Origin: Planctomycetota bacterium
GTDB taxonomy: Bacteria; Planctomycetota; Planctomycetia; Pirellulales; Pirellulaceae
NCBI GenBank assembly: GCA_014381825.1
Contig: JACNKX010000081.1
Location: 1-64,000, forward strand
Reading direction: 5' to 3'
Length of the DNA stretch: 64,000 bases
Positions 1-64,000 of this stretch are shown one piece after another. Numbering within the stretch: position 1 is the first letter of the stretch; the number at the start of each line of letters is the position of its first letter. The notes under the pieces were generated by a model. That model did not search any database. It had not been told where the DNA came from and saw nothing but the letters and a program-made list of their open reading frames with translations. A program made the position numbers and the translations under genes.

Positions 1-85
1 GCAGCAAGCCTTAACATCGACCAGCACATGAGTTGAGATAAGTTAATGCCATTCGACTATGGTCCTCCAATGGTACACGACTCCT

Positions 86-1576
86 CTACTTGATCGGAAG
101 GGCCTTATTCGTCAGCTCCACGAGGTTGGCTACGCAGGCGTCCATCATTTCCATCAGAGGCCCTGGATAGACGCCGATCATGAACACGACTATCGCGAGG
201 GGCACTAGATTCAATGTTTCGCGCGGCGTTAGATCTGGAATCTGTTCGGCGGTGCTCGTGGACGGCTGGCCCAAAACGACGCGCTGCAGCATCCAAAGCA
301 TGTACGACGCGGCCAGGACGATACCGCCCATCGCGAGCAAGACCATTACATAGCTTGTTTCTGACGCACCGAGCAGCACCAGTACTTCGCCGATAAAGCT
401 GCACGTACCCGGCAGCCCGAACGAAGCGACCGCGAAAATACAAAACAGTCCGGCGAAACGCGGCATTGTTTTGTGCAAACCGCCATAGTCGCTAATCAGC
501 CGGCTATGCGTTCGCTCGTACAACTGGCCGACGGCGAGGAACATCGCTCCCGTGACGATTCCGTGATTGAACATTTGCAAGATCGCGCCTTGAATTCCTT
601 GCCGATTGAAGACAAAAATGCCAAGCGTGACGAAGCCCATGTGTGAAATCGAAGAGTAAGCAACGAGTTTTTTCAGGTCGTCTTGCGCGAGCGCCATAAA
701 ACCACCGTAAAGAATCGCGACGACGGACAGCGAGAGCATCAGTGGTGCGAATGTTACCGCAGCGTCGGGAAAGATCGGCAGGCAAATCCGCAAAAATCCG
801 TAACCACCCATTTTCAATAGCACGCCCGCCAGGATGACGCTGCCCGCGGTCGGTGCTTCGGCGTGTGCATCAGGCAGCCACGTATGAAATGGAAACATCG
901 GCAGCTTGATACCGAAGGCCAGCAGGAACGCCAGGAACATCCAGAACTGTGCGTCCGACGAGTACGTTTGCTCGGACAATGTCTGAATGTCAAACGTGCC
1001 TAGGCCGCTTTCCACGTGCAGCGCCAGAATTCCGACCAGCAGAAGCAGACTGCCTGTCAAACTATAAAGCACGAATTTCAATCCCGCCGCGATCCGGCCC
1101 GGCCCGCCCCAGAGGATGATCATGAAGTACATGGGAATCATCGTCACTTCCCACATCATGAAAAACAGGAATAGATCCAAGGCCGTGAACACGACAATCA
1201 TCGCGCCCTCGACGAGCAGGATCAGAATCATGAATGCCTTCACGTGTATCTTGATCGAACTCCACGAACAAAGCACGCACAACGGGGTGAGCAACGTTGT
1301 CAATAACACCAAGAGGATGCTGATCCCGTCGACGCCGACGGCATATTCAATATTGAACGTCGGCATCCACGGTATCCGCTCGACAAGTTGCATTCCTTCA
1401 TCGGCCGGCTTAAAGCGGGACCACAGATACAGGCCTAGCCCCAAGTCGAGTACCGCGCACAACAAAGCGATGATTCGCGACACTTGCTCGTTGCGAATAA
1501 CCACCATCGCCAAAATACCGATGAACGGCACGGCAATCATGCAACTGAGCAAGTGGTTATCGAGAAGTGTAGCCAT
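86..1576 (-). CDS. nuoM: NuoM-like proton-translocating subunit
   Basis: A 496-residue polytopic membrane protein with the antiporter-like fold of complex I subunit M. Family landmarks are clear: MMWEVTMIPMYFMI with the conserved membrane glutamate, then KLPMFPFHTWLPDAHAEAPT, LLKMGGYG and KKLVAYSSISHMGF. Length matches NuoM (about 500). It lies 25 nt downstream of the NuoL-like gene on the same strand and is the last complete gene of the Dab-Mrp run. Because the run holds mrp and dabA genes and no NADH-binding or quinone-site subunits in view, I infer it is an ion-translocating subunit of that assembly rather than part of respiratory complex I; genes left of the window could change this. Short minus-strand frames starting at 29 or 17 are open to the window edge, so another operon member may follow. 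Confidence 0.9.
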   Translation of the reverse strand: MATLLDNHLLSCMIAVPFIGILAMVVIRNEQVSRIIALLCAVLDLGLGLYLWSRFKPADEGMQLVERIPWMPTFNIEYAVGVDGISILLVLLTTLLTPLCVLCSWSSIKIHVKAFMILILLVEGAMIVVFTALDLFLFFMMWEVTMIPMYFMIILWGGPGRIAAGLKFVLYSLTGSLLLLVGILALHVESGLGTFDIQTLSEQTYSSDAQFWMFLAFLLAFGIKLPMFPFHTWLPDAHAEAPTAGSVILAGVLLKMGGYGFLRICLPIFPDAAVTFAPLMLSLSVVAILYGGFMALAQDDLKKLVAYSSISHMGFVTLGIFVFNRQGIQGAILQMFNHGIVTGAMFLAVGQLYERTHSRLISDYGGLHKTMPRFAGLFCIFAVASFGLPGTCSFIGEVLVLLGASETSYVMVLLAMGGIVLAASYMLWMLQRVVLGQPSTSTAEQIPDLTPRETLNLVPLAIVVFMIGVYPGPLMEMMDACVANLVELTNKALPIK

Positions 1577-1601
1577 GGCACAAGCTTTCGTTAGGACACG
1601 T

Positions 1602-3668
1602 TCATAACACCAGCCAATAGAAAAACACGATCGCGAAAACTAACCAAGATATTACCACCAGCAGGTGATGCTGAAGCGTGCGCGGCTCGACAACATGCAG
1701 CTTGCGTCCTGTTGCGTCGACCGCCTGTCCAATTTGTTCGGATGTCTTGTCGATGCGACGGACATCGATCGCTTCCCACAGCCATCGCGCCAGCCCGATG
1801 CTTGTGCCGCCGGTTCCTTCCACGGTGCGGTCGATGGCGCGCACGTCAATTACCTGCCAGAGCCATCGCGCCATACTCACGACCATTGCAGCAGTCCCAA
1901 AAATCAATCCGTTGATCAACCATTCGTCGACAGCACGCCAAAGCCATCGCGCGAATCCAATCACCGGTCGCACGATGAAGACATGATAAATTTCGTCGAC
2001 GTAAAACTTGTTTAGGAACAGCACGTACATCGACTTTGACAGGCTTGATCGCGCGGCGCGCGAGGGCTTTGGCTTGAGATGGAGCATGTAGGCAAAAGCC
2101 CAACCGCCGGCTGCGACGATCAGCGGAAGTGCGAGCATCAGAAAAAGGTTCGGCTGCCAAACAACTGTGTCGGAAACCGTTGGCTTCGCCAGAGCCAGTG
2201 CGAGGAAAGGTGCAAACCAACTCCAAACGCCAATCAGAAGGCCGATCAGCCCGAGCGCCCCCACGCCGATTGCCGTCAAATGCTTGAGCGAATAAAAGTG
2301 TGGCCTGACCGAACTCGTTGGATGAGGGTGAAACTGCGAAACAACTCCGCGAAAAAGATAGACGGCCGTGAAAAAGACGGTCAACAGACCGATCACCCAA
2401 AAGCCAAGCTTTGCGGCGATCGAATTGTGGACGGTCCACAGGCTTTCGTACGGCCCCGTAAAGATTAAGAACGGCGGCACGCAAGCGAGAATCAAGGCAC
2501 CCAGGTACAAGGACCAGGGCGGCTTCGATTCTTCCGATGCGTGCTGGTGATGTGCATGCGAGCCGGTTGCTTCGAGTTGGTTTCCGGTCGACAAAAACAG
2601 GAAGCCTTTCAAAAATCCGTGCGCCATCATGTGGAAGATCGCCGCCACGAACGCGCCGAGGCCGCACGCCATGATCATGAATCCAATCTGGCTGATCGTC
2701 GAGTAGGCCAGAATCTTCTTGATGTCGCTTTGTGTGAGCGAAACGATCGCGGCGAAGAGAGCTGTCGTTGCGCCGACGATGGCGATCACAGTCATGGCCA
2801 CCGGTGAGAGGATGACCAGTGCACTGAATCGGACCAGCAGGAAGGGTCCAGCATTGACCATCGTCGCGGCGTGAATCAACGCGGAGACCGGTGTCGGTGC
2901 TTCCATCGCATAGGGAAGCCACACGTGAAAGGGCACCTGCGCCGATTTCCCCAGACAGCCCATAAACAGAAGCAGTGTGATGATCGTGACCTTCGGGACA
3001 TGGAGTTCGTGGCCGAACCAGGAAAGCAGATTGAACGTCTCTTCAGCCATGTCAGGCGCTCGATCCAGAATTAGCTGGATGTCAAGCGTGTGAAACGTCG
3101 CGTAGGACAGCACAATGCCAAACAGCAATCCGACATCGGCGACGGCGTTCACGAGAAACGCTTTTGTTGCAGCTCGACACGCGGCAGGTCGATCGGATTG
3201 ATGTGAAATCAACAGATACGAACAGATGCCCATGATTTCCCAACTCATGAACATCATGAGCAGATTGCTGCTCATCACGAGCGTCACCATGCCGAACGTG
3301 AACAACGTCGTCACGGCAAAGAAGCGGCTATATCGCGCGTCGCCAATCATGTATCGCGCGGAGTATACGTGGACGACAAAGCTGACACCGGTAACCAACA
3401 GCAGCAACAATACGGTGAGCTGATCGATGTACAAACCCATGTCGATGATGAGGTCACCCGAGCGCAGAAACTCATAGAGCGGCACGGCAATCGCTTCACC
3501 ACGTGACACGACGTCGATGAAGGCGACAATCGAGATTGCTAGCGACGTCCCAATCGCCGTCATCGCCACGCGCCGGCTCTTCTCGCCCATCCAATGCCCG
3601 GCGAGCGCAATAATCATACTTGCCAACAGCGGCGAAAGTGGAATTAAAATGTAAAGCGCGGGAAACAA
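1602..3668 (-). CDS. nuoL: NuoL/MrpA-N-like subunit with C-terminal ARWLW repeats
   Basis: A 688-residue membrane protein of the NuoL/MrpA/DabB superfamily. It shows MFMSWEIMGICSYLLI, GKSAQVPFHVWLPYAMEAPT, ALIHAATMVNAG and KKILAYSTISQIGFM, the usual membrane glutamate, lysines and histidines. It is longer than E. coli NuoL (613). The extra length lies after about residue 540: a loop, three 27-residue repeats starting ARWLW (572-652), then a final membrane helix ending FYWLVL. A His-rich loop (HAHHQHAS) occurs near residue 375. The gene follows mrpD after a 145-nt gap holding a long palindrome, and precedes nuoM. With the separate MbhD/E gene it could replace a full-length MrpA; it could also act as the DabB partner of DabA. 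Family is certain, role inferred. Confidence 0.88.
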   Translation of the reverse strand: MFPALYILIPLSPLLASMIIALAGHWMGEKSRRVAMTAIGTSLAISIVAFIDVVSRGEAIAVPLYEFLRSGDLIIDMGLYIDQLTVLLLLLVTGVSFVVHVYSARYMIGDARYSRFFAVTTLFTFGMVTLVMSSNLLMMFMSWEIMGICSYLLISHQSDRPAACRAATKAFLVNAVADVGLLFGIVLSYATFHTLDIQLILDRAPDMAEETFNLLSWFGHELHVPKVTIITLLLFMGCLGKSAQVPFHVWLPYAMEAPTPVSALIHAATMVNAGPFLLVRFSALVILSPVAMTVIAIVGATTALFAAIVSLTQSDIKKILAYSTISQIGFMIMACGLGAFVAAIFHMMAHGFLKGFLFLSTGNQLEATGSHAHHQHASEESKPPWSLYLGALILACVPPFLIFTGPYESLWTVHNSIAAKLGFWVIGLLTVFFTAVYLFRGVVSQFHPHPTSSVRPHFYSLKHLTAIGVGALGLIGLLIGVWSWFAPFLALALAKPTVSDTVVWQPNLFLMLALPLIVAAGGWAFAYMLHLKPKPSRAARSSLSKSMYVLFLNKFYVDEIYHVFIVRPVIGFARWLWRAVDEWLINGLIFGTAAMVVSMARWLWQVIDVRAIDRTVEGTGGTSIGLARWLWEAIDVRRIDKTSEQIGQAVDATGRKLHVVEPRTLQHHLLVVISWLVFAIVFFYWLVL
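1713..1955 (-). repeat. three 27-codon tandem repeats inside nuoL
   Basis: Three consecutive units of exactly 81 nt encode FARWLWRAVDEWLING, MARWLWQVIDVRAIDRT and LARWLWEAIDVRRIDKT at their starts. The first ten or so positions of each unit are nearly constant; the tails diverge. The first unit runs into a hydrophobic stretch (LIFGTAAMVV). Each unit looks like an amphipathic helix with Trp and Arg on one face. The position is that of the long lateral helix and last membrane helix of NuoL. Confidence 0.9.
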
Positions 3669-3719
3669 GGCTAGTATCCCCTAAAAAACTTATTAGTACT
3701 TTGGCAACGCTTAACTTTA

Positions 3720-3792
3720 GGGTGGCTGGGGTCGAGTCTTCGAGCCCCCAGCAACGACGACTGGGGGCTCGAAGACTCGACCCCAGCCACCC
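3720..3792. repeat. perfect 32-bp palindrome between mrpD and nuoL
   Basis: Two perfect 32-nt arms (3720-3751 and 3761-3792), starting GGGTGGCTGGGGTCGAG, flank a 9-nt loop CAACGACGA. It lies between the stop of mrpD and the start of nuoL. No T-run follows on the minus strand, so it resembles a REP/MITE-like planctomycete palindrome more than a classical terminator. In RNA it would be a very stable hairpin that could lower expression of nuoL and nuoM or protect the upstream message. Confidence 0.9.
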
Positions 3793-3813
3793 AACTCAAT
3801 TTCTAAGTCTTGA

Positions 3814-5322
3814 CTAGTTAGCTCCCAATCCCGCTGACTGGGCCACGTCACGGAAGACCCGAATGATCGGATCGCTACAAATGCCCATCGCGATGACCAC
3901 AATCGATGTTGCTGCAATGCTGAATCGAAGCGCAAAATGTGTTTCCACCTTTTCTGCATCGGCAGGCATTTCAGGCTCACTGAAAATGCGGACGAACAAG
4001 CGTTGAAAATAGGCCATGGTTAAAATGGTGGCGATAATTATTGCGGCGACCGCCCAATAATTCTGCGCCTCGATTGCGCCGAGGATGATGTGCCACTTTC
4101 CAAAAAATCCGCCCGTCGGCGGAATACCAATCATCGACATCGCCAGAATAATCAAGGTAGCGATAATCCACGGTGAACCGTTGCGAAGACTCGACAGGTT
4201 CTCGATTGTTCGCGTCGGGTGATGATAAATGGCGACGCCGGCAATGAAAAAGAGTCCGGCCTGCATGGCGGCATCGTTGATCAGATAGAACATGCTCCCG
4301 GCAAACGCTGTTTCGTTTCCCTGACTGACACCAATCAAGATGAGCCCGACATGTGAAATGCCGCCGTAGGCGAACATCCGTTTCACATCGTGTTGGCTGA
4401 GCGCCAGCAGTGCGCCGACGACGGCAGCGATCGCGCCGAAGATGCCGAGCAGCGTCAACAAATGTACTTGTCCGAACTCCGCCTTTGCGCCCAACACCCA
4501 AAACATAATTCGCACCCAGGCGTACAGCGAGACTTTGGTCATCAACGCGGCGAGCATCGGCGAAATCGCATCCGGCGCTCGGGTGTAGGCACCGGGCAAC
4601 CAGCCGTGCAGTGGAAATAGTGCCATTTTGATTCCGAGCCCGATGAACATAAACGTCGTCCCGCCGATGACCGCTTTGTTCGTTAGTAAATCCGGCTTGT
4701 CGGCCAGTTGTTGCGCCAAATCGGCCATGTTCAACGTGCCGGTCGTGGCGTAGAAAAAAACAACGCCTAACAAATAGAACGTGGCTCCCAAGGTTCCCAA
4801 AATCAGATATCGAAAAGACGCGATCAATGCTCGATCACCGGCAACACCGACCAGCGCGTATCCCGACAGCGCCGCCAGTTCCAAAAAGACGAAGATGTTG
4901 AACAAATCGCCAGCGAAGATAATGCCAGTCAGACTGGTGATCAGCATCAGGATTAATGTGTAATAGAGTACAACCTGCCGGCCTAGCGACCGCGGCGACA
5001 CCGGGCCACTGTAGATCAAACAAAGACTGGCAATCGCGCTGAGCGCAACGATCATGATGCTGGCCAGTCGATCGTTGACCCATTCGATGCCCAGCGGCGC
5101 CGAAGACGTGCTACCGCTGATCGGCCAACCGCCAAACGCGTATCGTGTTTCACCTTCGGTCAGCACGAGGACAAGATTGACGACCGCTGGGACACACATC
5201 GCAAAGACCGCCAAGAGCGCGATTGGACGACACCAACGGACACTCTTCGCCCCAACCATCGGCATGCAGATGGCGGAAAAAAAAGGAATCAGAAAGATGA
5301 TGATTGGCAGGTGTTCTCTCAT
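3814..5322 (-). CDS. mrpD: MrpD-type cation/proton antiporter subunit
   Basis: A 502-residue multi-spanning protein of the proton-conducting transporter family. The segment GDLFNIFVFLELAALSGYALV is typical of MrpD and MbhH rather than NuoN. Other landmarks are GIKMALFPLHGWLPGAYTRAP, ALMTKVSLYAWVR and KRMFAYGGISHVGLI. MrpD is one of the two antiporter-like subunits of Mrp Na+(K+)/H+ antiporters. Start and upstream mrpC stop overlap by 4 nt, so translation is probably coupled. It is the last gene before the 3720-3792 palindrome. Confidence 0.92.
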   Translation of the reverse strand: MREHLPIIIFLIPFFSAICMPMVGAKSVRWCRPIALLAVFAMCVPAVVNLVLVLTEGETRYAFGGWPISGSTSSAPLGIEWVNDRLASIMIVALSAIASLCLIYSGPVSPRSLGRQVVLYYTLILMLITSLTGIIFAGDLFNIFVFLELAALSGYALVGVAGDRALIASFRYLILGTLGATFYLLGVVFFYATTGTLNMADLAQQLADKPDLLTNKAVIGGTTFMFIGLGIKMALFPLHGWLPGAYTRAPDAISPMLAALMTKVSLYAWVRIMFWVLGAKAEFGQVHLLTLLGIFGAIAAVVGALLALSQHDVKRMFAYGGISHVGLILIGVSQGNETAFAGSMFYLINDAAMQAGLFFIAGVAIYHHPTRTIENLSSLRNGSPWIIATLIILAMSMIGIPPTGGFFGKWHIILGAIEAQNYWAVAAIIIATILTMAYFQRLFVRIFSEPEMPADAEKVETHFALRFSIAATSIVVIAMGICSDPIIRVFRDVAQSAGLGAN

Positions 5323-5744
5323 TCGATCTTCTTTAGCACCTCGTTCTCATCCAGACTGCCAAACCTGCGGTAAATCGCCGTGACCAAGGCCAGCGAAACG
5401 CCCAGTGTCGCAACTTGCACAACGATCGCCGTCAGCGTCAAAACATGTGGCAGCGGATTGGCGTACTCCGTGGGATCAATCTGGCCTGATTCGATATCGA
5501 CATCCCTCAGAATTGGGACCGTGGCGGGGTGGTCCTTGGCACTGACCGTAACCAGCAAGAAGATGACGCTCGTTTGCACAAGATACATCCCGACCAGTTT
5601 CTTCACCATGTTGGGGTGCGTCACCATAATGTAGAAGCCCCACAAGAATAGGATGACAAACGCGATGAAGTTTGGACGCTGAATCGCCGCTTCAACATGC
5701 TCGATCAACTCAGTCACGCGATGGCTCCGTATCCTCAGTGTCAT
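5319..5744 (-). CDS. mrpC: MrpC/NuoK-like subunit
   Basis: A 141-residue small membrane protein with three hydrophobic helices. The stretch NPLPHVLTLTAIVVQVATLG is the MrpC/NuoK signature. Length is slightly above the family norm (about 115) because of a basic N-terminus. The annotated start overlaps the end of mrpB by 35 nt; a shorter start is possible, but no good internal methionine precedes the first helix except near residue 39. MrpC contacts the antiporter-like subunits in Mrp complexes. Its place between mrpB and mrpD follows canonical Mrp order. Confidence 0.9.
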   Translation of the reverse strand: MTLRIRSHRVTELIEHVEAAIQRPNFIAFVILFLWGFYIMVTHPNMVKKLVGMYLVQTSVIFLLVTVSAKDHPATVPILRDVDIESGQIDPTEYANPLPHVLTLTAIVVQVATLGVSLALVTAIYRRFGSLDENEVLKKIE

Positions 5745-6168
5745 TGATCGGCGACAAACTAAACACGATCGAAATGGCGGTCACCGCGATGTCAACGGCG
5801 ACACCAATCTGTGTCATCAGGATTCCGAGATACCGCCGTCGCGCGTCGTCTGCTAATGGGATTTCCAGACTGGAATAATTCAAAAACTGACCGCCCATCA
5901 CCAGGCAAATCCCGCCGACACCGGCGAAGATGATTAATCCAACGCCGTCGCCATGCATAAGTTTTCTCGCCGCACGGCAAGGAACACCGTCTCGGCCATA
6001 AACAAGAATCCCAAGAATGAGGCTTGTCCCCAACATCACCCCACCCACGAATCCGCCGCCTGGTCCGTATTGACCGAAAAACAAAACGTAGAGCGCGAAC
6101 AATTGAATGAGCGGAATCAACATGCGGCTCATGGTTCGAACAATCACGCTGTCGTGAGGATTAATCAT
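5710..6168 (-). CDS. mrpB: MrpB-type subunit (MnhB domain)
   Basis: A 152-residue protein with four hydrophobic helices and the MnhB landmarks FFGQYGPGGGFVGG and a nearby LIPLIQLFALYVLF. The ORF track extends it to 6567, but that part is a shadow of the upstream gene; the ATG at 6166-6168 gives MINPHDSVIV and a 4-nt ATGA overlap with the preceding stop, the pattern used throughout this operon. The C-terminus is acidic (INDTEDTEPSRD). In Mrp antiporters MrpB sits beside the MbhE-like part of MrpA, whose equivalent is encoded directly upstream here. Confidence 0.9.
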   Translation of the reverse strand: MINPHDSVIVRTMSRMLIPLIQLFALYVLFFGQYGPGGGFVGGVMLGTSLILGILVYGRDGVPCRAARKLMHGDGVGLIIFAGVGGICLVMGGQFLNYSSLEIPLADDARRRYLGILMTQIGVAVDIAVTAISIVFSLSPINDTEDTEPSRD

Positions 6169-6695
6169 TTCGAATCTCTCCTCAACAACAGGGCACAGGC
6201 GATGCCGGCTGTAAAGATCACCGCCGTTTCGATCAGCGTGTCGAATCCTCGATAGTCCATCAAGACGGATGTCACAACATTCTCTGTGTCTGTTTTCTGG
6301 TAACTCTGTTCCAAGTATTCGGGCGAAACATGCACGCTGGCCGGTGACTTGGGGTCGGAAAACTCTGGCAAGTCTTCCGCGGCAAACAGCAACAAGAGTC
6401 CCAGCATTGGCAAGCCAAGAAATGCGATGAAAGGCACGGGTTGTCGTCGAATTTCCGTGTCTTTGGGCGACGCGTTGAACAGCGTCAACAGGAAAAACAC
6501 CGTCGCCAGTCCGGCACCCACGACCGCTTCCACAAACGCCACATCGACCGCCCCCAGCCACGCCCAAACGAGCGCAAGGACAAAACTGTATGACCCAAGA
6601 ATTAAAACCGCGCTAATCAGGTCCTTGACGATGATCGCGCCGGCGGCGGTCAACAGCAGCAGAATCAATAGCGGTATCTCAAACGAAAAGATCAT
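6165..6695 (-). CDS. MbhD/MbhE-type subunit (DUF4040), equivalent to MrpA C-terminus
   Basis: A 176-residue membrane protein in two parts. Residues 1-75 are MbhD-like, with three helices and VDVAFVEAVVGAGLATVFFL. The second half contains VTSVLMDYRGFDTLIETAVI, the MbhE/MnhB-N signature. In standard Mrp systems these parts form the C-terminal third of MrpA. Here they are a separate protein, with the NuoL-like gene 2.5 kb downstream supplying the N-terminal part. It overlaps mrpG and mrpB by 4 nt each. Split arrangements of this kind are known in Mbh/Mbx-type complexes; the function here is inferred from family. Confidence 0.85.
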   Translation of the reverse strand: MIFSFEIPLLILLLLTAAGAIIVKDLISAVLILGSYSFVLALVWAWLGAVDVAFVEAVVGAGLATVFFLLTLFNASPKDTEIRRQPVPFIAFLGLPMLGLLLLFAAEDLPEFSDPKSPASVHVSPEYLEQSYQKTDTENVVTSVLMDYRGFDTLIETAVIFTAGIACALLLRRDSK

Positions 6696-7024
6696 GCGTC
6701 TTCACGGCTCCAGGGTTTCAGACCGCTGCGATGAGCGGAGCGAACAGTCGCGTGAGCGATCACAGGATTCAGCAAATATAGCAGAATCAAGACGATGAGG
6801 ATCTTGACGGCGTTTGTGCTCAGGCCTTCGTAGAGTGCGAGACCACCCAAGACAAAAAATGCGCCCAGCGAATCCGTGAGCGACACGGCGTGAGACCGAG
6901 TGTAGACATCGGGCAATCGCAATACTCCAACCGCCGCGACAAACAAGAAAAACAGTCCCACAACGATCGATGCGATGGCAATCGGTGACATCACGTACAA
7001 TTCAACCCATTCAATCAGCGTCAT
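6692..7024 (-). CDS. mrpG: MrpG subunit
   Basis: A 110-residue, three-helix membrane protein. The motif GVLRLPDVYTRSHAVSLTDSLG is diagnostic of MnhG/MrpG. Length is normal for the family. It overlaps mrpF by 14 nt upstream and the MbhD/E gene by 4 nt downstream. MrpG is a small scaffold subunit of the antiporter with no known catalytic residues of its own. Confidence 0.93.
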   Translation of the reverse strand: MTLIEWVELYVMSPIAIASIVVGLFFLFVAAVGVLRLPDVYTRSHAVSLTDSLGAFFVLGGLALYEGLSTNAVKILIVLILLYLLNPVIAHATVRSAHRSGLKPWSREDA

Positions 7025-7292
7025 TGGCCAACTCCCGTCGCTCTTCGAGGTATTTCGCGATTGCTAATGATCCGACCAGGTTGATGAGCGCGTAGCCGGT
7101 CGATATGTCCACAAACATGTCGACCCGCCCATAAACCGTGCCAATGACGACGAGCAGGATTATCGCTTTCGTCGAGATTCCGTTCAGTCCCAAAACGCGA
7201 TCGAACACGGTCGGCCCGCGCATCACGCGATACAAGTACACCACGATCAGCAGCGTAATCGTAATCAACACGATCAGAAAAAAGATCTTCAT
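7011..7292 (-). CDS. mrpF: MrpF subunit
   Basis: A 93-residue protein with three hydrophobic helices. RVMRGPTVFDRVLGLNGISTKAI matches the MrpF consensus (RGPTxxDRVLAxNxxxT). It shares a 4-nt start/stop overlap with mrpE and a 14-nt overlap with mrpG. MrpE-MrpF-MrpG form one end of Mrp complexes, and the order E-F-G here is canonical. Confidence 0.93.
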   Translation of the reverse strand: MKIFFLIVLITITLLIVVYLYRVMRGPTVFDRVLGLNGISTKAIILLVVIGTVYGRVDMFVDISTGYALINLVGSLAIAKYLEERRELANDAD

Positions 7293-7768
7293 GCCGTCTC
7301 CTTGCTGCTTGTCACACGGGCGATCTGCTCGTCGAATCGAAAGGACGTCACATCTTCGGCGGACTCGGCGTCCATCGCGTGAACTTCAAGCTCATCGGAA
7401 TTTACTTCCACCGTGATGGTGCCAGGCGTCAAGGTGATCGAGTTTCCCAGCAGCACGATACCGGCGTCTTTGCGCAACTTGGTTCGCTGCCGAATCATTC
7501 TTGGGTCAATCGGCAGCGACGGATGCAGAATCAGCTTCGAAAGATGAAAACCACTTTGCAGGATGCGCCCCACAAGCCAGAAGTAATACCAAACGATTCG
7601 CGCCCGCGGGATCTCGAATCGAGTTTGCTCGCGGCTCCTGTTAAACCAGGCGACACCGAATGCACACAAAACACCCATGCTGACGTGGAGCCAGTCAAAA
7701 CTCTCCGACAACAGCAGCCAAATCAGAAAAAAGGCGAGCGTTTTGATCGCGAGGGGATTTGATTTCAT
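7289..7768 (-). CDS. mrpE: MrpE subunit
   Basis: A 159-residue MnhE-family protein: an N-terminal membrane region (LAIKTLAFFLIWLLLSESFDW), a second hydrophobic patch around YYFWLVGRILQSGFHLSKLI, then a soluble C-terminal domain containing LLGNSITLTPGTITVEV, the MrpE signature. The ORF track start at 7855 adds 29 residues that only read through a palindromic repeat; ATG at 7766-7768 (MKSNPLAIK) is preferred. It is the first mrp gene after dabA, separated from it by 83 nt holding that palindrome, and overlaps mrpF by 4 nt. Confidence 0.9.
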   Translation of the reverse strand: MKSNPLAIKTLAFFLIWLLLSESFDWLHVSMGVLCAFGVAWFNRSREQTRFEIPRARIVWYYFWLVGRILQSGFHLSKLILHPSLPIDPRMIRQRTKLRKDAGIVLLGNSITLTPGTITVEVNSDELEVHAMDAESAEDVTSFRFDEQIARVTSSKETA

Positions 7769-7790
7769 GGTGCTGTTCTCTGTTGTGGAA

Positions 7791-7847
7791 ACCCCGACGC
7801 GTAAGCGAGGGACGTTCGATGTTTGTCCCTCGCTTACGCGTTGGGGT
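7791..7847. repeat. 23-bp palindrome between dabA and mrpE
   Basis: Arms 7791-7813 (ACCCCGACGCGTAAGCGAGG...) and 7825-7847 pair over 23 nt with one mismatch, which is a G-T pair in RNA, around an 11-nt loop GTTCGATGTTT. It encodes PTRKRGT and SLTR peptides on either strand, which I recall as a recurrent motif of planctomycete REP-like elements. It sits 4 nt from the dabA stop, so it may act as an intercistronic hairpin tuning dabA against mrp expression. Confidence 0.88.
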
Positions 7848-7851
7848 CCTA

Positions 7852-10803
7852 TCAAATCTGCGACTCAGCCTGCCACGTGGCGTCAGGCAAGTATCGATGG
7901 AACTCTCCGGTATCCGGATCGACGGCGACCAGGTTGACCCATTGGTTGTGAAACAAGTGTTGTAATAGCGTGTGTTTGGCAATGATGTTAGTGATGCGGT
8001 CCGTCGGCGCTTCCAGGATTGCCAGCAGCCGCACCGGTTCGTGATAGTGTCGGCGGCCGTCGTTCACGCTTTGCAATGGCAAGCCGGATTGCAGGTCGCC
8101 ATGAGCACCGTGCATCACACCGACTCCCCCGACTACGTTGTGCGTTACTTTGCTGCCGCTGCCATAGACCGCTGGATCGACCGCCGAAAAGTAGTATTCC
8201 ATGCTAATCCACTGCGCGACGACGAGCGGGGCGTTCATGAGCGCTTCCAAAATCGTTCCTTCAGGATCGGAGTCCGGATCATAGGAGTGCAGAAACGCGC
8301 GTCCGCCCAAGTCGAGCCCTTTTGTCAGCGTCCGTCGGCCGAGGATGAATGCCGCGTTGCTCGAAAGTCCCCACTCTGGCCGGACGTTTGCCCAGTCGAC
8401 GGTGCGCGAGACCATATGATCCGCCGCGGCCTGAGGTGAGATCTCCGTTGGAGCATGCGGGATTCGATGGCATCGTTCAAGAGCCTGTTTAGCGCCAGCC
8501 TCTTTCAGGTCCTCGATCACTGAACGCAAGTCTTCGGCATGGCTCTCCGGCACATCTTCAATGTCATAGAACGAAACTTGATCGGTCGCCGTGTTGTGTT
8601 TGCCAGCCAGGAACCACGTGTCGTCTGGGATGTCGAGACCGTTTGCTTTCATTGCCTCGCGGACACTCGGTTGATTGCCCATCGCGGCGAAAACGCGCGC
8701 GTTCGGATCGCCGTGCCCGCCGCCGCAAGCGCCACAGTTGTACGCCGCAAAATACGGATTATTGTCCGCGTTGCTGCCATGGCCACAGAGTACGATGAAG
8801 CGGCCAAAGTTTTTCGTCAAACCAAACGCCCGAAGCCCCTTCTCGACAAACGTCGCTTGTTCAGCCACGCTGAATCCATGCGGCAGCCCCTCGGAAGCAT
8901 CGCCTTCACCATCATCGTCCCGATCGATTGGTATCCGCGTCGCGACCGAGCGCGAAAACCACTCGACCGACCGCGCTTTGATCGACTCATAAGGCTTGCT
9001 CAAGAACGTCTTGCCAATCAATCGCGCGCTATAGAACAAACCTAGCGCGTCGATCAACATCATCGAGCCAACGGGATTGCTTTTTAGATCATGAAACAGG
9101 TGTTCGCCGAGACGGTTGAATCGCGACGCCGCGCCATACGTTGTCAGTGACTCATCCTGACCAGTACGCGGCTCCTCATGAACTTCAAATCCCGGTGCTG
9201 CAATCACGGGGCACAACGCCGCCTGTCCGTCATTGTCGAACGCCCGAAAGCTGATTGGCAAGCCAAAGAAACCAGCGAAACCAAAAGTCTCGTACGGCCC
9301 TTGCGCTTCGACGTGCCGGCGAAACGACTCGGAACGCGCGTCGATGCACAACACGAATTGAGCCCGTGGCCGTTCTTGCGCCTCAGCGATCTTGCCACGA
9401 TGATCGGCCAGTCGTGCAAGCAATCGTTCACGATAACTTGTCTCCAGCGCGTGCAACCAGACCAGCCCGTGCCGGTCCGAGGGAAAATCATCCAACCATC
9501 CAAGCAACGTTGCGATGTCCGACGCAGCAAGACTTTTGATGTCATCAGGCCGCAGTCCAAGGAATTGCGCGAGATGAAACAAGCGCCACCCATCTTTGCA
9601 AATCGCGGCCGTTTCGAGATCTACCGAATGCGAGTCGTTGACCAGTTGTCGAAACTCGTCGGAGTTGTTTTGCCAGTAATTGACTAGCGAGGAAAGGGTC
9701 CCTTCGATTCCCCATCGGCGACGACAAAACGCTTCGACAAGTTCTGCTTCATAAAAGAGACAGACTGCGAGATATTGAACCGGATCAATCCTTCGCTGCT
9801 TTTGAGCCGGATAACTCGGGTTGTCGCCCAGCCAGCGGATGAATCCCGACCAGCCGGGCAATTGGGCCAGCATCCGCGACAAATACTCCACGCGACGCTC
9901 GGCGGGAATACCGAGCCGATCAAGGCCGAGTGCGATGGCATCTTCCGGCGTATCGGGCAACTCGCGGATCTTTTTCGCAATTCGTTTGATGCCCACCAAA
10001 CGGCCGGACCAATCCCGTGTCGCCAGGTCGCGCCAGATTTGGTAAAAGCCTTGTTTGCGATCTGGCATTTCCCACCCCGACATACCTTCGTCGAGAAATG
10101 CGGCGTTCCATTTGATCATCTGATCATTGATCTGGTCGACGATTGTGGCTGCTGCGAGCGACCCAAGCCAATCGCTGATCGTTCGATCGATGGGAAGCAT
10201 GATTTCGGGGTCATCCGCCTCTTCATCGGACCGATCCATCTTGCTCACCGCTGCCAGCGAACTGTCCCAAAGCTCGCGAATGAAGGATGGGTCGACGTCT
10301 TGATCTGTCTGACAGTCGTCCGGCAAGTCGTTTCGAAGTCGCGTTGTCGCCTTTCCTGCGCTCAGCGTCCAGTCCAACAAATCTGAAGCCAACGAGTCTA
10401 GACCGAACAATAAGTGCAAACGCTGCACGTGCAATGCCTCGACTTGCTGGTTGCCAATTGAAACAGATTGCTTCGTGGCATGAGGGCCAACCTCTTGCAG
10501 CGCTTGACGAACCGCATCGTCCGAGATGCTTCCATCGCGATACACCTGACGATATTCATCATTTGGGATGTACCCGTTGCCCCCCAGAACGTTTTTTGCC
10601 TTACGCACCGCGTCGTCAAACGGCAAAGATTCCCAGCCGCGAAGTGGATTGCGATAAGCAAACGTCTTCATCGGCCAGGACTGGGCAATCGGCTTACACG
10701 CCTCCGCGACCTCATCGCGCACGCGATTCCGTTCTTCTGGGGAAAGCTGCATCGCGCCCTCACCCAATACGCTGTGGTTTTCAAGGTCGGGAAGTAATTG
10801 CAT
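7852..10803 (-). CDS. dabA: DabA-type inorganic carbon transporter subunit (DUF2309)
   Basis: A 983-residue protein of the DUF2309/UPF0753 family, normal length being 800-1100. DabA is a soluble, beta-carbonic-anhydrase-like zinc protein that works with a NuoL-like membrane partner (DabB) to draw CO2 into the bicarbonate pool using the ion gradient. Zinc-site residues are visible: C486 and D488 in FVLCIDARSE, H675 in VLCGHGSNAD and C690 in AAYNCGACGGG. The 2- and 15-residue spacings match characterised DabA. No membrane helix or signal is seen, so it should be cytoplasmic and membrane-associated. It lies 49 nt after the SulP gene and before mrpE. The usual adjacent single dabB is absent; three candidate partners (MrpD-, NuoL- and NuoM-like) follow. 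Confidence 0.92.
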   Translation of the reverse strand: MQLLPDLENHSVLGEGAMQLSPEERNRVRDEVAEACKPIAQSWPMKTFAYRNPLRGWESLPFDDAVRKAKNVLGGNGYIPNDEYRQVYRDGSISDDAVRQALQEVGPHATKQSVSIGNQQVEALHVQRLHLLFGLDSLASDLLDWTLSAGKATTRLRNDLPDDCQTDQDVDPSFIRELWDSSLAAVSKMDRSDEEADDPEIMLPIDRTISDWLGSLAAATIVDQINDQMIKWNAAFLDEGMSGWEMPDRKQGFYQIWRDLATRDWSGRLVGIKRIAKKIRELPDTPEDAIALGLDRLGIPAERRVEYLSRMLAQLPGWSGFIRWLGDNPSYPAQKQRRIDPVQYLAVCLFYEAELVEAFCRRRWGIEGTLSSLVNYWQNNSDEFRQLVNDSHSVDLETAAICKDGWRLFHLAQFLGLRPDDIKSLAASDIATLLGWLDDFPSDRHGLVWLHALETSYRERLLARLADHRGKIAEAQERPRAQFVLCIDARSESFRRHVEAQGPYETFGFAGFFGLPISFRAFDNDGQAALCPVIAAPGFEVHEEPRTGQDESLTTYGAASRFNRLGEHLFHDLKSNPVGSMMLIDALGLFYSARLIGKTFLSKPYESIKARSVEWFSRSVATRIPIDRDDDGEGDASEGLPHGFSVAEQATFVEKGLRAFGLTKNFGRFIVLCGHGSNADNNPYFAAYNCGACGGGHGDPNARVFAAMGNQPSVREAMKANGLDIPDDTWFLAGKHNTATDQVSFYDIEDVPESHAEDLRSVIEDLKEAGAKQALERCHRIPHAPTEISPQAAADHMVSRTVDWANVRPEWGLSSNAAFILGRRTLTKGLDLGGRAFLHSYDPDSDPEGTILEALMNAPLVVAQWISMEYYFSAVDPAVYGSGSKVTHNVVGGVGVMHGAHGDLQSGLPLQSVNDGRRHYHEPVRLLAILEAPTDRITNIIAKHTLLQHLFHNQWVNLVAVDPDTGEFHRYLPDATWQAESQI

Positions 10804-10852
10804 GGTTCGTTCCGCTGGTGCAGCAACTGAAACAAGGAATGAAGCCGCGTCG

Positions 10853-12241
10853 TCAATCCTCTCGAACGACTGAAACGGTTTCGATGGGTTCCAGATCCGG
10901 GACGGTAAACTTCAATCGCACCAAGTAAAACAAGGCGGTGAAGACAATCACCGCAGTATTCAAGTCCTTCACTAAAGTGACCACCGCCGTGCCCGCAATG
11001 AAAAACATCTCGCGGTGGCCCACGTCGAACAACCCGGTTGGATCGCGTCTTCCCAACAGTCGCCGGACATAAATCACACACGGTCGCCAGTCGAAAACGT
11101 CGTAGCCGACCTTGAAGAGAATCCCAGTAAACACGGCCACCGGGATGGTGCTGATGTAATCCTGAAAAATGAGCATCTCGACGAGCGCGAAGATGCCCAC
11201 CGCCACGCCCGCAACCCGCCATGTCGCGCCTTCGTTGAGGATCAACACCGATCGGATCGTGGCCTGCGCGCCGGGGATGCCGCCCAAGCAAGCCACCGCG
11301 GCATTTGCGGCGCCCTGCGCGGCGAGTTCCTGATTCTGCTTGGTCCGCTCATCGCGGCCAAACTCCTCGGTCATCTTCTTGTCCACGACCAACGACGTCA
11401 AAAGCGTGTCCAGATAGCACAGCATCGTCAATTGCAAAGCGAACGGAATCGCGAGCCAAACCAGTTGCGCGCTCCAGTCGGTCGGCACGTTTTTTTGCAC
11501 AACGGCAACCCAAGCGCCAACCGAATTCTCGATCTTCTCGGTTTGCACCATCTGGATATCGACACTCATCAATTGCACGACAATAGTCACCGCGAGAATC
11601 GCGATCAGCGTTCCAGGAGGAATAAAGGCCCTCCAGCGAGAAGAGAAACGGCGAGTAACCATCGGAACGGCAAAGGCAATCGCCAATGCGGACAATGCCA
11701 CGGCAATGTTGACAGCCAGCGCCCCGGAAAGCCGTTCCTGACCGCCGAGGCCGAACAGCTTCTTTGTCTGATCGACCCAAATCAGAATCGCAATGCCGTT
11801 CATGAATCCGGAAATGACCACCTTGGGAACGATTTGAATAAACCGTCCCAAACGACAAATCGCCGCGATGACCAGAATGACGCCGCAAAGAATGAGTACA
11901 AGGTTGACGAACTGCACGGGGTCGGCGCCCGGAAATGCCTCAAGCAGGCCTTTCCCCGCATACTGACGCGTCGACGCCGCGTACGCCATGATCAGCACCA
12001 TCACGGCGGTCATGGGAGCGGTGGGTCCCGAGGTCTGAACGCGCGTGCCGCCGAACAGGGCCGTGATCAGTGCGATGATCCCGGCCGAGAGGATCCCTGC
12101 AAAGGCCCCTCGCTCGGACAGAATTCCGAAAGCCGCGCCAAGACTGATCGCCACGAAACTGACCGCCAGGCCTGCGACAAGATTCTTGGCCAGTTCGCCT
12201 GCGAAGTTTGAATTAGAATTCTGCAAAGAATCCGTTGCCAT
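10853..12241 (-). CDS. SulP-family anion transporter lacking STAS domain
   Basis: A 462-residue membrane transporter. The N-terminal region LVAGLAVSFVAISLGAAFGIL and GGTRVQTSGPTAPM carry the SulP core signature, and LGGIPGAQATIRSVLIL is the helix 8-10 region. SulP proteins carry sulfate, bicarbonate or other anions; BicA of cyanobacteria is a Na+/bicarbonate symporter of this family. After the last hydrophobic segment only about 20 residues remain (LEPIETVSVVRED), so the cytoplasmic STAS domain is missing. Position between a beta-carbonic anhydrase and dabA supports bicarbonate as substrate; this is inference from context. Confidence 0.87.
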   Translation of the reverse strand: MATDSLQNSNSNFAGELAKNLVAGLAVSFVAISLGAAFGILSERGAFAGILSAGIIALITALFGGTRVQTSGPTAPMTAVMVLIMAYAASTRQYAGKGLLEAFPGADPVQFVNLVLILCGVILVIAAICRLGRFIQIVPKVVISGFMNGIAILIWVDQTKKLFGLGGQERLSGALAVNIAVALSALAIAFAVPMVTRRFSSRWRAFIPPGTLIAILAVTIVVQLMSVDIQMVQTEKIENSVGAWVAVVQKNVPTDWSAQLVWLAIPFALQLTMLCYLDTLLTSLVVDKKMTEEFGRDERTKQNQELAAQGAANAAVACLGGIPGAQATIRSVLILNEGATWRVAGVAVGIFALVEMLIFQDYISTIPVAVFTGILFKVGYDVFDWRPCVIYVRRLLGRRDPTGLFDVGHREMFFIAGTAVVTLVKDLNTAVIVFTALFYLVRLKFTVPDLEPIETVSVVRED

Positions 12242-12359
12242 ACATCCGATCCCTTATTCACTCTCTGATGACTGAGAAGTCTAGAGGCAGTTTCAAAATA
12301 TCATTGGTTCGCGGAGGTGTATTCCGACGATTCACTGGTGTAACTCATGACCATGTTTC

Positions 12360-13025
12360 CTAGATGGACGGCAATTCGCGCGTGGCGGCTGGAGCGGTGA
12401 AGCCTGCTCCTTCAATGAGGACGAACTGACCAACTTGAGGGCGATAGCCGCAGACCTGTCCTGTCTCGAACTCGTAGACCCAGCCGTGAAGATTCAGCGT
12501 CTTCCTGCCCAATGCCGCGGCAACCGTCGGATGCGTTCGCACGTGTTCCAGTTGGACAAGTACGTTTTCTTCCACCGTTGCCGTCAAGCGGGCGTTCGCT
12601 TCCGAAATGTGTTCGTAGTTCTCTTGCATGATGCGCTGCGTGGAATCGGCGTAGGACAGCCAACTGCGCACCGCCGGAAGATCATCGAGCTTGCCCGGAT
12701 CGAGTACGCCTTTCATCGCTCCGCAATGCGAGTGGCCGCAGATCACGATATCCTTGACCCCCAGGGCACTCACTGCGAATTCGATGGTCGCCGCTTCACC
12801 GCCATTGAGCGTCCCGTAAGGTGGAACAATGTTGCCGGCATTGCGCATGATGAACAGCTCTCCCGGTTCGGTTTGCGTCAACAGCGACGGATCGATCCGC
12901 GAGTCGGAGCAAGTGATAAACAACGCCAACGGATGCTGGCCATCGATCAGCGTTTCGAACAATCGCTGCTTTGAACTGAAGATGTCTGTCTGAAACTGAT
13001 GAATGCCTTCAACGAGCTTTTGCAT
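12360..13025 (-). CDS. beta-carbonic anhydrase
   Basis: A 221-residue beta-class carbonic anhydrase interconverting CO2 and bicarbonate. Zinc ligands C39, H98 and C101 lie in ITCSDSRID and [12 protein letters not shown], and the D41/R43 dyad is present. The ORF track start at 13172 adds 49 residues without family similarity; ATG at 13023-13025 ([10 protein letters not shown]) has GGAGAT upstream and begins at the family's usual place. No signal peptide is seen with this start, so it should be cytoplasmic. It is 118 nt upstream of the SulP gene on the same strand and would equilibrate imported bicarbonate or CO2. Confidence 0.93.
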
Positions 13026-13219
13026 GAATGGGATCTCCACGGCATTTGTCGGTGTAAGAGGACTTCGCGCTAGAAATCCACGGCAACGCGACTGTCGCAG
13101 TATTGGCGGAAAATGTGAATCTGACCGGCAGCCACCACAGCCGAATCGAATGGACTCAGCAGGCGCGAACAATTACCTTAACATTGGCGGGAACGCGATC
13201 CCCAGAGAAAGAGCGCAGC

Positions 13220-13618
13220 CTAAATCAGTAAAGGCGCGCAGAGGTCATTGGCTAGCTGATGGCCAACAATCCCAATGAAACTGGCGTGACAAGCGATTCG
13301 ATGAAGCCGATTGCCGGTCTCACGTGGTCGACTGTGGCCATTGTAGTGTCGGTCGTTTGAGCGTCGGCGTTCCGAAGAACACACAATCTGTTCTTTCTCA
13401 GAGTTCTCCTCGTCCTCTTCGCTAGGGTATTCTCCCTCAGCGAATTCCACGCACGTCACAACTCCATGCTGAGATATCGGGACGAGGACGACGGCGCAAA
13501 GACAGATCAACACCGATACCCGACGTAACAAGGCCAGCCGTGTTGTCCATCTTAATCTGAGCGCCATCAACGCCTGCCATTTCGGAAATTCGAGTAGCTG
13601 CCACAGTTTGGCAATCAC
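13220..13618 (-). CDS. small single-helix membrane protein, unknown
   Basis: A 132-codon ORF upstream of, and on the same strand as, the carbonic anhydrase. It has a basic N-terminus, one hydrophobic helix (VSVLICLCAVVLVPI), a highly acidic stretch (EGEYPSEEDEENSEKEQ), a basic patch and a C-terminus ending GHQLANDLCAPLLI. I recall planctomycete hypothetical proteins with this layout and a GHQLANGL-type C-terminus, but cannot confirm it here. The true start could be the ATG at 13570 (MALRLRWTT). It may be the first gene of the carbon-uptake operon. If it is not real, 13,026-13,877 is non-coding. Confidence 0.5.
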   Translation of the reverse strand: MIAKLWQLLEFPKWQALMALRLRWTTRLALLRRVSVLICLCAVVLVPISQHGVVTCVEFAEGEYPSEEDEENSEKEQIVCSSERRRSNDRHYNGHSRPRETGNRLHRIACHASFIGIVGHQLANDLCAPLLI

Positions 13619-13877
13619 GTTCTTGTACGATAATTCTTGAGAACTGTCAAAACCGGATTCGCCCGCTGAGATTTAGATTCCAAATAACCGCGTTGAAGTC
13701 AAGATCACCCAGCTCAAGTCCTGCAAAAGACGCGGATCACTGGTTGCGCCACAGAGTGCTTAGCACGGAAATAATCTGCGGCTTTGGATAATTAGAACAC
13801 TGAGTGTCCAATATGCTATCGCTTATGCATCATGAAGGTAAGTTGACCAACATCCCCCATTCGATAAAGGAGCCACT

Positions 13878-14228
13878 ATGCCCAAAAAGAACTTCCTATG
13901 CATCCAGCGAAGTCTGCCGGCGCAACCAGGGAAATGCGAAGCACCATCTCCAGCACAAATGGAAGAGATGTACGCGAAATTCAACGCCTGGAGAGAAACG
14001 TTCCAGGAAAATATCGTCGACATGGGAGGGAAACTGGGGGGAGGCGGGAAAATCGTCACTTCAGAGGGTGCAACTGATGGGCCTTTCGTAGAAGCAAAAG
14101 AGGTGATCGGTGGCTATATGATCGTCTCCGCGGAAAACATGGAAGAGGCGGTCGAGGTAGCTCGTCAGAGCCCGGGAGTCGCAATGCCCGGCTCAAGCGT
14201 TGAGGTTAGGGAGATCAGCACTCCTTGA
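13878..14228 (+). CDS. DGPF-motif YCII-related protein
   Basis: A 116-residue protein of the YCII-related superfamily. The GATDGPFVEAKEVIGGYMIV stretch carries the DGPF motif that defines the partners of ECF42 sigma factors. ATG at 13878 has AAGGAG 6 nt upstream, one of the better ribosome sites in the window. Its stop overlaps the TTG start of the sigma factor gene by 4 nt. The biochemical role of DGPF proteins is not established; genomic pairing with ECF42 is the main clue. Confidence 0.87.
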   Translation: MPKKNFLCIQRSLPAQPGKCEAPSPAQMEEMYAKFNAWRETFQENIVDMGGKLGGGGKIVTSEGATDGPFVEAKEVIGGYMIVSAENMEEAVEVARQSPGVAMPGSSVEVREISTP

Positions 14229-15481
14229 CTACGCCTAAACTGGTTGAGCACTTCTTCCGGCATGAATACGGCCGGCTAGTTGCGATGCTGTCGCGCCGGG
14301 TGGGCGTGCAATACATCGAGGCGGTTGAGGACGCCGTTCAGTCCGCCTTGATGAAAGCACTCGAGTCCTGGACGATTACGGGTTTGCCAGACAATCCATC
14401 GGCCTGGGTATTTCGGGTGGCGCACAACGATCTCATGGGAGAGTTGCGCCAACGGACGGGCCGTCGACGCATCTTGGAGAATTACGCGGAAGAATCCAGT
14501 GGTACTACTGAGAACGGTCCGGAGCACTTCTTGGCGGACGAAGTTCGTGATGACCTGTTGCGGATGCTATTTGTCTGCTGCGACGAGGAAATCCCGGCGG
14601 AATCACAACTGGTGTTTGCTCTGAAGACCCTGTGCGGCTTCAGCGTTGGGGAGATTGCGATTCGGCTGTTTACCAGAGAAGCAAATGTTTACAAGCGTCT
14701 GGGTCGAGCCCGCAGCCGGTTGCGACAACTCTCGACTGGCCCCGGTGAGCTCATCGGCCCACAGTACTCTTCGCGACTTCCCAGCGTAAACAAGATTCTG
14801 TACGTGCTGTTCACGGAGGGCTACCTTTCTTCCCACGCCGAGATGGCCATCCGCCGCGAGCTCTGTGACGAAGCGATACGGCTGGCTGTCATCATGGCGG
14901 AACATCCAACGGGCCAGGTTCCGGAAACTTATGCGTTATTGGCTTTGATGAATCTGCACGTGGCGCGGATGACCGCTCGCCAAGACGGTTCCGGGGGCTT
15001 GCTTCTTCTGGAGGAACAAGACAGAGCGCTCTGGGACCGGCAGAGAATTCAGGTGGGGTTGGAGTGGTTGGCAAAATCCGCGGGGGGTGACAACTTTTCT
15101 CGCTATCACGCGGAAGCCGGGATTGCGGCGGAACACTGCCTCGCTCCGTCGTTTCAGGAAACTCGATGGGACAGAGTGGTGGAGTGTTACTCGCTGCTGG
15201 AGCGAAACGCACCGTCCGCAATACACAAAATGAACCGTGCAGTGGCTATTGCAGAGTGGCAAGGCCCCGACGCGGGACTCGCTGTTCTCAAGGGCTTTGA
15301 ACCGCCCGCTTGGCTTGTCGGCTCCTACTTATGGGCTTCGGTACTGGCCGATTTGCATCGGCGCTGCGGAAATACCGATGCGGCGAGACGCTATCGGGAT
15401 GAAGCATTCAAATCGGCTCCCACTCTGGCGGTGAAGGAGCTTTTGCAGCGACGACTCCAGACTGGAAGCCCTGGCCGATAA
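14225..15481 (+). CDS. ECF42-type RNA polymerase sigma factor with C-terminal extension
   Basis: A 418-residue ECF sigma factor, much longer than usual (about 190). Sigma-2 is at about residues 10-80 (AVEDAVQSALMKALESW), sigma-4 at about 110-170 (CGFSVGEIAIRLFTREANVYKRLGRAR), followed by a 230-residue helical C-terminal region of the DUF6596/TPR-like type seen in ECF42. That extension is thought to replace a classical anti-sigma factor in controlling activity. TTG at 14225 overlaps the upstream stop as TTGA, so translation is probably coupled. No anti-sigma gene is adjacent. Confidence 0.9.
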   Translation: MTTPKLVEHFFRHEYGRLVAMLSRRVGVQYIEAVEDAVQSALMKALESWTITGLPDNPSAWVFRVAHNDLMGELRQRTGRRRILENYAEESSGTTENGPEHFLADEVRDDLLRMLFVCCDEEIPAESQLVFALKTLCGFSVGEIAIRLFTREANVYKRLGRARSRLRQLSTGPGELIGPQYSSRLPSVNKILYVLFTEGYLSSHAEMAIRRELCDEAIRLAVIMAEHPTGQVPETYALLALMNLHVARMTARQDGSGGLLLLEEQDRALWDRQRIQVGLEWLAKSAGGDNFSRYHAEAGIAAEHCLAPSFQETRWDRVVECYSLLERNAPSAIHKMNRAVAIAEWQGPDAGLAVLKGFEPPAWLVGSYLWASVLADLHRRCGNTDAARRYRDEAFKSAPTLAVKELLQRRLQTGSPGR

Positions 15482-15511
15482 ACGCGGAAAAGGCCAATCC
15501 TAGGATACCGC

Positions 15512-15553
15512 ATATTGCGCGTTATATTGCGCGTTCAGATATTGCGCGTTCAG
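15512..15553. repeat. three copies of ATATTGCGCGTT
   Basis: The 12-mer ATATTGCGCGTT occurs at 15512, 15524 and 15539. The last two copies are followed by CAG, and the third is 15 nt after the second. The array lies in the 242-nt gap between the two sigma factor genes, about 170 nt upstream of the second. It is AT/GC-alternating and could be a binding-site cluster or a slippage-prone tandem repeat. Confidence 0.85.
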
Positions 15554-15723
15554 AATCAATTGCGATACACTTGAGAATCCTTTCTTTGAAGTAATCCCCG
15601 GGAATGAATCGACCGAAACCGACGCAGCCGCACGTTCAGACAAACAATCGGCACCTGCCTGGTTCTGGTTGGCTGCAGTAGGAATCGCGACGTGTCTTAG
15701 CAAGCAGCGGATGATATACGGCA

Positions 15724-16473
15724 ATGCCTAAAAATGAGTCTCACCGAGAACCGATCGCCCGCGAGCGGCACTTCGCCACGACGCACTGGAGCATCGTCGT
15801 TGCGGCGGGGGATGCCAGTCGTGAGGGTGCACAGGATGCTCTCTCACAACTTTGTGAGGCCTACTGGTATCCGCTTTACGCGTACGTGCGGCGGCGAGGC
15901 CATTCCGCGCCGGATGCTCAGGATTTGACACAGGCGTTCTTCGCGCGGCTGCTAGAAAAGCAATCCTTGCGCGTTGCGAAGCGCGAGCGTGGCAAGTTCC
16001 GTTCGTTTCTCTTGGCGTCGCTCGATCATTTTCTGGCCAACGAGTACAATCGTGCTCGCGCGCAAAAACGGGGCGGCGACCGCGTGCATCTCTCGCTCGA
16101 CGTGGCTGCCGGAGAATCCCGCGTCAATTTGGAGCCGGCGCACGATTTGACGCCTGAGCGGCTTTACGAGCGACAATGGGCGCTGACGCTGCTGGAATTG
16201 GTGATTTGCCGGATGGAAGCCGAATACCAAGAGGCTGGCAAGGCACGGCAGTTCGAGTTGTTTAAAGACGTCTTGGGCGGCGGTCGCGAGCGTTTACGCT
16301 ATGTTGAGATTGCCGCAGAACTCGATATGAGTGTTGAGAACGCACGGCAGGGAGCTCATCGCATGCGAAAACGCTACCGGGCGCTGTTACGAGAAGAAGT
16401 GGCTCGCACCGTTGTCGATCCGAGCGACGTGGACGAGGAATTGGCCAATTTGTTCGAGGCGCTGGGGAATTGA
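15724..16473 (+). CDS. ECF RNA polymerase sigma factor
   Basis: A 249-residue sigma-70-family ECF protein beginning with the planctomycete-typical HFATTHWSIVVAAGD. Sigma-2 is around residues 40-105 (AYWYPLYAYVRRRGHSAPDAQDLTQAFFARLLE) and sigma-4 around 180-235 (YVEIAAELDMSVENARQGAHRMRKRYRALL). It is followed 70 nt later by a Ser/Thr kinase gene in the same direction, a pairing typical of planctomycete ECF groups linked to kinases. Regulation by that kinase is inference. No anti-sigma factor is present. Confidence 0.88.
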   Translation: MPKNESHREPIARERHFATTHWSIVVAAGDASREGAQDALSQLCEAYWYPLYAYVRRRGHSAPDAQDLTQAFFARLLEKQSLRVAKRERGKFRSFLLASLDHFLANEYNRARAQKRGGDRVHLSLDVAAGESRVNLEPAHDLTPERLYERQWALTLLELVICRMEAEYQEAGKARQFELFKDVLGGGRERLRYVEIAAELDMSVENARQGAHRMRKRYRALLREEVARTVVDPSDVDEELANLFEALGN

Positions 16474-16543
16474 CTTTTTCTGTCACATCCGCTGAAGCTT
16501 GCTTTAGATAAGGGTAGAGACCTAGCAAACAAGGAACTCTGCC

Positions 16544-18175
16544 ATGTCAGACCAAAGTATTTGCCCCAAATGTGGCGAAAAAATTCCCGCCAGCGCTCCC
16601 GCAGGACAATGTCCAAAGTGCATGATGAAAGCCGGCTTCGAGAGCCGCGACGCTGGGTCGGTCGACGGACAGGCGACCGATCTGGCCTCTCGCCGTTCGG
16701 GCTTTGTGGCCCCTTCCCCTGAGGAATTGGCACCGCACTTTCCCCAATTCGAGATCGTCGAGTTGCTGGGAAAAGGAGGCATGGGAGCGGTTTACAAAGC
16801 CCGACAGCCGAAGCTCGACCGTTACGTCGCGTTAAAAATCCTTCCGCCGGAAATTGGCAAAGATCCTGGCTTTACCGAACGTTTCACGCGCGAGGCCCAA
16901 TCGCTGGCCATGTTGAATCACGCGTGCATCGTCGCAGTGTACGACTTTGGCGAAGCTGATGGGTTGTATTACTTCGTCATGGAATACGTCGATGGTGCCA
17001 ATCTGCGGCAGACGATCGAGACCGGTGGACTGACGCCGCCCGAAGCCCTGGCGATTGTCCCACAAATCTGCGACGCCCTGCAATTCTCGCATGACGAAGG
17101 CGTCGTTCACCGCGACATCAAGCCTGAAAACATTCTCATCGACAAACGGGGACGCGTGAAGATCGCCGATTTTGGTTTGGCGAAACTACTCGGCGTGGCA
17201 GAAGACGGCTCAGCGGTCGAGAAGCCGTACACGGTAACCGGTACGCATCAGGTCATGGGCACGCCGCGTTACATGGCACCCGAACAGATGCAAGGATCGA
17301 GTGCGGTCGATCATCGAGCGGACATCTACTCGCTGGGTGTGGTGTTTTATGAAATGCTGACGGGCGAGCTACCCATCGGCCGATTCGAAGCTCCGTCAAA
17401 GAAAGTACGGATCGACGTCCGGCTTGACGAAGTGGTGCTTCGATCGCTGGAATCGGCACCCGACCGCCGTTATCAACACGCCAACGATGTGAAGACCGAG
17501 GTCGAATCGATCGTGGGCGCCAGCGACACTCGCTTCTCGGTTGCAAAACCGGCCACAGCAGACTTCAAAGCAATGGTTCGCAGTCAACTGAAAGTCCCGG
17601 CAGTCGGCTTGATGGTTGCAGGCATCGTGAACCTGCTGGCAGCGGCGGTGATTCTTCTGCTCCCAACTTTCAGTAAGCTCTCAGGAGGATTCCCTGAGGG
17701 TTTAGAAGGTTTCGTCGAGGGTAAAGCAACTTTCGCCGAGGCGACGTTCGTAAGCATAATAATTGCGTCTTGCAGTTTCGTGTCGGGCATCCTTCTGGTA
17801 CTTGGCGCGGTCAGAATGTTTGACCTGCAGTCCTATGGAATTGCGCTGATCGCGGCCGTGGTAGCGATCTTGCCGTGCGCGCTTGGATTCCCGATCAGCC
17901 TGCCGTTCGGCATTTGGGCGCTGATTGTGGTGTTAAGGCACGACGTGAAGAACGCGTTTCCCGATGAGCATGCGAAATCTGAACGGAAACAAACGCCGAC
18001 GGGACCGGTTTCGGTGGTCGGCGGGGCGATGGTCGGTGGCATGATAGTTGGAATGGTTTTGGGCACAGCGGTGGACCAGGACAAGATTGGGGAGTACATG
18101 GTTCTTGGGATGGTCGTCGGTCTACTGCTTGGCTGCGTGATCGACGCGAACAACCGCGGAAAATCGAAAGACTGA
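16544..18175 (+). CDS. zinc-ribbon Ser/Thr protein kinase with membrane tail
   Basis: A 543-residue Hanks-type kinase. Residues 7-26 hold two CPKC knuckles (CPKCGEK...QCPKC). The kinase domain spans about 67-325 with GKGGMGAVYKA, the catalytic VALKIL lysine, VVHRDIKPENILI, ADFGLAKL and GTPRYMAPEQ, so it should be active. The C-terminus has three or four hydrophobic segments and ends in a glycine-rich pair of helices (GGAMVGGMIVGMVLG, VLGMVVGLLLGC), suggesting packed membrane helices. It follows the ECF sigma gene by 70 nt. Likely role: membrane-linked sensing that modulates the neighbouring sigma factor; partner and signal unknown. Confidence 0.9.
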   Translation: MSDQSICPKCGEKIPASAPAGQCPKCMMKAGFESRDAGSVDGQATDLASRRSGFVAPSPEELAPHFPQFEIVELLGKGGMGAVYKARQPKLDRYVALKILPPEIGKDPGFTERFTREAQSLAMLNHACIVAVYDFGEADGLYYFVMEYVDGANLRQTIETGGLTPPEALAIVPQICDALQFSHDEGVVHRDIKPENILIDKRGRVKIADFGLAKLLGVAEDGSAVEKPYTVTGTHQVMGTPRYMAPEQMQGSSAVDHRADIYSLGVVFYEMLTGELPIGRFEAPSKKVRIDVRLDEVVLRSLESAPDRRYQHANDVKTEVESIVGASDTRFSVAKPATADFKAMVRSQLKVPAVGLMVAGIVNLLAAAVILLLPTFSKLSGGFPEGLEGFVEGKATFAEATFVSIIIASCSFVSGILLVLGAVRMFDLQSYGIALIAAVVAILPCALGFPISLPFGIWALIVVLRHDVKNAFPDEHAKSERKQTPTGPVSVVGGAMVGGMIVGMVLGTAVDQDKIGEYMVLGMVVGLLLGCVIDANNRGKSKD

Positions 18176-18301
18176 CGCCAGCAGCACTCCGGCACTTGAA
18201 ATCGTGACCTGATTTGTGACACGGTCCGACCACTTATCCTTTTTTTGGCAGGTCCGTTCCTGTGCGAGCGAAGAGTAACACAAGCACTACGAAGGATAGA
18301 C

Positions 18302-20731
18302 ATGTTCATAATCAAACGAAAATGCGTCGAGTTCTGCTGTAGATTGTTCGTCGGCGGGGCCATCGGCTGCGGAGTCGGAATCACATCGCCAGCGGCATTT
18401 GGACAGGAAAAAGGTAACGATGATCTCGCGGCGCGCCTCGCCAACCTGGAGAAACGGATCGAAGGGGAACGAAAGAAGCAGCACATTCCCGGCGTGGCAA
18501 TCGCAGTGGTCAAAGATGACAAGGTTGTTCTTGCGAAGGGATTCGGCTACAGCGACATAGAGAGAAAACAACCCGTCACGACAGAATCTCTGTTTGCAAT
18601 CGGGTCGGCCACAAAGGCTTTCACGGCCGCGCTCATCGGCATGTTGGCAGATGATTCAAAAATGAGTTGGGACGATCCGGTCGAAAAGCATATTCCGGAG
18701 TTTCGACTGGAGGTCGACACGGGTGACGAAAAGATCACCGTGCGAGACTTGCTCTGTCACCGTACCGGCTTCACTCGAATGGGAGTCCTGTGGGCTGCTG
18801 GCCGTCTTACCCGAGCCGAGGTCATTGAACACGCCGCCGCCGCGAAGCCGTACGCCGATTTTCGCAAGAAGTTTCTCTATAACAATATCATGTACATGGC
18901 CGCCGGGATCGCGGCAGGTAATGCGGCGGACAGCGACTGGGAATCGCTTGTTGCAGCTCGGATCCTGAGCCCGTTAAACATGACAGATTCCACGACTTCG
19001 ATTACGGAAGCACAACAAGACGAGCGGTTGGCCAAGGGCTACCTCTGGGATGAAGACAAGCAGACGCACAAACGACTGCCGATGCGCAACATCGACGTGA
19101 TCGGCCCGGCCGGGTCTATCAATTCGAACGTCAAGGACATAGCTCAGTGGGTGCGATTTCAGCTAGGCAAAGGCGAATACGAGGGCAGACAACTGCTCGG
19201 CGTGGATACGCACGCGGAAACCTGGAAGCAGCAGATCGAAATGACACCGGGCGCGGGCTACGGTCTAGGCTGGATGCTACGGGAATGGAACGGAAAGAAA
19301 GTCATCGAGCACGGTGGCAGCACCGACGGCTTTGCAGCTCAAGTTACGCTGCTTCCCGAACACGATCTCGGCTACGTCCTGTTAACAAACGTCACGGCGA
19401 CTCCGTTGCAGCAGAAGTCGATCAATATTGTATTCGACTCGCTCGTTCGCGGTGCGTCGGATGATCCAGCAGCCGTGAAGAGCGAGGATGTTGGCGGGTT
19501 GTTGGGCAAGTACGTGGCCAACTTTGGCCCGTTTCGGGACAAGCGTTTTACTGTTTTCGTGAAAGACGGCCAGCTCGCCGTGGACGTACCGGGCCAACGA
19601 GTCTATGAACTCAAGGCACCCAACGCGGAAGGGAAATGGTATTTCGCACTGACGAATCAGATCGCCGTCTCGTTCAAGCAAAATGAAGCGGGCGAATCGA
19701 CCTCGTTGACGATGTACCAGAAGGGTTTGGAATTCGAGTGTCCGCGCGAGGGCGTCGAACTCGAAGCGGAAGTCCCACTGAAAGAGCTGCAGCCGCTTAT
19801 TGGAACTTACCGCGACGAAGCAACGAAGCGCAACATCAAGGTCATCGTCTTAAACAACCGGCTGGCGGTTGAGTTGTCGGGCAATGGTGTTTTTGAGCTG
19901 TTCCCACCCGACGACAAGCAGAAGTGGGCTTTCCGAGCCAACAGGAAACGCCTGCAGGTTCGGTTTAACAAAGCTAAGGACGGGTCGATCCTATCGATGA
20001 CGCGGTTCGAAAATGGCAAGGAATTCGAGATGCCGCGAGCTTCCGCGGGAGCCAAAGATTCGATCCCCTCGGTCGAATCGCTGATCACGCATGTCCGTGA
20101 CGGCTATGGAGCGGACAGGGTCGCGGATCTCGGCCACATTAGGCTGACAGGAACAGTAGCCTTCGTTCACCAAGGCGTTCAAGGCAAAGCCACGCTATTG
20201 ATTTCCGGTTTAGACCGATTCCTGTCAGAATCCGATCTGGGAAAACTCGGCTACATCCGGGCGGCTTATGACGGACAACGCGGCTGGAGCGACTCCGACT
20301 TTCATCCGTTCGAGGAACTGTCGGGTCCACGGCTCAAGCAGCTCAAGTACGGGCACCCGCTTTGGTTTCTGCAAAACTGGCGCGAAGCGTTCGACAGCGC
20401 GGTGATCGTTCAGCCGGGCGAAGTTGATAGTGAGAAGGTCTTCGTTTTGAAGCTGTCTGCCAAAGGGCTTCCGCCGCACACGCTTCATGTTAGCGCTGCA
20501 AGCGGGTTGGTCCTTAAGGAAGAAACGGCGGCGATTGCGCCAGGCATTGGACAGTTGCCCGTGACGCTTACTTACGCAGACTACCGTCCAGTTAATGGTG
20601 TCATGTTACCGTTTAAGATCGTGTCGAACTCTCCACAATCCGGCCAGATCGTCACCCAGTTCGAAAGGGCAACATCACCACTGGACGAACTGAACCGCGA
20701 CGCCTTCCAGCTGACTCCGAAGTCCGACTGA
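18302..20731 (+). CDS. secreted class-C beta-lactamase-fold serine hydrolase, multidomain
   Basis: An 809-residue exported protein. ATG at 18302 is chosen over the upstream TTG because it starts a signal-like region ending near AAFGQE. The hydrolase domain (about 30-380) has the SxxK motif SATK in IGSATKAF, a YNN motif (FLYNNIMYMAAG) and EHGGSTDG in the KTG position. Two DUF3471-like beta repeats follow (GLLGKYVANFGPF and PLIGTYRDEATK). The last 200 residues (VRDGYGADRVADLGHIRLTG onward) resemble a LolA/outer-membrane lipoprotein-sorting fold. Likely an esterase or peptidase acting outside the cytoplasm rather than antibiotic resistance. It follows the kinase gene but may have its own promoter. 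Confidence 0.85.
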   Translation: MFIIKRKCVEFCCRLFVGGAIGCGVGITSPAAFGQEKGNDDLAARLANLEKRIEGERKKQHIPGVAIAVVKDDKVVLAKGFGYSDIERKQPVTTESLFAIGSATKAFTAALIGMLADDSKMSWDDPVEKHIPEFRLEVDTGDEKITVRDLLCHRTGFTRMGVLWAAGRLTRAEVIEHAAAAKPYADFRKKFLYNNIMYMAAGIAAGNAADSDWESLVAARILSPLNMTDSTTSITEAQQDERLAKGYLWDEDKQTHKRLPMRNIDVIGPAGSINSNVKDIAQWVRFQLGKGEYEGRQLLGVDTHAETWKQQIEMTPGAGYGLGWMLREWNGKKVIEHGGSTDGFAAQVTLLPEHDLGYVLLTNVTATPLQQKSINIVFDSLVRGASDDPAAVKSEDVGGLLGKYVANFGPFRDKRFTVFVKDGQLAVDVPGQRVYELKAPNAEGKWYFALTNQIAVSFKQNEAGESTSLTMYQKGLEFECPREGVELEAEVPLKELQPLIGTYRDEATKRNIKVIVLNNRLAVELSGNGVFELFPPDDKQKWAFRANRKRLQVRFNKAKDGSILSMTRFENGKEFEMPRASAGAKDSIPSVESLITHVRDGYGADRVADLGHIRLTGTVAFVHQGVQGKATLLISGLDRFLSESDLGKLGYIRAAYDGQRGWSDSDFHPFEELSGPRLKQLKYGHPLWFLQNWREAFDSAVIVQPGEVDSEKVFVLKLSAKGLPPHTLHVSAASGLVLKEETAAIAPGIGQLPVTLTYADYRPVNGVMLPFKIVSNSPQSGQIVTQFERATSPLDELNRDAFQLTPKSD

Positions 20732-20947
20732 GCGACTCATAGGAAGTAGGATGTAAATGCATGCACAACTCCCATTCCCTCGAAGCCTCCGGCGAATATA
20801 CGCAGGAAACACACATGCGAATGAAATTCGCAAGATGTTGCCCAAGTCGGGGACGCGCGGTCAGAGAATCTCGTGCGTTTAGCTGAATTCGGCTTACCTA
20901 AATCCGTCAAACGAGTGGTCCGACGGGCGAGAGAACGCCTGAATTAC

Positions 20948-22558
20948 TCACAGTCTCGCCGCGAGAGGCGCGAACTGTCGAACGATCTCTCGAGCCGAGC
21001 GAAGTCCGTCGACAGCAGCACTCACGATTCCGCCAGCATAGCCCGCACCTTCGCCTACGGGATACATGCCTGCCAGGCCAGGCACTTGCCGTGTGGTCCG
21101 ATCACGATCGATTCGGACGGGGGAACTGCCTCGCATCTCTGGACCAATCAGCGTTGCGTTGTTGAGGAAGCGGCCCCTCCAGCGCCGGTCCATGATCGGC
21201 AAGCCCGCGCGAATTGCATGAATCACCGTCCGCGGAAGAACCGCTTGCAAATCTGCGACCACCGTCCCTCGTTGATACGATGAAGGAATTCGATCGCCAC
21301 TAGATGATGTACGCCCTGCGACGAAGTCGCTTGCTCGCTGAATCGGACATAAATAATCACGCTTGCCGATCTCGAACGCAGCCGATTCGTAACGACGCTG
21401 AAGCTCGACGCCAGCGAGCGGGTGTTCGCTGCCGAACTCTTCTGGCTGCAGCGTGACCATCAATCCGCTATTCGCGAACGGCGTATCATGTCGCGAATTG
21501 CTCATGCCGTTCGTGCAGAACTGATGCGGTTCCGAGATACTTGGAATCGCCACGCCACCAGCACACATGCAGAACGAATACAAATCACGTTGCCCCTTCG
21601 CGACCAAACTGTAATCCGCCGCGCCTAACAACTCCCGGTACTGATCGCGTCCGTATTTCCATTCATCGACTTGTGTCTGCGGTTGTTCGATTCTCAGACC
21701 AAGTTGAAATGCTTTCTGCTGAAACGGGATGCCCGCCGCATAGAGCATTTCGTACGTGTCACGAGCGCTATGCCCGATCCCCAAGACGACATGCGTCGCC
21801 GCGATGAATCCGCTCGAAGTGTGCAAGCCAGTGATCGCGCCATCTTGGACGTCGAGACGTTCTAATCGACAACCGAACTTGTACTCGCCTCCCAGGGCTT
21901 CGATCTTTCGACGAAAGTTACGGCAGATCAACGGCAATTTGTTGCTGCCCAGATGGGGCCGATGTTCATAGATGATCGATGATCGCCCGCCGCACTCGAC
22001 GAACGCTTCCAGAACCCAATCCACATCGGCACCACTCATTCGACAAGTCAGTTTGCCATCAGAAAATGCGCCCGCTCCCCCTTCGCCAAATAAGTAATTG
22101 TTCTCGCCGTCGTGATCCGCCTCGTGTCGGTCGAAGGCTCGCAAAACCGGAACACGTTCTTTGACGGGTTGCCCGCGCTCGATGATCAGAGGTCGGTAGC
22201 CACGTCTCGCCAGATAGTAGCCCGCGAGTAAACCGGCAGGTCCCGACCCGACGATGACCGGCCGCGAGAGGAGCGGTGGCTTTCCTGGCTCTGGGTCATC
22301 GAACCCGTCGGGTTGATAAATCGCGATATCGCGGTCCATTAAAAGCCGCTTTAAGCAAGCCGGTTCGTCCTGTAGGTCAACGATCGCTGAGTAGACAAAC
22401 TTCAGATCGTCTCGCGAACGAGCATCGAGGCTCTTGCGGAGGATTCGCCACCGGAGAATCTCTTCCAGGGGAAGCTTCAGACGCCGCGCAATCCGTATCG
22501 GCAACTCGGCTTCCGGTTGCTCGACGGGCATTCGTAGATTGGTCAGTCGGATGGGCAT
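20948..22558 (-). CDS. FAD-dependent dehydrogenase (COG2509-type)
   Basis: A 536-residue flavoprotein. The N-terminal 85 residues form the helical cap region typical of this family (KLPLEEILRWRILRKSLDAR). The FAD-binding Rossmann motif is PVIVGSGPAGLLAGYYLARRG near residue 100, with IIERG ending the second strand, and GMYPVGEGAGYAGGIVSAAVDG near the C-terminus contacts FAD. Substrate is not known for most members. It lies 78 nt downstream of rtcA on the same strand and may be cotranscribed, though no functional link is evident. Confidence 0.88.
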   Translation of the reverse strand: MPIRLTNLRMPVEQPEAELPIRIARRLKLPLEEILRWRILRKSLDARSRDDLKFVYSAIVDLQDEPACLKRLLMDRDIAIYQPDGFDDPEPGKPPLLSRPVIVGSGPAGLLAGYYLARRGYRPLIIERGQPVKERVPVLRAFDRHEADHDGENNYLFGEGGAGAFSDGKLTCRMSGADVDWVLEAFVECGGRSSIIYEHRPHLGSNKLPLICRNFRRKIEALGGEYKFGCRLERLDVQDGAITGLHTSSGFIAATHVVLGIGHSARDTYEMLYAAGIPFQQKAFQLGLRIEQPQTQVDEWKYGRDQYRELLGAADYSLVAKGQRDLYSFCMCAGGVAIPSISEPHQFCTNGMSNSRHDTPFANSGLMVTLQPEEFGSEHPLAGVELQRRYESAAFEIGKRDYLCPIQRASDFVAGRTSSSGDRIPSSYQRGTVVADLQAVLPRTVIHAIRAGLPIMDRRWRGRFLNNATLIGPEMRGSSPVRIDRDRTTRQVPGLAGMYPVGEGAGYAGGIVSAAVDGLRSAREIVRQFAPLAARL

Positions 22559-22636
22559 GTTCGATACGCGCGGAGGTATTTAACGCGGTTCGCCTTACTT
22601 TCGCAAGGGCATCGAACGCAATGATCGCTTCGCCAA

Positions 22637-23668
22637 CTAACGCTTACACAGTCGAACCGTTCTTACATCGCCTGTTTCTTCAATGACGATTTCGATTTCG
22701 AGAAAACGCTGAAGGACATCGATGTGTGTCTTCGTATGTTGCGTGAGTGGACTCGTCCGAAACGCGCACGCGTGTCCCTGATGTGCGGCAATACCCATCG
22801 GGAGCACGAGTTGATCAGCCAGATACGCACCGACCGGTGCGTCGGTCGCGATATACTCACGTGCGGCTTGAATGACTGCGTTGGCGACGCGTTCTGCCTT
22901 CTTGCCGATCTCGCCGAAAGCGACGAAGAGTTCCGTAACGTGTTCGAATTCAAGCTCGATCATGACGACGTTCCCCGGGCCTGACGATCCAGTCACTTCT
23001 TCGCATACGAAGCATTTTGCGTCCCAATCGGTCTTGCGCGCGATCAGCTTGCACTCACGCTCGGCGATATGCTTTGGTAATTTGGCAACGACCGCTCGGA
23101 CCTCGCGTCGAACGAGCTTGCCGCGTTCCAGCAGCTCGAACGGATGAAGCTGTTGGCAGGGCGAGATGTTCATACGGAAGCTGCCGCCTCCGGCGGGATA
23201 GAATCCCGGTTGGCATTCACCCGGTATCACGGTTGGGCCAAGCTCTTTTAGCAGTGGCAGATAAACATTGGTCAAGAAGTCGAAAGGCGGTGCAAACGGA
23301 TTGTGCGTTCCACCGTGAATCTCAACGGTCGAATTCCCTTCGGCGAGCATTAACGCAGGCAAGACGGTTTGGAAGACAAGCGTCGTGCTTCCCGCAGATC
23401 CGACGCTAAATCGGTACTCGCCAGCTTGGACCACTCCCGGCTTGAAGACGAATCGATTCGACCCAAGTTCGACACCCTCGATCGTTGCGTCACTGATTTG
23501 AGCGGCAAATTGAGTAGCCGTAAGATGCTGCCGTAGCAGTCCCGGCTTCTTTCTACCGGCGCGTATGTTCTCGATCGTCACGGGCTTTCCTGTCACCAAT
23601 GACAATGCCAAAGACGACCGAACGATCTGCCCGCCGCCTTCGCCTTGTGAACCATCGATCGTGATCAT
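22637..23668 (-). CDS. rtcA: RNA 3'-terminal phosphate cyclase
   Basis: A 343-residue RtcA, the enzyme that uses ATP to convert RNA 3'-phosphate ends to 2',3'-cyclic phosphates. Conserved features are MITIDGSQGEGGGQIVRSSL at the N-terminus, IRAGRKKPGLLRQH, FYPAGGGSFRM and the region SPLTQHTKTHIDV holding the nucleophilic histidine. Length matches E. coli RtcA (about 340). No RtcB ligase or RtcR regulator is adjacent. It lies downstream of an orphan LuxR-type regulator on the same strand, separated by a hairpin. Confidence 0.95.
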   Translation of the reverse strand: MITIDGSQGEGGGQIVRSSLALSLVTGKPVTIENIRAGRKKPGLLRQHLTATQFAAQISDATIEGVELGSNRFVFKPGVVQAGEYRFSVGSAGSTTLVFQTVLPALMLAEGNSTVEIHGGTHNPFAPPFDFLTNVYLPLLKELGPTVIPGECQPGFYPAGGGSFRMNISPCQQLHPFELLERGKLVRREVRAVVAKLPKHIAERECKLIARKTDWDAKCFVCEEVTGSSGPGNVVMIELEFEHVTELFVAFGEIGKKAERVANAVIQAAREYIATDAPVGAYLADQLVLPMGIAAHQGHACAFRTSPLTQHTKTHIDVLQRFLEIEIVIEETGDVRTVRLCKR

Positions 23669-23702
23669 CTACCGATACCGTCCGTGTTAGCAAGAAACGC
23701 GA

Positions 23703-23728
23703 GACGGCCTCGAGAAGAGGCCGTCTTT
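23703..23728. terminator. GC-rich hairpin between response regulator and rtcA
   Basis: GACGGCCTC (23703-23711) pairs with GAGGCCGTC (23717-23725) around a GAGAA loop. A TTT follows on the plus strand only; the flanking genes both run on the minus strand, where no T-run follows. It may still end or attenuate the response-regulator transcript before rtcA. Confidence 0.4.
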
Positions 23729-23783
23729 CGGAAGTAGTCACGTGAAACTGAGCGAAGGTTCGCGGCCTTATACGGCTCGTGAC

Positions 23784-24416
23784 CTAGACCACGCCGCGTC
23801 GCACTGCCCACACGGCGGCTTGCGTGCGATCGTTCACATCCAGCTTTCGCAAAATATTCTGAACGTGTTCTTTGACCGTCTCGATACTGATGCCGAGCGA
23901 TTGGCCGATCTCGCGATTGCTTAAGCCAAGCGAAACATGCCGCAATACTTGAAGTTCGCGGTTGGTCAACGGAATACCGTCATCGTCGCGCTCGTGGCGT
24001 CGACGCATGACTCGTTTAACGCGGCGCAATACGCTTGTGTCAAGCGGTTCGTCACCTGACGCCGCTCGCGTGATGACGTCGACAATCTCTTGGCGAGTCG
24101 AGCCCTTGAGGACGAAATCCGTCGCTCCCAGTGCCACGCTTCGCGCCACGTAAGTCGGGTTGTCATAGGTCGACAGCATGACGACGCGAGCGTCGGGCAT
24201 CTTGCCGCGGATTGCCTCGAGCGCCGAGAGACCGTCTCGATTTGGCATCCGAATATCCATGAGGACGACATCGGGATGATGCTGCATCGTCTTTTCGACG
24301 GCCTCATCGCCATCGGCAGCTTCACCAACAATGTTGATGTCGGAACCTTTCAGGAGGTTCGCCAGCCCGCTGCGTACAACCTCGTGATCGTCCGCAATTA
24401 GAATGTTGATCGTCAT
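23784..24416 (-). CDS. NarL/LuxR-type response regulator
   Basis: A 210-residue two-domain regulator. The receiver domain (1-120) has the acidic pair DD at 9-10, phospho-acceptor D54 in VVLMDIRMPNRDG and a switch lysine in FVLKGSTRQE. The C-terminal LuxR HTH (about 145-205) reads LTNRELQVLRHVSLGLSNREIGQSLG. ATG at 24416 (MTINILIADDHE) is preferred over the ORF start at 24449, which adds 11 unlike residues. No histidine kinase is adjacent, so the partner is unknown. It is transcribed divergently from the sigma-54 activator. Confidence 0.9.
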   Translation of the reverse strand: MTINILIADDHEVVRSGLANLLKGSDINIVGEAADGDEAVEKTMQHHPDVVLMDIRMPNRDGLSALEAIRGKMPDARVVMLSTYDNPTYVARSVALGATDFVLKGSTRQEIVDVITRAASGDEPLDTSVLRRVKRVMRRRHERDDDGIPLTNRELQVLRHVSLGLSNREIGQSLGISIETVKEHVQNILRKLDVNDRTQAAVWAVRRGVV

Positions 24417-24660
24417 ATTTATTTCCTTCCCTTGGCCAACGACGCTCATGGGTGGTAAGCGATGGAGTACCGAAGCGGCCGCCTCAAGTGCCTAACATTC
24501 GATCCGTACTCACTGATGATACTACCTTTGTTGATCAGGAGGAACTAGTTGGTACATCCCGGATGTGACGAATCTGCCGATTTTTGCGGTGATTTCCGTA
24601 TGCAAACGTTTCGATTCTGACACATCCCGTCAGAGAAATGCCTTGCTCGGCCGTTGTTCG

Positions 24661-24689
24661 TTGACGTTGCACAACGTGTGACGTAGATA
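24661..24689 (+). promoter_or_regulatory. sigma-70-like promoter for the NtrC-type gene
   Basis: TTGACG (24661-24666), a 17-nt spacer and TAGATA (24684-24689) match five and four of six consensus positions. The start codon is 43 nt downstream. Confidence 0.5.
24664..24677. promoter_or_regulatory. 14-bp palindrome ACGTTGCACAACGT
   Basis: A perfect palindrome (ACGTTG-CA-CAACGT) that overlaps the end of the candidate -35 box and fills most of the spacer of the promoter upstream of the NtrC-type gene. This is a typical position for a repressor operator or a dimeric regulator site. The binding protein is unknown; autoregulation by either flanking regulator is possible. Confidence 0.5.
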
Positions 24690-24732
24690 CCCTACGACAA
24701 CTGTTTACTTACAGCACAAGGCGAAGCAAACG

Positions 24733-26121
24733 ATGAATAACGGATCGTTACTGCTTGTGGACGACGATCGGCACGTCCTCGACTCGATGTCGGATTGGTT
24801 GCGCGAACAAGGCTATGAAGTTGCGGAAGCTTCGAGTCGCGCGGAAGCGATTCAACAAATCGACAATCGAACCTACGATCTTGTTTTGGCGGATGTCCGC
24901 CTGCAAGATGGCGATGGTTTCGATGTCTTGGCGCATTGCCGCGAGCACCAACCCGCGACGACGGTAATCCTGCTAACCGGCTACGGCACCGTGGAAACAG
25001 GTGTCGAAGCGATCCGTGCTGGTGCGTTCGATTTGCTGACAAAGCCGTTGATCGACGAAGAGTTGCTGATGTCGATCCGACGAGCTCTTTCGCAGCGCGA
25101 AGTCATCGAAGAAAATAAGAAGCTGAAAGAACAACTCGATCTCCGCTTTGGCATGGAGAACATCATCGGGCACGATCATCGGATGTTGAAGATCTACGAC
25201 ATGATCGACAGCATCGCGGATACGAAAGCCACGATTCTGATCACCGGCGAGAGTGGCACAGGAAAATCACTGATCGCACGTGCGATCCATCGCCGCAGCG
25301 GTCGTCGCGAAGGAGCGTTTGTCGAGATCGCTTGTGGAGCGCTTCCCGAAGCACTGCTTGAGAGTGAGCTGTTTGGCCACGTCGCCGGTGCCTTCACCGG
25401 AGCGGCTGGCGAAAAGATGGGAAAGTTTCTCCAGGCAGATGGCGGTACGATCTTCCTCGACGAAATCGGAACGGCATCGCCAAGCATGCAAGTCAAACTG
25501 CTGCGAGTGCTCCAAGACTTCGAGTTCGAGCAAGTGGGCGGGACGAAGACGTTTCATGTCGATTCGCGAGTCGTGTTGGCAACGAACGAAGAGCTTTCCC
25601 AGGCCGTTGCCGAAGGGCGTTTCCGGCAGGATCTGTTCTATCGTGTCAACGTGATCAACATCGAACTTCCTTCACTCCGTGAGCGAATTTCAGACATCCC
25701 GCTGCTCGCTCAGCACTTCCTTGATTCTGTCTGCGAAGAGTCAGGACGTCAGGTGGAAGGATTCAGCGAAGAAGCGCTGACAGCGCTTCGCCGATACCAA
25801 TGGCCCGGCAATGTTCGCGAATTGCAGAATATCGTCGAGCGAGCCGTGTTACTTGGTAAGGGTCCCAGGATCACCGTCGCAGATCTTCCAGGCCAACTCG
25901 CATCGGGAGCGCCTGTTTCGGTGCAGTCCTCGCCCGGTGCTTCGCTCAAGAACGCATTGGACGCACCCGAACGTCAAATCATTCTAGACGCGCTGCAAGC
26001 GAATAATTGGAATCGCAACGCGACAGCCGAACTGCTCGGCATCAATCGCACGACGCTCTATAAGAAGATGAAGAAGCTTGGTCTTCAGGATCCTCGACAA
26101 GCGATGACGTTTTTGCAGTAG
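24733..26121 (+). CDS. NtrC-family sigma-54-dependent response regulator
   Basis: A 462-residue activator. The receiver domain (1-120) has D10-D12 and phospho-acceptor D54 in [12 protein letters not shown]. The AAA+ domain (about 140-375) contains Walker A GESGTGKS, the sigma-54 contact loop GAFTGA and Walker [11 protein letters not shown]. The C-terminal Fis-type HTH reads [20 protein letters not shown]. All motifs needed for sigma-54 activation are intact. No cognate kinase is adjacent. The presence of a receiver domain instead of a CARF domain shows it is not RtcR despite rtcA nearby. Confidence 0.93.
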
Positions 26122-26148
26122 TAGGTCGCGACGCTCGACGTGAGTTTT

Positions 26149-27054
26149 CTATCGACGCAAGTCGACGGAGAACGTTGGATTGTTTGCCACCGGGAGCATT
26201 GGGGCAAACCGCCGCGAACGACCTGATTGAGCATTGCCGCCTGGATAATAAACTACTCCCAGATAGGCGTCGACCGTTCCTGAGTCGGAAGGCGTGATGA
26301 AGTTCGCTTCGCCGAAAATTGCAAGACGATCGTTGAGCGGTACATGGATATCCGCTCCATAAACGAGCTGGACTCCGGTAGGATCAGCTACCGGAAACAG
26401 AATAAGTTCTTCGCCGTGTGGCTCGGCCGCTCCGACCCAAATGCTGGTTTCAGCTCCTCGTTCCCACGAATGTCGCCAGTACGCATTAACTTGGCTTATC
26501 GGCTCCAGACTAAGAGGAGTCCCAAGAAACGTCGCAGAGTCGCCGTGATCGGACACCGTGAACCACACGCCGAAATCGTCGCTATCAGATAGTTCGTGCG
26601 CTACAGTCCCTCGCCATTGCCCAAGATTGATTCCTTCGTAGTAATTCTCTGCGAGAAAGTCGTAAGCGAATCCCCACTTCCAGCGCCCGTCTCCGCGCTG
26701 AAAGACGCCGACGGTGGTAAAACTCTGAAATCTCTCGCCAGTACCTTGTAGAGCCTCGACCGCTCCCACCGCAAAGTCGTGGTAATTGACTCCTGATCCG
26801 AGCTGCATGCCGATGCTAAGTTCTTCGTGCAGTGGGACGCTGAAGTTGATGTGCGCTCGAGCACCCATGTGGGCATTCACGCCAAGATCTTGCGGCTGTT
26901 TCGAGCCGTCTAGACCGAAGAACATGGACAGGTTCTCGTTCCAGTTATTTCGTACGTCATCGTGGAAGGCTGAATACTCTTCGTCTATCTGCGATGTCGG
27001 TTCGATTTGTGCGGGGGCTACCGCCATGGCGCAAAAAACGAAGAGTATGTTCAT
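26149..27054 (-). CDS. probable outer-membrane beta-barrel protein
   Basis: A 301-residue exported protein with a short signal peptide (MNILFVFCAMAVAPAQ). The rest is alternating polar/aromatic strands typical of a beta-barrel (RWKWGFAYDFLAENYYEG, NAYWRHSWERG), ending FAPMLPVANNPTFSVDLRR. The C-terminal segment recalls a planctomycete family (DUF6666-like, from memory, unverified). It is convergent with the NtrC-type gene, 27 nt apart. Function unknown; possibly a channel or surface protein. Confidence 0.65.
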   Translation of the reverse strand: MNILFVFCAMAVAPAQIEPTSQIDEEYSAFHDDVRNNWNENLSMFFGLDGSKQPQDLGVNAHMGARAHINFSVPLHEELSIGMQLGSGVNYHDFAVGAVEALQGTGERFQSFTTVGVFQRGDGRWKWGFAYDFLAENYYEGINLGQWRGTVAHELSDSDDFGVWFTVSDHGDSATFLGTPLSLEPISQVNAYWRHSWERGAETSIWVGAAEPHGEELILFPVADPTGVQLVYGADIHVPLNDRLAIFGEANFITPSDSGTVDAYLGVVYYPGGNAQSGRSRRFAPMLPVANNPTFSVDLRR

Positions 27055-27181
27055 AACAGGATCTCGGGAGAACTCCGCTAGAGAAAGCGCGCACGACCAC
27101 GCAATCTATTATCGTCGTACCGATTATGCCGAGTTGATAGCAGCTCGTGCGCGCGTTTAATCTTGCGCCGCTTAACCAGCT

Positions 27182-30100
27182 TCAAGCCGGTGCTTGCATC
27201 CGGCAATAGCGCTGGACGATAGCAGGGCACCAGTCAGCGTCGATGACTTCGCCGACATCGCAGTTATCACGGAGAAATCTAACGGTTTCCGAGTTTTCGA
27301 TGATCGTGTCGGTAACAAGCAGATCCCCAGCGACACCCAGATCCAACAGCCGCTTCGTCACGTGGACGGTCGAGCCGAAGTAGTCGAGCCGGTCATTCAG
27401 CGTCGTTACCATGGCGGGACCGCGATGAGCTGCGACGCGAGCTGTCAACGGATCCTTGCGATCGGGCGACGATAACGCCGCATGAATTGCCAACCCCGAT
27501 TTGACGGCGGAACTAGGATCGGTGAAGGTCGCGATCATCCCTTCGCCAACGATCTTCACAACCGCGCCGCCGTGTTGAGTAATGCAGTTCTCTAATGCGA
27601 CTAACGCCTCGCGGATCACATCGAACGCTTCTCCATCCCCAAGCTGCTCGTAAAGTTCAGCTCCGCCGCCGATCTCCGCCATGAGCATCGCAACGGTCGC
27701 CACACTGACCATCTGACCGGCTGACAGCACTTGTCCCGGCAATAGCTCGCCAAACAGCGGAAAGGAAGAAGCATCTGCCGCCGTAACTGCGTCGGCGCGC
27801 GATGCCGTTCGTTCGAGCCGCATCATCAATTCTGTCGGACCATCGTTAAGCAAAGTCACCACTTGCGAGCCAGTTCTCAGAATTGGAACAAGGTCTCGCG
27901 GTGTCGGCTTCGAGAGGCGAATTTCGCACCGCCCGCTCGCGCCGCGTGAAGCAACTCGCAGATCGACCGCGAACGGTAGCTGCGGCCCACAGAGGCGATA
28001 CGCGCCTTCGGACAACGCCAATTCCATCTCGAATCGTTCTCCGGGCGGCAGTCGCACTTGGGCCACGACATGTGCGGAGAACGCGGGCCCCCCGATACAG
28101 TAGGTCTGCACTTCGACGTCGCGAATTTCGGGATGGGCTCGAAAAATCATCTCGATCGAATTCGCAAAGTCTAGCTCGAAGTTGGCATCGCACGCTTCAC
28201 AGTGTCCGTGTCCTTCGAGTGCCGCCAACGACTCTTCGACGTTCGACGGAATGCGACAAGAAGGACACAGTATGTCCCACAACAGTACCAACAACCCTTC
28301 TCGTGCCCCGTGTAAACAAGCGGCGAGAGCGCTCGTCGCATCAAGGTCGAATCGTTCAGCAAACGCTCGCGGTCGAATACGAGCGACTTCCTGATCCGAA
28401 GCATGTTCCAGGAACTGCCCGAGCGTGTCGATTACGGTTGCATCGAGTCCTCGGTCACGCAACCGTTCGATGCGTTGGTGCAAACGAGTTCTTCTTCGCG
28501 CCGATAGCGCCGCCGACTTGCGAAACGCGTCGGCCGTCGGGTCGGTATGCTTGCCGCTGGCGATAAAGCCATCGATCTGTTGATAGATCCGACCAAGCGA
28601 GCGTCGAGCTTTCATGCCAATTTCCATCTTGGCGATCAGCCGCCCGAGCATGTTCTTCGGCTCTAGCAACACTTTGTGACTGAGCAGCGTTGTACCGTCC
28701 ACCTGTGGCGTAAGTTCCACAACATTGACAAACCAAGTGAACGGTCCGTGTGAAAACTCCCGCAGAACGCTCATTCTTCGACCTTCCGTCCACTCGAACG
28801 GATGCTCTTCCCAAGCGATCCGTTGACCCGCGATTCGTGTTTCCGCAAACCGACGGACGCCACGTTCTGGGTCGTTGCGAGTCGAAAATCGAGCTGGTGG
28901 CAAACCCATCGCTTGGTTCAGTCGATCCGTGTTCGCTACGAACGGCCATAACTGAGCAGCCGAAGAATTGAGTGTCCACGTAAATTCGTACTCCAGCGTT
29001 CGAGCGGCATCGCAGTTGGGGAGCGCCGGGTGAATTGCTAAAGACGTCGCTTTACCGAGAAGAAGATTTTCGAGATCAACCAGCAACGCTTCTGCATCGG
29101 CGTAGCGAGCATCTGGATTTTTGGCGAGCGTCTTCTCGACGACGCTCTCGATCGCGCTGCCTATTCCAGGTTTCGTCTTCGACAACGATGGAATGGGATC
29201 GTGGCTGTGTTTGTTCAATACAGCAACGTGCGTCTTGGCGACGTACGGAGGACGTCCCGCTAGTAAATGAAACAGTGTCGCCCCCATCGAGTACACATCG
29301 GATCTCTCGTCGGTCGCCTCGCCGCGACACTGCTCCGGTGGCATATAGAACGGCGTTCCCATGACGGCACCCTGGCGCGTGATCGCCAGCGATTCACTCT
29401 GATCGAGACTCCGAGCGAGCCCGAAATCCGCAAGTTTGACGAGCGGCTGCTGTGTTTCTGACGGAGCCGTTTCCGCCGAGATTCGTTGGGTGCCGGCTGC
29501 GGTCAGCAAGAGATTGTCCGGTTTGATATCGCGATGCACGATCCCCCGACTGTGGGCAACGGCCAAGCCTCGTGCGACATCAACCATCAGCGCGAGCGCA
29601 ACGACTTCGTCGAGCGATGTTCGTTCTTCCAGCAATTCCGCCAAGTTGCGTCCCGGCACGAATTCCGTCACTAGGTAGGACACGTCGTCTTCGGTATTGA
29701 ACTCCAGAAGGTTTGCAACGAACGGGCTTTGCATCTTTGCAAGCATGCGGGCTTCTTTTGCGAATCGACGACGCGACGCAACGTTGTTGACGACCGCTTT
29801 GCCAAGCACCTTGATCGCGACCGCTGCACCGTCCGCCATGTCCTCGCCCCGATAAACGGCCCCCATTCCTCCTTCGCCAAGCTTGCCGACGATTCGGAAG
29901 CGTCCCAATTGTTCCGGCATCGGCTCATCGCTTGGTTCGACGACTTCGACGTCCGACTCGACGGTTTGATCGAGCCGAGCGCCGCCTAACGACTCGCTCG
30001 TCGCGAGTTGCGTTTTATCGAAGCTCGGCAGCGTCGCTGTGGAGACGATCGCGATGCGCTTCGCACAAGAATCCAACTGCTCGGCAAAGCCTCGCGCGGT

Positions 30101-30811
30101 GGTTCGATCGGCAGGGTCTGTAGCGAGCGCATGAGACAGGCACGCTGCTAGTTGGTCGGAAATCGGCTTCAACTCGTCGATCGTGGTGAGGTCGTCCTTG
30201 ATCGCCCCAACCTCTACGCTGGCAGCGCGCTCGCGGTCGACATGCTTTCCCAATAACAGCCAATGCAGAATTGTCGCGAGGCTGAACACGTCGCTGGCTG
30301 CCTCGGGTTCACCCCGCGCCGCCTCGGGCGCGATAAAGTCAGACTGACGATGCTCCGGAGCGTTAATGTCGATTGGATGGGTGCAATCAAGCTTCCAGAC
30401 GTCGTCGTCGCTTTGGATGTTCTCTGGGCAGATTGCACCATGACTAAACCCAACGCGATGCATCGCGATCAGTGCGTCTGTAAGTTTTCGGATCAATCGG
30501 ATCGTATCTGCTTGCGAGAGTGGTTGCTTCGCCTGTTGTTCGACGAGATTCGCGCCCTCAAGCCACTCGAGCGCTAGGTGAGGCGGATCGGCGTCCAATT
30601 CCAGTGTCTCAATCGAACGTAATGCCGGACCGCTTGCTAACGCTGCCTTTGCCAAGCGTGATCGCAGTTCGACCCCGGAAGAAGAATCAGCATCGACGGT
30701 CGTGAGCAGTCGGATCTCGACTGGTGAATTCGTACGCATGTCGACGGCTCGATATCGACCGAGGTCGCTGCCTAGCAATGGCGCATCGAGCCGGTACCTT
30801 CCAACTTGCAT
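27182..30811 (-). CDS. pseudokinase-kinase-SRPBCC-DUF5939-cyclase fusion
   Basis: A 1209-residue cytoplasmic signalling protein; ATG at 30811 (MQVGRYRLDAPL) is chosen because the kinase fold begins there, the ORF track adding 14 residues. Residues 2-250 are a kinase fold whose catalytic loop reads FSHGAICPENI and whose DFG is DCT, with VEIRLL in place of VAIK: a pseudokinase. Residues 302-585 are an intact Ser/Thr kinase (GEGGMGAVYRG, AIKVLGK, VHRDIKPDNLLL, LADFGLAR). Residues 605-750 look like an SRPBCC lipid-binding fold. Residues 765-1030 match DUF5939 with zinc-binding-type CPSC/CEAC pairs. The last 170 residues are a class III cyclase domain (DYFGSTVH...). Both metal aspartates are glutamate there, and the catalytic asparagine is histidine, so cyclase activity is doubtful. 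No membrane segment seen. Confidence 0.9.
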   Translation of the reverse strand: MQVGRYRLDAPLLGSDLGRYRAVDMRTNSPVEIRLLTTVDADSSSGVELRSRLAKAALASGPALRSIETLELDADPPHLALEWLEGANLVEQQAKQPLSQADTIRLIRKLTDALIAMHRVGFSHGAICPENIQSDDDVWKLDCTHPIDINAPEHRQSDFIAPEAARGEPEAASDVFSLATILHWLLLGKHVDRERAASVEVGAIKDDLTTIDELKPISDQLAACLSHALATDPADRTTARGFAEQLDSCAKRIAIVSTATLPSFDKTQLATSESLGGARLDQTVESDVEVVEPSDEPMPEQLGRFRIVGKLGEGGMGAVYRGEDMADGAAVAIKVLGKAVVNNVASRRRFAKEARMLAKMQSPFVANLLEFNTEDDVSYLVTEFVPGRNLAELLEERTSLDEVVALALMVDVARGLAVAHSRGIVHRDIKPDNLLLTAAGTQRISAETAPSETQQPLVKLADFGLARSLDQSESLAITRQGAVMGTPFYMPPEQCRGEATDERSDVYSMGATLFHLLAGRPPYVAKTHVAVLNKHSHDPIPSLSKTKPGIGSAIESVVEKTLAKNPDARYADAEALLVDLENLLLGKATSLAIHPALPNCDAARTLEYEFTWTLNSSAAQLWPFVANTDRLNQAMGLPPARFSTRNDPERGVRRFAETRIAGQRIAWEEHPFEWTEGRRMSVLREFSHGPFTWFVNVVELTPQVDGTTLLSHKVLLEPKNMLGRLIAKMEIGMKARRSLGRIYQQIDGFIASGKHTDPTADAFRKSAALSARRRTRLHQRIERLRDRGLDATVIDTLGQFLEHASDQEVARIRPRAFAERFDLDATSALAACLHGAREGLLVLLWDILCPSCRIPSNVEESLAALEGHGHCEACDANFELDFANSIEMIFRAHPEIRDVEVQTYCIGGPAFSAHVVAQVRLPPGERFEMELALSEGAYRLCGPQLPFAVDLRVASRGASGRCEIRLSKPTPRDLVPILRTGSQVVTLLNDGPTELMMRLERTASRADAVTAADASSFPLFGELLPGQVLSAGQMVSVATVAMLMAEIGGGAELYEQLGDGEAFDVIREALVALENCITQHGGAVVKIVGEGMIATFTDPSSAVKSGLAIHAALSSPDRKDPLTARVAAHRGPAMVTTLNDRLDYFGSTVHVTKRLLDLGVAGDLLVTDTIIENSETVRFLRDNCDVGEVIDADWCPAIVQRYCRMQAPA

Positions 30812-31001
30812 AATTGAATCGACGATCAGAAGCGAAAGAAAGATCGGCGGCACGACCGCTCATGCGCGATCGGCCCAATAATCGACAAAACGATGTTGTA
30901 CAGCATCGCGAGTCGGGTGGCATCCAGCAACGTTGCCCTAAATTCTACGGATCAGCGGCAACAGGTCGCGCCCGATCCCGTCACGTCGATTCGACGGCTT
31001 A

Positions 31002-31031
31002 TTGACCGTTCTGCGCACCGGCACCTATAAT
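31002..31031 (+). promoter_or_regulatory. near-consensus sigma-70 promoter of sucCD
   Basis: TTGACC (31002-31007), an 18-nt spacer and a perfect TATAAT (31026-31031) lie 58 nt upstream of the sucC start and point the right way. It is the clearest promoter in the window, consistent with a highly expressed TCA-cycle operon. Confidence 0.7.
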
Positions 31032-31089
31032 CCGCAACTCACTCCTTTACTCGATGCCCCTACCAGATATTCTGAGCGGAAATGTTGCG

Positions 31090-32274
31090 ATGAAAATTCA
31101 CGAGTATCAGGCCAAGCAGGTCCTGCGAGGCGCAGGTGTTGCGGTTCTCGATGGCCATGTCGCCGAGACGGACGACGAAGCTGCCAAAGCGTACGATGCT
31201 TTAGGCGGGTCGATCGCGGTTGTTAAAGCCCAGATTCATGCCGGCGGTCGCGGCAAAGGGACCACCAAGGAGAATCCAGAGCAACACGGCGTTCAACTTG
31301 TGAAAAGTGCGGACGAAGCTCGCGCTGTCGCCGAAGGTTTGCTCGGGAACACGCTGGTCACGATTCAAACCGGTGCGGAAGGCAAGACGGTCAACAAAGT
31401 TTTTGTCGAAGCCGGCTGCAACATCGCTCGGGAACTGTATCTTGGCATCGTGCTGGATCGTGCCGCCGCGATGCCCGTGTTAATGGTTTCGACGGAAGGC
31501 GGCGTCGAGATTGAGAAAGTCGCTGAAGAGACTCCGGAGTTGATCTTCAAGGAGCATTTCGATCCACATTTTGGCTTGCAAAGTTATCAAGTTCGTAAGC
31601 TCTGTGCGAAGCTCGGCATCAAAGGCAAGAGCATTCGCAGCGCTGACAAGTTTATGAGGGCGCTGTGCAAGGTTTACGTCGATTACGATTGCAGTCTCGC
31701 TGAAATCAATCCTCTGGTTGTGACGGGTGAAGGCGAGTTGGTTGCGCTCGACGCGAAGATGAGCTTCGACGACAACGCTCTCTTCCGTCATAAAGACATT
31801 CTCGAGTTCCGCGATCTAACTGAAGAAGAGCCCTCCGAGGTTCGTGCCGGCGAAGCAGGTCTAAGCTATGTCAAACTTGAAGGAAATATCGGCTGTTTGG
31901 TCAACGGAGCCGGCCTTGCGATGAGCACGATGGACATCATCAAGCTCAACGGCGGACAACCCGCGAACTTCTTGGACGTTGGCGGAGGTGCTAACGCCGA
32001 ACAAGTGACCGAGGCCTTCCGAATCATCCTCTCCGACCACCATGTGAAAGCCGTACTCGTAAATATTTTCGGCGGCATCATGCGTTGCACGACAATCGCC
32101 GAGGCGCTGGTTCAAGCGTACAAAACGGTTGGCTTTAACGTGCCGCTCGTCGTTCGCTTGGAAGGAACGGAAGTCGAAGAGGGAAAGAAGATCATCGCCG
32201 AAAGCGACGTCGATATTATCACAGCCGATGACATCAACGACGCCGCCAAAAAAGTTGTAGCAACGTTGATATAA
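31090..32274 (+). CDS. sucC: succinate-CoA ligase (ADP-forming) beta subunit
   Basis: A 394-residue SucC, forming succinyl-CoA synthetase with SucD; the complex makes ATP or GTP from succinyl-CoA in the TCA cycle. It begins [17 protein letters not shown], the family start, so ATG 31090 is chosen over 31054. The ATP-grasp domain shows [14 protein letters not shown] and the C-terminal CoA-ligase domain shows [16 protein letters not shown]. Length is normal. It is followed by sucD after 55 nt. Confidence 0.96.
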
Positions 32275-32329
32275 CGTCGTGGTGGCTTCCAGCCGCCGCA
32301 GATTCAAAGCAAACTCGAAAGTTGCAACG

Positions 32330-33211
32330 ATGAGCATTCTGGTAAACAAAGACACGCGTTTGATCTGCCAAGGTATCACCGGCAAGGCCGGTGAATTTCA
32401 CTCGAAGAACTGCCTGGATTACGGAACCGATCTTGTTGGTGGCGTAACGCCCGGCAAAGGCGGCGAAGAAGTCCTCGGCAAGCCGGTTTTCGATACCGTC
32501 GCAGAAGCCGTCGAGCAAACTGGTGCGGACGCAACGATGATCTTTGTGCCTGCTCCATTCACAGCGGACGCGATTCTCGAAGCGATCGATGCGGGCATCA
32601 AAACGATTGTGGCAATTACCGAGGGCGTTCCTGTCTTGGACATGGTTCGCGTCTATGAGATTGTTCGGAACAGCGACTCGGTACTGATCGGACCAAATTG
32701 TCCGGGCGTGATCACATCCGACGAATGCAAGATCGGCATCATGCCCGGTTACATTCATCAGCCTGGCAAAGTCGGTGTCATGAGCCGTAGCGGCACACTC
32801 ACCTATGAAGCCGTTTGGCAAACCTCGAGCATGGGACTTGGCCAGACGACGTGCGTTGGACTGGGCGGCGATCCAATCGTCGGGACATCATTCATCGATC
32901 TCTTCAAACTCTACGAAGCCGATCCAGCCACGGAGGCGATTCTAATGATCGGCGAAATCGGCGGCACCGCGGAAGAAGAAGCCGCAGCGTTCGTCAAGGA
33001 ACATGTCACGAAGCCAGTTGCCGCGTTCATCGCCGGTCGCACCGCGCCTCCCGGCAAACGAATGGGTCACGCCGGTGCCATCATCTCCGGTGGCAAAGGC
33101 ACTGCGGCCGAGAAGGTTGCCGCTCTTCAAGACGCTGGCATCGCAGTGGCGGAAAGTCCTGGTGACATGGGCGAGGCGGTTGCTCGCGCGATTAAGAACA
33201 AGGGCAGGTAG
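32330..33211 (+). CDS. sucD: succinate-CoA ligase alpha subunit
   Basis: A 293-residue SucD. It begins [21 protein letters not shown], matching the family, so ATG 32330 replaces the ORF track start at 32279. The CoA-binding Rossmann part and the phospho-histidine loop [20 protein letters not shown] are present; the catalytic histidine is in RMGHAGA. Normal length (about 290). Cotranscribed with sucC from the promoter at 31002. Confidence 0.96.
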
Positions 33212-33250
33212 TCGAACGGCAAATACCTGGAGTGGCTACTTAGGTCGCAG

Positions 33251-33277
33251 GCAAGGCGAAGTTCTGGATCGCCTTGC
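33251..33277. terminator. hairpin downstream of sucD
   Basis: GCAAGGCGA (33251-33259) and TCGCCTTGC (33269-33277) form a perfect 9-bp stem around AGTTCTGGA, 40 nt after the sucD stop. No T-run follows, so it is only a candidate terminator or 3'-stabilising hairpin. Confidence 0.35.
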
Positions 33278-33357
33278 GGTAGTCGAATGGTTAGAATAGT
33301 AGCGGTGGGCCAGCCGCGCCCAGGGATTCCTCTCTTTTGCGGTCGGAGAGCATCGAT

Positions 33358-33573
33358 ATGCTAGGACCAAACTACACCGCCGTAATTCGCCGCGATGGCG
33401 AATGGTGGATCGGTTGGGTTGAGGAAATACCAGGCGTCAATTCTCAAGGCGCGACGCGAGACGAGTTGCTCTCGAATCTCCGCGAAGCACTCTCCGAGGC
33501 ACTGGAAATGAATCGCAAGGCCGCTCGATCGGCGGCAGGCACGACATTTGAAGAGGTTGCGATTCAGTTGTGA
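33358..33573 (+). CDS. hicB: short HicB-family antitoxin
   Basis: A 71-residue protein of the HicB/UPF0150 family (YTAVIRRDGEWWIGWVEEIPGVNSQGATRDEL). ATG 33358 has GGAGAG 7 nt upstream; the TTG start in the ORF track lacks this. It ends after the HicB core with no ribbon-helix-helix or HTH domain, so it can neutralise HicA but probably cannot repress transcription by itself. It overlaps hicA by 4 nt (GTGA). Antitoxin-first order is the reverse of canonical hicAB but common in this short form. Confidence 0.85.
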   Translation: MLGPNYTAVIRRDGEWWIGWVEEIPGVNSQGATRDELLSNLREALSEALEMNRKAARSAAGTTFEEVAIQL

Positions 33574-33755
33574 AACGCCGAGATCTCATTCGCCATCTAG
33601 TTAATCAAGGTTGTGAGTTGGTGCGAGAGGGTGGTAATCACTCGTGGTGGGGTAATCCGGCAAATGGCCATCGATCTGCAGTACCACGGCATAACGAGGT
33701 CTCCGACTTCCTTGCTCGAAAAATTTGTCGCGATCTCGGAATTGTAGATCCATAG
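33570..33755 (+). CDS. hicA: HicA-family mRNA interferase toxin
   Basis: A 61-residue double-stranded-RNA-binding-fold toxin. It starts with GTG (MKRRDLIRHLVNQGC) overlapping the hicB stop. The catalytic histidine lies in REGGNHSWWGNP, and the VPRHNEVSDFLARKICRDLG stretch is the family C-terminal half. HicA cleaves mRNA and blocks translation until bound by HicB. The pair forms a two-gene module between sucCD and a convergent esterase gene. Confidence 0.88.
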   Translation: MKRRDLIRHLVNQGCELVREGGNHSWWGNPANGHRSAVPRHNEVSDFLARKICRDLGIVDP

Positions 33756-33773
33756 CCAGCAGGCCCACTCTTT

Positions 33774-34523
33774 TTACACTAGACGCCGTCGCTCTTGATC
33801 CAATCGTTCGGCGATAAACATAACGGCTCGCTCGGCCATCACGTTGTAATACTCAAAGCCGTGGCCACCGCCAGAGGATTCGAGATCACACTCGTGCGGC
33901 ACGCCTAACGAGTACAGCTTCATTCGTAAGCGATCGACGCTGTCCCACCAGCGATAATCTTCCGGATCGCAACTGAAGAACTGATGTCTGGGCCAGTTCA
34001 GAGGATGAATGTGTAAGGTGGCAGTATCTTGGCGGACAGCTTCCGGATCTGAATACATCAACGGGATAGTTTCGTCGTCATCAAATCGTGACTGATAGTC
34101 GATCGCAGGGGAGATGGCGGCGACAACGGGAAATCGATCGGGATGTTTGTAAGCGATCCGTAACGCTCCTTGGCCTCCCATGCTCGTCCCGAGTAATGCA
34201 ACATTTCGGCTCGCCGATCCCCACCGCTGTTCGACGTAGGGCAAGACATTGTCGAGCACATGCCGTTCGGCGGTCAATTGTGGATCGAATTCAGCGCAGA
34301 TCCTATCGGTCCACCAGCTGCGTTGTGTCATCGGCGAAATGACGGGCAGACCGTGCTGGGAAAACTGTTTGATGAACGCGGTTTTGTCGACGAGCCGATT
34401 TAGATGGACGCCATGCAGATAAATCACAGCGAAACCATGAGCGCCGCGCTGAGGCGGCTCGTACACGTCGCACAGATGTCCGCCGACGGTTTCTTCGCTC
34501 CAAGTTCCCAATTCGCTGGTCAT
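33774..34523 (-). CDS. alpha/beta-hydrolase esterase
   Basis: A 249-residue cytoplasmic esterase of the esterase D/S-formylglutathione-hydrolase-like type. The nucleophile elbow GTSMGGQGALRIAYKHPD is clear, AVIYLHGVH forms the oxyanion region, and GGGHGFEYYNVMAERAV carries the catalytic histidine. ATG 34523 (MTSELGTWSEE) is preferred over 34577. Substrate unknown. Convergent with hicA with only 18 nt between stops. Confidence 0.82.
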   Translation of the reverse strand: MTSELGTWSEETVGGHLCDVYEPPQRGAHGFAVIYLHGVHLNRLVDKTAFIKQFSQHGLPVISPMTQRSWWTDRICAEFDPQLTAERHVLDNVLPYVEQRWGSASRNVALLGTSMGGQGALRIAYKHPDRFPVVAAISPAIDYQSRFDDDETIPLMYSDPEAVRQDTATLHIHPLNWPRHQFFSCDPEDYRWWDSVDRLRMKLYSLGVPHECDLESSGGGHGFEYYNVMAERAVMFIAERLDQERRRLV

Positions 34524-34750
34524 CGCGCGTCGCCTTCGATCTTCAACCGTGAATCGCTCAATAGAAGCAGCCATCACTCTCCGCGTGATGAGCGCTCGTC
34601 ACTTGGAAAGAGACCGATACGTTGACTCTCGCCGGGCAAATCAACTCTGCCCAGCGTACCGATGCCAGCACGCTTGGGCTACCCGTCCGTCATCACCCCT
34701 TTTAGAATAGCGACCGCCAATCGAACATTCGTGGAATACGGACTGCCAGC

Positions 34751-35278
34751 GTGAAGACATTACTTAGCGAAGAAGAACTCGAAGCCGGCGTCGCTCGCAT
34801 GGCGAGCGAAATCGCTGCATCGTACCGCGAACGGCCACTGACGATCGTTGGCGTGTTAACGGGCAGCATTGTCTTGTTGGCGGATCTCATAAGGCAACTC
34901 GATATGTCGCTGCGTGTCGGCGTGCTGCAAGCCAGTAGCTATCGCAGCGGAACTACTCGCGGCGAGTTGACAATCAATTCAGAAATGATGCTCGACGTTG
35001 CAGGGCGTGATATCCTCGTGGTTGATGATATCTTTGACACCGGTCACACGTTGGTCGAAGTCGTTGCCAAGCTGAATGAATTGGCGCCGACTTCAGTGAA
35101 GACGGCTGTGCTACTGCGGAAGCACGGTCGACAGGAAGTCGATTTCAGGCCGGATTTCGTTGCGTTTGATATCCCCGACGAGTTCGTTGTAGGTTACGGG
35201 CTGGACTATGCGGATCAGTATCGGCATCTTCGTGACCTTGTGGTGCTGGAGCCGGACGATCTGGCCAGTGACAAATAA
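34751..35278 (+). CDS. hpt: hypoxanthine phosphoribosyltransferase
   Basis: A 175-residue purine-salvage enzyme that joins hypoxanthine or guanine to PRPP. The PRPP loop is DILVVDDIFDTGHTLVEV, the GVLTGSIVLLADL loop binds pyrophosphate, and FVVGYGLDYADQYRHLRDL is the family C-terminal motif. The GTG start at 34751 fits the family N-terminus (KTLLSEEEL). It overlaps the start of a glycosyltransferase gene by one base (TAATG), suggesting cotranscription. A TAGAAT-like -10 box is at 34703, without a good -35. Confidence 0.93.
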   Translation: MKTLLSEEELEAGVARMASEIAASYRERPLTIVGVLTGSIVLLADLIRQLDMSLRVGVLQASSYRSGTTRGELTINSEMMLDVAGRDILVVDDIFDTGHTLVEVVAKLNELAPTSVKTAVLLRKHGRQEVDFRPDFVAFDIPDEFVVGYGLDYADQYRHLRDLVVLEPDDLASDK

Positions 35279-36459
35279 TGAATCCATTGCGGCTCCTGAT
35301 GGTGACTCCCCGCTATTGGCCGCTGGTCGGCGACACAGAACGTGTGACCACGCGGCTAGCGAATGAGTTCTGCGCGCGAGGTTGCCCAACGACGATTCTT
35401 ACAGCAAGATGGCACACTGACTGGCCGGAGACGGTCTCTCACCGTGATGCTGTGGTAAAGCGTCTGCCAGGATCGCCACGAGGTGGTTGGACGACATTTA
35501 GTTACATGCGTGCCTTGTCGCGTTGGATTCGCCGACACCAAAGCGAGTTCGATATCGTCTACGTCATGAATCTTCGGCAAGATGCTTACGCGGTTGTCGG
35601 AGCGTTGCAATCTTCCGCCCCTCCGGTCGTGCTCCGAGCCCAACGGGCGGGCGCCACGGGCGATTGCGATTGGCAAGACCACGCACGTTTCGGGAAACGC
35701 ATTCGTCGGCGTTGCCACGCGGCTGACGCGATCATCGCGTCGACGGATGCCAGCGTTGACGAGTTGCTACGCGCCGGTTACTCATCCATTCACAAGATCG
35801 AATACGGAGCGGAGGAGATCGAGCCGCGAAGCGCCGCGTCTCGCTTTCATGCTCGCGCGGCGCTAGCCGACGTAAATCAGGACCTCGAAGTCGCCGAGTT
35901 CGCTCCCGTTGCGATCTGCGTCGATCGCTTTGCCGAAGGACGCGGCTTAGCAGATCTGATTCGAGCGTGGCTTCCGATCGCCGATCGCTGGCCGAGTGCC
36001 AAGTTATGGTTGATCGGAGATGGGCCGCTGCGCGATTCGTTGTACGAGCGAGTTGTTGATCTAGGCTTGCGGCAGCAGATCTCGATGCCGGGAAGCTTCG
36101 ACGAACTAAGCGAGTTGTATCATGCGGCGGACTTGTTTGTGTCGCCTTCTCCGGACTACGGGACGTCGCAGGCATTGGTCGAGGCAATGGCCGGAGGATT
36201 GCCAATCATCGCGACCGACACACCGGATGTGCGAGAAATGATAGATCACGGGAGCCACGGTTATTGCGTTCCGTCCGAAAACCGGAAACAGCTGTCCGAA
36301 CGAATCGCACAATTGTTCGAAGCGACCGAGTTGGCGTTGCAGTATGGACTCGCCGTGCGACGCCGAGCAAACGAGTGCTTTTCACTGGCTCATGTTGTGG
36401 ATAACCATCTCGCGTTATTTGAGCAGTTAGTCAACTCCGCACCGCGGGGGATCGCATGA
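35278..36459 (+). CDS. GT4-family glycosyltransferase
   Basis: A 393-residue GT-B glycosyltransferase. The N-terminal domain starts LRLLMVTPRYWPLVG; the donor-binding C-terminal domain has KLWLIGDGPLRDSLYE, FVSPSPDYGTSQALVEAMAGGLPIIAT with the EX7E-type glutamates, and GYCVPSEN. No membrane helix. Donor and acceptor sugars cannot be told. It overlaps hpt by one base and the next glycosyltransferase by 4 nt. Confidence 0.88.
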   Translation: MNPLRLLMVTPRYWPLVGDTERVTTRLANEFCARGCPTTILTARWHTDWPETVSHRDAVVKRLPGSPRGGWTTFSYMRALSRWIRRHQSEFDIVYVMNLRQDAYAVVGALQSSAPPVVLRAQRAGATGDCDWQDHARFGKRIRRRCHAADAIIASTDASVDELLRAGYSSIHKIEYGAEEIEPRSAASRFHARAALADVNQDLEVAEFAPVAICVDRFAEGRGLADLIRAWLPIADRWPSAKLWLIGDGPLRDSLYERVVDLGLRQQISMPGSFDELSELYHAADLFVSPSPDYGTSQALVEAMAGGLPIIATDTPDVREMIDHGSHGYCVPSENRKQLSERIAQLFEATELALQYGLAVRRRANECFSLAHVVDNHLALFEQLVNSAPRGIA

Positions 36460-37559
36460 CGATTCGCGTACTTCAGATCATTCCAACGCTCGTCCGCGGT
36501 GGTGCCGAGAAGCAGTTAACCGAGTTAGCCATCGGTTTGCCGCGGGATGAGTTCGACGTACATGTCGCTGTTCTCACTCATACCGGTCCTTATGAGGAGA
36601 CACTACGGGCCCATGATGTGCCAGTGACCATCATCGGCAAGTCGTTGAAAGTCGATCCATTCGCATACTTGCGACTGAAGGCTCACATCAAACAGCTTCA
36701 GCCTGATCTCGTTCACACGTGGATCTTCGCCGCAAATAGCTATGGACGGCAGGCCGCGTTCTCGGCGGGCGTCAAACACGTGCTGGCAGGCGAACGATGC
36801 GTCGATCGCTGGAAAGTGTGGCATGAATTTGCTATCGACCGTCGGCTTGCGAAACGGACTGAGCGGATCGTCACAAACAGTTCCGGTGTCCGTGACTTCT
36901 ATGCTGAAAATGGAATTCCTGCCGAGAAGTTCACGATCATTCCAAATGGCATCCGCCCGATTGAAACCACCGGCGATCTGACTCGTCAGCATCTACTTGA
37001 CGAACTCGAACTTCCGGCTGACGCAAAGTTGATCGGATCGGTCGGACGGCTTTGGCCGCAGAAACGGACGAAGGATTTGATTTGGGCTGCTGAGTTGTTG
37101 AAGGCCGCTCGCGACGACACGCACTTGCTATTGATCGGTGACGGGCCGCAACGCGAAGCTCTACTTCGATTCCGCAATGAAGTCCAAATCGCAGATCGCG
37201 TTCACTTCCTCGGCGAACGAGAAGACGTACACGAGCTGCTTCCGTTGCTGGATTGCTTCTGGCTAGCTAGTGGCTACGAAGGTCAATCGAATGCGATCAT
37301 GGAGGCGATGTCGGTCGGTGTGCCCGTCGTCACCTCGGATATTCCGGGCAATCGCGATCTCGTCGTCCCTGAGCAAACCGGGTACCTCGTGCCGGTGGGC
37401 GACTCCGCCGAAATGGCACGCAAAACACAATTGATCATTGATGATCCCGATCGATCCGCCAGATTTTCGGAAGCCGCACGCGCTCGAATGCGTGATGAAT
37501 TTTCCATCGAGAAGATGGTCGAGCGTCATGCCAAACTATATCGGGAGATCGTGGGGTGA
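36456..37559 (+). CDS. GT4-family glycosyltransferase
   Basis: A 367-residue GT-B enzyme. It starts IRVLQIIPTLVRGGAEKQLTEL, typical of GT4 enzymes of exopolysaccharide and lipopolysaccharide assembly. The C-terminal domain has HLLLIGDGPQREALL and FWLASGYEGQSNAIMEAMSVGVPVVTSDIPGNRDLV. The ATGA overlap with the upstream gene suggests coupled translation. With the upstream GT4 gene and asnB downstream it forms a likely surface-polysaccharide group. Confidence 0.9.
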   Translation: MTIRVLQIIPTLVRGGAEKQLTELAIGLPRDEFDVHVAVLTHTGPYEETLRAHDVPVTIIGKSLKVDPFAYLRLKAHIKQLQPDLVHTWIFAANSYGRQAAFSAGVKHVLAGERCVDRWKVWHEFAIDRRLAKRTERIVTNSSGVRDFYAENGIPAEKFTIIPNGIRPIETTGDLTRQHLLDELELPADAKLIGSVGRLWPQKRTKDLIWAAELLKAARDDTHLLLIGDGPQREALLRFRNEVQIADRVHFLGEREDVHELLPLLDCFWLASGYEGQSNAIMEAMSVGVPVVTSDIPGNRDLVVPEQTGYLVPVGDSAEMARKTQLIIDDPDRSARFSEAARARMRDEFSIEKMVERHAKLYREIVG

Positions 37560-37790
37560 TGTTTGTCGCTCGTTCCGTAAGTACCAGCCTGGATGCAATC
37601 CAGGGGAACGATGCGTCACATTTGGAACACTGATCTACACTGATTGCCATTACTGATTTAATGAGTAGAGTCCAAGCGGCGGCGTCCGATAAGCGTCAAT
37701 TAGCGAAGATCAGCGTTCCCTTTCGGATAGTTAGAATCTTGCTCCAATTGTTCGCAGCGTAATTAACTTTCAACGTGTAGACTCTAATTC

Positions 37791-39701
37791 ATGTGTGGCA
37801 TCACCGGTGCAATCTGGACGGACCCGCATCGAGCAGTCGATGCACCGACACTGCGCAAAATGACCGACGTGATTCGGCATCGTGGTCCAGATGATGCAGG
37901 GGAATACTCGACCGAGTTCCACCTTCGCCCGCCTTACGAACCAATGCCAGGTGTTGCGCTCGGCTTTCGTCGGCTGTCGATCATCGATCTCGAAGGCGGA
38001 CACCAACCAATGTCTAACGAGGATGGCTCGGTGTGGGTTGTCTTTAACGGCGAGATCTACAACTTCCCGACGCTTCGACGGCGACTTGAAGGTGCAGGCC
38101 ACACGTTTCGGACGAATTCCGATACGGAAACAATCGCTCATCTGTACGAGGATGAAGGACTTGATTTTGTTCAGCACTTGAACGGCATGTTCGCGATCGC
38201 AATTTGGGACTCGCGGCGACGACGACTCGTCCTGACTCGCGATCGAATCGGACAGAAGCCGCTTGTTTACCGTCACGAACCAGGGCGACTTCTGTTCGCC
38301 AGCGAATTGAAGAGTTTGCTGCAAGTTCCCGATGTTCCACGTGATATCAATCTCGGCGCGATCGACGAGTATTTGACCTATCAATACATCCCTCATCCAA
38401 AGACGATCTTCGCAGGAATCCGAAAGTTGCCGCCCGGTCACTTGGCAATTTATGAAGATGACAAGCTCGACGTGCGACCGTATTGGGAACCTGATCTGAA
38501 TGCAGCAATCGAGGTTAACCCGAGCGAAGCCGCCGAACGACTTGTCGAGCTGATGACATCGTCGGTGGAAATGCGGATGCGCAGCGACGTGCCTCTTGGC
38601 GCATTTCTTTCCGGTGGAGTTGACTCGTCCTTGATCGTCGCTCTGATGCAACAAAAGAGCGAGCAGCCGATTAAGACGTTTACAATTGGCTTTCCGATCG
38701 CCGAGTATGATGAGACAAGCTATGCCCGCCAAGTGGCGACGCATCTCGGTACGGAACACGAAGAGCTGCGAGTCAGTCCCGACGGTGTCTCGATCTTGCC
38801 GAAGCTCGTTTGGAATTTCGACGAACCGTTTTCGGATAGCTCGGCGATTCCAACTTGGTACGTTTCTGAGATGACCAGGCGCCACGTCACGGTTGCCTTG
38901 TCCGGCGACGGTGGCGACGAGCTATTCGCCGGGTATCCGCGATACAAAGCAGTGTGGATGGCCGATCAAATCGATCGCCTCGGACCGATTCGCTCTCTTC
39001 TCGCCGCTCCCGCTTGGCAGAGATTGCCCGGTTCACGCCAAAAGTCGTTCGCCCGACGTTTCAAACGCTTCAGCGAGTTTCTCGGCAAGACGCCGCAGCG
39101 CCGATACCTCGAGTGGATCGCTATCTTCAACGAAACTCGCAGGGCAACACTGTATCGCGATGACTTCGTTGAGCAACTTCCTAACAGCGATCCATTTAGC
39201 TTTCTCGGAAACGCGTGGGGGCGAGCCGGCTCGCGCGATGTCGTCACAGGGGCATCCTTGGCTGATCTAACAACTTACCTACCCTGCGATTTGATGACGA
39301 AAGTGGACATCGCTTCCATGGCCCACTCGCTGGAAGTACGTCAGCCGTTTCTTGACCATCGCGTCGTCGAGTATGCGACTGCGTTACCGTTGTCACTAAA
39401 GTTCCGTCGAGGTCAAGGTAAGTTGCTCTTGCGAAAGGCTTTTGGCCATCTGCTGCCTGCCGCCATTTGGAATCGCCGCAAAATGGGCTTCGGCGTCCCG
39501 TTGGATCATTGGTTCCGCAGCGAACTCCGCGAGCTAACTCACGACACGTTGCTCGACGAATCCGCTCGCATCGGCAGCTACTTTCGTCGTGACACCGTCG
39601 AGCAACTCGTTACTGAGCACGAGTCGAAGCAATTCGACCACGCCTATCGCTTGTGGTCCTTGTTGGTGCTGGAGTTATGGTTGCGAGAGTGGTGCAGTTA
39701 G
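37791..39701 (+). CDS. asnB: glutamine-hydrolysing asparagine synthase family protein
   Basis: A 636-residue protein with catalytic Cys2 (MCGITGAIW) and a class II glutaminase domain (about 2-210; RRLSIIDLEGGHQPM, FNGEIYNF). The synthetase domain has the PP-loop SGGVDSS at residue 274 and ALSGDGGDELFAGYPRYKA. It makes asparagine or a related amide using ATP and glutamine. In exopolysaccharide clusters such paralogues are thought to amidate sugar uronic acids. The two glycosyltransferase genes just upstream favour that reading, but housekeeping AsnB cannot be excluded. A 231-nt gap separates it from the GT gene. Confidence 0.93.
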   Translation: MCGITGAIWTDPHRAVDAPTLRKMTDVIRHRGPDDAGEYSTEFHLRPPYEPMPGVALGFRRLSIIDLEGGHQPMSNEDGSVWVVFNGEIYNFPTLRRRLEGAGHTFRTNSDTETIAHLYEDEGLDFVQHLNGMFAIAIWDSRRRRLVLTRDRIGQKPLVYRHEPGRLLFASELKSLLQVPDVPRDINLGAIDEYLTYQYIPHPKTIFAGIRKLPPGHLAIYEDDKLDVRPYWEPDLNAAIEVNPSEAAERLVELMTSSVEMRMRSDVPLGAFLSGGVDSSLIVALMQQKSEQPIKTFTIGFPIAEYDETSYARQVATHLGTEHEELRVSPDGVSILPKLVWNFDEPFSDSSAIPTWYVSEMTRRHVTVALSGDGGDELFAGYPRYKAVWMADQIDRLGPIRSLLAAPAWQRLPGSRQKSFARRFKRFSEFLGKTPQRRYLEWIAIFNETRRATLYRDDFVEQLPNSDPFSFLGNAWGRAGSRDVVTGASLADLTTYLPCDLMTKVDIASMAHSLEVRQPFLDHRVVEYATALPLSLKFRRGQGKLLLRKAFGHLLPAAIWNRRKMGFGVPLDHWFRSELRELTHDTLLDESARIGSYFRRDTVEQLVTEHESKQFDHAYRLWSLLVLELWLREWCS

Positions 39702-39809
39702 AGATTCGCGAATCTCGTTTCGCGAACGCGTTCTCGACATCATCGACACCGAATCAACAGTTGTGAATCGGCTCGCTAGTAACACTTTTGAGCTCTTTAC
39801 CATGAATCA

Positions 39810-41129
39810 TCATTCGTGGCGCAACGCCTCGATTGGATCCATCTGAGCGGCTCGAAGGGCGGGGTAGATTCCGAAGATGATCCCCACGACGACTGAAATT
39901 CCAAAGGCAAGTGGAATCGACCAGGAGACGATCTGCGGTGTGACGTTCTGCACTGATTGAGGCAGGTTGTTCATCGCATCAGGAATCGTTTGCAGCAGAA
40001 AGTCGCGTAGCCACAGCATCACCGTTGGGCAGGTTAGACCACCCAGAATTCCCGTGAAGCCTCCGACGATCGAAAGTACAACGGTTTCAGCTAGAAACTG
40101 TCGCGTGATGTCGCTTCGTTTGGCTCCGAGAGCCCGTCTTACGCCAATCTCGCGCGTGCGTTCAGTGACCGTCGCCAGCATGATGTTCATGATGCCGATT
40201 CCGCCGACGCCGAGTGTGACCGCGGCAATCAATCCCATGAACACCATGAACATCATCCGAGTCGTGCGAGCTTGTTCCAGTAGCTCCAGCGGCACGACCA
40301 CCGCATAATCTTCCTTGTCGTGCAGTTTACTCATCGTGCGTTCGATGGCGTCAGCCGTCGGCTGGACATCCGCGGTGGAGTTCACCTGGAATGTAATTTG
40401 GCTCAGCTCCACCTCTTCACCGCTACGCGTTCCGGCACCCATAAACAGGACTCGGTCGCCGATTCGTTGCCAAAACGTCGCGAGCGGAATATAGATATCA
40501 TTCGTAAAATCTTGCGCCGCCAAGGAGCTTCCGATGCCGGCCATCGGCGCACGCGGCTTCATGACGCCGACGACGACATAAGGCAACTCGCGCACTCGAA
40601 TCACTTTGCCAAGCGGATTTTCGACGGGAAAGAACTGCCGAGCCGCACCGGCGGCCAACACGCAGACGTTGGCGCGTTGCTCGACATGAATGTCTGAAAT
40701 GAATTGGCCAGCTTCTAGTTCGAGACGCATGACCTGAGCATATTCGGGTGTGCAGGCCACCAAGTGGCTGTCGATCTGCGTGCCGCCGAAGTGTGCCTCG
40801 CGTTTCGTCTCGCGAATCTTGAGAGCGTTGACTATCGTGGGAATTTGCATCAGGGCATCGACGTCGTCGCGGCGTATGCCATACCGCACCCAAAACGTTA
40901 TGTCCGTCGACAATTCCTCCACCGGCAATTGGGAACGTAGAATGATGTTCGTTGCACCCAGTTCCTCGATCTGCCGTTGAGCTTCGTCGCTGATGCCTTC
41001 GCTGATGGCCAACAGCCAAACAACACTCGCAACGCCGATGAACATCCCCAGCACCGTCAGCATTGATCGCAGCGGATGCAGAAACAGCGTTTTGACGGCG
41101 AGGTGCCAGATTCGCAGTTGAAATAACAT
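39810..41129 (-). CDS. MacB/FtsX-type ABC transporter permease
   Basis: A 439-residue permease. One N-terminal helix (PLRSMLTVLGMFIGVASVVWLL) is followed by a large periplasmic MacB-PCD domain (about 50-280) and three C-terminal helices with the FtsX segment ATVTERTREIGVRRALGAKRSDI. It translocates nothing by itself in the MacB model; it transmits force to the periplasm when paired with an ATPase. Its start overlaps the adaptor stop by one base. No ABC ATPase gene is within the window nearby. Confidence 0.9.
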   Translation of the reverse strand: MLFQLRIWHLAVKTLFLHPLRSMLTVLGMFIGVASVVWLLAISEGISDEAQRQIEELGATNIILRSQLPVEELSTDITFWVRYGIRRDDVDALMQIPTIVNALKIRETKREAHFGGTQIDSHLVACTPEYAQVMRLELEAGQFISDIHVEQRANVCVLAAGAARQFFPVENPLGKVIRVRELPYVVVGVMKPRAPMAGIGSSLAAQDFTNDIYIPLATFWQRIGDRVLFMGAGTRSGEEVELSQITFQVNSTADVQPTADAIERTMSKLHDKEDYAVVVPLELLEQARTTRMMFMVFMGLIAAVTLGVGGIGIMNIMLATVTERTREIGVRRALGAKRSDITRQFLAETVVLSIVGGFTGILGGLTCPTVMLWLRDFLLQTIPDAMNNLPQSVQNVTPQIVSWSIPLAFGISVVVGIIFGIYPALRAAQMDPIEALRHE

Positions 41130-42622
41130 TACGACGCTGGGGCGGCTATTGCCGCGGCGGTTGAACTGGCGGCTTTGATTGGGTGCGTGTCGACTTTCCG
41201 GTCCGACGCAATGTCGATCGGGGCTGCATCGGGCAGATCGGAACGCTTGATGTGTCGAAACGGAGTTAGCGCGACTTGGTCGCCATCGACAAGCCCTTCT
41301 TCGACAACAACGTGTGTGTTGTTGTTCGAGCCAAGTTGAATCGATTGCGTCCGCCAGCCTTGTTCTTCACGGACGAGACAGAAGTGTCGCTCGTCGTGCT
41401 CGACAACGGCAGCGAGGGGGACTTGCAACACCTGCGACTTTGATTCGAAGAACACTTTCACTTTGGCTCGGAGGCCGGGCCGAATCGTTGGCGGCGGATC
41501 CATAATCCGAACCGTCACTCCATATTCCATTGGTGCTCCGTGCCATCGTATCGGAATCGGATACGCCGCGATCTCCTTGACTTCGCCGTGCAAAACTTTG
41601 TCAGGGTCGGCATCCAGTTCGATCTCTGCAATCTGGCCTGGCTTGATACGGTTGACATGCGACTCGTTAATGTTCACATCGACTTGCATGTTCGTGAGAT
41701 CCGGCAGGCGTATGACGACTTGGTTCTCACGGATAATAGTTCCCTCTTCCATGACTTCAGGAGTATCGCCACGACCGTCTCGTTCGTTCGCGTGGACAAC
41801 TTGCCCGGCTGCCGGGGCATTAACGAGACAATACTCAATCTGCTGCTGAGTCTCTGCGAGTTTCTGCTCACTGAGTTTTAGTGTGAACGTCGCTGCTTCA
41901 ACGTTTGCCTCTTGCTTCGCGATCTCGGCTTCATATTCGCCGCTCATCTTCTCCCGAGTAAATCGCTTGAAGACGTCAACCTTGCGTGTCGCCGCATCGA
42001 CGTCTTTCTTCGCCTTCTCGAACGCGAATTTTGCCGCTGTCACCTGCAGCGTGTTGATCAGCCCACGGGCTGCGAGCCGCTTGCTGGACGCCGTGGCGAG
42101 TTCGCTCTTACGAAGCTCTTCCTCGGCAACGAAGAGTTCGCTTTCCAATAACTCAAGTTCTTGCTGGAACAACCCCTCGTCAAACTCGGTGAGAGTACGC
42201 TGGGCGTTCTTCAGATCACTCTCCGCCTGAATCAGCAAGGCCTTATCGTTAGCAACGACGATCTTCTGGGCGAGCAGCTCGTTCTGAAGTACCGAGTCAT
42301 CGAACTGAATCAGAAAGTCGCCTTCCTTAACGTTGGTCCCCTCGTCACAGATTCGCAGAATCGGAGTTCCCGGCGCCCCGCGAGACTTTACTCGGCATCT
42401 CACTTCAACATTGCTGCTGCTCGCCACATCTCCTGGTTCGGTTACAAAGGCGTTGAAGTCGCTTTGCTCGACGGTGTGCAGCAACAGAGTTTGTCCCGAG
42501 TCTGGCTCAGGCGACTGACGAAGGTAGGCGAACGCCGCACCGACAATCGCCACCACGCAGATAACGCCAACTAGCGTCTTGACAGCATTGCCACGCGGGT
42601 GTGAATTACGAGATCGCATCAT
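41129..42622 (-). CDS. periplasmic adaptor (HlyD/MacA-like)
   Basis: A 497-residue membrane-fusion protein. One N-terminal anchor (KTLVGVICVVAIVGAAFAYL), a lipoyl/barrel-sandwich hairpin split around a long coiled coil (about 130-260, LIQAESDLKNAQRTLTEFDEGLFQQELELLESEL), and beta-barrel domains with GLRAKVKVFFESKSQVLQVPLAAVV. The C-terminal tail is rich in Ala and Pro. It precedes and overlaps the MacB-type permease and so forms a tripartite-efflux-like unit. The coiled coil is longer than in MacA. Confidence 0.9.
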   Translation of the reverse strand: MMRSRNSHPRGNAVKTLVGVICVVAIVGAAFAYLRQSPEPDSGQTLLLHTVEQSDFNAFVTEPGDVASSSNVEVRCRVKSRGAPGTPILRICDEGTNVKEGDFLIQFDDSVLQNELLAQKIVVANDKALLIQAESDLKNAQRTLTEFDEGLFQQELELLESELFVAEEELRKSELATASSKRLAARGLINTLQVTAAKFAFEKAKKDVDAATRKVDVFKRFTREKMSGEYEAEIAKQEANVEAATFTLKLSEQKLAETQQQIEYCLVNAPAAGQVVHANERDGRGDTPEVMEEGTIIRENQVVIRLPDLTNMQVDVNINESHVNRIKPGQIAEIELDADPDKVLHGEVKEIAAYPIPIRWHGAPMEYGVTVRIMDPPPTIRPGLRAKVKVFFESKSQVLQVPLAAVVEHDERHFCLVREEQGWRTQSIQLGSNNNTHVVVEEGLVDGDQVALTPFRHIKRSDLPDAAPIDIASDRKVDTHPIKAASSTAAAIAAPAS

Positions 42623-42784
42623 GTCAGTTTGTGCTGAACTGGGAGGGCAGAGGTGGCGTTCATTATACGATCGATGTTAGCAAGCTACACGGTTTCAGAG
42701 CGAAGAATAACCTGCGACCGAATGACGCAGGTCGGTACTGCGGTTACGATGCGTCGCAATTAGCGCGCGTGCGGTAAAACGAAT

Positions 42785-44683
42785 TCAGCCATTGGCGTCT
42801 CTCCCTCGATCCTTCTCATCACCATCTCGCTGCTCTTTCTTCGACAGCTTTTTGCCATCTTTTAACTTTTGCTTCTCAATCCACTGCTTGTACTGCTCGA
42901 TCTTCTTCCGGCGTTCCTCCTCCGAATCGCCGTCCGTCTTGCCGCTCTTTAACAACTCAAAGTATTTACGTTTCTCTTCCGCAATTCGTTCCGGATCGCC
43001 ACGTGATGAGCTGCGGTACGACTCGGCTCTTGAATCGGTACGACTCTCTGGTTTCGAACTCGTTTCCGGTCGGCGTGAAGGGAATCGAGCCTCGAACGCA
43101 GTACTCAGTTGTGGTCCGTCTTGCGCCGGAGCCGCGACCTCGCTGGTGAGCATCTCTTCACGAGGACGCACGATCAGACTCCAGCTATGCAACATTCCAA
43201 ATCGCTCACTGCGTGTTCCTCGCACGACAAGCTGCCAAACGCCTCTTGCGTTCTTGCCATTGAAGTGGCCGAGGCCAGGTTGGCGGCTGAGCAGACCTTC
43301 GGGCAGGAACGTACCCTTGAATGGCGGACGAGCTTTGTTGATTGGAAACCTTGACTGGTCATCGAAGATCGTTTCGTCGAAGTGATCGCCGCTGCCGCCT
43401 ACTTCGGAGAACAACTCGATTCGCTGGCCATCTGGCCCGGTTAAATACGCATCAAGAAAGCCCGTGTTTGAGTGAGTGATCGACAGTTGAACATTCAGAT
43501 CGCCGATTGTGAAGTCTTCGTCGACTTCAATCTCCGAGATAATGGTCTTCTTCGGCGGTAACACTTCTGCGTTCTTGTTGCTGTAGCTGCCACCGACCAT
43601 TGCTTTGGAACGGACGACTTCTAAGGCTGTCAACAATCCGTCAGTGTTTGTATCAAGCGACGCAAACTCTTGTAACTTTTCGTCTGACCATTCTGCCGTA
43701 AACTCGTTCATGGCGACTTGTCCATCACGATTCGTATCCAGTTCGTAGAACCAGCCCGGCAACCCGTCAGAGAAGTCGCCCGCATCGTCCTGTAATCCCG
43801 TCAGATATTCGTGCAATTCGTCGCGCGACAGTTCGCCATCTCGGTCGATGTCGACTTGCGTTGACGGAATCCCAAGGCTTTGCAGTTCCTGTAATTCCAA
43901 ACGACCATTCCTGTTCAGATCGAACCGTCCCATCATGCTGGCCGTCAGCCAATGTCCACTGCCTCCCTCCCGCCACCACTGCGACTCGTCTCGCCTTTCT
44001 TCTTCGCGCCGCGACGGCTCGATTTCACCGCCCGTTCGCCAATCTTTGCGACGAATCTCGTTCGACGCACCTTCCAGCAGCCGACGACGAGCGTATCGCT
44101 GGCTCAACTCCAATCGGCTCAAGCGATCGTCTTTATTCAGATCGTCGTCGAACGGATTGCGGTGAGTCCACTTGCGCGCTCTCGCGGCTTCGTCACGATC
44201 AATGAAGCCATCTTCGTTGCGATCGTAGTCGCCCAGCGTACGATCCGCAAAGTCCAAGTCATCCTGGGTATAGCGAAACTTCACCTCGGCCAATCCGAAG
44301 GCAGGGACCAGCAACTCGTCTGGCTTTGGCCGTAAAGGCAGCACCGTCCGCTCGCCTTTGGGGCGCACATCTCTGTCATTCGCTCCATTGCTAACCGCGT
44401 AGTATCGGCGAGCGACTTCCTGAATTCTGGAAATCTCGTTGGGCCGATCGACGGATATGCGGGATCGTTCTGATCCGCTCCTAGACAGTCGTTCAAAATA
44501 GGGGCGCGCCAGAGGAGTGATCTCCTCCGGTTCGATAACTCCGTTCTCGTTTCGGTCGAGTCGTTCCAGCGACTCGCGCAGGCCGGCCTGGCCATAGAGT
44601 TGATCGGTTATCAGCGAGTTAACCAACGAAAGAACTGCGCAAACAACACACCATCTCCAAGTGGCGAGAGCTCGAGTCATCAT
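42785..44683 (-). CDS. secreted EF-hand and P-domain protein
   Basis: A 632-residue exported protein; ATG 44683 (MMTRALATWRW) has AGGAAGGG upstream and begins a signal peptide ending around LYGQAG. Seven EF-hand-like loops follow (DRNENGVIEPEE, DRNEDGFIDRDE, DLNKDDRLSRLE, DLNRNGRLELQE, DIDRDGELSRDE, DTNRDGQVAMNE, DTNTDGLLTALE). Residues about 380-510 are a proprotein-convertase P-domain (LTGPDGQRIELFSEVGGSG, GVWQLVVRGTRSERFG). The C-terminal 110 residues are charged and low-complexity, with an Arg/Lys/Glu-rich end. No protease domain is present. Probably calcium-binding and extracytoplasmic; function unknown. Confidence 0.85.
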   Translation of the reverse strand: MMTRALATWRWCVVCAVLSLVNSLITDQLYGQAGLRESLERLDRNENGVIEPEEITPLARPYFERLSRSGSERSRISVDRPNEISRIQEVARRYYAVSNGANDRDVRPKGERTVLPLRPKPDELLVPAFGLAEVKFRYTQDDLDFADRTLGDYDRNEDGFIDRDEAARARKWTHRNPFDDDLNKDDRLSRLELSQRYARRRLLEGASNEIRRKDWRTGGEIEPSRREEERRDESQWWREGGSGHWLTASMMGRFDLNRNGRLELQELQSLGIPSTQVDIDRDGELSRDELHEYLTGLQDDAGDFSDGLPGWFYELDTNRDGQVAMNEFTAEWSDEKLQEFASLDTNTDGLLTALEVVRSKAMVGGSYSNKNAEVLPPKKTIISEIEVDEDFTIGDLNVQLSITHSNTGFLDAYLTGPDGQRIELFSEVGGSGDHFDETIFDDQSRFPINKARPPFKGTFLPEGLLSRQPGLGHFNGKNARGVWQLVVRGTRSERFGMLHSWSLIVRPREEMLTSEVAAPAQDGPQLSTAFEARFPSRRPETSSKPESRTDSRAESYRSSSRGDPERIAEEKRKYFELLKSGKTDGDSEEERRKKIEQYKQWIEKQKLKDGKKLSKKEQRDGDEKDRGRDANG

Positions 44684-44772
44684 TCGAATCCCTTCCTGTC
44701 GCATTGTCGCTGTTCGCTTCGCGAACAATGCGTGTTGCTTGTGCGTTGGGTTCGCGGAACGAACTACGGCGA

Positions 44773-47370
44773 TCAGCGACCGCTTTTAAACCGGTTTGGT
44801 GATGGCGCTGGCGAAGTTGAAGGTACTTGAGGTCTTGGTGCGGGAGTTGAGGGTCGGCTGCTGCTCCCTGAACTAGCTCCACCAGATAGAAGTTGTTGCA
44901 ACATCGACTCGATCCCGACTGCCGTCGGCAGCGTGATAACTTGCAAGGACTGCTCGTTTCGCGAGTCGATTAACTTGGCAAGCTGCTCGACTTCATTAAA
45001 TAGTTGCTCGGGTGCCGTGACAATCAGCGAGTTGCTCGGTTCATGAATAGCAATCGTCATCGTTGGTTCCAGGTTTCTGGCAGGCTGAGAGGCTGGCTTT
45101 CTCTCTGGATTTTTCTTCCCCTTCTCTTGTTCTTCGCCTTCGGCCTGGGGTGCTTTCGCGGTGGCGACCTCGCGTTGCCCTTGTTGCGGTACACCCGGCT
45201 GAACTCCGGCACCGGCGCCGCTGACACCAGCGACTCTACCCGCATACGCTTCACGAATCGCTGTCGCGACTTCGCTGGCCTTCGTATAGGACAACTCGAT
45301 CACGTGCGAAGTGCCATACGTTTCGATTGACGTAATACTGGTGTCTTTGTCGACGATCTTTAAGTAACGCTCGATTAATTCAATTTCGTTCGCGGTTCCT
45401 TGAGCGATCAGTCGGTTTAACCGCGAATCGGCGACTACCGTAATGGACCCAGCGATCATCGTTGTCGTTCCCTCACGCGATGTCACCAAGCTGCCTAGGA
45501 ACGAGCCTGCTGACCCCGATGATACGTACCCGTTAACCAACGTACCGGCTTCGCCTTCCTTTGCCGCTTCACCGCCATCCAACAATTCCGCCAGCATCCG
45601 AATTGCATCGTCGGGCATTGCATACTTAAGATAAAAGACGACGGGAGGAGACGGCGTCGAATCAACGGGGCCCGCGATCGTTCGTAAGTGATCTTCAAAC
45701 GTATCGAGTGCTTCGGCGTCGTCTGACTGAAGTAACAGTCCGCGCGGTGTTAAATGACACCGAATCGGCGGTGCTTCGCTGTGAACATCGTCCGTCAAAT
45801 ATTGGCCAGTTTGCGGAACTGCCTTGGCGGTCGATACATCGGTCAACGTGGACTTCTTCGGTTGTTCAGCGACGACGCGTTCGGTTTCCTCAAGCTCGGA
45901 GTTGTCGGTCGAAGGATAGTAGATGATTGGATTGGGCGCTCGCCAGAACTTAGCCGCAGTCTTCAGCAGTCGTTTGGCTTGCTCGCCTCGAAGTGGAAAG
46001 ATCCGAATCTTGTCATTGCTGCGATCGATCCCGCCCGAATCGAGTCCGGCGACGATTTTCTTAATCTGTTCGATCTGATGCTTCTTGGCACGAACGAACA
46101 GACGCATGTTTCCGGGATCCGCATCAATCTTGGGTGCGTCAGGGTCGATGTCATCGGGATCATCGAGCATCGGGTCCGGCAGATCGAGCATCTGTTCCAA
46201 CAGAGTGATCACTAAATACGGATCGACTGTTTTGAGGGGTATGACCTCGAAGTCGGCTTCCGCGGCTTGCAACTGCAACACGGTCTGCTCGATTTCCAGT
46301 TGGACCTCTGGTGTCGCTAGGGCGACGATCGCGCCGGCCGTTTCGTCCATCGACAAACGCACGCTTTCGCCCTTGCTCGCCAGCAACGTTAGCAGGACGT
46401 TGTAGACGGTCTCGACGTTGCCACCCGCGATCAGATGCGACCGTAGTTGGGATTCGCCATTCGTAAGCGACAAACTCGCGGACGGAATATCAATCGCCGT
46501 CACAAGTCCTTCGATCAATTTTACTTTGTCCTCGATGCCTGTGACGAAGATATTCTTTCCCTGCAAGTCAGCCGACAGACTGACATCGATCCCAATCATT
46601 TCGCCAATCGCCAATCCCAAATGCGGACGCGCCACGGCCAAGATGTCTTCTGCCTCTACATGCTTCAACGCAAACGTTTTGACGACCGTCCCATTGTCGA
46701 GCATTCGCGGCTGAAAGGCGTCGATGATCGCCTTGACGTTTTTCAACTTTCCAGCCGTGTCAGTGATCATCAGCTGGTTCGTCTTCGTGAACACCGCGGG
46801 CGTCGTCATAAGATTCAGAGCTGACAATTCTTCGACGGCATCTTCGGCGTCGAGTTCGCCGAGTGGGAAGATGCATTTCACGACGTCGTGGTCATTTAAT
46901 TCGTCGAGCTGTTCGACGGTAACCATCCTCGCAATCGCATCCATCTGCTGCATGCTTCGTGAATCGCCGAGATTAATCACTGAGAGCAACTTGCCACTTC
47001 TCACCAAAGTGAATCCTTGAGGCAGCAAGAATAGATTGACTCGCGCAATGGCTTCGTCATGTGTGAACGAACTCGAATCGGAATAGGTAAAGCTGCCGGT
47101 TGGAACATCACTAACATGCAACGCCAATTTCGCCTCGGTCGCCACCCACTTGATGACGTCGCGCCACGGTGCGCCGTCGAAAGCGAACTGCAATGGCTCG
47201 TCCGATTTTGCGGTCGCAGGTTCGGTGGCAGGAACTTCTTGCGCTCGAAGCGACGGGCCGTGCAACAAGACCGCGGTGACGACCAACCAGATCCCAAGTC
47301 GACAGCGTCGCACGGATAAAAGAATTCTCGGGCGGAGATATCGAGCAGGTTCGATGCGACCAACGCGCAT
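44773..47370 (-). CDS. secretin N-domain protein lacking the secretin pore
   Basis: An 865-residue exported protein with a membrane/signal segment near residue 28 (LGIWLVVTAVLLHGPSLRAQ). It carries repeated secretin N-type (NolW/N0-like) modules: FALKHVEAEDILAVARPHLG, KTVDPYLVITLLEQML, FYLKYAMPDDAIRMLAELLDGG and IELSYTKASEVATAIREAY. The C-terminal region is Ser/Pro-rich (SSGSSSRPSTPAP) and stops with no secretin beta-barrel domain. GspD-like families in planctomycetes include such forms. It may be a periplasmic scaffold or part of a secretion channel encoded elsewhere. It precedes the EF-hand gene by 89 nt on the same strand. Confidence 0.82.
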   Translation of the reverse strand: MRVGRIEPARYLRPRILLSVRRCRLGIWLVVTAVLLHGPSLRAQEVPATEPATAKSDEPLQFAFDGAPWRDVIKWVATEAKLALHVSDVPTGSFTYSDSSSFTHDEAIARVNLFLLPQGFTLVRSGKLLSVINLGDSRSMQQMDAIARMVTVEQLDELNDHDVVKCIFPLGELDAEDAVEELSALNLMTTPAVFTKTNQLMITDTAGKLKNVKAIIDAFQPRMLDNGTVVKTFALKHVEAEDILAVARPHLGLAIGEMIGIDVSLSADLQGKNIFVTGIEDKVKLIEGLVTAIDIPSASLSLTNGESQLRSHLIAGGNVETVYNVLLTLLASKGESVRLSMDETAGAIVALATPEVQLEIEQTVLQLQAAEADFEVIPLKTVDPYLVITLLEQMLDLPDPMLDDPDDIDPDAPKIDADPGNMRLFVRAKKHQIEQIKKIVAGLDSGGIDRSNDKIRIFPLRGEQAKRLLKTAAKFWRAPNPIIYYPSTDNSELEETERVVAEQPKKSTLTDVSTAKAVPQTGQYLTDDVHSEAPPIRCHLTPRGLLLQSDDAEALDTFEDHLRTIAGPVDSTPSPPVVFYLKYAMPDDAIRMLAELLDGGEAAKEGEAGTLVNGYVSSGSAGSFLGSLVTSREGTTTMIAGSITVVADSRLNRLIAQGTANEIELIERYLKIVDKDTSITSIETYGTSHVIELSYTKASEVATAIREAYAGRVAGVSGAGAGVQPGVPQQGQREVATAKAPQAEGEEQEKGKKNPERKPASQPARNLEPTMTIAIHEPSNSLIVTAPEQLFNEVEQLAKLIDSRNEQSLQVITLPTAVGIESMLQQLLSGGASSGSSSRPSTPAPRPQVPSTSPAPSPNRFKSGR

Positions 47371-47652
47371 ATATCGGGCTCCACGAACTAGGCGGTTACT
47401 TCAGCCCTAACGCAAGGCGCGAGGCAGGGGATGCGGGGTGGGATCTCAGGCGACTTGGAACTTGAGGCCAGACGACGCTCCGAGACCAGTCTCTACCCTA
47501 CCTGAATGTCTAGAAAGATCAATGTTTCTTTGTATCAACGTGTAGCGGACTCAACTCCCCTTTGACGCGAAACTAGGGTTGAAACATTTGTCAGGAGTCA
47601 CCAGCTTTCAGGAAAATCTAAAAGCGGACCGAGGTCTCATGGACCCTCTAGC

Positions 47653-47901
47653 CTATTTTGTCAGCCAATTCACCATCGCTTGAGTGACCGTCTCAGACGC
47701 GTCTTGCTGGACGAAGTGCCCTGCGTCGGGAAGCGTGACAAGCGTCAAGTCCTTCTCGAGCCATTCCCACGTATTGTTCAACGCACCCGGCAACAGCGCT
47801 GTGTCCATTAAACCGTGGATCATCAAGACGGAACATTCTAAATTTACAGGGTGCCGATATCCGTTGTTGCTTCTCAGCGTGGCGCATTTGAGCTTTCTCA
47901 T
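47653..47901 (-). pseudogene. C-terminal remnant of an alpha/beta hydrolase
   Basis: An 82-codon frame matching only the last third of an epoxide-hydrolase-like alpha/beta hydrolase: [20 protein letters not shown] holds the acid region and [24 protein letters not shown] the catalytic histidine. The nucleophile elbow and oxyanion region are absent, and the first 16 residues do not resemble the family. I read it as a truncated gene. No intact partner is nearby. Confidence 0.62.
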
Positions 47902-47947
47902 TTACAACATTGTGACCAACGAGGACATTCTGGCCGAGGGCGATAGG

Positions 47948-48481
47948 ATGGACGCGGTAGAAGAAGTTTCGCCTGCTGACTCCTCAGGACAAGCGAGGTT
48001 CGCCGCTGCTGAACGTAAAATCGTTGGTGCGTCTTTAGGTGTCGCCCACGGAAACTCGGAAGAAGCACACAAACTGGCAGAAGATTTCTCCGGGCGGATG
48101 AAAGTCCTCCGCGAATTGATGTTCACCGAAGGCGAAGACCGCATCATTGAGATCACAGACGGCGAGTTTATAACTTACTGCGAGTTGCACGAGGATCGGT
48201 GTGCCTTTCTGGTCCATGTGCCTGCGTACCGCGATTTCAAAGGCGAAGCGAAAGAGCAGTTGGCAAGTCTGGCTTGGCAGACCGCGCAACGTGTTGTGGA
48301 GGAGACGCTAGAAGAAGGTGACCAGCTTGGAATCGGGATGAAGGGAACGTTCCTATATGGTTCTGTCATGGTTGGCTCGGTTGGCTCTGAAACACCAACT
48401 TCCAGCAGTAAGGAGAAAGACCTCCTGATCGGCTTCTTTCCCGACGAAGTTCCCGATCTGGAATCTGAAGAGGAACCTTAA
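47948..48481 (+). CDS. hypothetical protein, acidic
   Basis: A 177-residue protein of unknown family. It has a hydrophilic N-terminus, a helical segment (FAAAERKIVGASLGVAHGNSEEAHKL), a central mixed region with ITDGEFITYCELHEDRCAFLVHVPAYRDFKGE, and an acidic tail (FFPDEVPDLESEEEP). The ORF track start at 47684 is rejected since that part is antisense to the hydrolase remnant; ATG 47948 has GAGGGCGATAGG ahead of it. No signal peptide with this start. Confidence 0.55.
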   Translation: MDAVEEVSPADSSGQARFAAAERKIVGASLGVAHGNSEEAHKLAEDFSGRMKVLRELMFTEGEDRIIEITDGEFITYCELHEDRCAFLVHVPAYRDFKGEAKEQLASLAWQTAQRVVEETLEEGDQLGIGMKGTFLYGSVMVGSVGSETPTSSSKEKDLLIGFFPDEVPDLESEEEP

Positions 48482-48639
48482 AAAGGACCGGAACTACTGG
48501 AGCCAACACCGCGCTCGAAGACTCATGGCTCTAACACGCAACATCATGACTCTCTGGAACAATCACCTTTTCTACAGAGCCTGTCAGGAACTGTTTCGGT
48601 GAATGCCGGCGTTGCTTCGCTCCCGACGTCTTTGAGTAA

Positions 48640-49623
48640 TCACGCCGTTCGCAACTCGTAATCGAGTATGCACAGCCAATAGTAGCCAGCTGCGATGACG
48701 ATCAATGCCGAGCCCAAAAGCGAAATCGGCAAGGGGAACAGCCGGAAAACTTGATCCAAGCCAATTGATGGTTCAAAGGCACCAGCGACGTAAGCGGCGA
48801 AACTAGCAATCGACGACAGGGTACTAACGAGAATAATCGCGCAGAGAAGTAACCATTGCGGCCAACGGACCGAACGCGTATCTGGAAGTCCGAGTAGTTT
48901 AGGAAGCGTCCAGGAGTGAAGGCACCCAACGCCGAACAATGGTCCCCCAAACACTAACAGCCATGGAATCGCATCTGTCATATCGCCAGCAATCTCTTGC
49001 CACGGAAAGAACTTAATCGTCGCGAGTGTGATCCCCAAAACGGTCATCATAAGGATATAACTGCTCAGTGACATCGGGCGAGCAGCCGCTTTCGAAGCTC
49101 GTCGCATGATGGTCCAGCGACACAAAGAGCGGGCCACAAACACCGGGATCACGATGACGATCGTCAGAAACGGTGAGGCATATCCCAAGTAAGCTGTATC
49201 TCGGTCGCTGGTGTCGACGATCACGCTGCTGATGAATGTCATCCCGGCAAACACTGAGCCCATGGCTACAAATAGAAGAACCCTTTGCAGAAGAGACTGA
49301 TCGCTCAACATGCAGAAGATCCCAAGCAAGGACCACTGGGCCCATAGAGCGCCAATCGCCATTCCCCATAGAATATAGAAGAGCCACTCGGCCTCACCCG
49401 TCGGCCCTCCCCAGAGATCTAAGACGACCCACGGGAGATTAGGGACCGTCGCAAAGAGAAAGGTGCCTACCGCAGCGAGCGTTGACCACTTTATCCCAGG
49501 CTTCGGCCAAGTTGTTTGCCGTAACTGAGCTAACTCGTCTTGCAGTCGGGAGATTTCCTTCAAATGCTCGTCACATCGCGGACAAGTAACCGTCGTCGGT
49601 TCGAACTGAGCATCTGAGTCCAT
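48640..49623 (-). CDS. multi-spanning membrane protein with N-terminal CxxC and coiled coil
   Basis: A 327-residue protein of unknown function. ATG 49623 (MDSDAQFE) has a perfect GGAGG 6 nt upstream, so the ORF track start at 49695 is rejected. The N-terminus has a CPRC pair (TVTCPRCDEHLK), then a short coiled coil (EISRLQDELAQLRQ), then about eight hydrophobic helices to the end. It is transcribed divergently from the LamG-cytochrome gene. I do not recognise a family. Confidence 0.8.
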   Translation of the reverse strand: MDSDAQFEPTTVTCPRCDEHLKEISRLQDELAQLRQTTWPKPGIKWSTLAAVGTFLFATVPNLPWVVLDLWGGPTGEAEWLFYILWGMAIGALWAQWSLLGIFCMLSDQSLLQRVLLFVAMGSVFAGMTFISSVIVDTSDRDTAYLGYASPFLTIVIVIPVFVARSLCRWTIMRRASKAAARPMSLSSYILMMTVLGITLATIKFFPWQEIAGDMTDAIPWLLVFGGPLFGVGCLHSWTLPKLLGLPDTRSVRWPQWLLLCAIILVSTLSSIASFAAYVAGAFEPSIGLDQVFRLFPLPISLLGSALIVIAAGYYWLCILDYELRTA

Positions 49624-49799
49624 TAAGTGCCTCCATGGTCGAGTCGCGCTCCAACGTATCGCCATGCGAGTCGGCAAACAACAGGAAATCGACATCGCTG
49701 CAATTCGCCGTGCGAGTGTTGGCAGTAGAGAATGATCCGTCTAAGCTGATGGGAGCCCTCCAACGATTCACACCCTTTTTCTCACCGGAATCTGAGATC

Positions 49800-52700
49800 A
49801 TGCGTTCGAGCCTGCTGGCGATCGCGCTGCTGATTGCCGCTTGCCCCGCAGTGAACCTGTGGGGCGACGAATCCACGATTGTCGCTCGTTGGAATTTCGG
49901 TGCCACAGAACTAACGCCACTTTCGTCGCATGGTGATGTCGAGCGTGATCAGGCTGGACCGCGACCACCGGAGTTTCCGGACTTTGCGAAGGATAATACG
50001 GCGGTTCGCCTGGATGGCAAAGGCACCTACCTCTCCGTGGACGGAGCGGAAACAAATCGCAGGTTTGATTTCACGAACGGCGATGCCATCACGCTCGAAG
50101 CTTGGGTCAAACTGGATGGTTTGCGAGACGGCAGCCCGATGTATGTCGTTGGCAAAGGGCGTACCAGTGCACCGAATGTCGCTCGCGACAACCAAAACTG
50201 GGCGTTGCGAATCGTTGGCTCTAAAGGTGTCGCAAAGCTCAGCTTCCTGTTTGCAACAGCTCCCGGTGCGGGAACGTCGCATTGGCATCGGTGGACGTCG
50301 AAGGCGGGATTCGAAGCAGCAACCGGTTGGCATCACTTCGCCGTTGGATATCGGTTTGGTGAGCCGGAATCGGTTCGCGGCTGGATCGACGGCCAGCCGA
50401 CCTCAGGGACGTGGGACATGGGTGGCGCGACGACGGAGCCACCCATCGTGGACGACGATGCAGTGTGGATCGGATCGTCACTCGCCGGGAATCCAGGGAA
50501 CAGTTTTCGCGGGTGGATCGACGCTGTTGCGATTCATCGCACGTTGCTAGACGACAAAGTCATGGCCGCACGGTTTCATCGTGTTGGCGGTCCACGAGTT
50601 GTTGGCCCGCAACCAGAAGTAATGCCAAAGCTCGACGGGATTCCAGATGGCCGCGTGCTGGTGACTTTCTCCGAGGGGATGCCAACTCATGAGCGTTGGT
50701 TGAACGAAGGCGAAGCCTGGCCCGACGAGACGACTCGTTGGTTAAGTGATGAGCTGTTGCTGCCCCGAATTCCTTTGCGCTATGACGACTGGGGAATTCG
50801 CGCGAGCTGGAGGGCACCAGTGTTAGTGCGTATCGCAGCTGACGTCGAATTGCCGCCCGGCGAACACATGTTTCTGCTACGTGCGCGAGCGCTCAGCCGA
50901 CTGTGGATCGATGGAGTTGTCGTTGCGCGAACCGATGCGATTACGAAACAGCCTCCTAACGGTGAAGAGCCAATGACGCCCGTTACGAAACCGCCAATCC
51001 CTGGAGCGCGCGTCGCGGGCTACCATCAACAGGAACTTCTCGCGACCGCAAAGATTGCCGAGACGACCGATGGCACACCGCGCCGCTGCCGCGTCGTGCT
51101 AGAGTTAGTTGTCGGTGGCAAGAATCTTCGTTCCGAAACCGGCGAGGTGTGCGTCGCATTGCAATCGGAAGACAGAGAGTCATTTGTCGTTCTACAGCCC
51201 ACCTTGAATGATGTTGGGACGGACGGGCATGCCGGTCCTGCGATGTTGCCGCTCACTGATGCTGCCATCGAATCTGCGCTGGCGCGGATCGAATCTTCGC
51301 TCAGATACTTTGATGACCAGACTCGACGCGCTGCCGCCGCGTCTCAAACCGAGTTCTGGCATCGGCGTCACGAGGCGGGACGCGAATGGAGCCGGGAACA
51401 TCCGTCGCCAGCCGTGCCGTCGGTTGCAGAGGCGTCAAGCGAGCATCCGGTCGACGCATTCGTGGTCGCGAAGATCGAGCACGCGTTGACCGCGACCGCC
51501 AATTCGAGCGCCGAGGAGACCGAGACATTTCACATGAAGGTTCTTCCCATTCTCAGCGAGCACTGTTTCCGCTGTCACGGAGAGAAAGATAAAGGCGGAT
51601 TGAAGTTGACCTCACGTGATCTCGCTCTTAACAGCGGAGACTCCGAAATGGCCGCGATCGTCCCCGGCGACGTTGCAGCGAGCGAACTGATGGAGCGCAT
51701 TCGCAGCGACGACGAGAGCGTGCGAATGCCTCCGACCGGAGACGGCCTATCCGCCGATCAGATTGCGGTACTTGAGAAATGGATTCACAAAGGGGCCGCA
51801 TGGCCAGCACCCCCGGTATTCGCCGCCGATATTGCGATGTCTGAAGTGATCAGCGACGAGGCATTCCTGCGCCGCGTCTTTCTCGATACGGTGGGCGTCC
51901 CGCCGCAGCAAACCGAGGCAGAGGCATTCCTTGCCGACACCAAACCCGACAAACGCGAGCGATTAATCGATCAGCTGCTGAAGGACGATCGCTGTGCCGA
52001 TCACTGGATGAGCTATTGGCTCGATTTGCTTGCCGAGAATCCAACTCTACTCAACGCGTCGCTCAACAGCACGGGGCCGTTTCGCTGGTTCCTGTACGAT
52101 TCGCTGCGCGACAACAAACCGCTGGATCGAATGGTCACCGAGTTGATTTTGATGCGAGGCAGTCAACATGAAGGCGGCAGCGCGGGATTTGCGATGGCAG
52201 CCGAAAACGACGCGCCCTTCGCCGCAAAGGGGCATATCGTCGCCTCCGCGTTTCTGGGGGTCGAGTTGCAGTGTGCCCGTTGCCACGATTCGCCTTATCA
52301 CAGCACGACGCAACGTGATCTCTATTCGCTGGCCGCGATGTTCGAACGGAAGCCAGTCACGGTACCCGGAACAAGTCGTGTGCCCGATGCATTTTTCGAG
52401 AAAAAGCAACGTGATTCGTTGATTCAAGTGACACTGAAGCCCGCCGAGCCGGTGGCCGCGAAGTGGCCGTTCGGTGAAGTCGCCGGTATCGAAGATGGTC
52501 CAGCCGTCGACGAGTTGATGCAGAGTCCGGATGATTCACGTGAGCGACTCGCGGCACTGATCACTGCGCCACAGAATGGACGTTTTGCACGAGTCATGGT
52601 GAATCGCCTTTGGAAGCGATTGATCGGTGCCGGCTTCGTTGAGCCAGTGCATGACTGGGAAGGGCGTGAGGCGAGTCATCCGGAATTGCTCGATTGGCTC

Positions 52701-53564
52701 GCGCAGCAATTGGTTTCGCACGACTACGATCTTCGTCAGGTAATGCGACTGATCTTCTCGTCGCAAACTTACCAGCGCAAAGCTACAGGACATAACCTCG
52801 CGGCGGCTCCGGAACTGCGTTTCTTTAACGCTCCAGAGCGGCGCCGACTGACCGCCGAACAGATCGTCGACTCGATGCATGCCGTAACCGGATCACCGAT
52901 GGATGTCGAGGAGCTTACGTTCGTGCATGATGGGCGACGCCCGGTCAGCAATCGACTGACATTGGGTCGTCCAAGGCGGGCGTGGATGTTTGCCAGTTTG
53001 AACAACGAGCGCGATCGTCCGAGCTTGTCGCTGCCTCGCGCACGGATGACGGCAGATGTACTGGAAGCTTTTGGATGGACCGGTTCACGGCAAAGGCCAA
53101 TCATCGAACGTGACGGGGATCCCAACGTGCTGCAACCGGGAGTCCTTGCCAACGGAACACTTTCCATGACACTGACCCGAGCATCCTACGGAAGCGAACT
53201 GGCACAACTGGCAGTCGATTCACAATCACCGCAGTTGTTGACCGAGGCAGTATTCCTGCGTGTTCTCAGCCGTCGACCGAACTCGGACGAACTTTCAACG
53301 TTTTCTAACGCGTTGGCGGAAAGGTTTGATGCTCGATTGATTCCCGCTGACCAAATCATACTGCCGCCGTCGCTGGCAGCCTTGCCGCGGGTCACTTGGT
53401 TTAATCACTTGCAATCCGAAGCCAACACAATCCAGCAGGAAGTAGAACGTCGTGTCCGCCAAGGTCCGGCACCTGATCCTCGCCTGCGTGCGGAGTGGCG
53501 GGAAGTTTATGAAGACGCTGTGTGGAGTCTGATTAACCACAGTGAATTTGTTTGGATGCCGTAA
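49800..53564 (+). CDS. LamG-PA14-like-PSCyt1-DUF1549-DUF1553 fusion protein
   Basis: A 1254-residue exported planctomycete cytochrome protein; ATG 49800 starts a clean signal peptide (MRSSLLAIALLIAACPAV). Order: LamG/concanavalin-like domain (about 25-260, AITLEAWVKLDG), a PA14-like region (about 330-400, GEHMFLLRARALSRLWIDGVV), PSCyt1 with haem motif CFRCH at 589, DUF1549 with CARCH at 825, and DUF1553 (VMVNRLWKRLIGAGFV, LPRARMTADVLEAFG). Family members occur in pairs with DUF1501 proteins and are thought to process or oxidise polysaccharides in the periplasm. The N-terminal LamG and PA14-like domains suggest glycan binding. It is followed 6 nt later by DUF1501. Confidence 0.9.
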   Translation: MRSSLLAIALLIAACPAVNLWGDESTIVARWNFGATELTPLSSHGDVERDQAGPRPPEFPDFAKDNTAVRLDGKGTYLSVDGAETNRRFDFTNGDAITLEAWVKLDGLRDGSPMYVVGKGRTSAPNVARDNQNWALRIVGSKGVAKLSFLFATAPGAGTSHWHRWTSKAGFEAATGWHHFAVGYRFGEPESVRGWIDGQPTSGTWDMGGATTEPPIVDDDAVWIGSSLAGNPGNSFRGWIDAVAIHRTLLDDKVMAARFHRVGGPRVVGPQPEVMPKLDGIPDGRVLVTFSEGMPTHERWLNEGEAWPDETTRWLSDELLLPRIPLRYDDWGIRASWRAPVLVRIAADVELPPGEHMFLLRARALSRLWIDGVVVARTDAITKQPPNGEEPMTPVTKPPIPGARVAGYHQQELLATAKIAETTDGTPRRCRVVLELVVGGKNLRSETGEVCVALQSEDRESFVVLQPTLNDVGTDGHAGPAMLPLTDAAIESALARIESSLRYFDDQTRRAAAASQTEFWHRRHEAGREWSREHPSPAVPSVAEASSEHPVDAFVVAKIEHALTATANSSAEETETFHMKVLPILSEHCFRCHGEKDKGGLKLTSRDLALNSGDSEMAAIVPGDVAASELMERIRSDDESVRMPPTGDGLSADQIAVLEKWIHKGAAWPAPPVFAADIAMSEVISDEAFLRRVFLDTVGVPPQQTEAEAFLADTKPDKRERLIDQLLKDDRCADHWMSYWLDLLAENPTLLNASLNSTGPFRWFLYDSLRDNKPLDRMVTELILMRGSQHEGGSAGFAMAAENDAPFAAKGHIVASAFLGVELQCARCHDSPYHSTTQRDLYSLAAMFERKPVTVPGTSRVPDAFFEKKQRDSLIQVTLKPAEPVAAKWPFGEVAGIEDGPAVDELMQSPDDSRERLAALITAPQNGRFARVMVNRLWKRLIGAGFVEPVHDWEGREASHPELLDWLAQQLVSHDYDLRQVMRLIFSSQTYQRKATGHNLAAAPELRFFNAPERRRLTAEQIVDSMHAVTGSPMDVEELTFVHDGRRPVSNRLTLGRPRRAWMFASLNNERDRPSLSLPRARMTADVLEAFGWTGSRQRPIIERDGDPNVLQPGVLANGTLSMTLTRASYGSELAQLAVDSQSPQLLTEAVFLRVLSRRPNSDELSTFSNALAERFDARLIPADQIILPPSLAALPRVTWFNHLQSEANTIQQEVERRVRQGPAPDPRLRAEWREVYEDAVWSLINHSEFVWMP

Positions 53565-53570
53565 GGTAGG

Positions 53571-54896
53571 ATGCGAACTGGAATGAAACTACATATGGAT
53601 AGAACTCCCGGACTTACTGTCAATCGTCGCGAGTGCCTTGCCGCTAGTGCTGCGGTTGCGTGCGGCATCGCCTTGCCAAAAGCGGGCTTCGCCGATTCAT
53701 CCAGCGAAGTTCTTCGAGGCAAAGCCGAACATGTGATCTCGATTTGGCTGGGCGGAGGCATGGGCCAGATCGATACGTTTGATCCGAAACGAAAGGGCGA
53801 CCCGAAGAAGAAAGTGGCCGGTTCGTACTACGAATCGATCGAAACAGCGGTCCCCGGCGTGCGGCTGTGCGAACATTTGAAGACGTTGGCTCCGTTGATG
53901 GATCGCGCGACCGCTGTACGAACTGTTAACCACGAGATGATCGATGAACACGCGGCCGCAACCAACCGCATGCACACAGGGCGACCGATCAGCGGGACGG
54001 TGACCTATCCGTCGTTAGGTTCTTTGGTCGCGCATGAGCGAGGTGTCGTGAACGAAGGTGCTCCTCCTTACGTCTTGATTGGCTACCCGAACGTGACTCG
54101 CGGTCCGGGATTTCTAGGAGCCCGCGATGGATTCCTTTATCTGACCGATACGAGCCAAGGACCAGCCGGTTTGTCGCGCGTGGACGGCATTACTCCGGCA
54201 AGGCAATCGCGGCGGGAATCGTTTCTGTCCGCGCTGCGAAGAAATGCGGAGCCGACGACCGACTCGCGGCTCTTAGACTACGAGGCAGCGATCGAGCAAA
54301 GCCTGAAACTCAGTGGCCCAGAGTTCAATCGCGTGTTCCAATTGGATAAAGAGCCGTCCGATCTGCGAACGCGATACGGCGGCGAGTTTGGCCAGCGCTG
54401 TCTGCTGAGCCGTCGGCTCGTCGAGCGCGGAGTGCGGTTTATCGAAGTGTCTCACAATCTGAACTTTCTCAATGGCGCTGGATGGGACGTTCACAACGAA
54501 GGTATTTTGGATCAGCATAAACTGATTCAGGAACTCGACACCGCCGTCGCAACGTTGATCTCCGACCTCGAGGAGAAGGGATTGCTTGACAAAACGCTAA
54601 TCGTCATCACGACAGAGTTCGGTCGGCCGCCTGAGTTCGACAGCGGCGGAGGCCGCGGCCACCAAGGCACGGCGTTCACATGCGTACTTGCCGGCGGCGG
54701 TTTGTCACATCGCGGAGCATGGGGCGAAACCGATGAACTGTCGAAGAAGATCGTTTCCAATCCAGTCAGCGTTCCTGATTTCTTTGCAACTGTGTGCGCG
54801 ACCGTCGGAATCGATTACCGCAAAAATCTCTACGATGGTGATCGCCCTGTTCCAATCACCGACATGGGGCGACCAATCGCCGAACTGTTCGTGTGA
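53571..54896 (+). CDS. DUF1501 (sulfatase-like) Tat-exported protein
   Basis: A 441-residue protein with a twin-arginine signal ([15 protein letters not shown]). The DUF1501 domain adopts an alkaline-phosphatase/sulfatase-like fold; [36 protein letters not shown] and [16 protein letters not shown] carry its conserved elements. The start could be 53571, 53583 or 53595. It is paired with the PSCyt protein upstream (6-nt gap) and its stop overlaps the amidohydrolase GTG start by 4 nt. Enzymatic activity is not established for this family. Confidence 0.88.
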
Positions 54897-55915
54897 CAAC
54901 GCTCTCTGTGGCGCAGAAAAAGCTAAGCGAACTTCCTCGACAGGAGACGAAGGTGATTACCGAAACCGTCGACCGTAGAACATGGATGGCGAGTAGCATC
55001 GCTGGACCGATTGCACTTGGGCTTCGTCCAGTGTTTGCCGCTGAGCCGGCGGCCGATTTGGACATCATCGATTGCCACACGCACTTCTATGATCCGACGC
55101 GACCGGAAGGAATTCCTTGGCCGAGCAAGGGATCGCCTTTGTATCGAACGGTACTCCCGGGTCATCTCCGCGCACTCAAGACCTATCGACCTGTTACCGG
55201 GACCGTTATCGTTGAAGCGAGTCCCCGTCTTGAGGACAACGCGTGGCTGCTCGAACTCGCGAAAGATGATCCGTTTGTCGTGGGAATTGTCGGCAATCTG
55301 AACCCGGCTGATCCAAACTTCACGCAATACGTGAATCGTTTCGCCGCCGATCCTCTGTTTCGCGGCATTCGCATCTCAGTCAAGTTGCTACAGAATCTGC
55401 TTGAGCGGAGCGATCTTTCAGCTTTGAAGTTGCTTGCCAAACGGGATCTTGCGCTCGACGTGAATGGCGGGCCGGAGACTTCAGCAGTCGTTGCCGAACT
55501 CGCATTGCGCTTGCCAACACTGCGAATCGTGCAGAATCACATCGGCAACGTGAAGATCACCAAAGAAGCGCCGCCGCCCGATTGGAGCGAAGGAATTCGC
55601 GCCGCTGCTGGTCATCCGAACGTGTTCTGCAAGATCTCAGCACTCGTCGAGGCTGCCGCGCGTGACAGGCAGAAACCACCGACCGATCTGGGATTCTACA
55701 AACCTTACATCGATGTTGTGTGGGATGCGTTCGGAGACGATCGCGTGATCTACGGCAGCAACTGGCCCGTATCAGACCGTGCCGCCAGCTACGAGACATT
55801 GCAACGCATTGTGATGGAGTATGCCGCGGAAAGAGGAACGGACGCGACGACAAAATTCTGCTCGCTGAACGCGAAGCGAGCCTACAAATGGATCGAGCGA
55901 CCCGACCGCCGCTAG
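54893..55915 (+). CDS. Tat-exported amidohydrolase (COG3618-type)
   Basis: A 340-residue metal-dependent hydrolase. A twin-arginine signal ([17 protein letters not shown]) is followed by the TIM-barrel start [19 protein letters not shown] holds a further ligand region, and [11 protein letters not shown] the terminal Asp/Trp motif. Relatives are L-fuconolactonase and 2-pyrone-4,6-dicarboxylate lactonase, which act on lactones; an exported version is unusual. GTG start overlaps the DUF1501 stop, placing the three genes 49,800-55,915 in one operon. Confidence 0.85.
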
Positions 55916-55949
55916 AGCAGTAGTTCGAATCGAACGAGACGCGCGGCGA

Positions 55950-57392
55950 TCATTGCCCTGCCTTCAGTGGATGATAGTTACGCAGCCACGGATCTTGCTG
56001 CGCTTCGAGACGCTCTACCAGTTCGGCAACCATCTGGGTCCGGATCGATTTGGCATCCGGACGCTCAGCGAGATTGGTCGTCTCCCACGGATCGCTCTGT
56101 AAATCGTAAAGTTCTAGTTGCGGTCGATGCAGAAACGCTTCAATCGATCGTCCTCCGAGCATTTGTCCGTCGCTCTGACGAGCGTCAACCCACGTACGGC
56201 GTTGCACCGTGTCGATCGGCAACGGGTATTCGCTGCGATAGTTAACGTTCCAGATCAGCTTATATCTCCGTCCACGAAGCGTTCTCATCGGATAGTAGGC
56301 AAAGACGTCGTGGCCGACGTGGCTGAGCAAAGCACGGTCCCAACCGTTGGTCTGGTCCGATTCGAGAATCGGGAGAAAGCTACGACCATGAAACTTGTAA
56401 TCGTCGAATGTCGTATCAGTCCAGTCGAGAATAGTCGGAGTAATATCTGTAAACGCGACAAGTGCCGGGTTGACTATGCTTTTCTTCTTCAAGCCAGGAC
56501 TGCGAACGACGAAGGGCACTCGAACACCTGGTTCGTAGTGAGTTCCCATCGCACCGGGCTCCGACGTTCCGTGATCGGCGGTGAAGATGACCAAGGTATC
56601 GTTCTTGTGACCATGCTTCTCGATAGATTCCAAAACTCGCCCAACACCATCATCCATCCGCGTGGTTTGTTGGTAATAGCCCGCGATGCCTTCGCGAACT
56701 TCGGGAGTGTCTGGCAGGAACTTTGGGACGCTGATTTCGTGCGGATCATATTTGATGGGAGAGTAACCGTCTTGAGTGGTTGGTATTCCCCACCCAGGTC
56801 CATCAATCGAAACTGGGTGGGGGTCGCCGAACGACATCACGAGAAAGAATGGTTGTTTCGACTCGCGAATGAATGTGTCTGCCATGGCAGCCATCGCGAG
56901 TACATCGCGAGACTTTGTTCTGGGTTTGAAATCGATCGGATACTTTTCCAGCGGGCGAACATGATCTTTCCCGATCAATCCCGTGCGGTAACCATTCTCT
57001 TTGAGCATGGCGAAGACGGTCGTAACATCTGGTCGAATCTCCTGGTTGTGTTCGCGATGTGGATGCGCGTACTGACCGTTTCGGTGCGTCAGCAGTCCGC
57101 TGTAGATGACGGCTCGACTCGGTCCGCACGACGCCGTCGTAGCGAAAGCGGATTCGAATCGTACGCCTTCGGTGGCGAGACGGTCGATGTTCGGTGTCTG
57201 TACAACTCGATTTCCGTAACAGCCGACATCGAACCAAGTCTGGTTGTCCGAAATCAGGAGAACAACATTCTTCGTTTCCGCAGCGCCCGCTGGTGCCAGA
57301 ACTGCGGATAGAATCGCGGTCATCGATACGCAACTGATTCTGAAAACCTGTTGCACCTCTGATGAACAATTCGATTGATGTTTGTATTTCAT
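55950..57392 (-). CDS. secreted sulfatase, SGSH-like
   Basis: A 480-residue sulfatase with an N-terminal signal region (VSMTAILSAVLAPAGA). The formylglycine motif is CGPSR at C89; metal-binding residues occur in LLISDNQTW and FTADHGTSEPG. The spacing and ASCGPSRAVIYSGLLTHRNGQY context resemble N-sulfoglucosamine sulfohydrolase (family S1_8), so a sulfamidase-like activity on a glycan is plausible. Cysteine-type FGly needs a maturase not seen in this window. Convergent with the amidohydrolase gene. Confidence 0.87.
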   Translation of the reverse strand: MKYKHQSNCSSEVQQVFRISCVSMTAILSAVLAPAGAAETKNVVLLISDNQTWFDVGCYGNRVVQTPNIDRLATEGVRFESAFATTASCGPSRAVIYSGLLTHRNGQYAHPHREHNQEIRPDVTTVFAMLKENGYRTGLIGKDHVRPLEKYPIDFKPRTKSRDVLAMAAMADTFIRESKQPFFLVMSFGDPHPVSIDGPGWGIPTTQDGYSPIKYDPHEISVPKFLPDTPEVREGIAGYYQQTTRMDDGVGRVLESIEKHGHKNDTLVIFTADHGTSEPGAMGTHYEPGVRVPFVVRSPGLKKKSIVNPALVAFTDITPTILDWTDTTFDDYKFHGRSFLPILESDQTNGWDRALLSHVGHDVFAYYPMRTLRGRRYKLIWNVNYRSEYPLPIDTVQRRTWVDARQSDGQMLGGRSIEAFLHRPQLELYDLQSDPWETTNLAERPDAKSIRTQMVAELVERLEAQQDPWLRNYHPLKAGQ

Positions 57393-57579
57393 GTGTCTTT
57401 CAAATCAGGACGAATATGTGGTCGCGTTTCTCCATCGTCGGAGAATTCTCGTCGCAATTGTAGAATCCAAAACGGTACTCGCGTAAGCTTAACCGACCGA
57501 TTAGGACATTGCTGCGCTGGCAATCCAGCCGCACGACCTACACGACCCTTTTTCGATCCTGGATCTAACGAGCTTTGCC

Positions 57580-58743
57580 ATGAAACCGACCTTGCGATGC
57601 GTATTGATACTTGCGACGGCGTGTAGCTTCACCGGGGGTGTCGCGGCACAGAGTGATTCGCCGAAGCCTTTTGCCGAGTATCCCGAACGGACGGCCAAAT
57701 ACTTGCAGCGACTGCACATCACGAATTCAGTCGGTTCGAAGGGGACGCTTTCGTTTCGTGAGGACTTTCCCGGTGGGTTCGCCGCGTGGCAAGTGGTTGC
57801 CCGAGCTGAACTTGAGAAACTGTTGGGGCTCGATACCATTCGTGAAGCTACGGAGTCGCATAAACCAGTTGTGATGTTAGGTCGCGTTACGACGGAGGAC
57901 GGCTACACACGGCAGCGGGGCGATATACAAACCGAACCGGGGATTACGATTCCGTTTTGGCTCTTGCGACCTGTTGGTCGTTCAAGCAAACCGCGACCGC
58001 TGGCGATTTGCTCCCACGGCCACAATCCAGATGGGTGGAACACTTATGCGGGCGTCTACTCTACCGCCGAGCATCGCGAAAAGACGCTGGAGAAAGACGG
58101 CGACCCTGGAGTTCAGTCCGCACGGCGCGGCTTTGTGACGTTGGTGCCCGCCACGCGTGGACTGGCCGAAGCAACACAGCTTCCTGACCTTAAGGGACGG
58201 CACGGCGATCGCGAGTGTCGAGTCCAGCTAATTCATTGCTTGCTTGCCGGGCGCACGGCGGTGGGCGAACGTGTGTGGGACGTTCAACGATTGCTCGACT
58301 GGGCGCTCGACGAGCTTAACGGAGTTGATCAGAAGAAGGTTGTGCTGCTAGGTAACTCCGGCGGCGGCGTACTGACCGTCTACGCCGCAGCGTTGGATGA
58401 ACGGATTACCGTGGCAGTGCCAAGTTGCTCGTTTACTTCGTACACGAGTGATAGCGGGTTCATCTTTCACTGTGATTGCTGCTTGGTGCCGCGCGCACAG
58501 GCCCAACTTGGTGACATGGCAGACATCGGCGCTCTCACCGCACCGCGCTCGCTCCTTGCTGTACATGGCCGCAAGGATGGCTTGCACTCTTATCTGGACG
58601 TAGAACGCGCGATGGCTCGTGTGCGCTCGATCTACCAAGCTGCTGGAGCCTCCGATCAGTTCCGCAACGAATGGGGCGCAGAAGGCCATAAGTTTTATCC
58701 AGACATCATGTGGCCGTTTATCGAGTCAGCGCTTGGACACTGA
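57580..58743 (+). CDS. exported alpha/beta-hydrolase
   Basis: A 387-residue esterase-like protein with a signal peptide ending VAAQ. The nucleophile elbow is LLGNSGGGVLTVYAAALD and the C-terminal histidine is in EWGAEGHKFYPDIMWPF; LLAVHGRKDGL carries the acid. Members of this dienelactone-hydrolase/acetyl-esterase-like group often sit in carbohydrate gene clusters and remove acyl groups. Substrate unknown. It is followed by DUF1501, 112 nt later. Confidence 0.83.
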   Translation: MKPTLRCVLILATACSFTGGVAAQSDSPKPFAEYPERTAKYLQRLHITNSVGSKGTLSFREDFPGGFAAWQVVARAELEKLLGLDTIREATESHKPVVMLGRVTTEDGYTRQRGDIQTEPGITIPFWLLRPVGRSSKPRPLAICSHGHNPDGWNTYAGVYSTAEHREKTLEKDGDPGVQSARRGFVTLVPATRGLAEATQLPDLKGRHGDRECRVQLIHCLLAGRTAVGERVWDVQRLLDWALDELNGVDQKKVVLLGNSGGGVLTVYAAALDERITVAVPSCSFTSYTSDSGFIFHCDCCLVPRAQAQLGDMADIGALTAPRSLLAVHGRKDGLHSYLDVERAMARVRSIYQAAGASDQFRNEWGAEGHKFYPDIMWPFIESALGH

Positions 58744-58855
58744 TCGTTTCAGAAGCGAACGACCAAGTAATTGATCAGATTTCGACACACTTCGACGAAC
58801 GGTGTATACTCGCGTGAGGAATCCGTATCGCATTATCAATTGCATCGGACTCGGG

Positions 58856-60235
58856 ATGTTCAATCTTGGCCAAATAACCGCGCGTGACTGCCAGCAGACG
58901 ACCCGTCGGTCGATGTTACAACTGGGCGCGTGTTCTGCACTCGGACTTGGCTTGCCACATTTGTCCGCCGCGAACACGTTTGCAGCGGAGCGGCCCGCGA
59001 AAACGAAATCGGTGTTGTTGCTCTGGTTGTGGGGTGGACCCAGTCACCATGAGACGTGGGACCCCAAGCCCAACGCGCCGCTTCGGGTTCGTGGTTCGTA
59101 CAATCCAATTTCGACGGCCGTTCCCGGAACTCAGATCTCGGAATTGTTGCCAATGTCGGCCAGCCGAACAGACAAGTTCACGATCATCCGCAGCATGGCT
59201 CACGATATGTCGGATCATAATCAGGGCGGGACCGTCGCGTTGACGGGCAGCAAGATCGGCTCGCGAGCGTCAGGTGGAATCCCGGTTCCCGGCCGCGTCC
59301 GTCCGAGCATGGGGTCGCTGGTTTCTTATCTGTCACGCGAACGCACGACCGACTGGCCTGCGTTCACGGCGATCGGTCGCAACTGCAACGTCAGTGGCGC
59401 TGATTTGCGAGGCCAGAAGGCGAACGCGTTAGGCGCAGCGCACGACCCCTTCCGAATCGAGGGTTTCAGTTTCGAGAAGGGCGTCCCGACACCGGCGGCT
59501 ATCGAACCTCTGGGAGACATCGGAACGACGCGTCTGACGGATCGTCGTCGTTTACTGAGCGAGATCGACTCATGGCAACGTAAGCTCGAAACCTCTGGTC
59601 AAGTGGACCGACTCGACGATCTGCGTCGTAAGGCGTTTGGTCTGCTGTCCGATGCCGGCACTAAGCGGGCGTTGAACATTGAAGAAGAGTCCGATCAACT
59701 TCGAGACCGCTACGGTCGCACTGTCTTCGGGCAGAATTGTTTGTTGGGCCGGCGATTAGTGGAAGGCGGCGTCCCGTTCGTCCAAATCAACTGGAGCGGC
59801 AATGCCGAGGACGAGCAGCAAGGTGGCGATGGCGGTTGGGACTTGCACTATCGGCTGTTTGAACGGATGCAAGATCGCTACTGTCCCGTGTTCGATCGCG
59901 CGTTCAGCACGCTGTTGGACGATTTGGAGGATCGAGGGTTGCTGGATTCAACACTCGTCCTTGCCATGGGGGAATTCGGTCGCAGCCCAAAGATCAGCCA
60001 GATCGGTGGCCGCGAGCATTGGCCGTACGGTTACTCCCTTGTCGTCGCCGGCGGCGGCACGCATGGAGGCACGGTGGTCGGCGCATCGACTCCCGACGGC
60101 GGGTATCCGGCCAGTCGCCCGACGCATCCGGTCGATCTGATCGCGACAGTTCTCGAACTGATGGGCATCGATCGTGAGAAGCTATTCGAGAAGGACTCGG
60201 CCGTATTGGGATCGATAATTCCCGAACTCGTGTAA
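58856..60235 (+). CDS. DUF1501 Tat-exported protein
   Basis: A 459-residue DUF1501 protein. ATG 58856 (MFNLGQITARDC) leads into a Tat motif TTRRSMLQLGA; the ORF track GTG start adds 18 unlike residues. Family elements: LLWLWGGPSHHETWDPKP, MAHDMSDHNQGG, MGEFGRSPKISQIGGREHWP. Unlike the first DUF1501 gene it has no PSCyt partner beside it; its neighbours are an esterase upstream and a TolB-LamG gene 13 nt downstream. Confidence 0.88.
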   Translation: MFNLGQITARDCQQTTRRSMLQLGACSALGLGLPHLSAANTFAAERPAKTKSVLLLWLWGGPSHHETWDPKPNAPLRVRGSYNPISTAVPGTQISELLPMSASRTDKFTIIRSMAHDMSDHNQGGTVALTGSKIGSRASGGIPVPGRVRPSMGSLVSYLSRERTTDWPAFTAIGRNCNVSGADLRGQKANALGAAHDPFRIEGFSFEKGVPTPAAIEPLGDIGTTRLTDRRRLLSEIDSWQRKLETSGQVDRLDDLRRKAFGLLSDAGTKRALNIEEESDQLRDRYGRTVFGQNCLLGRRLVEGGVPFVQINWSGNAEDEQQGGDGGWDLHYRLFERMQDRYCPVFDRAFSTLLDDLEDRGLLDSTLVLAMGEFGRSPKISQIGGREHWPYGYSLVVAGGGTHGGTVVGASTPDGGYPASRPTHPVDLIATVLELMGIDREKLFEKDSAVLGSIIPELV

Positions 60236-60248
60236 GGCGTGTTCCGAG

Positions 60249-61892
60249 ATGCGCTCGCTTCCGATTTTACTGCGGTCACAAGTTCTATTAGTCGCCGTCC
60301 TGTTATCTTGCGCGGTCGCCCGTTCAGCGGAGCCGTCAGAGAAACCAGCCATCACGCGACTGACGCGGACCTACTATCCGAAATTCTTTCTCCGCTACTC
60401 GCCTGATGGATCGCAGATCACTTTTTCACGGCATCATCGCAATTCACGCGGCACGAATCAGATCCTTGTTGGTTTGCGAATCATGAAGGCTGACGGTACT
60501 GGTGATCGACCTCTGCTTTCAGAGTTCGACTCCAAGGTACAGATTCAAGAGCATGCCTCGTGGTCACCGGACGGAAGAAGACTGGCTATCTCGGGCGGCG
60601 GCAATGATACGGGCAATTCTTCCAAGGACACCTTTGTCTGCGATATCGACCAAGACTTCCAGGCGACAAATCTCCGCAAGCTGGCGGCGGGGGAGGGTGT
60701 CACGATGGGCGAGGAGCCGTGTGTTTCGCCGGACGGAAAATATCTCGCATTTGTCAGCGTCGACGAAACGCTGTGGACAGCCGATGCCGATGGCAAGAAC
60801 AAAACGCGGGTCATCCAGGTTGATGGTCAATACTGTCACCAGCCCGAATGGTCGCCAGATGGCGAATGGATCGCCTTTGCCAGCGACCGCGACGGCAACG
60901 TCGAGATTTATAAGGTCCGTTGGGACGGCACGGATCTCGCTCGGCTGACCACCAACGCCAGTTTCGACTGTCGCCCGCGCTGGTCTCGGGACGGGCAGCT
61001 GATCTTGTTCACGTCAAACCGCGACGGCAATCATAATCTGTTCTTGATGGACGCCGATGGCGGCGATGTGCAACCGCTGACGACCGATTTGGCGATGGAT
61101 GACCACGGCGATTGGTCGCCGGATGGGCGCTCAATAGCGTTCGTATCGATGCGTGATGGCGGCTTCGATGTTTATCGGTTAACACTGCCGAGAGACATAA
61201 AGATTGGCCCCGCTCCAGTTCCGAAAGGACCGTCGGTCGTGTTGCCTGGCGATCTCGTGGCTTGGTACGACTTTGATCAAACGAGTGACGGTGAATTGGT
61301 TCGTGACAAGGCGGGGCGCAACCACCTCAGACTGATCGGAGCGAATGTCGTCAGTGCCGATGGTCACGGCGCTTTGGAATTCGATGGCAAAGAGAATCAT
61401 GCGGTTGCAGGGAACGGGGCAGCGTTGCGAATCGGCGGCGCTTTGACAATCTCCTTTTGGGTGCGACCTTCAAAGTTTGGCGGCAACGGCTATCTAATTT
61501 CCAAGTATGGCTGGAACGTGTACATCGGGTCCGACGGAATCCCTCGCTTCGAATCACGTACGGCCGCAAACAGCGCTTGGGACACGCTGCCGGCGAACAG
61601 GCCGCTGAAACCCGCCAAATGGTCTTTCGTCGCCATGGTCTTCGATCCCAAATCAGAGAAGTTGTTGGTTTACCTCGACGGCGAACTGTCAGCAGAACGC
61701 GAACGTCGCGACGGTGCTCTGGGTGCCGTCGACGCCTACCCGTTGCAGCTAGGACAGTACACTGCCTCCAATACACAATCATTCGCAGGCAAGCTTGACG
61801 AGATTCGGATCTACGCGCGAGCGCTGCCCGCCGAGTCGATCCGCCAAGAATTCACGAAACAAAAGGAAGCGGTTGTGTCCGCTGCGCCGTGA
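60249..61892 (+). CDS. exported TolB-type propeller with C-terminal LamG domain
   Basis: A 547-residue protein with a signal peptide (VLLVAVLLSCAVARSAEP). About six PD40/WD40-like blades follow (YSPDGSQITFSRHH, SWSPDGRRLAISGG, EWSPDGEWIAFASDRDGN, DWSPDGRSIAFVSMRDGG), spanning residues 40-320. Residues 335-540 are a LamG/concanavalin-like domain (LVAWYDFDQTSDG, TISFWVRPSKFGG, LDEIRIYARALPAE). No catalytic residues seen; likely a glycan- or protein-binding partner. It follows DUF1501 by 13 nt. Confidence 0.88.
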   Translation: MRSLPILLRSQVLLVAVLLSCAVARSAEPSEKPAITRLTRTYYPKFFLRYSPDGSQITFSRHHRNSRGTNQILVGLRIMKADGTGDRPLLSEFDSKVQIQEHASWSPDGRRLAISGGGNDTGNSSKDTFVCDIDQDFQATNLRKLAAGEGVTMGEEPCVSPDGKYLAFVSVDETLWTADADGKNKTRVIQVDGQYCHQPEWSPDGEWIAFASDRDGNVEIYKVRWDGTDLARLTTNASFDCRPRWSRDGQLILFTSNRDGNHNLFLMDADGGDVQPLTTDLAMDDHGDWSPDGRSIAFVSMRDGGFDVYRLTLPRDIKIGPAPVPKGPSVVLPGDLVAWYDFDQTSDGELVRDKAGRNHLRLIGANVVSADGHGALEFDGKENHAVAGNGAALRIGGALTISFWVRPSKFGGNGYLISKYGWNVYIGSDGIPRFESRTAANSAWDTLPANRPLKPAKWSFVAMVFDPKSEKLLVYLDGELSAERERRDGALGAVDAYPLQLGQYTASNTQSFAGKLDEIRIYARALPAESIRQEFTKQKEAVVSAAP

Positions 61893-61983
61893 CGCCGTCC
61901 TGCCGGGTAAGAGCGCGACTTCACAATTGCAATAAACGAGAATGACACTCGTACGATGTTCACCAATTGATCAGGTGCTATTG

Positions 61984-63207
61984 ATGATTTGGATAACGTT
62001 TAAGTGGTTGGTTGCGTTCATTGTCGTAAGCGTCGTAAGTTCGTTGCTGGTTACTGGCAGCCATGGTCAAGAGAGTACGACCGACAAGCGGATTCGAACT
62101 CGGCGTGTATTCCACGGGAAGGAAAGACGATTTCCCGCAAGTGTCCACGTGGCGGCAGCGCGGTTGGCCCATACGACTCAACTGCTCCCCGCTGACTGCT
62201 CTTTGAATGCGAGTTCGCAGTGTGTTTCCGTTTTGGAACAGCTCGATCGCACGCTAAACTTGTTTAACTCTGAGCGGTCCAACGTTGTGCAGCTGAACGG
62301 GTATGTTCGCAACTCGGAGGTTCGGACCTTGTTGCTTGAGCAGCTCATTCAGTGGTCGCCCGACGGGCTGCCAGCTGTGACGTGCGTCGCAACGCGTTTA
62401 CCTGAGTCAGAAGCGCTCGTTGCGATCGATGCTATTTTCGCTTCCACAAAAGCCGAGCCAGCGGATGCACCAGCGAGACATACGGTCAAAGACCTCAGCG
62501 GAGCAGATCGCGTCGCTCACGTCAGTTTGCTGCCACCCGGAGATACCGTCTATGTGTCGGGGCAAGCCGAAACTGGCAATCTTGCCGAAGCAACTTATGC
62601 GACTTTGGAATCCCTTCATCGAACGCTTCAGCACTTGAAGCTCGACAAACGGAATATCGTTCAAGTGAAATGCTTTCTCGCTCCAATGCGCGATGCATCG
62701 ATTGTTAACCGGGAGATCGCCAAGTTCTTTAGCGACACAAAGATCCCGCCAGTTTCTCATGTTGAGTGGATCTCTGGTTCTCGCCCAATCGAGATCGAGT
62801 TGGTCGCTTGGGCTCCCAAGAAGTTTGCGACGGATACGGTAAGCTTTGCGACACCGCCGTGGATGAAGAGTTCTCCAGTATTCAGTCGCGTCGCGCGAAT
62901 TCACGGCAACGATCGAATCTTCGTTTCGGGCATCTATGCGGAGCAAGCAGGTAGCGGTGAAGAGCAGGTAAAGGACATCTTCTACAACCTTGAGCACATT
63001 CTAGAAAAATCAAATTCCAATCTTGAGCATCTCGCCAAGGCGACCTACTACGTCACGGCACCAGAAGCCAGCGCTGCGTTGAATCAACTTCGACCAGAAT
63101 ATTACGATCCAGAAGTTCCGCCCGCCGCGTCGAAGGCGATGGTTGAGGATGTGGCATACCCGAGCCGAACGATAATGCTCGACATGATCGCCGCGCCAGC
63201 GCCTTGA
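61984..63207 (+). CDS. exported protein of three tandem RidA domains
   Basis: A 407-residue protein. ATG 61984 (MIWITFKWLVAFIVVSVVSS) starts an N-terminal hydrophobic segment that looks like a signal or anchor. Three RidA/YjgF-like domains follow, about 45-153, 170-277 and 292-403. Each has the family helix and C-terminal strand pattern (VVQLNGYVRN...LPAVTCVATRLP; NIVQVKCFLAP...PPVSHVEWISG; HLAKATYYVTAP...PPAASKAMVED). The arginine that catalyses imine deamination (Arg105 of E. coli RidA) is Val, Val and Ala in the three. A normal RidA is a trimer of one-domain chains, so this single chain may mimic one trimer. Activity unlikely to be the usual deamination. Confidence 0.85.
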   Translation: MIWITFKWLVAFIVVSVVSSLLVTGSHGQESTTDKRIRTRRVFHGKERRFPASVHVAAARLAHTTQLLPADCSLNASSQCVSVLEQLDRTLNLFNSERSNVVQLNGYVRNSEVRTLLLEQLIQWSPDGLPAVTCVATRLPESEALVAIDAIFASTKAEPADAPARHTVKDLSGADRVAHVSLLPPGDTVYVSGQAETGNLAEATYATLESLHRTLQHLKLDKRNIVQVKCFLAPMRDASIVNREIAKFFSDTKIPPVSHVEWISGSRPIEIELVAWAPKKFATDTVSFATPPWMKSSPVFSRVARIHGNDRIFVSGIYAEQAGSGEEQVKDIFYNLEHILEKSNSNLEHLAKATYYVTAPEASAALNQLRPEYYDPEVPPAASKAMVEDVAYPSRTIMLDMIAAPAP

Positions 63208-63417
63208 CTTGCGTTTTCATTCGTTCAATCGAGTAGGGTACGCGAGCGACACGTAGCCCGGCGGGCACGCAGTTAAACAAAACTTCATCCCAGTGACGAT
63301 GCTACACAGAATCGCGAACGACTTAATGTGTCCTAGAGATGGCATCTTTCTTCCTCGAATATCACGGTTCAGATTTCGGTACGGACGTTGTTGCGAGCGC
63401 AGCATGTTGTCGGATCG

Positions 63418-64000
63418 TCATTTTGTGGAATCTGAAATACGCATTTCGACAACCTCATGCGTGCGCCGAACGATTCCGTACAGAGTTCCGATGTCGCTTC
63501 GATCCCACGCAATTCCCTGGCCTGCGATGGGTGCCGTAAGAGTTGCGGTATGCGTCAACTCGTCCCCGCTGGAGGGAACGTCCAAGACATAAAGCTCCGC
63601 GTGATCATGTCCCGTGACGAAAAGCCGACCATTCGGTCCAAACGCTCCGCCGGAGTTGCTGTTGGGCAGGAACCGTTTGATGACAGACTCCGGAAATGTC
63701 CACTCGCCGGTCGACTCCCAGTCGTCGTTGTAGCGAACAAGCCGCGTGCGACGCACTTCGGCTTCGCCGTAGAAGGCAAACACGATCCACCAAGATCCCC
63801 GATGGCGGTCTATCCAGTTGATCGCACCTTTCGTCTCGGGGAACGTCTTTCGTTCGATATGTTGGAGCGTTGCCGCTTCGAAGATCTCGAGCGAATTTTT
63901 GAGAGGCGATTGCGGCCAGTTGGAATTAGCGCAGTACAAGCGACCGTCCACAACGATTCCGCTGTTCAGATGCTTGATCGGAGATTCCACCTCAGCCGTC
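63418..64000 (-). CDS. partial protein, propeller-like
   Basis: A frame still open at the window end (the GTG at 63990 is preceded in frame by TAE codons), so the N-terminus lies outside. The visible 190 residues contain WIDRHRGSWWIVFAFYG, SGGAFGPNGRLFVTGHDHAELYVLDVP and IAWDRSDIGTLYGIVR, beta-rich with repeated GRL/YVLD turns as in secreted propellers. It resembles no family I can name. The upstream 210 nt to the RidA gene hold no gene. Confidence 0.7.
   Translation of the reverse strand, partial: TAEVESPIKHLNSGIVVDGRLYCANSNWPQSPLKNSLEIFEAATLQHIERKTFPETKGAINWIDRHRGSWWIVFAFYGEAEVRRTRLVRYNDDWESTGEWTFPESVIKRFLPNSNSGGAFGPNGRLFVTGHDHAELYVLDVPSSGDELTHTATLTAPIAGQGIAWDRSDIGTLYGIVRRTHEVVEMRISDSTK

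Follow-up and report, generated by a model that had tools for sequence, protein, structure and literature searches.

The role of the lateral helix (HL) of respiratory complex I, whether as a piston, a strap or a stator, is a long-standing question. It arises again in a planctomycete contig, of which the first 64,000 nucleotides (the window, meaning the whole stretch analysed here) include a gene for a NuoL-like antiporter subunit that ends in three tandem 27-residue units and lies in an operon with DabA. What these units are, and what a NuoL-like protein of such an operon would use them for, can be approached through its relatives, and these show that ordinary NuoL has one module, the window protein three, and its closest relatives one to four, with gain and loss of whole modules.

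The three units are contiguous, 27 residues each, and begin FARWLW, MARWLW and LARWLW, filling positions 1713-1955 exactly as the first-pass annotation had placed them. The best 27-residue self-match of the window protein scores 88 (BLOSUM62), compared with shuffled maxima of 38 for the C-terminal region (300 shuffles) and 42 for the whole protein (30 shuffles), and the three-unit repeat is far above chance. Pairwise identity between the units is 9/27, 9/27 and 14/27 for amino acids and 40/81, 36/81 and 46/81 (44-57%) for nucleotides, and Tandem Repeats Finder reported no tandem array at the repeat at the DNA level; together these indicate that the duplication in the window is old, presumably kept by selection on the protein. 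No further ARWLW was found in any of the six frames of the window.

The gene order on the minus strand is beta-carbonic anhydrase, SulP, DabA, MrpE-F-G, MbhD/E-like, MrpB-C-D, NuoL-like and NuoM-like, with the coordinates collected in the table. MrpD was assigned by family models and the small Mrp subunits from their order, their size and their conservation in orthologues, and the expected DabA is indeed present. The contig starts at window position 1, 85 bases past the nuoM stop, which is where the visible operon ends. The window also encodes proteins typical of planctomycetes (PSCyt1, PSCyt2, PSD1 and DUF1501). SulP and beta-carbonic anhydrase genes (10856-13172) lie directly upstream of dabA, and with the operon they look like a single island for inorganic-carbon acquisition.

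Table. Features of the Dab-Mrp-NuoLM operon and of the lateral-helix units in the window
Feature	Position	Strand	Basis or remark
NuoM-like antiporter subunit, 496 aa	86..1576	minus	TIGR01972, 617 bits
NuoL/MrpA-N-like antiporter subunit, 688 aa	1602..3668	minus	PF00662, PF00361; TIGR01974, 490 bits (above cut-off)
HL unit 3, residues 626-652, LARWLWEAIDVRRIDKTSEQIGQAVDA	1713..1793	minus	distinct last unit
HL unit 2, residues 599-625, MARWLWQVIDVRAIDRTVEGTGGTSIG	1794..1874	minus	middle unit, gained or lost among relatives
HL unit 1, residues 572-598, FARWLWRAVDEWLINGLIFGTAAMVVS	1875..1955	minus	corresponds to the one HL segment found in ordinary NuoL
MrpD-like antiporter subunit, 502 aa	3814..5322	minus	family models
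MrpC-like	5319..5744	minus	order and size; operon order conserved in orthologues
MrpB-like	5710..6167 (start approximate; mechanical ORF 5710-6567)	minus	order and size
MbhD/MbhE-like, MrpA C-terminal domain as its own gene	6165..6695	minus	PF13244, PF20501
MrpG-like	6692..7024	minus	order and size
MrpF-like	7011..7292	minus	order and size
MrpE-like	7289..7855	minus	order and size
DabA, 983 aa	7852..10803	minus	PF10070, 877 bits
SulP-family anion transporter, possibly BicA-like	10856..12253	minus	PF00916
beta-carbonic anhydrase	12363..13172	minus	PF00484

Modelling and hydropathy place TM15, the HL and TM16 at the C-terminus of the window protein. In complex I NuoL of Nitrospira and Nitrospinota, a profile of the unit reaches 21-24 bits at the HL, and the remainder of these proteins stays at or below -1.7 (mean background about -25, standard deviation about 7). 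Among 52 further NuoL sequences, a search with this profile found a single copy each in 33. Window-type units and the complex I HL have the core LWxxVDxxxID in common. On this profile evidence the unit and a segment present once in ordinary complex I NuoL, namely the HL between TM15 and TM16, are homologous, which agrees with the earlier proposal that the repeat lies within the lateral helix and extends it. In complex I and in Mrp, the antiporter-like subunits are bridged by the HL, which connects TMH15 with TMH16 along the cytoplasmic side (PMC7419157, PMC9568556, PMC3274701).

An AF2 model built from 79 sequences (pLDDT 82, pTM 0.83), which superseded an earlier run with 36 sequences (pLDDT 68), predicts a C-terminus that is nearly all helix (554-606, 609-633 and 637-687), and Foldseek searches with this model gave complex I NuoL chains as the top PDB matches. 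The helix at 554-606, which spans unit 1, is of high confidence; unit 2 is helical with a short break at 607-608 and low confidence, unit 3 is a low-confidence helix, and the breaks recur at an equivalent position in units 2 and 3. The pLDDT of 45-60 over these two units makes a straight extended helix a prediction, and hairpins or floppy surface helices are possible alternatives for them. Hydrophobic periodicity is about 3.9-4.2 residues per turn, off that of an ideal helix, and this ambiguity led us to reject a perfect helix-phase reason for the length of 27 residues, which equals 7.5 ideal turns, so that successive units would face different ways in an unkinked helix.

A protein scan of about 85,000 genomes, sampled and many of them incomplete, placed the closest relatives in Nitrospirales and Nitrospinota, with 49-54% identity over nearly full length, and the other sampled NuoL proteins of the window's own phylum at about 42-45% over partial length. 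By profile search the gene is carried by 17 of 296 Nitrospirota and 22 of 77 Nitrospinota genomes. The two genomes of the same genus that were examined have no window-type gene, and one of these has a different DabA adjoining a NuoL-like gene. A sampled, single-sequence query had suggested that the family contains no other carrier, which was rejected once the whole operon was found in the same-family genome G990 (locus L206). The window and L206 pair in the tree (100/99) within a clade otherwise made up of Nitrospirota and Nitrospinota sequences; the tree has several long branches, and horizontal transfer, with a direction that we infer, would be its simplest reading.

The conserved Dab-Mrp-NuoL-NuoM operon occurs mainly in nitrite-oxidiser lineages, and all complete operons have an identical gene set, which defines a Dab-Mrp-NuoLM inorganic-carbon operon common to these lineages and to planctomycetes. 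Most loci have dabA just upstream, and the others that were checked have it at another site in the genome, except G818, whose contig ends inside the operon. The lack of a nearby DabA in L041, L137 and L138 was considered as a sign of independence and rejected, as DabA is found elsewhere or past a divergent operon. In L137 and L138, this divergent second operon (DabA, an unknown protein of about 365 residues and a short DabB-like protein) separates the main DabA from the mrp genes. A different Nitrospirota operon (L146, L147 and L114) has DabA-NuoL-NuoM with no adjacent Mrp genes, and its NuoL carries one unit or two and differs in the last transmembrane segment. The DabA open frame of L044 (2270-6076) encodes 1269 residues, compared with about 1000 in relatives.

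Thirty-eight orthologues, including those of the window and L206, have a readable C-terminus, and units were counted in them by sequence matching, or by eye where a unit is degenerate (L145, L148, L167, L168 and L206). One unit is present in two of these proteins (L167 and L168, where it is degenerate and the motif lost), two in 8, three in 21 and four in 7, so that copy number varies among NuoL-like proteins encoded with DabA, and the close orthologues carry units, against the possibility that the repeat was peculiar to the window. The spacing is nearly always 27 residues; it is 26 in L146, and one residue is missing from the last unit of L148. W4 and D10 occur in every one of the 70 internal units, W6 in 69, L5 in 66 and D15 in 64. 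The units are amphipathic and strongly conserved, as the first-pass annotation described them. On a tree of the core sequence at least 12 copy-number changes are required, and close relatives differ by one unit (L154 has three and L161 two). Adjacent units have 90-93% nucleotide identity in L160 and 89% in L140, which indicates that unit duplication is still going on.

Measured from the NKxYxDE motif at its start to the centre of TM16, the HL of Dab-Mrp NuoL is 70, 97-100, 123-126 or 150-154 residues long with one, two, three or four units, respectively, and 97 in L206. HL length is therefore quantised at about 70, 98, 125 or 152 residues. By the same measure, the ordinary complex I of Nitrospira and Nitrospinota, with three antiporter-like subunits, has an HL of 68-71 residues, and 2M complex I, with four pumps, one of 95. 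An HL insertion of about 26 residues has been described in 2M complex I NuoL and in Manganitrophaceae MrpD2, where the HL likewise gains roughly one unit at this site (PMC9040806); that paper, citing Chadwick et al. 2018, explains the extension in 2M complex I as space for a fourth pump. The 2M-sized step recurs up to three times in Dab-Mrp NuoL, and the window protein has two such extra 27-residue units. The view of the first-pass annotation that no such repeat is known in NuoL thus holds in part: a single insertion was already described, and three- or four-unit HLs, or variation in copy number, were not found in the open-access literature searched. The HL extension itself is known, and the modular one-to-four-unit variation is the new part. 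One operon gene set with HLs of one to four equal modules, some of them in close genomes, provides a natural length series in which the effect of HL length is directly testable.

Comparison with known systems places the window protein close to complex I NuoL/Nqo12/ND5, with which it shares PF00662 and PF00361, the TM15-HL-TM16 arrangement, a homologous HL unit and the best structural matches. It passes the TIGR01974 cut-off for NuoL (490.1 versus 407.5 bits) but falls below the NF005141 equivalog cut-off (482 versus 556), its HL is about 55 residues longer, and its visible operon has Mrp, MbhD/E and DabA neighbours rather than NuoA-K or NADH-module genes. With MrpA (7QRU, 6Z16) it shares an HL along the cytoplasmic surface and, judging for the small ones by order, size and conservation, probably the operon partners MrpB-G, but it ends at TM16, the NuoJ-like domain is encoded apart (6165-6695, MbhD/E-like), and the system has an additional NuoM and a much longer HL. 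The TM15-TM16 distance is 63 in Priestia MrpA versus about 106 in complex I; an exact one-unit step down to MrpA was rejected, since the MrpA HL is shorter but not by a clean 27-residue step. DabB of Halothiobacillus DAB2 (PMC13144422) is likewise a NuoL-like subunit encoded with DabA, although the HL of DabB2 is short and a simple DabA operon encodes a single antiporter-like subunit, whereas the window operon has three, all candidate membrane partners of DabA, together with Mrp small subunits. The Ca. Nitrospira alkalitolerans locus (PMC7784846) has NuoL- and NuoM-like genes after mrpD, interpreted there as extra Mrp subunits, and a SulP-type bicarbonate transporter nearby; that paper mentions neither a repeat, DabA nor DUF2309, and its description of the locus suggests identity with the window operon.

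The reading that we favour, and consider rather more probable than its negation, is that the HL is modular and variable in length and serves as a surface strap within a hybrid Dab-Mrp-NuoLM complex. Homology and modelling show the helix, its function as a strap is taken over from complex I and Mrp, and the operon suggests that the complex exists and how it is laid out. Gene order suggests that the operon proteins form a single hybrid complex that may couple CO2 hydration or uptake of the DabA type to ion-translocating subunits of the Mrp type. The extended HL is probably a strap on the cytoplasmic surface, by analogy, and it would be longer by about 40 Å per unit if the helix is continuous, or about 80 Å beyond the complex I HL in the window protein; it would probably pass the three antiporter-like subunits and then the Mrp small-subunit region before its TM16 anchor. 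The one-unit HL of L167 and L168 has the complex I length and thus suits three antiporter-like subunits; the extra length of a multi-unit HL must cross Mrp small subunits, DabA or a neighbouring protomer, or be folded up. A strap with an adjustable overhang would tolerate changes in unit number, which may shift through unequal recombination between tandem units, whereas such changes would be incompatible with a rigid piston of set length. A cytoplasmic HL strap is supported by PMC7419157 and PMC9568556, and there is evidence against an HL piston in E. coli (PMC3274701). Against the favoured reading, a loop of 6-7 residues inserted in the E. coli HL between NuoL and NuoM cuts pumping sharply (PMC3274701), which indicates that HL length or continuity matters there.

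The first-pass annotation had offered the repeat as a possible docking platform for DabA; on this reading, the Arg- and Trp-rich units would lie on the cytoplasmic surface and bind DabA. Both the HL and DabA are on the cytoplasmic side, and the two genes keep company, with dabA just upstream in most loci and, G818 excepted, elsewhere in the genome in the others. Unit number varies widely while DabA is always present, and the solved DAB2 structure has the DabA finger motif at the displaced TM12-15 of a DabB with a short HL (PMC13144422). Complex I operons that lack DabA can have two-unit HLs too, namely 2M complex I (L185-L188) and the C194 complex I of the window's own genome (L038), the latter with a spacing of 27, and the DabB-like proteins encoded in the simple DabA operons of L137 and L138 stop shortly after the HL begins and lack both the repeat and TM16. 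A role specific to DabA docking is therefore not supported, and we regard this reading as unlikely. DabA-free complex I NuoL thus shares the repeat in part, though not at copy numbers of three or four. Its HL has one unit or two. The second complex I of the same genus (L038, L196 and L197) has a very large NuoL of 936-969 residues and a very large NuoM of 712-721 residues, and its HL has two units at a spacing of 27 in an operon where L, M and N are the sole antiporter-like genes.

Near-neutral turnover, in which recombination between tandem units lets copy number drift at little consequence for function, would account for the many copy-number changes and very recent duplications, and recombination alone yields changes of whole units. 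This reading appears improbable against the invariance of W4 and D10 and near-invariance of W6, a 27-residue spacing held across deep divergence, and a complex I HL whose length barely varies.

A ruler, with one unit per extra antiporter-like subunit, would put about five of these into the window complex, which would then contain NuoM or MrpD more than once. The difference between the four-pump and three-pump HLs in Nitrospira, of about 26 residues, is consistent with this, as are the similar insertion that accompanies extra pumps in Manganitrophaceae (PMC9040806), the matching size of the 27-residue unit and the clearly shorter HL of MrpA, which has two antiporter-like subunits. In 2M complex I the extra unit pairs with an extra pump gene, but all complete Dab-Mrp operons have only MrpD, NuoL and NuoM with one to four units alike, and no extra antiporter-like gene accompanies the HL extension of the window. 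Extra antiporter genes as the cause of extra units were rejected, as the number of PF00361 genes per genome shows no relation to unit number (within Nitrospinota, 9 with four units, 9-12 with three, 9-11 with two and 9 with one). The planctomycete C194 complex I has its two-unit HL in an operon with L, M and N only, and exceptions are noted in PMC9040806 as well. From the constant MrpD, NuoL and NuoM, the PF00361 counts and C194, HL length is not a simple readout of pump-gene number, and the Dab-Mrp series breaks the simple rule that equates the two, which leaves the ruler with a low probability. Similarly improbable is the variant in which the HL is a modular ruler whose unit number sets the copies of NuoM or MrpD, so that three genes would yield four to six antiporter-like subunits.

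Two hairpins lie within the operon. Between mrpD and the NuoL-like gene, at 3720-3792, is a perfect 32-nt inverted repeat with a 9-nt loop (RNA fold -81 kcal/mol, z -12.8), which has roughly ten related copies scattered across the genome and resembles REP/MITE-type elements. Near the dabA-mrpE junction, at 7791-7847, is another hairpin, with 23-nt arms that are 96% complementary.
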